From the NCBI GenBank assembly GCA_040752595.1, contig JBFMGX010000016.1, positions 1-36,362 of the forward strand: a stretch of 36,362 bases of DNA. Direction: 5' to 3'. The notes under the pieces are model-generated. The model ran no database searches. It was given only the letters and a program-made list of their open reading frames with translations, and had not been told where the DNA came from. Source of the stretch: Candidatus Zixiibacteriota bacterium. GTDB taxonomy: Bacteria > Zixibacteria > MSB-5A5 > WJJR01. Below are positions 1-36,362 of the stretch, one piece after another. Positions within the stretch are counted from its first letter, which is position 1. The number at the start of each line of letters is the position of its first letter. The position numbers and the translations under genes were made by a program.

Positions 1-116
1 CTCAGCGGCGTCCCATGATCCTCGTCCATACATCCGTCCTCCGTCCCCTAATCTGGCCCGGAGAACCGACGCAAACCATCAACTTTTAGATGCTAAATCT
101 GTCCGACTGGAGCTGA

Positions 117-1559
117 AACAGGACAATTGTACACAACGCGATCTGGCCTCCGGACAATGCTCCCTTTAGACTCTACCTTAATGACCCGCCCTCAGCGGTT
201 AAGATTCATGACTCGGCCAACGTCTCGGCCTACCCGATGTTCGCCGATGACTCACTCTACCATCTGCAAGCAGGCAGCCCGCTGATCAATGCGGGTGATC
301 CGGCACTCTTGGATGTCGATAGTTCTCGCTCAGATGTGGGTTGGACGGGGGGACCGGGAGGGATCTCCTACGAGTACCTTGACTTGCCACCCCTGCTGCC
401 GGAGTCGCTCACGGCAACAGGTCGGGACACCGTGCTCACCGTCCGGTGGTTGTCGCGGCCCGAGGCCGATTTGGCGGCATACCGGCTGTATCGAGGATTC
501 CATGCGGGCTTCTGGGCACCGGGGCTGCCACCAACTTCCGTAATTGCCCCCAGTGTCTCCGATACTCTCATGCACTTATCCCGGACACAGGACTCTCTCT
601 ACATCGTGGTCACGGCGTTTGACACGAGCGGACACGAGAGCGAACCGTCGTCAGAGGCGGAGTACATCATCAGTGAACATCCGCTGGGGCACGCGCCGCA
701 GTGGAGGCCGGTCGCCGCCGCACAAGTGAAGGCCAGAGACTCGCTGACGCTTATTGTCCAAGCGAGCGATCCCGACGGTGATTCGCTGGCGCTCACAGCG
801 ATTGACTTGCCGGCGAATGCGAGCTTCATCGATCACGGTGATGGGACAGGGGAATTCGGGTGGCGCCCACCGGAGGCGCAGATCGGCGAGCACGACGTCC
901 GTCTGGTCGTGTCGGATGGATTCTTGACGGACACGCTGGACTTTGCGATCACGGTCCGTCCCGCCAATCGAGCTCCTGTGTGGTCGGCAATTGAGCCGCA
1001 GGTCGTGCAGGAATGCGAGACGTTGAAAGTGCGCGTGGTTGCCACTGATGCCGATGGGGATTCACTGGAGTTGCGTGCGAATCCACTGCCGCCGCATGCC
1101 GTGTTCACAGATTCGGGGAACGGCGTGGGATCTTTGGTCTTCACTCCCGACGCGAGCCAGGCGGGGGGGTACCGGTTCGACGCGTTTGCGTGGGACGGCG
1201 AGACCGTGGCCACATTGGTGGTGAGCGTGACCGTGCTGGACGGGACCTGCGCCACGTCAAGTCGGTCGGGCATTCTACGCGTGTATCCCAACCCACTCAA
1301 CAGCACGGGAACGGTGGAGGTGTCAATTCCGGGTGACGCGGGGTCCTCCCAGGCAATCAAGCTCGTGCTGCATGATCTGGTGGGTCGGACAGTTGCGACC
1401 TATGACCAAGGCAGTCTCAGCGGGGGTGTCCACATCCTCGGAATCGATGTCGGCGAATCGACGCTGGGTCGCAATCTGGCCAGCGGCGTCTACTTCCTAC
1501 GGCTGCAAGCCGGATCGCAGACGGTCGGTGACATCGTGAAAGTGGCGGTAATGAGATGA
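117..1559 (+). CDS. C-terminal part of secreted beta-helix / FN3 / Ig-like protein with sorting domain (5' end broken)
   Basis: Cell-surface or secreted protein of the FCB type. The first ATG is at 237, but recognisable sequence starts earlier in the same frame: residues read from 117 (TIVHNAIW, then NVSAYPMFADDSLYHLQAG and SPLINAGDP) match the end of a right-handed beta-helix or choice-of-anchor domain. Next come an FN3-like segment (roughly 50-140 from the ATG), two Ig/cadherin-like repeats with D-DGDSL motifs (roughly 150-330), and a C-terminal secretion domain with VYPNPLNSTG and ASGVYFLRLQ (roughly 345-440). In-frame stops lie at 114-116 (TGA) and 87-89 (TAG), yet the frame is otherwise open back to base 3. 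The gene is therefore probably decayed, or interrupted by sequence error. It is the only convincing plus-strand gene, and its function is unknown. Confidence 0.7.
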   Translation, partial: NRTIVHNAIWPPDNAPFRLYLNDPPSAVKIHDSANVSAYPMFADDSLYHLQAGSPLINAGDPALLDVDSSRSDVGWTGGPGGISYEYLDLPPLLPESLTATGRDTVLTVRWLSRPEADLAAYRLYRGFHAGFWAPGLPPTSVIAPSVSDTLMHLSRTQDSLYIVVTAFDTSGHESEPSSEAEYIISEHPLGHAPQWRPVAAAQVKARDSLTLIVQASDPDGDSLALTAIDLPANASFIDHGDGTGEFGWRPPEAQIGEHDVRLVVSDGFLTDTLDFAITVRPANRAPVWSAIEPQVVQECETLKVRVVATDADGDSLELRANPLPPHAVFTDSGNGVGSLVFTPDASQAGGYRFDAFAWDGETVATLVVSVTVLDGTCATSSRSGILRVYPNPLNSTGTVEVSIPGDAGSSQAIKLVLHDLVGRTVATYDQGSLSGGVHILGIDVGESTLGRNLASGVYFLRLQAGSQTVGDIVKVAVMR

Positions 1560-1569
1560 CCTGTCCGGC

Positions 1570-1899
1570 CTACTCCCCTGCCGTCTGATCAGTGACCCAC
1601 CCCAGATACTCTGGCAAACCCCCGACGATCGGCAACACGATCACCTCGGGGCATTCGTAGGACGACATCGTCTTGATGGTCTTCTCCACCTGTTCGGCCA
1701 GTGTCGCCCGGGTTTTGATGATCAGCAGCGCCTCGTTGCCGGTCTCGACCTTTCCCTGCCAGCGGTAGACAGACAAGACGTTGTCGACGATGTTCACGCA
1801 GGCGGCGCAGCGTTCTTCCACCAGGCGTTGCGCGATGGTTTGTGCCTCGTTGCGTGTGGCGCAGGTGGTGAGGATGACGATGAATTGGGGATCGGTCAT
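1570..1899 (-). CDS. cutA: CutA divalent-cation tolerance protein
   Basis: Small trimeric cytoplasmic protein of the CutA1 family, linked to divalent metal (copper) tolerance and structurally like PII proteins; the biochemical role is poorly defined. The 109-residue length is typical. Family signatures seen are CAACVNIV at 31-38, YRWQGKVE at 45-52 and YECPEVIVLP at 81-90, with a tryptophan at 101. It is the last gene of a minus-strand run coming from ilvE. It ends 10 bp from the end of the convergent plus-strand surface-protein gene. A palindromic repeat lies 13 bp upstream of its start. No paired metal-transport gene is visible. Confidence 0.95.
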   Translation of the reverse strand: MTDPQFIVILTTCATRNEAQTIAQRLVEERCAACVNIVDNVLSVYRWQGKVETGNEALLIIKTRATLAEQVEKTIKTMSSYECPEVIVLPIVGGLPEYLGWVTDQTAGE

Positions 1900-1911
1900 T
1901 TCGGAATCAAC

Positions 1912-1960
1912 TGTAGGGGCGACCCGTTAGGTCACCCGCGGGCACGGCACGCCGTGCCCC
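1912..1960 (+). repeat. Composite palindromic element, GTAGG-headed
   Basis: It begins with TGTAGGGGCGACCCG and a second arm GGTCACCCGC, followed by an inner hairpin GGGCACGG-CACG-CCGTGCCC at 1940-1959. It fills the gap between cutA and the thiamine-binding gene. The head TGTAGGGGCG is shared with the repeats around the first RAYT (21610-22228), though the body differs. Confidence 0.65.
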
Positions 1961-1970
1961 TTGACCGAAT

Positions 1971-2276
1971 TCACGTTTGCACCGGACGACCGATGGCCAT
2001 TTCGATCGACGCGATCTTGGCACGGATGCGGCCGAGATCATCGCCGCGGTCATCGATCAGAATCTTCGAGGTTACGCGGCGATGCGATGAACGCATCTTC
2101 ATATGACACGCCTTGAGCAGATCGAAGACCTGATCCGGTGTGCCCTCGAAGATCGTCCCCATCGCGGTCAGTTGGTATTCCAGACCGCTGTCAGCGATGA
2201 GTTGGACGATCTCGGCGACCGGTTTCGAGACCGATTCACCCTCGCCCAACGGCGAGATGGAGAAGAAGGCGAGCAT
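1971..2276 (-). CDS. MTH1187 family thiamine-binding protein
   Basis: Small cytoplasmic protein of the MTH1187/YkoF-like family (formerly DUF77), a ferredoxin-like fold whose members bind thiamine or its pyrimidine precursor. The 101 residues include the family pattern GTIFEG about 41-46, followed by the helix with DQVFDLLKACH and the strand SKILIDDRG. The chosen ATG at 2276 gives eight or so residues before the usual beta-1 strand; no strong ribosome binding site is visible (GGCAAAGCC precedes it). It lies between glyA and cutA. The role in thiamine salvage or sequestration is inferred from the family only, since no other thiamine gene is nearby. Confidence 0.85.
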   Translation of the reverse strand: MLAFFSISPLGEGESVSKPVAEIVQLIADSGLEYQLTAMGTIFEGTPDQVFDLLKACHMKMRSSHRRVTSKILIDDRGDDLGRIRAKIASIEMAIGRPVQT

Positions 2277-2313
2277 GGCTTTGCCTTTGACGGCAATCCC
2301 GTGATCTCATTGC

Positions 2314-2364
2314 GTCAGGAGCGCGGTTCGACCGAGCTCACCGCAGGCAGGGCTCCTGACCTAC
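2314..2364 (-). repeat. GTCAGGAGC palindrome, copy 1 (GTAGG-headed on minus strand)
   Basis: Arms GTCAGGAGC (2314-2322) and GCTCCTGAC (2352-2360), then CTAC, so the minus strand reads GTAGGTCAGGAGCCC. A tighter copy with the same 3' half, GGGCTCCTGACCTAC, is at 34009-34035. It sits in the 239-bp gap between glyA and the thiamine-binding gene. Confidence 0.6.
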
Positions 2365-2390
2365 GTTGCTACACGAGCACACATCACACT

Positions 2391-2472
2391 CTGTCATGCC
2401 GAGCGGAGCGAGGCATCTGCTGTTGTCACCCTATGCGGGGAAAGCAGATCCCTCGCTCCGCTCGGGATGACA
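2391..2472. repeat. Large imperfect inverted repeat (GAGCGGAGCGAGG family), copy 1
   Basis: The left arm at 2391-2421 begins CTGTCATGCCGAGCGG and contains GGAGCGAGGCATCTGCT. The right arm at 2442-2472 is its near-complement (AGCAGATCCCTCGCTCC, ending GGATGACAG). The loop is about 20 bp. The same architecture, with diverged arms, recurs at 24507-24587. It could fold as a long hairpin in the transcript downstream of glyA. No transposase is linked to it here. Confidence 0.75.
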
Positions 2473-2515
2473 GGCGGTGGCCGGACATTCGGGTGGCTGC
2501 CCGTTCACGGCGCCG

Positions 2516-3760
2516 CTACAAGCGCGACTGGTACAGTGGGTAGCGCTTGCACAAGGCCAGCACTTCATCGGCGATCGACTTTTCGACCTCCGCATTGCCC
2601 AAGTTCTTGATGATCCGGTCGATCATGTCGGCGATCTGTTCCATCTCCTTTTCCTTCATGCCGCGCGTGGTGACCGCCGGAGTGCCGATGCGAATCCCGG
2701 AGGTGACCAGCGGTTTCTGCGGGTCGAAGGGGACAGCGTTCTTGTTCACGGTGATCTGGGCGCGGTCGAGCGCCTCCTGCACCGCCTTCCCGGTGGTACC
2801 GGTTCCCACAAAGGACACGAGCATCAGATGCGTGTCGGTACCGCCGGAGACGATGTGGTGACCGTGCGTTCTCAGCCGCGCCGCCATCGCCTGCGCATTG
2901 GCGACAATCTGCCGCTGATAGTCCTTGAAGTCGGGCGCGAGCGCCTCTTTGAAGGCAACCGCCTTGGCGGCGATCACATGCATGAGCGGTCCGCCCTGAA
3001 TGCCCGGCATGACCATGCGGTCGAGCTCTTTGGCGTACTTTTCCTTGCACATCACCATGCCGCCGCGTGGACCACGGAGCGTCTTGTGCGTGGTGGTGGT
3101 CACGAAATCGGCAAACGGCACCGGCGAGGGATGCAGACCGGCGACGATCAGTCCGGCGATGTGGGCGATATCGACCATCAGATAGGCGCCGCAGGCATCG
3201 GCCGCCTCACGAAACCGCGCGAAGTCGAGTGTGCGCGGGTACGCCGAGGCGCCGGCGACGACCATCTTCGGCTTGACCTCGCGCGCCTGCGCGACGAGCG
3301 CATCGTAGTCGATGGTCTCGGTTTCGCGGGACACGCCGTAATCGTGCACCTCGAAGAGGAATCCGGAAAAGTTCAGCGCCATGCCGTGCGTCAGATGCCC
3401 GCCATCGGACAGTTTCAGGCCGAGGATGCGGTCACCCGGCTTGAGCACGGTCAGGTAGGCCGCCATGTTGGCCTGCGAGCCGGAATGCGGCTGAACATTG
3501 GCATGGTCGCAGCCAAACAACTGCTTGGCCCGGTCGCGCGCCAGGTTCTCGGCGACGTCAACATACTCGCAGCCGCCATAGTAGCGCCGTCCGGGATACC
3601 CCTCGGCGTACTTGTTGGTCATCACGCCGCCGAGCGCTTCGAGCACCGCCTCGGACACAAAGTTCTCCGAGGCGATCAACTCCAGCTTCTCGGCCTGGCG
3701 GTGTGTCTCGCCGATGACGGCAGCGTACAGTTCCGGGTCAGCCTGCGACAGCGCACTCAT
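2516..3760 (-). CDS. glyA: Serine hydroxymethyltransferase
   Basis: PLP enzyme converting serine and tetrahydrofolate to glycine and 5,10-methylene-THF, in the cytosol. The 414 residues match the bacterial family. Visible motifs are the N-terminal LIASENFVS (28-36), [15 protein letters not shown] (49-63), HSGSQAN (92-98), DIAHIAGL (197-204), and [14 protein letters not shown] with the Schiff-base lysine at 226. The ATG at 3760 is preceded by AAGGACG at normal spacing. It follows rpiB by 44 bp, most of it a palindrome, and is probably co-transcribed with ilvE and rpiB. Its TAG stop is followed on the minus strand by CGGCGCCG, a small palindrome. Confidence 0.98.
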
Positions 3761-3787
3761 GATGTTCGTCCTTGTTGACTTCTGGAC

Positions 3788-3808
3788 GGCGGCCCAAGGC
3801 CGCCCTAC
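3788..3808 (-). repeat. GTAGGGCGGCC palindrome at the rpiB stop codon
   Basis: On the minus strand it reads GTAGG-GCGGCC-TTG-GGCCGCC: a perfect 7-bp stem GGCGGCC/GGCCGCC with a 3-nt loop, preceded by the GTAGG head. The TAG within the head is the stop codon of rpiB (3805-3807). Confidence 0.75.
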
Positions 3809-4269
3809 GAATCCCTCGAAGGCTGATGCGGGCCGGATTCGACAGCGGACATCTTGTCCAATCGCGCCTGATGACGCCCTCCCTCGAACGGTGTCTTCAG
3901 GAACTCGGCGACAATCAGATCGGCATCGGCCGGGGCGACATACTTGGCGGCCAGTGTCAGCACATTGGCATTATTGTGCGCCCGCGCCAGATGGGCCATG
4001 TCCGGATTCAGGGCCAAGGCGGCGCGGACGCCGGCGACTTTGTTGGCGACCATGTTCATGCCATTGCCGGTCCAACACACGGTGACGCCGAGATCGGCCT
4101 GTCCCGATGCCACCGCTTCGGCGACCGGGCGACCGAAATCGGGATAGTCGGCCGGCGCCTCCGAATGAGTGCCGAAGTCCCGGACGACAACGCCGGATTT
4201 CTCCAGCGCGGTTTTGATCGCTTCCTTCAGAGGGAAGCCGCGGTGGTCGGCGCCGAGGGCGACTTTCAT
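3805..4269 (-). CDS. rpiB: Ribose-5-phosphate isomerase B
   Basis: Interconverts ribose 5-phosphate and ribulose 5-phosphate in the non-oxidative pentose phosphate pathway. It has 154 residues, with ADHRG at 7-11, the catalytic cysteine at 65 in [13 protein letters not shown] (most family members have CGTG; tryptophan after the cysteine is a tolerated variant), RAALALNPD at 82-90 and the catalytic histidine at 98 in RAHNNANVL. The start at 4269 lies 4 bp after the ilvE stop, so the two are translationally close. The last residues (SRDS) run into a palindromic repeat that supplies the TAG stop, so the C-terminal tail may have been reset by repeat insertion. Confidence 0.96.
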
Positions 4270-4273
4270 GGCT

Positions 4274-5221
4274 CTACCGGACCAGGCTCGGCGCCCGAGA
4301 AGGAATCGGTGTCAGCCAGTTGTAGCGATCCGGAGCTTCGCCGCTCAGAATGGCGAAGAACCGCTCCTGCAGTTGCCGTGTGATCGGACCACGACGGCCG
4401 CTGCCGACCTGCACCTTGTCAACCGAGGCAATCGGCGTGATCTCCGCCGCCGAGCCGGTGAAGAAGGCCTCATCGCAGACATAGAGCGCCTCGCGCGGGA
4501 TTTCCTCCTCGATCACCTTGATGCGCAGTTCGTCGGCCAAAGCAATGACGCTGTTGCGCGTGATGCCGGGGAGAATCGACGATCCGAAGGGCGGTGTGAT
4601 CAAGACGCTATTCTGCACGATGAAGATGTTCTCGCCAGACCCCTCGGAGACGTGGCCGCTGGCGTCGAGAGCAATCCCCTCCACGTAGCCGTGCGCGAGC
4701 GCCTCCAGCTTGATCAACTGCGAGTTCATATAGTTGGCGCCCGACTTGGCCATCGCGGGAAAGGTGTTCGGCGCCATCCGATTCCATGAGGAGACGCAGA
4801 CATCGACGCCGCGCTCGAGGGCCTCGGGACCGAGGTATTTGCCCCACTTCCAGGCCGCGATCGCCACATCCACAGGACAACCGGCGGGATTGACGCCCAA
4901 TTCCCGATAGCCGCGATAGGCAATCGGACGGATGTAGCATTCGTCGAGCCGGTTGAGCGCGATCAACTCCAACGTCGCGGCATTGAGGTCCTGCGGCGTG
5001 TACGGAATCTCCATGCGGTAGATCTTGGCGGAATTGAACAACCGTCGCGTGTGCTCCTGCAAGCGGAAGACCGCGGGGCCGCGTTGCGTCTTGTAGCAGC
5101 GGAGTCCCTCGAAGACCGACGACCCATAGTGCACGACGTGTGACAACACGTGGATCTTGGCATCGTCCCAATCGACGAACCGACCATTCATCCAAATCTT
5201 GTCGACTTTCTCCAACGGCAT
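4274..5221 (-). CDS. ilvE: Branched-chain amino acid aminotransferase
   Basis: Class IV PLP aminotransferase, reversibly transaminating Leu/Ile/Val with 2-oxoglutarate. It has 315 residues, with [13 protein letters not shown] (31-43), the Schiff-base lysine at 159 in [10 protein letters not shown], and the phosphate-binding SEGSGENIF (192-200). The ATG at 5221 has a good GGGAGG ribosome binding site. It heads the ilvE-rpiB-glyA run and has a candidate promoter upstream. Next to a large acyl-CoA degradation block it may work mainly in catabolism, although the enzyme itself is reversible and also serves biosynthesis. Confidence 0.96.
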
Positions 5222-5295
5222 GGCGGCCTCCCGAACCTACAACGCGATGATCCCTCTGGCTGACGGCGCGTAACGCGACGACTCCCCCGTAGGGT

Positions 5296-5324
5296 AGTAT
5301 GGTACGACGTTCCGGGGAAAACAA
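5296..5324 (-). promoter_or_regulatory. Candidate sigma-70 promoter for ilvE
   Basis: On the minus strand TTGTTT (5319-5324) and CATACT (5296-5301) are 17 bp apart, placing a start site near 5288, about 65 bp before the ilvE ATG. The match to consensus is modest. The 168-bp gap 5222-5389 holds nothing else that could be recognised, apart from a short CCGACC...GGGTCG inverted repeat. Confidence 0.3.
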
Positions 5325-5389
5325 CCGACCTCTTAGGGTCGTGCGGACACGGGGCTGTCAAAAACACACCCGCACAGAGGCCGCGACGG

Positions 5390-6541
5390 TCACACGACGG
5401 AAGCGAATTCTCGAAGAATGTATCGCGAGATGACGATGCGCTGGATTTCGGAGGTACCCTCGCCGATCTCGCAGAGCTTGACGTCACGGAATTGTCGCTC
5501 CACACGGCCTGCGGACATGTATCCGGCTCCTCCCAGAACCTGGATCGCCTGGTAGGTGCAGAAACGACCGACCTCAGAGGCGTAGAGTTTGGCCATGGCC
5601 GACTGGCGGGCAAAGGGCGCGCCCTTGTCCTTCAGATACGCCGCATTGTAGACCAGGTGACGGGCCGCTTCGATTTGCGTCCCCATGTCGGCGAGTTTCC
5701 ATTGCACCGCCTGGAACTCGGCGATCGCCTGGCCGAATTGCTTGCGCTTCGCGGCGTATCGAACGGCCGTCTCATAGGCCCCCTGCGCCAAACCCAGCGC
5801 CATGGCACCGATCGAGATGCGTCCCCCATCGAGGGTCTTCATGAATTGCCGGAATCCCTCCCCCTCGGGACCGAGCATTGCGTCGGCCGGGAGGCGCATA
5901 TTGTCAAAATGGAGCGTGGCGGTGTCGGAGCCGCGCAGGCCCATCTTGTTCTCCTTCTTGCCGACCGAGAACCCAGGCGTGTCCTTGTGAAACAGAAACG
6001 AGGAGATTCCTTTGGTTCCTCGACCCGGTTGGGTGACCGCGGTCGCAATGATCCACTCGGCCAAATGGGGATTGGTGATGAAGCACTTCGAGCCGTTGAT
6101 CACCCAGCCGTCGCCCTCGCGCACCGCGGTCGTCTTTGTGCCGCCGGCATCGGACCCGGCCTCGGGCTCGGTCAGACCAAAGCTGATGATGTGGCCGTGG
6201 GTGACAGTTCCGGGAAGTACGGCATGGCGCTGCGCTTCTGTACCGAAGAGCCAGACCGGATACACCCCCAGCGAGTTGGCGGCCGCCACGGTGATTCCGG
6301 TCGACCCGCACATGCGGGACAGTTCCTCGACCGCGACGACGTAACGCAACGTATCGATCCCGGGGCCGCCGTACTCGGTCGGGCAGAGCAGACAGAGCAG
6401 TCGCCGTTGACGCAGTTCGGCCAGAAGCTCGGGCTCAAAGACCCCGGCTTCCTCCATGCGATCCCCCGCCGGAGCCACCACGCGCTCGGCGAAATCGCGG
6501 ATTTCGCGACGGTACTCTTCGACTTTGGGGTCCCACCACAT
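5390..6541 (-). CDS. Acyl-CoA dehydrogenase (short/branched-chain type), copy 1
   Basis: FAD enzyme oxidising acyl-CoA to 2-enoyl-CoA and passing electrons to ETF. It has 383 residues, with the N-terminal helical domain 1-115, the FAD-binding signature GLTEPEAGSD near 122-131, the middle beta domain, and the C-terminal helical domain with RKQFGQAIAEFQ. The catalytic glutamate is at 361 in CEIGEGTSEIQR. Glutamate at this site is the arrangement of short-, medium- and branched-chain dehydrogenases rather than isovaleryl-CoA dehydrogenase, whose base sits elsewhere. The ATG at 6541 follows the previous dehydrogenase stop by 5 bp and has an AGGAA site upstream, so the two are an operon pair. The exact substrate cannot be read from sequence. 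Confidence 0.94.
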   Translation of the reverse strand: MWWDPKVEEYRREIRDFAERVVAPAGDRMEEAGVFEPELLAELRQRRLLCLLCPTEYGGPGIDTLRYVVAVEELSRMCGSTGITVAAANSLGVYPVWLFGTEAQRHAVLPGTVTHGHIISFGLTEPEAGSDAGGTKTTAVREGDGWVINGSKCFITNPHLAEWIIATAVTQPGRGTKGISSFLFHKDTPGFSVGKKENKMGLRGSDTATLHFDNMRLPADAMLGPEGEGFRQFMKTLDGGRISIGAMALGLAQGAYETAVRYAAKRKQFGQAIAEFQAVQWKLADMGTQIEAARHLVYNAAYLKDKGAPFARQSAMAKLYASEVGRFCTYQAIQVLGGAGYMSAGRVERQFRDVKLCEIGEGTSEIQRIVISRYILREFASVV

Positions 6542-6546
6542 GGATG

Positions 6547-7692
6547 CTATTCCTCGGCCAGGATGGCGCGCGAAATTACGATCCGTTGTGCCTCCGACGT
6601 CCCCTCGTAGATTTCCGTGATCCGGGCATCGCGGAAGTACCGCTCGACCGCATACTCCTTCATGTAGCCGTAGCCGCCATGGATTTGTACCGCTTCGTTG
6701 GCGACCCAGTTGGCGGCCTCAGAGGCAAAGAGCTTCGCCTCGGCGGCCTCCAGAGTGAAGCGCTCTCCGGTCATGAGCTTGCGGATGGCGCGGTCGAGCA
6801 GCAGGCGCGCCGCATCAAGCTTCACCTTCATGTCGGCGAGCTTGAACCCCACGGCCTGAAACTGCGCGATCGGCTGACCGAATTGCTGGCGCACTTTGGC
6901 GTACTTACGAGCTTCGGCATAGGCCGCCTCGCCGATCCCCAAAGCCTGCGCCGCCACGCCCAATCGTCCATAGTCCAACTGCGACAGGGCGATCTTGAAT
7001 CCCTGCCCTTCGGCGCCCAGACGGTTCGACTTCGGCACGCGGGCATCCGTGAATGACAGTGCCCGCGTGTCGGAGGCCCGGATTCCCAGCTTGTGCTCGG
7101 GCTTGCCGACTTCAAACCCCGGTGTGTCACGGTCCAAGACCACCGCGGTGATCCCGTGCGAGCCGCCCTTGGGATCGGTGCGCGCAAACACGAGAAAGAG
7201 CTTGGCCAGACCCGCCGACGTAATGAACGTCTTTGCCCCGTTCAGGACATAGCAGTCGCCGCCGTCCGTCGCGGCCAACTGGATCGCGGCCGCATCGGTC
7301 CCGGCATCCGGCTCGGTCAGGGCATAAGCACCCAGCTCACCGGCCGCCAAGCGTGGCAGCCACTGCTTCTTCTGTTCCTCGGTGCCGAAACGCGTGATCG
7401 CGCCGGAGACGAGGGTGTTTTGCACCGAGACCATGATCCCCAGCCCGGCGCAGGCACGGGAGAATTCCTCCAGGACCAATGCGTAGGACACGGCGTCGAT
7501 CCCCATCCCGCCGTATTCCTCCGGAATCGTCAGGGCGAAGTACCCCAGTTCCGCCATTTCTTTCAACAGCCCATCGGGAATCCCCTGCGCCTGGTCAAAG
7601 GCCTCGGCGTGGGGATAGAGCCGCTTCTCGGCGAATTCCCGCGCCGTATCGCGCAGGAGTCGCTGTTCTTCGGTCAATAGTGATTCAAACAC
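6547..7692 (-). CDS. Acyl-CoA dehydrogenase (short-chain type), copy 2
   Basis: Paralogue of the neighbouring gene, 381 residues from a GTG start at 7692. That start is preceded by AGGTGA at 5 bp and gives the usual N-terminus FESLLTEEQRLLRDTAREFA. A longer in-frame ATG at 7767 would add 25 residues encoded by a palindromic repeat and is rejected. Visible are ALTEPDAGTDAA (FAD signature), RQQFGQPIAQFQAV and the catalytic glutamate at 363 in EIYEGTSEAQR. Similarity in style to butyryl-CoA dehydrogenase, and the HBD and thiolase genes just upstream, favour C4 acyl-CoA as substrate; this is inference. Confidence 0.94.
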   Translation of the reverse strand: MFESLLTEEQRLLRDTAREFAEKRLYPHAEAFDQAQGIPDGLLKEMAELGYFALTIPEEYGGMGIDAVSYALVLEEFSRACAGLGIMVSVQNTLVSGAITRFGTEEQKKQWLPRLAAGELGAYALTEPDAGTDAAAIQLAATDGGDCYVLNGAKTFITSAGLAKLFLVFARTDPKGGSHGITAVVLDRDTPGFEVGKPEHKLGIRASDTRALSFTDARVPKSNRLGAEGQGFKIALSQLDYGRLGVAAQALGIGEAAYAEARKYAKVRQQFGQPIAQFQAVGFKLADMKVKLDAARLLLDRAIRKLMTGERFTLEAAEAKLFASEAANWVANEAVQIHGGYGYMKEYAVERYFRDARITEIYEGTSEAQRIVISRAILAEE

Positions 7693-7731
7693 GGCAGTCA
7701 CCTCGATGTCTCCGCCATCGGAGTTGATTTG

Positions 7732-7756
7732 GTAGGGTGGGTGCTTTGCACCCACC
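7732..7756 (+). repeat. GTAGGGTGGGTGC palindrome, copy 1
   Basis: Stem GGTGGGTGC / GCACCCACC with loop TTT, preceded by the GTAGG head on the plus strand. The same family occurs at 14216-14240 (minus) and, without the TAG, at 20094-20114. It lies in the 155-bp gap between the GTG-started dehydrogenase and hbd. Confidence 0.75.
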
Positions 7757-7847
7757 TCTTCTTCCACGCCGTCCCAACCGGTGGGTGCGGCTCGACCTCA
7801 CTCGCCACAAGCAGAGCATCCAACCGACATCCTACGTCCACCTCAAG

Positions 7848-8720
7848 TCACGCCGTCGCGGCGTACGAATAGAATCCTCTCCCCGTCTTGCGGCCCAAAT
7901 CACCGGCGTACACCATCTTCCTCAGCAAGGGGCAAGCACGGTACTTCGAATCGCCCAGCCCCTCGTACAAGACGTTCATAATCGCCAGACAGACATCCAG
8001 CCCGATGAAATCGGCGAGCGCCAACGGTCCCATGGGGTGTGCCATGCCGAGCTTCATGACCTCGTCGATCGCCGCCGGTTCCGCCACCCCCTCCATCACA
8101 CAATACATCGCTTCATTGAGCATCGGCATGAGAATGCGATTGGACACAAAACCGGGGTAATCGTTGACTCCCACGCCGGTCTTGCCCAGACGCCCGCAGA
8201 GATCGACAACGATCTCGTAAGTACTCTCGGATGTTTGATGCCCACGGATGATCTCGACCAGCTTCATCACCGGCACCGGGTTCATGAAGTGCATGCCGAT
8301 GAAGCGGTCCGGGTGTTTGGCCGCCGCCGCCAGTCGGGTGATCGGCAGCGACGACGAGTTGGTTGCCACGATCGTGTCATCGCCGCACCAGCCGTTGAGC
8401 GAGCCGATGAGCCGGAGCTTGGCATCGAGATTCTCGGATATGGCCTCGATGATCAGTTGGCAGCCGGCGGTCGCCTTGAGATCCAGCGTGGCGGTGATGC
8501 GCCCCAGGATCGCATCCTTGTCGCCGGCGGGAATGACCTGTTTCTTGATCTGTCGATCCAAATTGCCAGAGATCGTCGCCCGCGCGTTCTGCAGCGCCCC
8601 ATCGACGCTGTCCACCAACACGACGGAAAAACCATGCTGGGCAAAAACGTGCGCGATGCCTCCGCCCATGGTGCCGGCGCCGATAACGCCGACCTTGCGA
8701 ATGTGATCCGATGGTGTCAC
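7848..8720 (-). CDS. hbd: 3-hydroxybutyryl-CoA dehydrogenase
   Basis: NAD(P)-dependent oxidation of 3-hydroxybutyryl-CoA to acetoacetyl-CoA. It has 290 residues, with the Rossmann motif VGVIGAGTMGGGIAHVFA at 10-27, VDSVDGALQ with the acidic residue at the end of beta-2, ATNSSSLPIT, the catalytic HFMNPVPVMKLVEI, and a C-terminal domain with NDYPGFVSNRILMPMLNEA and KTGRGFYSY. The start is GTG at 8720, with AAGGCAGG upstream. It lies between thiolase (100 bp upstream) and an acyl-CoA dehydrogenase, the order expected for a butyryl-CoA/acetoacetyl-CoA interconversion module. The crotonase gene that would complete it is not in the window. Confidence 0.96.
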   Translation of the reverse strand: MTPSDHIRKVGVIGAGTMGGGIAHVFAQHGFSVVLVDSVDGALQNARATISGNLDRQIKKQVIPAGDKDAILGRITATLDLKATAGCQLIIEAISENLDAKLRLIGSLNGWCGDDTIVATNSSSLPITRLAAAAKHPDRFIGMHFMNPVPVMKLVEIIRGHQTSESTYEIVVDLCGRLGKTGVGVNDYPGFVSNRILMPMLNEAMYCVMEGVAEPAAIDEVMKLGMAHPMGPLALADFIGLDVCLAIMNVLYEGLGDSKYRACPLLRKMVYAGDLGRKTGRGFYSYAATA

Positions 8721-8820
8721 TCAAGCCTGCCTTGTGACGTCCGTCACGAGTCCGAGGTGCGGTACGAATGGCAAGGGAAGGAAAGCCCCTTGTGCTCTCT
8801 CATATGGCTCTCAGCAATAC

Positions 8821-10017
8821 TCAGCCTTCCATCTCGATGGCCAGGGCCACCGCATTGCCCCCGCCCAGACACAGCGTCGCCAGCCCCTTGGTGAGGCGCC
8901 GGTCCTTGAGCGCATAGATCAGCGTTGTCAGAATGCGTGCGCCGGAGGCGCCGATCGGATGTCCGAGCGCGATGGCGCCGCCATGGACGTTGACCTTGTT
9001 CCAATCCCATCCCAACTCGCGCCCATCGGCTAGACACTGGGCCGCGAACGCCTCATTGGCCTCGATCAGGTCGAAGTGGTGCACGTCGACTTTCATTTTT
9101 TCGCACAGCTTGCGCACGGCGTAGATCGGCGAATAGAACAGAAGCTCGGGATCGGTCCCCGCGGTCGCTTGGGCCATGATCCTCGCCATCGGCTTGAGCC
9201 CGTGCGCCCGGGCATAGGCCCGGGAGGCGACCACCAGTGCGCTGGCGCCGTCATTGAGGCCGGGGGCATTCCCCGCGGTCACGGTACCGTCCTTTAGGAA
9301 GGCCGGACGCAACTTGGCCAGCGTTTCCGGGGTGGTCCCGGGGCGCGGGCACTCATCCGTCTCGAACTTCACCGGATCGCCCTTCTTCTGCGGGATCTCA
9401 ACCGGAAGAATCTCGGCCTTGAACTTCCCGGCGGCGGTGGCGGCCAGCGCCTTGGCATGCGACCCCGCTGCGTACGCGTCCTGATCCTCCCGTGTGATGT
9501 TCGACTTCCTGGCCGTCAACTCAGCGGCGTTTCCCATGTGGAAGTCGTTGAACGAATCCCACAACCCATCCAGAACCATGCTGTCCTTGAGCGTCTGGTC
9601 GCCGAAGCGGAGTCCCTTCTTGGCGCCATGCAGCACGAACGGCGTATTGGACATCGATTCCATACCGCCGGCGATGACGACATGCTGGTCGCCCAGACGG
9701 ATGGACTGCGAGCCCAGCATCACCGCCTTGAGGCCGGAGCCGCAGACCTTGTTGATGGTCATGCACCCGACCGCCGAGGGGATCCCGCCATGAATCGCCG
9801 CCTGCCTTGCCGGGGCCTGACCGACACCGGCCTGCACGACCTGGCCCATGATCACTTCGTCGACGTCGTCCTTGTTGATGCCGCTGCGAGCAACCGCCTC
9901 CTTGATCACGAGCGCGCCCAACTGGGTGGCGCTGAATCCCGACAGCCCGCCCTGATAGTTGCCGATGGCCGTGCGGCACGCCGAGAGAATCACGGCATCG
10001 TTGTCTGCTGTCGCCAT
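8821..10017 (-). CDS. Acetyl-CoA acetyltransferase (thiolase)
   Basis: Thiolase II type enzyme joining or cleaving acetoacetyl-CoA and acetyl-CoA. The 398 residues contain all three active-site blocks: [12 protein letters not shown] with nucleophilic Cys92, [14 protein letters not shown] with His353, and LCLGGGNA with Cys383; EANEAFAAQ is also present. The ATG at 10017 has a strong GGAGGAATGAGAT leader. The gene is upstream of hbd and downstream of the 3-oxoacid CoA-transferase pair, so acetoacetate could be activated by the transferase and split here. It ends with TGA and leaves a 100-bp gap before hbd. Confidence 0.97.
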
Positions 10018-10106
10018 ATCTCATTCCTCCATTGACCCTGATCGCAACTCATCCGAAACCGGCTACTGCCGGATCACAATCCGCCAGACCACCGCATGAA
10101 CCGGCA

Positions 10107-10130
10107 AACAAGGGGCTTAAGCCCCTTGTT
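10107..10130. repeat. Perfect 24-bp palindrome (AAGGGGCTT family)
   Basis: Half-site AACAAGGGGCTT followed by its exact reverse complement, with no loop. It belongs to the same family as the pair at 17483-17564 (CAAGGGGCT...AGCCCCTTG). It lies in the 180-bp gap between the CoA-binding gene and thiolase, where no gene is seen. Confidence 0.75.
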
Positions 10131-10197
10131 CACCCACGTGAGGCGAGATCCCGTGTTCCTCGCGACGTCATGCAACCCATTCCAGCCGATGTTTCCC

Positions 10198-10650
10198 TCA
10201 CTTCGGCAGCTTCCCGAAGAGCCCCCACAAACCGCGGTGCACGCGATGGACAAAGCCGGTCGGTTCCACAAACATCAAGATGCACTCGCCGTGCACGACA
10301 TCGATCCCCCGCTCCCGGCAAAAATCCAGCGCGGCGGGTGACTCCGACCCCCGCTGCATCCAAACACGATGAATGCCCGCGGCCCCGGCGTCCTTCACGA
10401 CTTTTTCGGTTTGCGCGGGCGGCACGACGATCACGGCTCCACCCACCGGCTCCGGCAGGGCATTCAGACTCGGGTGACATGGCTGACCGTCGATCTCCTG
10501 GGCGTAGGGATTGACCGCGAAGACTCTGTACCCCTTCGCCGCCAGTTCCCGGCAGACGACATTCCCGAACTTGCGGGGTTCGCGCGACGCTCCCACGACC
10601 GCCAGGGTGCGCTGTGCCAGGAATTCGGCCACCATCGCCTTCGTCGCCAT
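10198..10650 (-). CDS. CoA-binding domain protein (YccU/CoA_binding_2 type)
   Basis: Small Rossmann-fold protein of the CoA_binding_2 family, 150 residues from the ATG at 10650. Seen are LAVVGASREPRKFGNVV (glycine-rich loop), GYRVFAVNPY, GGAVIVVPPAQTEKVV, and a conserved histidine/cysteine region near the C-terminus (VVHGECILMF). The ATG has GAGTGAG upstream; a GTG three codons earlier (10659) would overlap the scoB TGA. Family members bind CoA and are often encoded with acyl-CoA enzymes, but no catalytic role is established. It follows scoB with almost no gap and is part of the same transcript. Confidence 0.85.
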   Translation of the reverse strand: MATKAMVAEFLAQRTLAVVGASREPRKFGNVVCRELAAKGYRVFAVNPYAQEIDGQPCHPSLNALPEPVGGAVIVVPPAQTEKVVKDAGAAGIHRVWMQRGSESPAALDFCRERGIDVVHGECILMFVEPTGFVHRVHRGLWGLFGKLPK

Positions 10651-10655
10651 CCGAC

Positions 10656-11306
10656 TCACTCCAATGTGCCCAGACGACCGGCCACCGCGAATTCGCAGCC
10701 GGTCTTCTGACGCAGCTCATCGAGCGTGACCTCGGCGGCTTTCTCGGTCAACGTCAATCCCGTGTCACCGACCGTGAACACACCCAGATCGGTGATGATC
10801 ATGTTGACGACACGGCGCCCGGTCAGCGGCAGGTCGCACTCTTGGAGGATCTTGTGGGAGCCATCCTTGGCGGTATGCGTCATGGTCACGATCACATGAC
10901 GCGCTCCGGCGACAAGATCCATGGCGCCGCCCATCCCCTTGACGAGCTTGCCGGGAATCATCCAATTGGCCAGATCGCCATACTGAGACACTTGCATCGC
11001 GCCGAGGATCGTCACGTCGACGTGTCCGCCCCGGATCATCGCGAACGAATCGGCGGAGGAGAAGTAGGAAGCGCCCGGCGTCTCGGAGACCGTCTGCTTT
11101 CCGGCGTTGATCAGGTCGGCATCCTCTTCCCCTTCATAGGGAAACGGACCGGTTCCCAGCATCCCGTTCTCGGACTGCAAGGTGATGGTGACGCCGGGAG
11201 GGATGAAGTTGGACACCAGCGTGGGCATGCCGATGCCGAGGTTGACATAGTACCCGTCTTTGAGTTCACGGGCGGCGCGACGGATGATGCGTTCCTGTGC
11301 GTTCAT
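10656..11306 (-). CDS. 3-oxoacid CoA-transferase subunit B
   Basis: Beta subunit of a family I CoA-transferase (SCOT/AtoAD type) moving CoA between succinyl- or acyl-CoA and acetoacetate. It has 216 residues from the ATG at 11306, with GGGGAAG upstream; a longer frame to 11384 is low-complexity and overlaps the partner gene. The catalytic glutamate is Glu46 in [11 protein letters not shown]. Also present are [14 protein letters not shown] (19-32) and [15 protein letters not shown]. It is directly downstream of the alpha subunit. SCOT and butyrate-acetoacetate transferase cannot be told apart by eye. Confidence 0.94.
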
Positions 11307-11313
11307 GGTCGAC

Positions 11314-12030
11314 TCACTTCCCCTCGCGCGGACGCACCGTGCGCTGCTCGATCCGTTTCTCGTACTTGCTCCCCTGCAAGACATGGGTCACGTAGATCCC
11401 CGGCGTGTGCACGGAATCCGGCTCGAGGGAACCGATGGGCACAAGATGCTCCACCTCGGCGACCGTGATTCGTCCGGCGGTCGCAATCATCGGGTTGAAA
11501 TTGCGTGCCGTCTTGCGGTAGATCAGGTTTCCCAGCGCGTCGCCCTGGTATGCCTTGACGAGGGACAAGTCCGCGGTCAGGGCCCGCTCCAGAACGTACT
11601 CCCGCCCGTCGATGACGCGGGTCTCCTTGCCTTCGGCAATCAGGGTCCCGACGCCGGTCGGCGTGAAGAAGGCCGGAATACCGGCGCCGCCGGCGCGAAT
11701 CCTCTCGGCAAACGTTCCCTGGGGAACGAATTCCAACTCCAGCTCACCGCGCAGGAACTGTTGCTCGAAGATGGCGTTCTCGCCGACGTAGGTGGAGACC
11801 ATCTTGCGGATCTGCCGCGTTTGCAACAGCAGCCCCAGCCCGAAGTCGTCGACGCCGGCATTGTTGGAGATGACGGTCAGCTCCTTGACGCCGGAATCGC
11901 GCAGGGCCAGGATCAAATTCTCCGGGATGCCGCAGAGCCCGAAGCCGCCGACCATGATGGTCATGCCATCCTTGAGTCCCACCCGGCCCAGGGCCGTTTT
12001 CGCATCGGCGACAACCTTGTTCATAGGCAT
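11314..12030 (-). CDS. 3-oxoacid CoA-transferase subunit A
   Basis: Alpha subunit partner of the gene at 10656, 238 residues. The CoA-transferase signature [13 protein letters not shown] lies at about 28-40, followed by [12 protein letters not shown], the oxyanion region [25 protein letters not shown] and the C-terminal [10 protein letters not shown]. Two ATGs are possible, 12030 and 12024; GGGAG precedes both. Only 7 bp separate its stop from the B-subunit start, consistent with obligate co-expression. Together with thiolase it gives a route from acetoacetate to two acetyl-CoA. Confidence 0.94.
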
Positions 12031-12120
12031 TCAGCTCCCATCGCGCGTCTACCATCGGCCAAGATAGGCACGTTTCCGCCGCAGGCGCAACGTCCAGTCC
12101 GGCGCCCATGCCGGACTGTT

Positions 12121-12537
12121 TCAGTGCGCATCCGTCGCCGGTTCCGACAATTCCATCAGTACACCCAGCGTCGAAGAGGGATGCAGGAAGGCAATGCGAT
12201 CGTTCTCGGCGCCGCGCCGTGGTTGGGCATCGATAATTTTGACACCGTGGTCGGCCAAAAACTCCAGTTGCCGCTCGATTCCTTCCACCGTAATGCTCAC
12301 GTGATGCAGGCCCGGTCCGTGCTTGCGCAGGAACTTCCCCAGCGGAGAATCCTCCTGGGTCGGCATCAAGAGCTCCAGTTTGGTCCCGGCGTCGAAGACC
12401 GCGAAGGCGAGCTCGACCTTCTGGTCGGGCATTATGCGACGTCCCTCGATCCTGGCCCCCATGACATCACGGTAGAAGTCGCAGGCGCGGTCGAGGTTCT
12501 GCACCGCGACGGCCACATGAGCGATCTTCTTTGCCAT
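12121..12537 (-). CDS. mce: Methylmalonyl-CoA epimerase
   Basis: Vicinal-oxygen-chelate enzyme converting (S)- to (R)-methylmalonyl-CoA, between propionyl-CoA carboxylase and the B12 mutase. It has 138 residues; likely metal ligands are His7 (IAHVAVAV), His79 (GLHHVSI) and Glu129 (VLMELSEP), with the first-module glutamate region KLELLMP at 53-59. An AGGAGG ribosome binding site precedes the ATG. It follows the mutase large subunit by 68 bp and carries an upstream motif shared with the carboxylase promoter region (see findings). Confidence 0.96.
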   Translation of the reverse strand: MAKKIAHVAVAVQNLDRACDFYRDVMGARIEGRRIMPDQKVELAFAVFDAGTKLELLMPTQEDSPLGKFLRKHGPGLHHVSITVEGIERQLEFLADHGVKIIDAQPRRGAENDRIAFLHPSSTLGVLMELSEPATDAH

Positions 12538-12605
12538 CAGTTCCTCCTGCTGTCAACCACTTCGGACCTTGACCCGATCCACATGGTGTGTCAGGAGCGG
12601 GTCCT

Positions 12606-14192
12606 TCAGAGGATTTCGTTTCGGCGATATTCCCCCCACACGCGCCGGAAGACATCCGAGATTTCTCCCACCGTCGCCTGCGACTCCACGGCGTCGACGA
12701 TCGCCGGCATGAGCGGATCGTTCCCGCCCGCCCGGCGCTCCAATTCGGCCAACGCCACTTGGGTCCGTCTCATGTCCCGACCCTTCCGGGCCGCATGCAG
12801 CCGTTCGCACTGCTCACTCTCCAGAGCGGAATCGACGCGCGTTGTTGGGACCGCTTCTTCACGGACGTCGGCGACGAACCGATTGACACCGATCACCGTG
12901 ACATCTCCCTGCTCGACGCGGCGCTGGTGCTCGGCCGCCGAGCGTTGAATCTCGCGCGCGAAGTACCCTTTCTCGATGGCGGCCACCGCCCCGCCCAGTT
13001 CATCGATTGTCTTCAGCAGGATCACGGCGCGTGCCTCCAACTCGTCGGTCAGAGACTCGACAAAGAAGGAACCACCGAGTGGATCAGCGGAGCGCGTGAT
13101 GCCCGACTCGAAGGCAAGTACCTGCTGCGTCCGCAGGGCCAACTCCGCCGAACCGGCCGTCGGCAGCGCCAGGGCCTCGTCATAGGCGTTGGTGTGCAGC
13201 GATTGTGTGCCGCCGAGGACCGCGGCCAGCGCCTGGAGCGTCACGCGGGGGACATTGACGAGCGGCTGTTGGGCGGTCAGTGTCGAACCGGCGGTCTGCG
13301 TGTGGAAGCGAAACCGCTGCGACTCCGCCTTGGCGGCACCGAACCGCTCCTTCATGATCTTGGCCCAGAGACGCCGGGCGCAGCGGAACTTCGCGATCTC
13401 CTCGAAGAGGTCATTGTGAGCATTGAGGAAGAATGACAGTCGCGGCGCGAAGTCATCGACCGCCAGTCCCGCGGCACGCGCGTTCTCGACATAGGCGATG
13501 CCATTGGCCAACGTGAAGGCAATCTCCTGCACCGCCGTTGCGCCCGCCTCACGAATATGATACCCGGAAATCGAGATCGGATTCCATTTGGGTAGATGAT
13601 CGTGGCAGTATCGGATCGTATCGGCCACCAGTCGCATCGACGGCCGCGGCGGATAGATGAAGGTGCCGCGCGCGACGTATTCCTTGAGAATGTCATTCTG
13701 GATTGTCCCGGACAACTGCGGCAAGGGCACCCCACGCCGTTTCGCCACGGCTACGACCAGTGCCAAAAGAATCGCCGCCGTGGCGTTGATCGTCATCGAA
13801 ACAGAGACGCGCTCCAGAGGAATCGCTTCGAGCAGGATTTCCATGTCCCAGACGCCGTCGATGGCGACGCCCGTCTTGCCGACTTCTCCCTTCGCCAACG
13901 GATGATCGGAATCGTAGCCGATCTGGGTCGGCAGATCGAAGGCGACCGACAATCCGGTCTGCCCCTGCGACAGGAGGTAACGGTAGCGCTGATTCGATTC
14001 GCGGGCGGTGCCGAAACCGGCGTATTGGCGCATCGTCCACAGACGCCGCGTGTACATGCCGGGATAGACCCCACGAGTAAAGGGATAACCCCCGGGTGCG
14101 CCCAGTTCGCGTGCAGGATCAAAGCTGTCCGGCCAGCGGTCGTACAGCGGGTGGATCGGTATCTCCGAGGATGTCTTGGGCAGGGGATCCAT
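12606..14192 (-). CDS. Methylmalonyl-CoA mutase large subunit (catalytic TIM barrel, no B12 domain)
   Basis: Adenosylcobalamin-dependent mutase, (R)-methylmalonyl-CoA to succinyl-CoA. The 528 residues comprise only the substrate-binding barrel; the B12-binding subunit must come from a separate gene, the one visible being at 22224. Motifs are [20 protein letters not shown] (38-57), [19 protein letters not shown] (80-98), [13 protein letters not shown] with His212, and [16 protein letters not shown]. The two residues known to separate methylmalonyl- from isobutyryl-CoA mutases are Tyr57 (RQYAGF) and Arg175 (VARGTF), both the methylmalonyl type. Its leader is mostly a palindromic repeat and lacks a clear ribosome binding site. 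It is adjacent to mce. Confidence 0.94.
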
Positions 14193-14215
14193 GGGTGCAC
14201 GACATCAGAGTTCTT

Positions 14216-14240
14216 GGTGGGTGCAGAGCACCCACCCTAC
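14216..14240 (-). repeat. GTAGGGTGGGTGC palindrome, copy 2, at an epimerase-like gene stop
   Basis: Minus strand reads GTAGG followed by stem GGTGGGTGC / GCACCCACC with loop TCT. Its TAG is the stop codon (14237-14239) of the NAD-dependent epimerase-like gene. It also occupies most of the 44-bp leader of the mutase gene. Confidence 0.75.
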
Positions 14241-15142
14241 TCGGAGTGCGCCGCCTTCCACGACGCGAAAAACAGATCGACACCATCGACGAAACCGCCG
14301 TGCCGCGGCTGCCAACCCAACACGCGGACGGCTTTGCGCGAATCGACGTGCTGATCGAGTGCCAGGCAGTCGGCGAAACCACCCATGGTCTTGGCCGCCT
14401 CGGCCACAGGGACGAAGCGAACCTCGCCGTCGCATCCGGCCGCACGCGATGCCGCGCGCGCCATTTCCGCAACGGTCGCACGGGAGCGATCGGTGAAATT
14501 GAAGATCTCACCGTAGGCACCGCTCTCAATCACGCGCACATAACCGTCGGCCAGATCATCCACGTGGATCATGGTCCAACGGTTGTTTCCGTCGCCGACC
14601 ACAGTCACCTCTCTTTGGCGGACTGCGCCATCAAACCACAGGCCGGTCAATCCACCCTGCCGCCCATAGACGCATCCGGGACGGATTACCACGGGACGAA
14701 CACCCGAGGCGTTCAGGACTGCCTGCTCGATCGGCGGCCGCCAAGCCACAAGCGGGACCGGCGCCAGCGGCGTCGTCTCATCCACGAGTCGTCGTCCGGT
14801 GTCGCCGTAGATCCACACCCCGCTCGTGTATAAGAGCGTCTTGGGCTGTGACCCCTGCCCACCCAAACTGATCAACGTTTCCACCGTGCGACGGTCGAGC
14901 CCAACAGTATCCCCGCGCTGATCCTGCGCGGCGTGCACCAGCACAGCGCACGCTGCGGCGTCGGCCTGGTAGCTTTCCGGGCGTTCCATGCTTCCGATCA
15001 CCGGATGAATCTCGTTGTGAACCAGAATCGACGCCTTCTCGGGGCGGCGAACCAACCCCCAGACCTCATGACCGGCGCGTCGCAACGCGCACGCCACATG
15101 AAAACCGATGTATCCGGTGGCTCCTGTGATGAAGATCTTCAT
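14237..15142 (-). CDS. NAD(P)-dependent epimerase/dehydratase-like protein (extended SDR fold)
   Basis: Extended short-chain dehydrogenase fold, 301 residues. The nucleotide-binding TGATGYIG lies at 6-13, with GLVRRPEK after beta-2, VLVHAAQD, and the strand LLYTSGVWIYG. The catalytic YxxxK is absent: the expected tyrosine position reads AWRPPIEQ, with tryptophan and no lysine four residues on. VVIRPGCVYG and the C-terminal substrate domain with IHVDDLADGY are kept. It may bind nucleotide without classical SDR chemistry. It lies between the carrier subunit and the mutase, but no role in that pathway is known. Its stop codon is inside a palindrome. Confidence 0.85.
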   Translation of the reverse strand: MKIFITGATGYIGFHVACALRRAGHEVWGLVRRPEKASILVHNEIHPVIGSMERPESYQADAAACAVLVHAAQDQRGDTVGLDRRTVETLISLGGQGSQPKTLLYTSGVWIYGDTGRRLVDETTPLAPVPLVAWRPPIEQAVLNASGVRPVVIRPGCVYGRQGGLTGLWFDGAVRQREVTVVGDGNNRWTMIHVDDLADGYVRVIESGAYGEIFNFTDRSRATVAEMARAASRAAGCDGEVRFVPVAEAAKTMGGFADCLALDQHVDSRKAVRVLGWQPRHGGFVDGVDLFFASWKAAHSE

Positions 15143-15295
15143 GGATTCTCTACCTCACGGAATATCGGCGTTCGATGAACGCGCCGATGGCGGCTCAGCC
15201 CTCACGCTTGGCTCAGGGTAAACAGGAGCTTCGCCCTCCCGACTCTCCTGTGTTCGCATTCCGGAAACTCATTCTCCGGGTCGCCAGAACTACGC
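15143..15295. repeat. 153-bp gap with hairpins between carrier subunit and epimerase-like gene
   Basis: No gene seen. Inverted repeats are ATCGGCG-TTCGATGAA-CGCGCCGAT near 15161-15186 and GGAG-CTTCGCC-CTCC at 15225-15239. The minus strand after the carrier stop reads GTAGGCGTAG, a possible degenerate GTAGG head. A GAGG site about 11 bp before 15142 may serve the downstream gene. Confidence 0.4.
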
Positions 15296-15805
15296 CTACG
15301 GTTCGATCACAACGAGCTCGCGGCCAGCGTCGACCGCCTCGCCCGCATTCACTCTGATCTGAGTCACTGTTCCGGCGCACGGTGCCTTGACGTCGTTCTC
15401 CATCTTCATGGCTTCGAGGATCAAAAGCCGCTCTCCCTTCTGGACCGTGGCCCCCGACTCGACCAGCAGTTTGACGACCAGTCCCGGCATCGGGGATTTC
15501 ACGACCGCGCGACCAACCGGGCGGTCTGCCATCCCAGCCCGGCGCTTGATATCGGCCATGCGTTCATCCAGAACCTGGCAATGGTACCGCCAACCGGCGT
15601 GCGTCAGCACGAGGTGTTCGTTCTCCTCTTCGATGCGGATGTCATAGGATCGACCGTTCAATACGACCAGGAGATCCCGCCCCGCATGGCCCAGCCACGC
15701 GGGCGAGACATCCACCGCCGCGCCATCCAGCCGCACCGTGACGCCGCCGTCATCGAGCTCGATACGGTGCCGCTGACCGTCGATGTCGGTGATGTACCCC
15801 TTCAT
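15296..15805 (-). CDS. Biotin carboxyl carrier subunit of acyl-CoA carboxylase
   Basis: Carries biotin between the biotin carboxylase and carboxyltransferase. It has 169 residues: an N-terminal beta-rich region of about 90 residues resembling the BT-like linker domain of PCC alpha subunits, then a biotinyl domain (about 98-169) with MPGLVVKLLVESG and the biotinylation site EAMKMEN, Lys134. The start at 15805 is 30 bp after the carboxylase stop. In most propionyl-CoA carboxylases this region is fused to the biotin carboxylase; here it is a separate polypeptide. Its TAG stop is followed by a GTAGG-like sequence. Confidence 0.94.
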   Translation of the reverse strand: MKGYITDIDGQRHRIELDDGGVTVRLDGAAVDVSPAWLGHAGRDLLVVLNGRSYDIRIEEENEHLVLTHAGWRYHCQVLDERMADIKRRAGMADRPVGRAVVKSPMPGLVVKLLVESGATVQKGERLLILEAMKMENDVKAPCAGTVTQIRVNAGEAVDAGRELVVIEP

Positions 15806-15835
15806 ACATCTTCCCTCTGGGTCACGGTCTCCATC

Positions 15836-17359
15836 TTATACCGGCCAACGTTGTACGGCTTGCTGACGTGCCGCCGTGGCCCACGTGGCCCGGCCATTGC
15901 CGCCGCCTGATGCCTTCGGTACGAACCGTGAACGTCGCTCGCCGCGGCGATGGGCATAGAGCGCCGCCGACACGGCCAAGGCACGACGCAGATCGTCATT
16001 GGGGACGAGAGGCGCCGGACCATCGCCGAAGTGACGCGCAATGAAATCGGTGCTCAGATTGCCGCGTCGGAATTCCGAATGCTGCAGCACCTGACGGTGG
16101 AATCCGATTGTCGTCATCACGCCGCCGACTGCGAATTCCTCCAAGGCCGTCTCGGACCGGGCCATCGCTTCAGCGCGGTCACGCCCCCAAACAACGAGCT
16201 TGGCAACCAGCGGATCATAGTGGACCGAGACGTCCGCCCCCTGGTAGACGCCGGAGTCGACGCGCACGCCGGGACCCTGCGGCTCGCGGTAGATTTCCAA
16301 AGTGCCCGGCGCCGGCAGGAAGTTGTTTTGCGGATCCTCCGCATAGATGCGGAATTCGATCGCGTGGCCGAACGGCTCGGGCGGCAACTGCGGCGGCTGC
16401 CAGCCGACACCCTCCGCGATCCGGAATTGCTCAACGACCAAGTCAATGCCGGTCACCATTTCGGTCACCGGGTGCTCAACTTGCAGGCGCGTGTTCATTT
16501 CCAAAAAGTAGAATGTCCGGTCGGCATCGACGAGGAACTCCACCGTCCCGGCGTTGACGTAACCGCACGCTTCCGCCGCGGCGACCGCCGCCTGCGCCAT
16601 CTGCGCTCGCAGCGCCGGAGTCATGATCGGCGATGGCGATTCCTCGATGACCTTCTGATGCCGGCGCTGGATGGAGCACTCCCGTTCAAACAACGCATAC
16701 GCGCGGCCATCGGGCCCGCCGAGGATCTGTATCTCCACATGACGCGGCTGTTGAATGTACTTCTCCCAGTACATGCGCCCGTCCCCGAAGGCGCGTTGTG
16801 CTTCACGGGCGGCGCCTTCGAGCGCGGCCTGCCAATCGGCGGCCCGTTCGACCAGACGCATTCCCTTGCCGCCGCCGCCGGCGACCGCCTTGAGCAGTAC
16901 CGGAAATCCACCCTGCTCGGCTTTGGTAAGCGCATCCCCGGCATTGTCGATCGCGCCTTCCGATCCCGGCACGACGGGCACGCCCTGTCGCCGCATCAAA
17001 CGCCGTGCGGCGATTTTGTCTCCCATGAGAGAAATCGCGGCCGCCGGTGGACCGATCCAGGTCAGACCCGCCGCCGCGACGCGAGCCGCAAATGCCGGGT
17101 TCTCCGACAGGAAACCGTACCCCGGATGAACCGCATCCGCCCCCGCCTCGGCGGCAACGGCCATCAGCTTGTCGATGTTGAGGTAACTGGCGGTCGGAGC
17201 GGCAGGACCGATGGCGTACGCAAAGTCGGCCATGCGCACATGCAGCGCCGCGCGGTCGGCATCGGAATAGACGGCGGCCGATTCGAGTCCATAGCGCCGG
17301 CAGGCACGGATGACCCGCACCGCGATCTCTCCCCGGTTGGCAATCAGGACTCGGCGCAT
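15836..17359 (-). CDS. Acetyl/propionyl-CoA carboxylase, biotin carboxylase subunit
   Basis: ATP-grasp enzyme that carboxylates biotin. The start is the ATG at 17359, giving MRRVLIANRGEIAVRVIRAC and 507 residues. An upstream frame to 17545 translates repeat and promoter sequence and is rejected. Seen are HPGYGFLSEN, the glycine-rich loop AVAGGGGKGMR, the HVEIQILGG strand, RRHQKVIEE, and EMNTRLQVEHPVTEMVTG. The C-terminus ends in a short basic extension rather than a fused biotinyl domain. With the carrier at 15296 and the carboxyltransferase at 17582 it makes a three-gene carboxylase; the neighbouring epimerase and mutase point to propionyl-CoA. Two candidate promoters lie just upstream. Confidence 0.95.
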   Translation of the reverse strand: MRRVLIANRGEIAVRVIRACRRYGLESAAVYSDADRAALHVRMADFAYAIGPAAPTASYLNIDKLMAVAAEAGADAVHPGYGFLSENPAFAARVAAAGLTWIGPPAAAISLMGDKIAARRLMRRQGVPVVPGSEGAIDNAGDALTKAEQGGFPVLLKAVAGGGGKGMRLVERAADWQAALEGAAREAQRAFGDGRMYWEKYIQQPRHVEIQILGGPDGRAYALFERECSIQRRHQKVIEESPSPIMTPALRAQMAQAAVAAAEACGYVNAGTVEFLVDADRTFYFLEMNTRLQVEHPVTEMVTGIDLVVEQFRIAEGVGWQPPQLPPEPFGHAIEFRIYAEDPQNNFLPAPGTLEIYREPQGPGVRVDSGVYQGADVSVHYDPLVAKLVVWGRDRAEAMARSETALEEFAVGGVMTTIGFHRQVLQHSEFRRGNLSTDFIARHFGDGPAPLVPNDDLRRALAVSAALYAHRRGERRSRFVPKASGGGNGRATWATAARQQAVQRWPV

Positions 17360-17394
17360 CACTGGACCGGCATCGCAGACATCATCGAATACGT

Positions 17395-17424
17395 AGTATA
17401 CGGACGACAATCTCAGTGACTCAA
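17395..17424 (-). promoter_or_regulatory. Candidate sigma-70 promoter P1 for the carboxylase/mutase operon
   Basis: Minus strand TTGAGT (17419-17424) and TATACT (17395-17400) are 18 bp apart, putting a start near 17388, about 30 bp before the biotin carboxylase ATG. TATACT matches consensus at five of six positions. Confidence 0.45.
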
Positions 17425-17428
17425 GGTA

Positions 17429-17458
17429 ATTGTCCAGTCGGTATACGTGGTGTGTCAA
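17429..17458 (-). promoter_or_regulatory. Candidate sigma-70 promoter P2 for the carboxylase/mutase operon
   Basis: Minus strand has a perfect TTGACA (17453-17458) and, 18 bp on, GACAAT (17429-17434). It is immediately upstream of P1, so the two would act in tandem. The -35 lies inside a TGACACACCACGT motif that recurs before mce. Confidence 0.4.
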
Positions 17459-17482
17459 GACAGGCTGCGGCACTCTCCATTC

Positions 17483-17564
17483 GGCAAGGGGCTGAAGCCC
17501 CTTGTTTGCCAAAACTGACAGCCGTGGAGAGTCTCCGGTAGACAAGGGGCTTCACCCCCTTGCC
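17483..17564. repeat. Pair of AAGGGGCTT-family palindromes (REPIN-like doublet)
   Basis: The first palindrome at 17483-17510 contains GGCAAGGGGCTGAAG followed by CCCCTTGTTTGCC; the second at 17541-17564 reads GACAAGGGGCTTCAC and CCCCTTGCC. CTCTCC and GGAGAG segments flank and link them, so the whole could fold as one cruciform. It sits between the carboxyltransferase stop and the carboxylase promoters. Confidence 0.7.
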
Positions 17565-17581
17565 ACCGTTCCGAGATTCTG

Positions 17582-19132
17582 CTACAGCGGGATGTTGCCG
17601 TGCTTGCGCGGGGGATTCGTATCTTTCTTTGATTCCAGCAGCATCAGGGCGCGAATCAGACGGAAACGCGTCTCGCGCGGCTCAATGACGTCATCGATGT
17701 AGCCGTACTGAGCGGCGATGTAGGGATTGGCGAACTTGGCGCGGTATTCCTCGGCGAGCCGCTCGGTCTCGGCCATCGGGTCGGCGGCGGCCCCGATCTG
17801 CTGACGGAAGATGATCTCGGCGGCACCCTTGGGCCCCATCACGGCGATCTCCGCGGTCGGCCAGGCGACGTTGTAGTCGCCGCGCACATGCTTGGAATTC
17901 ATGACGTCATAGGCCCCGCCGTACGCTTTGCGTGTGATCACCGTGACCTTGGGCACGGTGGCCTCACAGAAGGCATACAGGAGCTTGGCGCCGTGTTTGA
18001 TGATCCCACCATGTTCCTGGGCCACCCCCGGCAGGAATCCCGGCACATCCTCAAAGACAACCAGAGGAATGTTGAAGCAATCGCAGAAGCGCACGAAGCG
18101 TGCGCCCTTGAGCGAGGAGGCGATGTCGAGCACACCCGCGAGGACCGCGGGTTGATTAGCCACAATGCCAATGGAACGTCCGCCCAGCCGGGCGAAGCCG
18201 ATCACGATGTTGGCGGCATGGTCCGGCTGCAGCTCCAGGAACTCGCGATCATCGACGACGCTCGCAATCACGTCTTTGATGTCATACGGCTTGTGGGGAT
18301 CCGGCGGAACAATGGCATCGAGTTCCGCGTCGGCACGATCGAACGGGTCCTGGCATTCCCGCTGAGGCGGCAGATCGATGTTGTTCTGGGGTAAATAGCC
18401 AAACAGACGCCGGGTCAAGAGGATCGTCTCGGCCTCGTTTTCGCCGACCAGATGGGCGATGCCGCTCTTTTCCGCGTGCACTTGTGCGCCGCCGAGACCG
18501 TCGAAGTCGACTTCCTCGTGGGTCACGGTTTTGACGACGTTGGGACCGGTCACAAACATGTAGGAGCTGCCGCGCGCCATGAGAATGAAGTCGGTGATCG
18601 CCGGCGAATAGACGGCGCCGCCGGCGCAGGGGCCCAGAATCAGCGAGATCTGGGGAATCACTCCGGAACACAGGGTATTGCGCAGAAAGATGTCGGCGTA
18701 GCCGCCGAGCGAAACCACGCCCTCCTGAATGCGCGCGCCACCGGAGTCGTTGAGACCAATCACGGGCGAACCGGTGCGCAGGGCCAGATCCATGATCTTG
18801 CAGATCTTGCGCGCATGGCCCTCGGCCAGCGAGCCGCCGAAGACGGTGAAGTCCTGGCTGAAGACAAACACCGACCGGCCCTCGATTCGTCCCGAGCCGG
18901 TGATCACGCCGTCGCCCAATGGACGCTGATCGCCGAGACCAAAGTCCGTCGAACGGTGTGTGACGAAGCGGTCAATCTCCTCGAAGCTCCCCTCGTCGAG
19001 AAGAATCTCCAACCGTTCCCGCGCCAGGAGCTTTCCCTTGGCACGCTGGGCGGCGATGCGTTGGGCCCCGCCCGGCTCGGCCGCCAGGCGACGCATCTCG
19101 TGCAGGCGATCAATCGGCGTGTTTGCGTCCAT
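17582..19132 (-). CDS. pccB: Propionyl-CoA carboxylase beta chain (carboxyltransferase)
   Basis: Transfers CO2 from carboxybiotin to acyl-CoA. It has 516 residues from the ATG at 19132; a TTG seven codons earlier is the alternative. Two crotonase-fold halves are visible: N half with [44 protein letters not shown] half with [53 protein letters not shown]. It ends KHGNIPL, the typical ending of PccB/MmdA proteins. Propionyl-CoA is the likely substrate given epimerase and mutase nearby. It lies 24 bp after the MBL-fold gene and 222 bp before the biotin carboxylase, with promoters and repeats in between. Confidence 0.95.
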
Positions 19133-19156
19133 TGTGCTTTCAAGAGTCGACAAGCA

Positions 19157-20035
19157 TCACGAGACTGCAACGCTCACGCTGTCCACCGGGACAACATCGA
19201 GCCACTTCTCACGAGGCACAATACGGCCGAATATGAAGTTCATGTCGTGGTCAAATCCGATCACCGTCGATGTGCCGCAGCAATCCGCCAGCAGGGCGCG
19301 CTTGACCGCCATCGTCTCCAAGGGGAAAAGATCGACAGCGGCGACATAGGGACCCTTGAGGTGAAATCGTGTGGGAATGATGTCGGCGTAGTATAGGAAC
19401 CGCTCTCCGGCCGAGGTGACAGAGACCGCCTGATGCCCCTGCGTGTGGCCCCCGGTCCGTATCCCCGCGATCCCCGGCAGGATTTCGGAGTCGCCGTTCA
19501 GCAGATGGAGACGTCCCGAATCGGCCAACGGTTGCAGACGATGGCGGAGATAGACCGCCGACGTGCGTTCATTCGGGTGCATTGCGTCGTCCCACTCTGC
19601 GGCTTGCACGTGGTACCGGGCATTGGGGAATCGGAGGCGCGGCTGATCCGGATCGCCCGCCAGTGCACCGTTGGAGTGATCGGTGTGCAAGTGCGAGAAG
19701 ACGACATGCGTGACCGACTCCGGGGTCACGCCGACAGCCGCCAGCGAGGAATCCATCCGTGAGGGACCACGGGGCGCATAGACCTTGCGATCAAAATCCG
19801 ACAGCGCGTCACCCAGGCCGGTGTCAATGAGGACATTATCGCGGCCGGTCTTCACGAGAAAGAGGTTCGTCCGCATGGGGATGCGGTTCTGATCATCGGG
19901 TGGCAACAGCTTCTGCCACATCGAACGGGGCACAACACCAAACATCGAGCCGCCGTCGAGCGCAAAATCACTCTCCACGAAGCCGACGACCTCCCAGTCA
20001 CCGAGACGGATCGATTGGATCAAGTGGTCGGTCAT
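19157..20035 (-). CDS. MBL-fold metallo-hydrolase
   Basis: Metallo-beta-lactamase superfamily hydrolase, 292 residues. The metal site is HLHTDHSNG with His115, His117, Asp119 and His120, followed by GGHTQGHQAVSV, the strand with YADIIPTRFH, and a late GFDHD histidine/aspartate pair. NVLIDTGLGD at 67-76 is the usual beta strand before the motif. The layout is like the lactonase/AiiA-like branch, but the substrate cannot be assigned. It lies between an acyl-CoA dehydrogenase and pccB, so a thioester or lactone of the pathway is possible; this is inference. No ribosome binding site is visible before the ATG at 20035. Confidence 0.88.
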   Translation of the reverse strand: MTDHLIQSIRLGDWEVVGFVESDFALDGGSMFGVVPRSMWQKLLPPDDQNRIPMRTNLFLVKTGRDNVLIDTGLGDALSDFDRKVYAPRGPSRMDSSLAAVGVTPESVTHVVFSHLHTDHSNGALAGDPDQPRLRFPNARYHVQAAEWDDAMHPNERTSAVYLRHRLQPLADSGRLHLLNGDSEILPGIAGIRTGGHTQGHQAVSVTSAGERFLYYADIIPTRFHLKGPYVAAVDLFPLETMAVKRALLADCCGTSTVIGFDHDMNFIFGRIVPREKWLDVVPVDSVSVAVS

Positions 20036-20339
20036 TGCGCTGGTGTGTGCCCGCGATCCATGATCGCGGCCAGGGGGCTTTCAGCGCCCTGTTGTGGGTG
20101 CCAGGCACCCACCCGATTGACACCGTGCACTTGGGGCGTCTAACAGAATGAGTGGATGAAAGAACTCCCTCACCCGATCCGTCCTCCGGACGGATCGACC
20201 TCTCCCGGAGGGAGAGGTTAGCATTCCCCCTCTCCCTCCGGGAGAGGGTCGGGGTGAGGGACTCGGCCACGCGAGAAACCGCATCGTCATTCCCCTGCAC
20301 ATCAACGGCAGACCCTGATCGCCGTCTTGTTAGACGCTC
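20036..20339. repeat. Intergenic run of four different hairpin repeats
   Basis: A 304-bp gap with no gene. It holds CCGCGATC-CAT-GATCGCGG (20051-20069); a CAGGG...CCCTG hairpin (20071-20091); GTGGGTGC-CAG-GCACCCAC of the GGTGGGTGC family (20094-20114); and a long nested inverted repeat (20165-20262) whose outer arms are CCCTCACCC and GGGTGAGGG, with inner arms CCTCTCCCGGAGGGAGAGG and CCCTCTCCCTCCGGGAGAGG. An inverted GCCGTC/GACGCT-rich end touches the dehydrogenase stop. Confidence 0.7.
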
Positions 20340-21509
20340 TTACGACGACGCCGGATCGCGCAACAGCGTGCCGGCAATCACCAGCCGTTGGATTTCCGAT
20401 GTCCCCTCGTAAATCTCCGTGATCCGTTGATCGCGGTACAACTTCTCGATGATCGAGAATTCGCCGATGTAGCCATAGCCGGCGTGAATCTGCATGGCGC
20501 GATCGACGCAGAAATTCGCCGTCTCGGTGGCATAGAGCTTTGCCATCGAGGCATCGATGCTGTACTTCTCGCCTTTGTCCTGCAGCAGGGCGGCGCGATA
20601 CACGAGCCCACGGGCGGCCTCGATGCGCGTGTTCATGTCGGCGATCATCCACTGGATCGCCTGCAGGTTCGCCAGCGGCGCGCCAAAGACCTGGCGCTTC
20701 TTCGCGTATTGGATCGACTCATCCAAGGCCCGTTCGGCCAATCCCAGTCCCTGCGCCGCCACGCCGATGCGTGCGGCATCCAGGGTCATCATGGCGTAGC
20801 GAAACGCCTTGCTGCGTTCGCCCAGCATCGCCGACTTCGGCACACGGACGTCCTTGAACCAGAGGCGGCCGGTGGTGGCGGCCTTCATCCCCATCTTGTA
20901 ACGCAACGGCTCCTTGCGAATCCCATTCCCACCGTTGTCTTCGACGATCCAGGCGGAGACTTTGTCGCGCACGCCGGGTTCATTCACCTTGCCGAACAGG
21001 ACGAACAGGTTGGCGACATCGCCGTGCATGATGAAGATCTTCTCGCCGTTGATGACGTAGTGATCGCCATCGATCCGCGCCTCGGTCTTCTGATTGGCGG
21101 CATCGGAGCCGGCATCCGGCTCAGTCAGCGCGAAGGCGGGAATGATCTCGGCCGTGACGATGCGGGGGATGTACTGGCGTCGCTGCTCCTCGGTCGCATG
21201 GCGCCAGATCGGCTCGGTCGCCAAGACCGGCACGGCGGTCAGCAGACAGGTCGGCGCGTCGTAGTAGGCCAGTTCCTCCAAGAGCGTGGTGTACTCGATT
21301 CCCGACTTGCCCGAGCCACCGTACTCCTTCGGCAAGCGGTACCCGATGAATCCCGCCTTGGCGAGCTTCTTGTAGTGATCGAAGGGAAAGGCCTGCGGTT
21401 CCGGACGACGGTCCATTTCCTGGCAAACCGGAATGATCTCCTTCTCCGCAAACTGCCGTACCATTTCCCGAACCGGCGCCTGACGTTCGTCGACGTTGAA
21501 TCTGATCAT
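20340..21509 (-). CDS. Acyl-CoA dehydrogenase, copy 3
   Basis: Third FAD acyl-CoA dehydrogenase of the window, 389 residues from the ATG at 21509 with an AAGGAGGG ribosome binding site; a TTG two codons earlier is also in frame. FAD signature is ALTEPDAGSDAANQ. RQVFGAPLANLQAIQW occupies the helix-G region, and the catalytic glutamate sits in EIYEGTSEIQRLVIAG close to the C-terminus. As in the other two copies, this is the short/medium/branched-chain arrangement. It is downstream of the second mutase and its B12 subunit, with a RAYT between. If that mutase makes butyryl-CoA, this gene is a natural candidate for the next step. Confidence 0.94.
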   Translation of the reverse strand: MIRFNVDERQAPVREMVRQFAEKEIIPVCQEMDRRPEPQAFPFDHYKKLAKAGFIGYRLPKEYGGSGKSGIEYTTLLEELAYYDAPTCLLTAVPVLATEPIWRHATEEQRRQYIPRIVTAEIIPAFALTEPDAGSDAANQKTEARIDGDHYVINGEKIFIMHGDVANLFVLFGKVNEPGVRDKVSAWIVEDNGGNGIRKEPLRYKMGMKAATTGRLWFKDVRVPKSAMLGERSKAFRYAMMTLDAARIGVAAQGLGLAERALDESIQYAKKRQVFGAPLANLQAIQWMIADMNTRIEAARGLVYRAALLQDKGEKYSIDASMAKLYATETANFCVDRAMQIHAGYGYIGEFSIIEKLYRDQRITEIYEGTSEIQRLVIAGTLLRDPASS

Positions 21510-21609
21510 GGACAAATCCCTCCTTCGGAATCCGTGGTCCCTCGCCCCGAGCTTATCAGTTTATGTGATTGGAGGGACGAATGCAAGGGGCGCGCGTTCG
21601 GTCCATCGC

Positions 21610-21634
21610 GGGCGGTTCACGAACCGCCCCTACA
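21610..21634 (-). repeat. GGGGCGGTTC REP, copy 1 (3' flank of RAYT 1)
   Basis: Minus strand: TGTAGGGGCGGTTC-GTGAACCGCCC, stem GGGCGGTTC / GAACCGCCC. The TAG in its head is the stop codon (21630-21632) of the transposase gene. Confidence 0.85.
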
Positions 21635-22214
21635 GGCAGTCGCCATCCACAGGGACTGGGACAATCCCGCTGGGATTCTCCCGGTCCATGGCCCAGCGCG
21701 CAGGATTGCATTGAATGTAGAGTCGGACGCGGTTCAGTTCGTCGTCATCGCGGATGACATGCTCGTAGTAATTGCGTTGCCAAGGAGTCGCCCCGGGTGT
21801 CCCCTTGATCCGATTGACATGCTTTGTCGAAACCGTCTTGAACGCCCCAACAACCCGACCGATGGATTTCCTCTCCACATCCGGAATTGCTGTAGGGGCG
21901 GTTCGAGAACCGCCCGCATCCTCCCGCCCGACCACGACGATGCCATGCAGGTGGTTCGGCATGATGATCCACTCGTCCAGTTCCACATAGTCGTATTGTC
22001 GGGCCAGCCACAACCACGAGTCGGCAACGACCTGCCCGAGGGTGTTCAAGACAACGGAGTCATTCCCCACGATGCCCAGCGACATGGCCCGGTCCTCGGT
22101 GCAGATCGTCAGAAAATAGGCGCCAGCGCGCGTGTAGTCATAGCCGCGAAGTCGGACAGACCGGCGCGTGGGTCGATTGTGAGGAAGGCCCATCACCCAA
22201 GACGGGCGGTTCAC
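21630..22214 (-). CDS. REP-associated tyrosine transposase (RAYT 1, Y1/HUH family)
   Basis: Single-strand DNA transposase-like protein of the Y1_Tnp/IS200-like superfamily that typically acts on REP palindromes. It has 194 residues from GTG 22214, or 187 from ATG 22193. The HUH motif is IIMPNHLHGIV with His88 and His90; the candidate nucleophile is Tyr149 or Tyr150 in WQRNYYEHVIRDDDEL; LNRVRLYIQCNPARW follows as in the family. Both the GTG start and the TAG stop lie inside flanking REP copies, and a third, inverted copy in the reading frame encodes [10 protein letters not shown] (100-109). The gene separates mcmB from the dehydrogenase of the same strand. The start is uncertain; the family is not. 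Confidence 0.92.
   Translation of the reverse strand: MNRPSWVMGLPHNRPTRRSVRLRGYDYTRAGAYFLTICTEDRAMSLGIVGNDSVVLNTLGQVVADSWLWLARQYDYVELDEWIIMPNHLHGIVVVGREDAGGSRTAPTAIPDVERKSIGRVVGAFKTVSTKHVNRIKGTPGATPWQRNYYEHVIRDDDELNRVRLYIQCNPARWAMDRENPSGIVPVPVDGDCL
21891..21915 (+). repeat. GGGGCGGTTC REP, copy 2 (inside the RAYT 1 coding region)
   Basis: Plus strand TGTAGGGGCGGTTC-GAGAACCGCCC, inverted relative to the two flanking copies. It is in frame and adds about ten residues between the HUH motif and the tyrosine motif without breaking the gene. Confidence 0.85.
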
Positions 22215-22228
22215 GAACCGCCCCTACA
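22204..22228 (-). repeat. GGGGCGGTTC REP, copy 3 (5' flank of RAYT 1, 3' end of mcmB)
   Basis: Same 25-bp sequence and orientation as copy 1. It contains the mcmB stop codon (TAG, 22224-22226) and the putative GTG start of RAYT 1 (22212-22214). Confidence 0.85.
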
Positions 22229-22637
22229 TCACCGGTTCTTCACGTCTGCGGCCGGCGACCGAACGGATGTACTCGACGATTTCCTGTGTGGTGGTGCCGG
22301 GACCGAACAGCTTCCCTACGCCCTGCTGCTCCAGTGCGGCCGCTTCCGTGTCGGGGATAATCCCGCCGCCGAACAGATGGATGTCGGTGGCTCCCTTTTC
22401 CTTCAGGAGGCGCTGCACATCGGGGAACAGCGTCATGTGCGCGCCGGAGAGTATGCTCATACCGATGAAATCGACGTCTTCCTGGATCGCCGCCTCGACG
22501 ATCATCTCCGGTGTCTGCCGCAGACCGGTGTAGATGACTTCGAAGCCGGCGTCGCGCAACGCGGCGGCGATCACTTTGATGCCCCGGTCGTGACCATCGA
22601 GACCGGGTTTGGCCAGAAGGATGCGGGTCTTCTTCAT
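22224..22637 (-). CDS. B12-binding small subunit of an acyl-CoA mutase
   Basis: Cobalamin-binding subunit, 137 residues. It has the base-off/His-on signature DGHDRG (14-19) with the cobalt-ligating His16, then GMSILSGAH and [12 protein letters not shown] that cradle the nucleotide tail, and [16 protein letters not shown] at the end. It follows the large subunit at 22657 by 19 bp and has a GAGGTGA ribosome binding site, so it is that protein's partner. It is the only such subunit in the window, while two large subunits are present. Its last residues (EEPVM) run into a REP palindrome that supplies the stop. Confidence 0.95.
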
Positions 22638-22656
22638 CGTGTCACCTCAGGATGGC

Positions 22657-24384
22657 TCAGATCATCGGCGGCTCTTCGTACTCGCCGTAGACGCCGCGCA
22701 GCACATCAACGATCTCACCCAGGGTCGCATAGACACGGGCGCATTCGATGAAGGCGGGCATCAAATTGTCATCGCGCTTCGCTGCGGCATTGAGGTCGAC
22801 CAGGGTCCGCGCCACCTTGTCGTTGTCACGCGCCTGCTTCAACTGGCGCAGCGATTCGATCTGCTCCCGTTCGACCGCCGGGTCGATCTTGAGAAGGGGA
22901 ATCTCGATGTGCTCATCATCCATGGTGAACCGGTTGACGCCGACGACGATCCGTTCGTCTTTCTCCACCGCCTGTTGGTAGATGTATGCGGATTTGGCCA
23001 GTTCGCGCTGGAAGTACCCCTGCTCGATTCCCGCGAGCACACCGCCGCGGCGTTCAATCTCGGCGAAGATCTCCTCGGCGGCATCCTCCATCTGCCGGGT
23101 CAGCGATTCCACGAAGTACGATCCCGCCAACGGGTCGATGGTGTTGGTGATTCCCGATTCATAGGCGACCAACTGCTGCGTGCGCAAAGCGATCAGCGCC
23201 GCCTTCTCGGACGGCAGCGCCAAGGTCTCATCCATCGAATTGGTGTGCAGCGATTGGGTGCCGCCCAGGGCGGCCGCCATCGCCTGCCAGGTGACCCGGA
23301 CGATGTTGTTCTCCGGCTGCTGCGCGGTGAGCGACACGCCCGCCGTCTGGGTGTGAAAACGCATCAGCCACGAGCGCTCATCCTGGGCCCCGTACCGTTC
23401 GCGCATGTGCCGCGCCCAAATCTTGCGGGCGGCGCGATACTTGGCGATTTCCTCGAAGAAGTCGAGATGCGAATTGAAGAAGAACGACAGCCGCGGGGCA
23501 AACTCATCGACCTTCAGCCCGCGTGCCATTGCCGCCTCGACATAGGCGAAGCCATCGGCCAGCGTGTAGGCCAACTCCTGGACCGCGGTTGCCCCCGCCT
23601 CGCGGATGTGGTAGCCCGAAATCGAGATCGTGTTCCACTGCGGCATCTGATGGGTGCCATATTCGATGGTGTCGACGATCAACTTCATGTGCGCCGGCGG
23701 CGGATAGACCCACTCCTTCTGGGCGATGTACTCCTTGAGGATATCGTTCTGCAGCGTGCCGCGCAGTTGCTCCGGCTTGACGCCCTGCTTCTCGGCGACC
23801 GCGATGTAGAAGGCCAGGATGATCGCCGCCGGGGCATTGATCGTCATGGAGGTCGAGATCTCCCCCAGATTGATGCCGCGGAAGATGATCTCCATGTCCT
23901 TGAGCGAATCGACCGCGACGCCGCAGACGCCGACCTCGCCGCGCGAGCGCGGATGATCGGAGTCGTAGCCCATCAACGTGGGCAAATCAAAGGCGACCGA
24001 AAGACCGGTCTGCCCCTGCGAGAGCAGAAAATGGTACCGCTCGTTGGTCTGCGCCGGGGTCCCCATCCCGGAAAACTGCCGCATGGTCCACAGCCGCTGC
24101 CGGTACATTGACGGGTGCACGCCGCGCGTGTACGGGGGAAACCCGGGGTATCCGATCTCGCGCTCGAAGTCGATCTCGGCAACGTCGGCCGGTGTGTAGA
24201 GGTCCTTGATCGGCACCGAAGAAACGGTGATGAACTTCCGGCCTTCGAGATGGTCGGCCGGGGTGGCTTTGGCGCGCCACGCTTCCGACGCCTCACCGCG
24301 GCGCAAATGGAGCTTGTCGAAGATCCCGCGTTTGGATTCGGCGCGCTCGTCGGTGTGCTTCGTGGAGTGCGAAGGGTCGGTCAT
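22657..24384 (-). CDS. Acyl-CoA mutase large subunit, isobutyryl-CoA-mutase-like residues
   Basis: Adenosylcobalamin-dependent acyl-CoA mutase barrel without B12 domain, 575 residues from the ATG at 24384; a longer frame to 24513 translates intergenic sequence. Seen are [20 protein letters not shown] (84-103), [32 protein letters not shown] with His259, and [19 protein letters not shown]. The specificity positions read Phe104 (RQFSGM) and Gln222 (IAQKEW). Tyr/Arg mark methylmalonyl-CoA mutase and Phe/Gln isobutyryl-CoA mutase, so this paralogue more likely interconverts isobutyryl- and butyryl-CoA or a similar uncharged acyl-CoA. It lies between meaB and the B12 subunit. Specificity is inference from two residues. 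Confidence 0.92.
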
Positions 24385-24506
24385 CTTCGTAATCTCTCTA
24401 CGGTCGGGGTCGGTAACATCCTCGGCATGCACCCAATATGTTCCTTCGACCCGGCGGGTGTCCAATCGTTTGTACGGCCCTGCCACATTGCGGGAATCCG
24501 GCAAAC

Positions 24507-24587
24507 CTGTCACCCTGAGCGAAGCGAAGCGTCCGCTTTTCCCGTTGACGGAATCACAGCAGATGCTTCGCTTCGCTCAGCATGACA
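24507..24587. repeat. Large imperfect inverted repeat, copy 2
   Basis: The left arm (24507 onward) begins CTGTCACCCTGAGCGAAG, and the right arm (24558-24587) is AGCAGATGCTTCGC followed by TTCGCTCAGCATGACA. Same layout as 2391-2472: outer TGTCA...TGACA, G+C-rich alternating arm, AGCAGAT at the inner edge of the right arm. It lies in the 245-bp gap between meaB and the mutase gene. Confidence 0.75.
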
Positions 24588-24629
24588 TCCCTGTGGTTGC
24601 CGTCCACTCAGTGGCTACTCTGCGGTCGT

Positions 24630-25607
24630 CTATTCCCGCGACCGACACCAAGCGTCAAACAGACGGCGCGCCAGTGTGTACGGATCGGCCTGGGCAGTCG
24701 CGATCTGTTCGACGGCCTGCTCGAACTCCGCCGCGACCAGAATCTGGTCCTCCATCCGCAAACGCGCCAGCTCGGCGAGCGACAAGGTCAGATCCGCCCG
24801 CGCCCGCCGTCGCACGACCCCATTGGGGTCGGCGGCATCGTGGAAACGACGGTGCGACTGTGTCGCCTCCCAGAGGCCGTCGGTCCCCTCGTCGTCCACG
24901 GCAACGGTCGTGAGCACGGGAGGGTTCCAGTGCGGCGTCGAGGCGGTGCTCTTGGCCGCGCTGCGACGGATTTCCTGCTTCACCTCCAGAATCGACTCCA
25001 GCTCCGCTTTGACCCGTTCGGCCCCCGGACGATCGGCCTTGTTGATGCAGAAGACGTCGGCGATCTCCATCAGTCCCGATTTCATCGCCTGAATCGCATC
25101 TCCCGATTCCGGGACGAAGACGACGATCACCGTGTCGCAGACCGAGGCGACATCGAGCTCCACCTGCCCGACACCGACAGTTTCCACGAGGATCAGGTCA
25201 AAGCCGAATCCTTCGAACGCCACACAGACATCCCGCGTGGCGGCGGCCAGACCGCCGGGTGACCCGCGGGTCGCCATGCTGCGCACAAAGACACCGGGCA
25301 AACCGTAGAGCGACTGCATGCGCACCCGGTCGCCCAACAGCGCACCCCCGGTGAACGGACTGGAAGGATCGACCGCGACCACCCCGACCTGATGTCCCTC
25401 GTTCGCCAGCTTGAGCGCCAGCCGGTTGACCAGCGACGACTTACCCGCCCCTGGAGGGCCGGTCACGCCGACACGATAGGCGCCCCGACGGTGCGCGAAG
25501 ATCCGGGCCAGCGCCTCATGGTATCCCGGCGCACGGTCCTCGATATAGGTGATCATCCGCGCCAGCGCGAGACGATCACCGGAGAGAAATCGGGAGAGGA
25601 GGGACAT
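24630..25607 (-). CDS. meaB: MeaB/ArgK-type G-protein chaperone of B12 mutases
   Basis: G3E-family GTPase that gates adenosylcobalamin loading and protects acyl-CoA mutases from inactivation. It has 325 residues, with the P-loop VGVTGPPGAGKSSLV (Lys56), the Walker B-like VVAVDPSSPFTGGALLGDRVR, ETVGVGQVELD, CINKADRPGAE (base specificity) and a C-terminal dimerisation helix region. It sits upstream of the second mutase and its B12 subunit, the usual arrangement. No strong ribosome binding site precedes the ATG; TAGAAT lies only a few bases upstream, so a leaderless or near-leaderless message is possible, though no good -35 is seen. Confidence 0.95.
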   Translation of the reverse strand: MSLLSRFLSGDRLALARMITYIEDRAPGYHEALARIFAHRRGAYRVGVTGPPGAGKSSLVNRLALKLANEGHQVGVVAVDPSSPFTGGALLGDRVRMQSLYGLPGVFVRSMATRGSPGGLAAATRDVCVAFEGFGFDLILVETVGVGQVELDVASVCDTVIVVFVPESGDAIQAMKSGLMEIADVFCINKADRPGAERVKAELESILEVKQEIRRSAAKSTASTPHWNPPVLTTVAVDDEGTDGLWEATQSHRRFHDAADPNGVVRRRARADLTLSLAELARLRMEDQILVAAEFEQAVEQIATAQADPYTLARRLFDAWCRSRE

Positions 25608-25679
25608 TATTCTATGCTCGTTGGCGTGTCCGGTGTCCGTCAGTCCTCAATCTACGCCTGTCAGCGTTCACCTGTGGCA

Positions 25680-25787
25680 GTCAGCCCTTGGGCTGATCCG
25701 CCGTGGCGGACCGCGTAGCGGCGATCTGCGCGCCACGCTCACTGACGAATGGACCCTTCGGGTCCAAGGTCAGCCCAAGGGCTGACC
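25680..25787. repeat. Doublet of GTCAGCCC palindromes with internal hairpins
   Basis: Palindromes at 25680-25697 (GTCAGCCCTTGGGCTGAT) and 25768-25787 (GGTCAGCCCAAGGGCTGACC) enclose two further hairpins, CCGCC-GT-GGCGG and GGACCC-TTCG-GGTCC. It lies between meaB and the 3' end of RAYT 2; the rest of this gap shows no gene. Confidence 0.8.
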
Positions 25788-25817
25788 GGCACAGGAGCCA
25801 TGACACCTTCCATTTGC

Positions 25818-26447
25818 TCAAGGTTCTGTGCGGGTCAGCCCTTGGGCTGACCCCGGGCCGGAACGGCCCGTTCGGCCACATTCTCGGCAACACTGCCTGC
25901 CAAGAGCGGGCGACAGTCGGTCAATTGAACAAACGAGTCCCTCTCCGGTCGCACAGAATCTCGCGGAGGAATATGCGTAGTCCTCGGCGCATTCGACAAG
26001 GCCCGCGCGGACCGGATTTCCATGGATGTACTCCAGCTTGACGCCGAACACCTCTGGCGTGTAGAGCGCCACGTCATCGAATCGGCTCACCCAGACCTTG
26101 TGCTGCTTCCGCTTCGGTTCGCCGTAGGTCCGGGCAGCGTCCGCAAAGGCACTGCGCCATTCCCCGGAAACCGAGTCGATCACGATCTGTGCCGTCAGAC
26201 TCTTCCAGGCACCAATGAAGCGCGACGTCTCTCCCCGGTGTGATGCCCTCGCGATGGCGTGAAAGTGATTGAGCATGAGGACATAGGCATAGATCGTCAT
26301 GTCATGAAGTTGCCGCTGCCGCTCGAAGAGCTCCAAAGCAGATCGTGCCAGGACGGGGTCGCGAAAGACGGGGATGAAATCCGTGATTGTCGTCGTGACG
26401 AACAAGGGGTAGGCCGAATCGTCGATATTGGCTCGGCCACGTTTCAT
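25818..26447 (-). CDS. REP-associated transposase (RAYT 2, Y1/HUH family)
   Basis: Second, distantly related Y1_Tnp protein, 209 residues from the ATG at 26447; a longer frame to 26594 translates tandem repeat. HUH histidines are His61 and His63 in YVLMLNHFHAI. The C-terminal signature is KLEYIHGNPVRAGLVE and YAYSSARF. The segment SRFDDVALYT stands where other branches have a WQxxYyxH tyrosine, so the nucleophile may be Tyr129; this is uncertain. The last ~13 residues (GPGSAQGLTRTEP) are encoded by a GTCAGCCC palindrome, so the C-terminus has been extended or reset by a repeat. The start codon lies in a tandem-repeat unit, with GGAG 8 bp upstream. Confidence 0.88.
   Translation of the reverse strand: MKRGRANIDDSAYPLFVTTTITDFIPVFRDPVLARSALELFERQRQLHDMTIYAYVLMLNHFHAIARASHRGETSRFIGAWKSLTAQIVIDSVSGEWRSAFADAARTYGEPKRKQHKVWVSRFDDVALYTPEVFGVKLEYIHGNPVRAGLVECAEDYAYSSARFCATGEGLVCSIDRLSPALGRQCCRECGRTGRSGPGSAQGLTRTEP
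25833..25852. repeat. GTCAGCCC palindrome inside the RAYT 2 3' end
   Basis: GGTCAGCCCTTGGGCTGACC, a perfect 20-bp palindrome within the last codons of RAYT 2. It is followed by a CGGGCCG/CGGCCCG hairpin. Confidence 0.85.
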
Positions 26448-26694
26448 GATGGTCGCTCCGCGACCAAAGTCAGCCCAAGGGCTGACCCGCACAAAGCACA
26501 CTTTTGGCGAGGTGCCAAAGTGAACGACACCGCCCAGGCCGCGCTCCATGATGGTCGCTCCGCAACCAAGGTCAGCCCAAAAGTTGATTCGCACAAGGCA
26601 CTCTCTGACAAGGTGCCAAAGTGAACGATATCGCCTGGGCCGTGCTCCATGATGGTCGCTCCGCGACCAGGGTCAGCCCAAGGGCTGACCCGCA
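26445..26694. repeat. ~101-bp tandem repeat, two full units plus one partial, upstream of RAYT 2
   Basis: Units start with CATGATGGTCGCTCCGC at 26445, 26547 and 26648 (periods 102 and 101 bp; the third matches for about 47 bp). Each contains a GTCAGCCC palindrome (perfect at 26469 and 26671, degenerate at 26571), GCACA, and, in the full units, GTGCCAAAGTGAACGA. The first ATG of each unit on the minus strand corresponds to the RAYT 2 start codon, and similarity continues some 25 bp into the gene. No gene is seen between 26448 and 26834. Confidence 0.85.
26451..26465 (-). promoter_or_regulatory. Hairpin enclosing the RAYT 2 ribosome binding site
   Basis: Minus strand GGTCGC-GGA-GCGACC: a 6-bp stem whose loop and first stem base carry GGAG, 8 bp before the ATG. 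Folding would hide the ribosome binding site. The same hairpin is in each tandem unit. Confidence 0.45.
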
Positions 26695-26744
26695 CTCACT
26701 TGATCCCATTATTCTGAGTGTTCCTGCGATCTTATTCCTGTGCC

Positions 26745-26791
26745 GGTCAGCCCTTGGGCTGACGTTCGCCCGCAGCAGCGGGCGATCCTGT
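26745..26791. repeat. GTCAGCCC palindrome plus CGCCCGC hairpin
   Basis: GGTCAGCCCTTGGGCTGAC at 26745-26763, followed by CGCCCGC-AGCA-GCGGGCG. It is the outermost copy on this side of the RAYT 2 locus, 72 bp or so from the recJ stop. Confidence 0.8.
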
Positions 26792-26834
26792 CTTCTTCGG
26801 ACACGGTGAGGCCGTCGGGAGTCTCACCTATCAT

Positions 26835-28541
26835 TCACATCAACCGGAAGTCCTTCACGCGTAACTGCAAACGGCGGGTGTTGTCCCACTCGATCCGCTC
26901 GGGGACATAGGCCAGGTCGATCCGGCCGGAATGCGATGAGAGCGTCGAGGCGCGGTCCCCCATGCCGAAGCCGATGCAATCGAACACCCTGCCGCTGTGG
27001 CGCACCTTGAACTTCAGGTGGTTGTTCCCCACGATGTAGGGCGACCCGGCCATCTCGATGCTCTCGCTGACGAAGACGGGACGGGTGTTGTGTGGGCCGA
27101 AGGGCGAGAAGCGGTCGAGATTGTCCATGAAATCGTCGGTCAACGTGTCGAGTTCCATGCGGGAGTCAATCACCAGTTTGGGGATGAGATCGTCCTCGGC
27201 GAGCCGTTCGGCGGCCACGCGCTTGAAGCGCTCGGTGAAGGCGGGGATCTTGTCGCGGGCAATCGACATCCCGGCGGCGTACTTGTGCCCGCCGTAGCGG
27301 AGCACCAGATCGCCGCACTCGCGGAAGGCATCATAGAGGTCGAAGGCGGGAATCGAGCGTGCCGACCCTTTTCCTTCATCGCCGTCAACCGCGATCATCA
27401 CGGTCGGGACATGGAACCGCTCGACCAATCGTGAGGCGACAATCCCGATCACACCCTGATGCCACCCCGGCGATGAGAGGACGATGGCCCGGTCGCGTGC
27501 GCGATCCTGGGCCCGGTCAATCTGGGCCAGCGCCTGACCGAGGGTCTTTTCGTCGAGGATCTTGCGCGTGCGGTTCTCGCGTTCCAGATGGTGCGCGATG
27601 TCGATGGCGACGGCATCATCGCGGGTCGAGAGGAGTTTCACGGCGAGCCGGGCATCGCCGAGCCGGCCGACGGCATTGATGCGCGGCGCCAGAATGAAGA
27701 CGATCTGACCGGTCGTGATCGATTTGCCGATCAGATTGGACACGAAACAGAGCGACTTGAGACCCGGCTTGTTGGTTCGCTCGATTTGGCGCAGTCCATA
27801 CTTGGTGAGGACGCGGTTTTCACCGACCAGCGGCACGATGTCCGCCGCGGTTCCGAGCGCCACGAGATCGAGGTGCTCTTCCAATTCACTTTCGTCCTGC
27901 CCCAAAGAGCGATAGAGCGCCTGGGCGAGCTTGTAGGAGACACCGACTCCCGCCAGATCATCAGTCGGTGAGCCCTTGGGTCCGAGCTTGGGATTGACGA
28001 TCGCCTCGGCATCGGGAAGCCCCTCACCGGGCTGATGGTGATCGGCGACGACGACCTTGATCCCCTTGCTGCGGGCGTATTCAACCTCTTCAATCGCCGT
28101 GATGCCGCAATCCACCGTGAGGATCAACCGAACACCCGTGGCAACGGCATGATCGATGCCGTCGGGGGAGAGCCCGTATCCCTCCACCAGACGATTGGGC
28201 AGGTAGTATTGGACGTCGGCGCCGAGCCGGTTGAGGACAAGATACATCAACGCCGTCGACGTGATCCCGTCGACGTCGTAGTCCCCATAGACCATGATCA
28301 GTTCACGGTCTTTTAGGGCGCGGATCAGGCGATCCACGGCCGACCGCATGCCGGGAAGCAGGAAGGGATCGGTCAGCTCACCGATGCGCGGCTCAAAAAA
28401 CTGCTGGACGTGCTCGGGGGAATCGACGCCCCGGGCAAAGAGCAACGAGGCGATCTGCTGCGGCAATCCGCAAGCCACCGCCAGCTCCCGCGTGGCTTCA
28501 CCGGCCGGTGATGGAGCAAACTCCCACTGTACTGGAGACAA
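26835..28541 (-). CDS. recJ: Single-stranded-DNA-specific exonuclease RecJ
   Basis: 5'-3' exonuclease acting in recombination and mismatch repair. It has 568 residues, with DHH-domain motif I VYGDYDVDGITST (Asp87, Asp89, Asp91), motif II LTVDCGIT, motif III VADHHQPGEGLP (167-169), motif IV LVALGTAADIVPL, then the DHHA1 domain with LRYGGHKYAAGMS and a C-terminal OB-like domain. The start is TTG at 28541, which gives the usual N-terminal QWEF; GGGGG lies upstream. It begins 36 bp after the 3' end of the RNase P RNA gene, so it may be transcribed by read-through from it. Length is normal for the family. Confidence 0.96.
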   Translation of the reverse strand: MSPVQWEFAPSPAGEATRELAVACGLPQQIASLLFARGVDSPEHVQQFFEPRIGELTDPFLLPGMRSAVDRLIRALKDRELIMVYGDYDVDGITSTALMYLVLNRLGADVQYYLPNRLVEGYGLSPDGIDHAVATGVRLILTVDCGITAIEEVEYARSKGIKVVVADHHQPGEGLPDAEAIVNPKLGPKGSPTDDLAGVGVSYKLAQALYRSLGQDESELEEHLDLVALGTAADIVPLVGENRVLTKYGLRQIERTNKPGLKSLCFVSNLIGKSITTGQIVFILAPRINAVGRLGDARLAVKLLSTRDDAVAIDIAHHLERENRTRKILDEKTLGQALAQIDRAQDRARDRAIVLSSPGWHQGVIGIVASRLVERFHVPTVMIAVDGDEGKGSARSIPAFDLYDAFRECGDLVLRYGGHKYAAGMSIARDKIPAFTERFKRVAAERLAEDDLIPKLVIDSRMELDTLTDDFMDNLDRFSPFGPHNTRPVFVSESIEMAGSPYIVGNNHLKFKVRHSGRVFDCIGFGMGDRASTLSSHSGRIDLAYVPERIEWDNTRRLQLRVKDFRLM

Positions 28542-28576
28542 CGAACCCCCGGCACAAGTGAGATGGGAAATGGAAA

Positions 28577-28960
28577 GGATCGGCGAACGATAAGCCGGGT
28601 TCTGTTCCCCGTAGCACCCCGGGCGGGGACGTACGGAGCGGCAGCCATTGATCTGGTCGCCTGGTCGCCCAGACGATCCTGCAGCCGACCCGGGAATTAG
28701 GCGGAGCGAGCACTCCTCTTCCCTGCTTGGCCTTGCTCCGGGTGGGGTTTACGCGGCCACCTCGGTCACCCAAGATGCCGGTGGTCTCTTACACCACCTT
28801 TTCACCCTTGCACCGTGCGTGGCGCACGGAGCGGTAGTTCTCTGTCGCACTTTCCGTCGGATTTCTCCGCCCTCCGGTTAGGAGGCACCCTGCTCTGCGG
28901 AGCCCGGACTTTCCTCATCCCGATCCACGATCGAGACGCGGCCGCCTCGCCCACCGATCC
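28577..28960 (-). ncRNA. rnpB: RNase P RNA (bacterial type A)
   Basis: Catalytic RNA that trims tRNA 5' ends. The 5' conserved block GAGGAAAGTCCGGGC and the 3' block ACAGAACCCGGCTTATC are both present on the minus strand. Ends were set by the P1 helix: GGATCGGTGGGCGA at the 5' end pairs with TCGTTCGCCGATCC at the 3' end, 14 bp with G-U pairs. A short P3-like hairpin CTCGATC-GTG-GATCGGG follows. The length of about 384 nt fits type A. The promoter is not clear; TTGTTG and CATAAC 16 bp apart lie upstream, which would leave a short 5' leader. No terminator separates it from recJ. Confidence 0.95.
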
Positions 28961-29312
28961 TCTGTCAAGTCTCCCTTCTCCTTGGCACTGTTATGTCGTT
29001 TATCAACTGAACAACAACTACTTGCCGTTGCGAAGCACCCCGCTTCCGCCGGGAGTGCAGCCTGCCCTCGGAATAATATACGGCGCTGGGACTTATGCGA
29101 CACGGAAATAGTCAGCATGCCCTCAAGTTACTCTCCCGGTCTCCCGAAAATGGCTGTTGCCGTGAACGTCAAGCAGTTGTTAAATAAAGTGTTACGGCAA
29201 CGCGCTAAACCACCACATCGGTGACGGCCGCTGACACTATTGCAGCGGCCTCCGAGTTCTCTGGCGGGGATCGGAGGCGATTCCAGGCGCTCTCGGACGC
29301 TCTCGATGCGCC
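28961..29312. other. 352-bp gap between guaB and rnpB
   Basis: No gene is supported. It holds the upstream region of rnpB, with a comparatively A+T-rich stretch around 28985-29035, and a hairpin GGCCGCTG-ACACTATTG-CAGCGGCC at 29226-29250. The hairpin is about 60 bp after the guaB stop and lacks a T tract, so a terminator role is uncertain. Right after the guaB stop the minus strand reads GTAGGGCGC, possibly a degenerate GTAGG head. Confidence 0.5.
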
Positions 29313-30872
<1,560 letters not shown>

Positions 30873-30924
30873 CTACGCACGTAAACCGGGAGGGATCCCG
30901 TCTGTTCCCGGAGAGCATTCCGAC

Positions 30925-31635
30925 TCAGGCGTCATCACTCCAGATCAGAATCCGCCCACACGAGTCGCAGGTGATCAGGCGTTCGGCCCGGCGGATTTCC
31001 TGAATCAACTGCGGCGGCAGCGTCTTGTGACACCCGGAGCACGCCTTGTTGCGGACAAAGACGACGGCGCCGGCGCCCTTGCCGCGGCGCACGCGCTCAT
31101 AGACAGCGACCATGGCGTCGTCGAGACGGACAATGATGTTGTGGCGCTCATCCTCTTTGATCTTGATCTTGGAACCGACCGAGTCCACCTCACGGCGGAT
31201 CGACTCCAATTGCGCACCGTTGCGCGCCTTGACCTCCTGGAATTGGGCGTCCTTCTCCTGGATTTCCCGGTCGAGCGTCTCGATCCGTTCCAGCGCCAGG
31301 AGGATCCCCTCCTCGCTGGCGGCGATGTCCGCTTTCACGTGCTCCATTTCGCGGGCCAGGGCATCGTATTCCTTGTTGGTCTTGATGACCATCATCTGCT
31401 TCTGCAGGCGCTCCAGCTCCGTATTCTTCTCCTTGACGCGCAATTCAAGGCGCCGGCTTTCCAGGCGGTTGGCTTCCAATTGGTCACGGGCCTCCGCCAC
31501 CGCCTTCTCCGCCTGACGCACGTCCCCTTCCAGCGTCTGGATCATATCCGGCAGATAGTCTTTGGAACGCTCCAGTTCACCGAGCTGGTAATCCACTCCC
31601 TGCAGTTTCAACAGAAGCTCCACGGTATTCGACAT
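30925..31635 (-). CDS. Coiled-coil protein with C-terminal C4 zinc ribbon (DUF164/CdsZ type)
   Basis: 236 residues. A long heptad-rich coiled coil spans about 5-185 (ELERLQKQMMVIKTNKEYDAL, charged throughout), followed by a zinc ribbon with Cys199-x2-Cys202 and Cys223-x2-Cys226 (ACSGCHKTL and ITCDSCGRIL). The family is widespread in bacteria, and the ribbon with its preceding VRNKACSGC is characteristic. Members have been proposed to act in secretion or nucleic acid binding, but the role is not settled. The ATG at 31635 has GAGGGAG some distance upstream. A strong tRNA-operon terminator lies just upstream (31689-31715), so this gene must have its own promoter, which was not identified. Confidence 0.88.
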   Translation of the reverse strand: MSNTVELLLKLQGVDYQLGELERSKDYLPDMIQTLEGDVRQAEKAVAEARDQLEANRLESRRLELRVKEKNTELERLQKQMMVIKTNKEYDALAREMEHVKADIAASEEGILLALERIETLDREIQEKDAQFQEVKARNGAQLESIRREVDSVGSKIKIKEDERHNIIVRLDDAMVAVYERVRRGKGAGAVVFVRNKACSGCHKTLPPQLIQEIRRAERLITCDSCGRILIWSDDA

Positions 31636-31688
31636 CAGTGATCGACTCCCTCTGGCAGAGTCCGGCTCGTCAAGATCCCCCGGGTCCG

Positions 31689-31715
31689 AAAAAAAAGCGC
31701 ACCGATCCGGTGCGC
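31689..31715 (-). terminator. Rho-independent terminator of the tRNA operon
   Basis: Minus strand stem GCGCACC / GGTGCGC with a five-base loop, followed directly by eight T residues. It lies downstream of tRNA-Val, and is the clearest intrinsic terminator in the window. Confidence 0.9.
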
Positions 31716-31817
31716 GCCCTCTCTGTGTGGCCGGGATTGAACTGTCGTCCCGGGAATGTGGCCGTGACGGGGATAGACCTGTTGCTCTCCACCGATCAGA
31801 TTCATCGCATAATCACA

Positions 31818-31894
31818 TGGTGGGCAATACTGGACTTGAACCAGTGACCTTTCGGATGTGAACCGAACGCTCTAACCAACTGAGCTAATCGCCC
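31818..31894 (-). tRNA. tRNA-Val (anticodon CAC)
   Basis: Complete cloverleaf with encoded CCA: acceptor GGGCGAT/ATTGCCC, D arm GCTC-AGTTGGTTA-GAGC, anticodon stem TTCGG/CCGAA with loop TTCACAT, T arm ACTGG-TTCAAGT-CCAGT, discriminator A. It reads the GUG codon. Confidence 0.95.
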
Positions 31895-31981
31895 GCCATT
31901 CCTTCCGCCCATGCCCGCGTCCCATACGCCAGGTCCTGCGTCCGTCGTCTCCGTCTCCCGTCTTCTTGTCCGTCGCGCCGG

Positions 31982-32054
31982 TGGGCCCACCAGGACTCGA
32001 ACCTGGGACCTACTGATTATGAGTCAGCAGCTCTGACCACTGAGCTATGGGCCC
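31982..32054 (-). tRNA. tRNA with CAT anticodon (elongator Met or Ile2)
   Basis: 73-nt cloverleaf: acceptor GGGCCCA/TGGGCCC, D arm GCTC/GAGC, anticodon stem GCTGA/TCAGT with loop CTCATAA, T arm CCAGG-TTCGAGT-CCTGG, discriminator A. It is not an initiator (standard 1-72 pair). Methionine and lysidine-modified isoleucine cannot be separated by eye. CCA is not encoded: the DNA continues CCG. Confidence 0.9.
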
Positions 32055-32122
32055 CTGTCGGATCATCGTATTGGGCCGCACATTCATCCTCACGCCAAAG
32101 CCATCCTGCAATGGCAAACCTA

Positions 32123-32152
32123 ATTTTCGCCCTTTTTCGCCGTCCCAGTCAA
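32123..32152 (-). promoter_or_regulatory. Candidate sigma-70 promoter for the tRNA operon
   Basis: Minus strand TTGACT (32147-32152) and GAAAAT (32123-32128), 18 bp apart with an A-rich spacer. A start near 32116 gives a leader of about 60 nt before the CAT tRNA. It lies in the 142-bp gap after dnaG. Confidence 0.5.
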
Positions 32153-32196
32153 GCGGTTTTTGCCGGCGGTGCGAGAGCCGAATTCCGCCCGTGGCG

Positions 32197-33942
32197 CTAT
32201 TCCTCCGCATCGCCGCTGCGCCATTCCCGGTTGAATTCCGCCAGCAATCGTGCTGCGGTCTCTCTGTCGCCGGCACGCTCGGCCTGAGCAATCCGCGCCT
32301 TGAGGTGCGGCAGGTCGGCGCGACGCCGACGCTGTCTGAACTCGGCGAGGGCATCAACGAACATTCGCTCACGGACCGCCGGATCGATCGTCACCGACAA
32401 GAGTCGTGACCAGCACACCACCTCGTCGGCGTCCGTCCCCAGATCGGTCGGGCTGAGCGTGACCGCCCCCGCCAGTGCCCGTGCCAGCAACGAGGCATAC
32501 ATCCGCCGATGCAGCGGCTCGACGAAGTCCTCCGGTGTGACGACGTCGCGCGCCCGCTCGGGGTATGTCGGATCCTCCAAGAGCACCCGTAGGAACTCCT
32601 CCTCCCGACGCACCAGACCGCGTGGGGTCGACTCTGCACCGGCACGCGTGCTGGGCGAAGGCCGTAACGACCGGCGCAGCTTCTCCTCGCTGACATCAAG
32701 AAAACCGGCCACTTCGCCAAGGAATGTGTCCCGTCGTGTGGCATCGGTGATCAACGCGGCCAGAGCCAGAAACTCCTTCACCAAACGCTCCCTGGCCATG
32801 AAATCAAGCCGTCCTCCGGATGCAGCCGCCGTCTCCCGCTGCACGCGGTACTCGACGATCCCGGGAGCGGCCTGCACAATGGCGGCCAACCGTTCTTTTC
32901 CTTCGCGGCGCAGGAAACTGTCGGGGTCATCCCCACCGGGAAGAACGGCCACGTCGACACTCAGGCCGGCGTTGTACGCCAGCTCGATGCCGCGCAACGC
33001 CGCCCGTTGCCCGGCGGCATCGGCATCGAACATCAGTGTCACCTGCTTGCAGAAGCGCGACAACAGTTCGGTCTGCGCCGTAGTGAGCGCGGTCCCGGAC
33101 ACCGCCACGACGTTCTCCACTCCGTATTCGATCATCGTCAACCAGTCGAGGTACCCCTCCACGATGATGGCCCGATCCTCGCGACGGATTGCATCGCGCG
33201 TCGTGGCCAAGCCATAGAGGATGCGGCTTTTCTGGTACAGGGCAGTCTCCGGCGAGTTAAGGTACTTCGGTTGATCGTCGTCACTGAGAACCCGGGCGCC
33301 GAAGCCGACGGTCTTACCGGAGAGATTGATGATCGGAAAGGTGATGCGATTGCGGAAGCGATCGTAGGGCGACCCGCCTTTCGCCGAGACCGAGGTCAAG
33401 CCCGCGGCTTCAAGGACATCGCGGCCGATCCCACGGGCCCGCGCGGCATTGGTGATCGTGTCGAACGCCGGTGGCGCATATCCGACCCCCGCCTTACGTA
33501 ACGTCGCTTCCGCGAAGCCGCGCTTGTTCAAATAGGCCAGTGCGCCCTGCCCTTGCGGCGAGAACAGCGCCCGCCGGTAGATTGCATCCGCCAGCGCGAG
33601 GGCCGCGGCGATGTCCTGCCGCCGCTGCGACTGTGCATCATCGTCGCGTTTCCAGGTTGGAAGGGTGATGCCCGCCCGGTCGGCGCAGTACTTCAGCGCC
33701 TCGGGGAAACTCCATCCCTCGTGCTCCATCAGAAACGTGAAGACGTCGCCCCCTTTGCCACACCCAAAGCAATGGAAGAACTGGCGATCAGGATGAACCG
33801 TGAACGACGGCGTCTTCTCAGTGTGAAATGGACACAAGCCAAGGAAGTTCATCCCGCGCTTCTTCAGCGTGACGAATTGTCCGACCACCGCGATGATGTC
33901 GGTGGCTTCTTTGACACGTTCCTTGACGTCGTCGTCGGTCAT
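32197..33942 (-). CDS. dnaG: DNA primase
   Basis: Synthesises RNA primers for replication. The 581 residues comprise the CHC2 zinc-binding domain with Cys37, His40, Cys58 and Cys61 (LCPFHTEKTPSFTV, HCFGCGKGGD), the RNA polymerase domain with RFRNRITFPI and VGFGAR, the TOPRIM core with IIVEGYLD and LMFDADAAGQRA, and a C-terminal helicase-binding region that is compact and charged. The ATG at 33942 has no strong ribosome binding site. mutS2 lies upstream with a palindrome in the 89-bp gap, and the tRNA pair is downstream. The frequent rpoD neighbour is not present here. Confidence 0.97.
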   Translation of the reverse strand: MTDDDVKERVKEATDIIAVVGQFVTLKKRGMNFLGLCPFHTEKTPSFTVHPDRQFFHCFGCGKGGDVFTFLMEHEGWSFPEALKYCADRAGITLPTWKRDDDAQSQRRQDIAAALALADAIYRRALFSPQGQGALAYLNKRGFAEATLRKAGVGYAPPAFDTITNAARARGIGRDVLEAAGLTSVSAKGGSPYDRFRNRITFPIINLSGKTVGFGARVLSDDDQPKYLNSPETALYQKSRILYGLATTRDAIRREDRAIIVEGYLDWLTMIEYGVENVVAVSGTALTTAQTELLSRFCKQVTLMFDADAAGQRAALRGIELAYNAGLSVDVAVLPGGDDPDSFLRREGKERLAAIVQAAPGIVEYRVQRETAAASGGRLDFMARERLVKEFLALAALITDATRRDTFLGEVAGFLDVSEEKLRRSLRPSPSTRAGAESTPRGLVRREEEFLRVLLEDPTYPERARDVVTPEDFVEPLHRRMYASLLARALAGAVTLSPTDLGTDADEVVCWSRLLSVTIDPAVRERMFVDALAEFRQRRRRADLPHLKARIAQAERAGDRETAARLLAEFNREWRSGDAEE

Positions 33943-34008
33943 ATGTGAATGCCATCACGGAGATATACTGAGCGTTCCCGTTGGGACTGTGCCACGGCGT
34001 GCACGGAC

Positions 34009-34035
34009 GTCAGGAGCACAGGGCTCCTGACCTAC
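34009..34035 (-). repeat. GTCAGGAGC palindrome, copy 2, at the mutS2 stop
   Basis: Minus strand GTAGGTCAGGAGCCC then TGTGCTCCTGAC: stem GTCAGGAGC / GCTCCTGAC preceded by the GTAGG head. Its TAG is the mutS2 stop codon (34032-34034). Confidence 0.75.
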
Positions 34036-36362
34036 TCATGTTCGGCCCGCAGTTTAGCAATCGTGACGCCATCGCCGCCTTCGTTCCACTGACCCAGTCG
34101 CTTCGACTCGACACGGGGGTCTTTGGTCAGGAACTCGTTGACGGCGCGACGCAGAATCCCCTCCCCTTTGCCGTGGATGATGCGGACCTCCTGCCATCCG
34201 GCCAGGCGTGCGTCATCGAGATAGCGGTCCAGTGTCTCCAGCGCGTCCTCCGCCGTGAAGCCCCGCAAAGACAGCTCCGGACCGACGTCCGTCTCGGCCT
34301 GTATGCGCACCTGGCCGGGGCGTGACGAAGGAGGCGACGGCGACTCGACCCGTGCCACGGAGCCCTGATCGAGTGAATAGAGGAAATCGCCGATCCGCAC
34401 TTTGAGCTTGCCGCGCTCGGCATCGATGTCAACCACCTCTCCCTCCTTCTTGAACGCGGCGATCCAGACGCGGTCGCCGACGGCGGGCGGAGTCGCATCG
34501 GAGGGCGGAGCGGGGACGGCCAGCTCCTGCTGCTCGGCGCGAATGCCGGCCAGTCGCTCGTCGATCTTCTTGTGGGACTCCTTGACACGCGCCTTCTCCG
34601 CCTGGCTCTCGCGGATCTCCCGGACCAACTGCTCCATTTCACGGCGCGTGGTCTCAACGATACGGCGAGCTTCCGAGAGTGCCTCGCCCTTGCGTTCGGC
34701 CTCGGTCTTCTCCAATCGTTCCACGCGCGACCGGAAGAGTTCTTCGAGGGCAACGGCGGCCTTGCGGCTCTGTTCCGCAGCGGCCTGCTGTTCTCGCAGC
34801 GACGTCAATCGTTCGTCGAGCTCGTTGAGAAGCTGAGTCATGTCTTTCTCCTGCGCGCCCAACAGCGACAGGGCGCGTTCCACGACCGCATCCGGCAGAC
34901 CGAGACGACGGGCGATGTCGATCGCATACGATGCCCCGGGCAGTCCCACACGGAATTGGTAGGTCGGCGACAGCGTCTTCACATCGAACACCAGCGACGC
35001 ATTCTCAATCCGAGAATCGTGCTGAGAGAGTGTCTTGAGGGCCGAGTGATGAGTCGTTGCCACCAGCCGCGCACCGCGCTCCGTCAGGGCCGCGATCACC
35101 GCCTCGCCGAGGGCCGCACCTTCCTTGGGATCGGTCCCGGCCCCCAGCTCATCCAACAACACGAGCGTCCTCTCATCCGCCGTCGCCAGCGCCTCGCGGA
35201 TACGCAGCAAGTGAGACGAGAACGTGGACAGCGAGGATTCAATCGATTGCTCATCACCGATGTCGGCGATCACGCGGCCGAATGTGCCGATCTCTGTCCC
35301 GATCCGCGCGGGGACCGGCCATCCCGCCTGCGCCATCAACACCGACAGGCCGACCGTTTTCAAAGCGACGGTCTTGCCGCCGGTGTTGGGACCGGTGACG
35401 ATCACGACGGTGACTCGCCCGCCCAATGATAGGCTCATGGGGATAACCGGGGCACGCGCCTCCTTCGGCGTCCGTAGCGACTTCAAGATGAGAAGTGGAT
35501 GGCGGGCCTCGCGCAAGGTCAGTGTCGCGCTGTCGGTACGCTCGGCGACCACGCCGTCCACTTTCAACCCAAAACGCGCCAGTGCCTGGATGGCATCCAG
35601 CGTACCGATCGTCTGGGCATCATCCGCCAGTGCGACACGGTGCTCCCGCACCAGATCGGTCAGCTCCAGCAGAATGCGCTCGACCTCGCGCGCTTCTTCC
35701 AGCCCGAGCCGCCGCAGGCGGTTGTTGAGCTCCACGACCGACATCGGCTCGACGAACAGAGTGGCCCCTGAGGAAGAGCGATCCTGAATGACGCCGTCAT
35801 TGGCGGCGGGATCGCCTTCGCGCATGGGAATGACAAAACGGTCATTGCGCAGCGTGATCAGATCATCCATACGCGCCGGATCGGTCTTCCGCGCGGCCAA
35901 CAGGCGTTCGAGGCGGGTCACCACCGCATCCCGCGCCCCGCGCTTCTCGCGTCGGATCTTGGCCAACTCGGGAGACGCGGTGTCGGCCACATCCCCCTCG
36001 GGGCTGATGGCACGTCCGATCGCCGCCCGCAACGGGTAGATTGCGGACAGTTGCTCGAAATGCGCTTCCAGACAGGGGCATTTCTCGCGCGACACGCGGG
36101 CAAAACGCAGGAGCGCATCGACACCGGTCAGGAACTCCCCGATCTGGAGCAGAGCCGCCGCATCGAGGTGTGCCCCTTCATGCTGGGAGCGCTCCAAATG
36201 GGGACGAATATCGGGAAGCCGTGTCAGCGGGAAATCCTCGCCGACCAGCACCAAGAGCATCTCCTGGAGTTCCCCCCGCCGTCGATCCAGAACGACCGCA
36301 TCCTCGGTCGGCAGGCGGCGTCGGATTTCCTCTGAACCCATCGCCGTCAGGCACATCCCGGC
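34032..36362 (-). CDS. mutS2: Endonuclease MutS2 (N-terminus beyond window)
   Basis: MutS-homologue ATPase with a C-terminal Smr nuclease domain, linked to suppression of recombination and to rescue of collided ribosomes. 776 residues are visible and the frame is still open at the right edge; by family comparison only a few tens of N-terminal residues are missing. Seen are DRFVIPMREG and SSSGATLFVEP (clamp region), Walker A TGPNTGGKT (321-329 counted from the first visible ATG), the STFSSHL signature, Walker B LVLLDELGAGTDP, THHSALK, and a long charged coiled coil. The Smr domain at the end has ELSLRGFTAEDALETLDRYL and IIHGKGEGILR. Its stop lies in a palindrome. Confidence 0.96.
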   Translation of the reverse strand, partial: AGMCLTAMGSEEIRRRLPTEDAVVLDRRRGELQEMLLVLVGEDFPLTRLPDIRPHLERSQHEGAHLDAAALLQIGEFLTGVDALLRFARVSREKCPCLEAHFEQLSAIYPLRAAIGRAISPEGDVADTASPELAKIRREKRGARDAVVTRLERLLAARKTDPARMDDLITLRNDRFVIPMREGDPAANDGVIQDRSSSGATLFVEPMSVVELNNRLRRLGLEEAREVERILLELTDLVREHRVALADDAQTIGTLDAIQALARFGLKVDGVVAERTDSATLTLREARHPLLILKSLRTPKEARAPVIPMSLSLGGRVTVVIVTGPNTGGKTVALKTVGLSVLMAQAGWPVPARIGTEIGTFGRVIADIGDEQSIESSLSTFSSHLLRIREALATADERTLVLLDELGAGTDPKEGAALGEAVIAALTERGARLVATTHHSALKTLSQHDSRIENASLVFDVKTLSPTYQFRVGLPGASYAIDIARRLGLPDAVVERALSLLGAQEKDMTQLLNELDERLTSLREQQAAAEQSRKAAVALEELFRSRVERLEKTEAERKGEALSEARRIVETTRREMEQLVREIRESQAEKARVKESHKKIDERLAGIRAEQQELAVPAPPSDATPPAVGDRVWIAAFKKEGEVVDIDAERGKLKVRIGDFLYSLDQGSVARVESPSPPSSRPGQVRIQAETDVGPELSLRGFTAEDALETLDRYLDDARLAGWQEVRIIHGKGEGILRRAVNEFLTKDPRVESKRLGQWNEGGDGVTIAKLRAEHE

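Follow-up and report, generated by a model that had tools for sequence, protein, structure and literature searches.

Upstream of the RAYT2 gene in a Candidatus Zixiibacteriota genome, the leader of the gene, its start codon and its first codons were found to be repeated head to tail, each unit carrying a REP element. The array is a variant of the known REP arrays that adjoin RAYT genes, here including the gene start. Its anatomy points to one-ended, head-to-tail accretion anchored at the REP, which is probably how it formed, plausibly through the action of the RAYT itself. When the window (the whole stretch analysed, 36,362 nucleotides of contig JBFMGX010000016.1) was scanned with TRF, one sizeable array was returned, at 26445 to 26695, with a period of 101, 2.5 copies and 83% matches. 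Both RAYT2 (26447-25818) and the array lie on the minus strand, with the array upstream of the gene.

Read 5' to 3' on the minus strand, each unit comprises the foot GTGC, a palindrome, a second hairpin, GGAG and ATG. The foot is followed by GG in units 1 and 3 and by GA in unit 2 and then by the 18-nt palindrome, and TC directly precedes the ATG. Unit 1 (26448 to 26492) is the RAYT2 leader, consisting of GTGCGG, the palindrome GTCAGCCCTTGGGCTGAC (26469 to 26486), TT, the second hairpin TGGTCGC-GGA-GCGACCA (26450 to 26466, with GGAG at 26456-26459) and TC, and it abuts the ATG at 26447, placing the RAYT2 start 21 nt behind the REP palindrome. Unit 2 (26493 to 26594; 102 bp) contains a decayed palindrome, ATCAACTTTTGGGCTGAC (26571 to 26588), the second hairpin, GGAG and an ATG at 26549, while unit 3 (26595 to 26695; 101 bp) contains an intact palindrome (26672 to 26689), the second hairpin, GGAG and an ATG at 26650. 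The start-to-start spacings are 101 and 102. No repetition was seen in the sequence before the GTGC foot of unit 3 (26692-26695), and this coincidence of the outer array limit with the foot, exact to position 26695, supports REP anchoring.

With the register held fixed, unit 3 matched RAYT2 at 15/22 positions following the ATG and unit 2 at 13/22, values equalled by 0/20,000 and 1/20,000 dinucleotide shuffles, respectively. The likeness to the coding start spans the first 22 to 28 nt of RAYT2 (26420 to 26447), with no clear resemblance past about +28; gapped alignment to RAYT2 beyond approximately this point was mildly unusual for unit 3 (56/5000 shuffles) and not unusual for unit 2 (1820/5000 shuffles as good). 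An earlier note, made from the sequence alone, had proposed that the leader, start codon and first codons of RAYT2 were copied head to tail upstream, and the TRF array and the shuffle test together bear this out. Its description of the units was correct in part: GGTCGC-GGA-GCGACC is exact in units 1 and 3 but reads GGTTGC-GGA-GCGACC in unit 2, where the GTCAGCCC palindrome, intact in the other two units, has also decayed, and GTGCCAAAGTGAACGA occurs in units 2 and 3 but not in unit 1. Alignment of units 2 and 3 over 102 positions shows 19 differences, of which 18 are transitions, and this divergence, together with the decayed palindrome of unit 2, suggests an old, drifting array. The search for isolated units that the note had proposed, run over the 2.94-Mb genome, detected the whole unit nowhere else and only the palindrome part dispersed; the possibility that the unit is a common dispersed repeat thus holds for the REP part but not for the part with the start codon. 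No matches were obtained in an Rfam search of 25500-27000 or when a plasmid collection was searched with the array as the query.

The assignment of the gene as a RAYT, also made in the earlier note, was upheld. RAYT2 (209 aa; 25818 to 26447, minus strand) scored 87 bits against NF047646 (cut-off, 80), and in a protein alignment both H61-F-H63 (HUH) and Y140-IHG-NP were intact, the latter being the class 2 Y---NP signature of RAYT/TnpAREP as defined in PMC6006769. Against Pfam Y1_Tnp it scored 19.8 bits, under the cut-off of 23. At residues 59 to 63, leucine (MLNHFH) replaces a near-invariant proline ahead of the HUH motif (M-P-x-H). A second RAYT-like gene of the window (21630-22214, minus strand) scored 60.7 bits against NF047646, below the cut-off; the upstream stretch read for this gene contained no REP of the RAYT2 family and no array.

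RAYT2 is flanked by oppositely oriented, genome-dispersed REPs (26469 and 25834), the arrangement that defines a REPtron. An inverted right-type REP half lies upstream of the array on the plus strand (26740 to 26786; GTGCCG, palindrome and the stem GTTCGCCCGC...GCGGGCGA), an inverted half lies at the 3' end of the gene (25828 to 25870, plus strand; GTGCGG, palindrome and hairpin), and a complete REPIN of two inverted REP halves follows downstream (25673 to 25792). The last codons of RAYT2 run through the downstream REP (25818-25870), which is thereby translated at the C terminus; a RAYT relative in another genome of the family (G004) likewise ends inside a REP. Two other genomes of the family lack RAYT2 at the recJ-meaB site: recJ and meaB are about 37 bp apart in G006, and the 348-bp gap in G005 is without a match to RAYT2. 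The G004 relative is located on a different contig from recJ. RAYT2 therefore appears to have been either acquired at this site or lost elsewhere. Two genomes of the same genus (G001 and G002) gave no match to RAYT2.

The palindrome, GTCAGCCC-NN-GGGCTGAC, was identified as part of a REP by its dispersal, with 34 genome sites at ≤2 mismatches versus 2 for the control. Most copies form inverted pairs approximately 80 bp apart, i.e., REPINs, built from two types of half: GTGCGG, palindrome, CTC and second hairpin, or GTGCCG, palindrome, GTT and hairpin. Nearly all copies have GTGC as the foot rather than the GT[AG]G of GTAG-type REPs, and no clear base preference before the foot was apparent by eye at the junctions of dispersed copies. 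All 16 halves of the first (left) type carried a second hairpin, compared with a mean of 0.8 and a maximum of 3 in shuffled sequences. Beside the near-invariant palindrome, the hairpin (26450-26466 in the window; L031-L045 in the same genome) has 8 distinct stems in the 16 copies, all of which pair.

Since such a hairpin accompanies all 16 like halves, GGTCGC-GGA-GCGACC is simply the form that a general part of the REP takes at this locus. It is also missing from the leader of the G004 RAYT, and the idea, put forward in the earlier note, of a hairpin that specifically serves the ribosome binding site was rejected. The loop GGA and the next G form the GGAG, 8 nt from the ATG. On the proposal that the hairpin hides this site, folding of the leader RNA pointed both ways. 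The GGAG was largely in the loop, with a predicted cost of ~2.6 kcal/mol to open, and the AUG was free, so that the loop would display the GGAG rather than bury it; opening of the entire GGAG-AUG stretch, on the other hand, would cost 8.4 kcal/mol.

The closest RAYT found was that of G004, 55% identical to RAYT2. It starts 24 nt after the same palindrome and has neither the second hairpin nor a leader array. Candidatus Zixiibacteriota are among the named relatives of the RAYT. In G004, some 90 REP matches were observed, and the stretches fetched contained at least 10 tandem arrays of the same REP, with periods of 49 to 210. The 68-bp unit of one of these arrays includes the last codons of a neighbouring gene; the two stretches with 68-bp REP arrays (L116 and L118, on G004 contigs 22 and 14) both terminate at contig ends. 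REP arrays in the family also adjoin ordinary genes. Of the REP loci examined in the genome of the window, none besides that of RAYT2 had a tandem array.

Arrays near RAYT starts were surveyed in the region from -300 to +60 of 198 distinct RAYT leaders that had 300 nt or more of upstream sequence, with a minimum array period of 15, and 123 stretches at -1000 to -640 served as the control. Tandem arrays were present in 27/198 RAYT upstream regions compared with 3/123 control stretches (p = 6e-4). Five arrays reached the start codon: that of the window, L173 from Foetidibacter luteolus (110-bp unit, array to about +30), L226 (several units reaching the start region), L235 (138-bp unit, array to +24) and L160 from a member of the Thiotrichales (133-bp unit, array to the A of the ATG). 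L226 and L235 are assumed to be from Bacteroidota, as presumed relatives of the Foetidibacter genome, and the RAYTs of L226, L173 and L160 all scored above the NF047646 cut-off. Two further candidates were set aside, L165 on account of post-REP similarity that was low in complexity and L176 on account of a repeat covering only a REP pair. Short tandem repeats of 13 to 23 bp upstream of four other RAYTs (L012, L051, L075 and L202) combine half a REP palindrome with flanking sequence. Start codons were not reached more often at RAYTs (5/198) than at other ORFs in the same loci (3/142). As other ORF starts are reached as often, the capture of a gene start reflects proximity and is not special to the RAYT start. 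One of these three other ORF starts belongs to a REP array near a RAYT in Thiohalocapsa sp. ML1 (L157, ~2200-2690), which has three units that carry 56 nt of the start of another gene; in its upstream copies the ATG is lost.

In the L226 array, seven units lie upstream of the gene. All begin at the same REP position, and they cease to resemble the gene copy at -4, -24, about +55, +9, -24, -4 and about +14, counted from the ATG, giving one REP-side end versus five far ends (-24, -4, +9, about +14 and about +55). Some units may have been multiplied together later, as lengths of 81/82 and 63 recur; hence, at least five different junctions are represented rather than seven independent events. A fixed end combined with a variable end is what would be expected from joining the 5' end at a REP foot to varying 3' ends, and it is not a pattern that recombination between fixed units would produce.

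The main competitor is ordinary tandem duplication by replication slippage or unequal recombination in a region rich in hairpins, in which the RAYT would be uninvolved and REP hairpins would merely provoke slippage. The near-equal lengths of the two full units in the window (101 and 102) would also result from two successive ordinary duplications and count against REP-anchored joining; many tandem arrays of G004 have regular periods, and L226 holds larger repeated blocks. This explanation nevertheless appears less likely: L226 has a single constant end and five far ends, little microhomology was seen by eye at the L226 and L235 junctions, and arrays concentrate beside RAYT genes, though REPs do too. 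An artefact of assembly would be a very improbable origin. The genome is metagenome derived and in 50 contigs, but units 2 and 3 differ at 19/102 positions and so are not one unit misassembled twice, and like arrays are present in named genomes other than metagenome assemblies (L173 of F. luteolus and L157 of Thiohalocapsa sp. ML1).

The array could instead have been selected for translational control, with hairpins limiting RAYT translation and the extra leaders serving as decoys, coupled upstream frames or alternative starts. REP hairpins are common directly before RAYT starts. A proposal in the literature is that they reduce translation of the RAYT, as in IS200 (PMC3733652). In the array, GGAG-8 nt-ATG is unchanged in 3/3 units, the unit 2 ATG is in frame with RAYT2 and opens a 243-aa reading frame, and a 68-codon frame from unit 3 ends at a TGA (26446-26444) whose ATGA overlaps the RAYT2 start. 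However, the hairpin is found in every left REP half examined and is missing from the G004 leader, and the longest identical run between units 2 and 3, 21 nt, was not unusual (p = 0.15), so that selection on the spare GGAG-ATG block was not accepted. Spare starts have also been lost in parallel arrays, becoming ATA in one L226 unit and ACG in an L157 copy. Translational control is accordingly considered a poor candidate, and no evidence was obtained for the decoys suggested in the earlier note. The spare ATGs appear to be under no selection, and unit 2 may permit, by chance, a RAYT longer by 34 aa.

REP-anchored copying thus remains the favored explanation, and the involvement of the RAYT at the window array is inferred from the anatomy of the array. 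The RAYT, as an HUH/Y1 single-strand nuclease, would cut at the foot of the REP and keep the REP-side 5' end on its tyrosine until that end was joined to a 3' end that had stopped variably in the flank. The boundary on the REP side would then be fixed and the far one variable, with the gene start carried along through its adjacency to the REP. REPIN clusters are known as tandem repeats with flanks that adjoin RAYTs (PMC3116915), and TnpAREP of E. coli cleaves and rejoins single-stranded REPs (PMC8266576). Against this explanation, no source was identified for the last ~30 nt of the units in the window, RAYT starts are not captured more often than other ORF starts nearby, and the foot is GTGC here whereas the chemistry was studied on GT[AG]G. 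Among the readings in the earlier note, a record of strand-transfer events agrees best with the L226 ends and the parallel arrays. More tentatively, arrays upstream of RAYTs could constitute a readable record of single strand-transfer events, the REP foot being fixed and the other end being that of a nascent or broken strand, in which domesticated transposases would have copied gene starts, their own included, and created alternative or upstream frames.

With its head-to-tail units of REP plus flank, the array conforms to a tandem REP/REPIN cluster. Such clusters in Pseudomonas fluorescens SBW25 (Bertels and Rainey 2011, PMC3116915) are also head to tail, and some lie beside the cognate RAYT, but the flank carried here is the RAYT's own start codon and first codons; no report of an array carrying a RAYT's own start codon was found in the literature searched. 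The locus resembles a REPtron (Nunvar 2010, PMC2817692; TnpAREP, PMC8266576) in having a RAYT with HUH and Y---NP motifs between inverted dispersed REPs. It differs in that the foot is GTGC and not GT[AG]G, the second hairpin of left halves varies, and the upstream REP is present 2.5 times together with the gene start. BIME-2 arrays of enterobacteria likewise contain consecutive copies of REP-containing units, whereas here the REPs of the units all face the same way and coding sequence is included. IS200/IS605 transposons share a related Y1/HUH nuclease and a hairpin near the transposase start, but RAYT2 scores as a REP-associated transposase (NF047646).

Since similar REP-anchored copying is found beside RAYT relatives in other bacteria, the array looks like a by-product of how REPs spread and not a purpose-built switch. 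Arrays that contain identifiable coding sequence reveal the start and end of each copied segment, as plain REP arrays do not, and they bear on how REPs spread and form arrays. The fixed REP-side end with variable far ends provides a testable signature of the joining reaction, which would also offer a route for duplicating gene starts, giving rise to spare start sites, N-terminal extensions and upstream frames.
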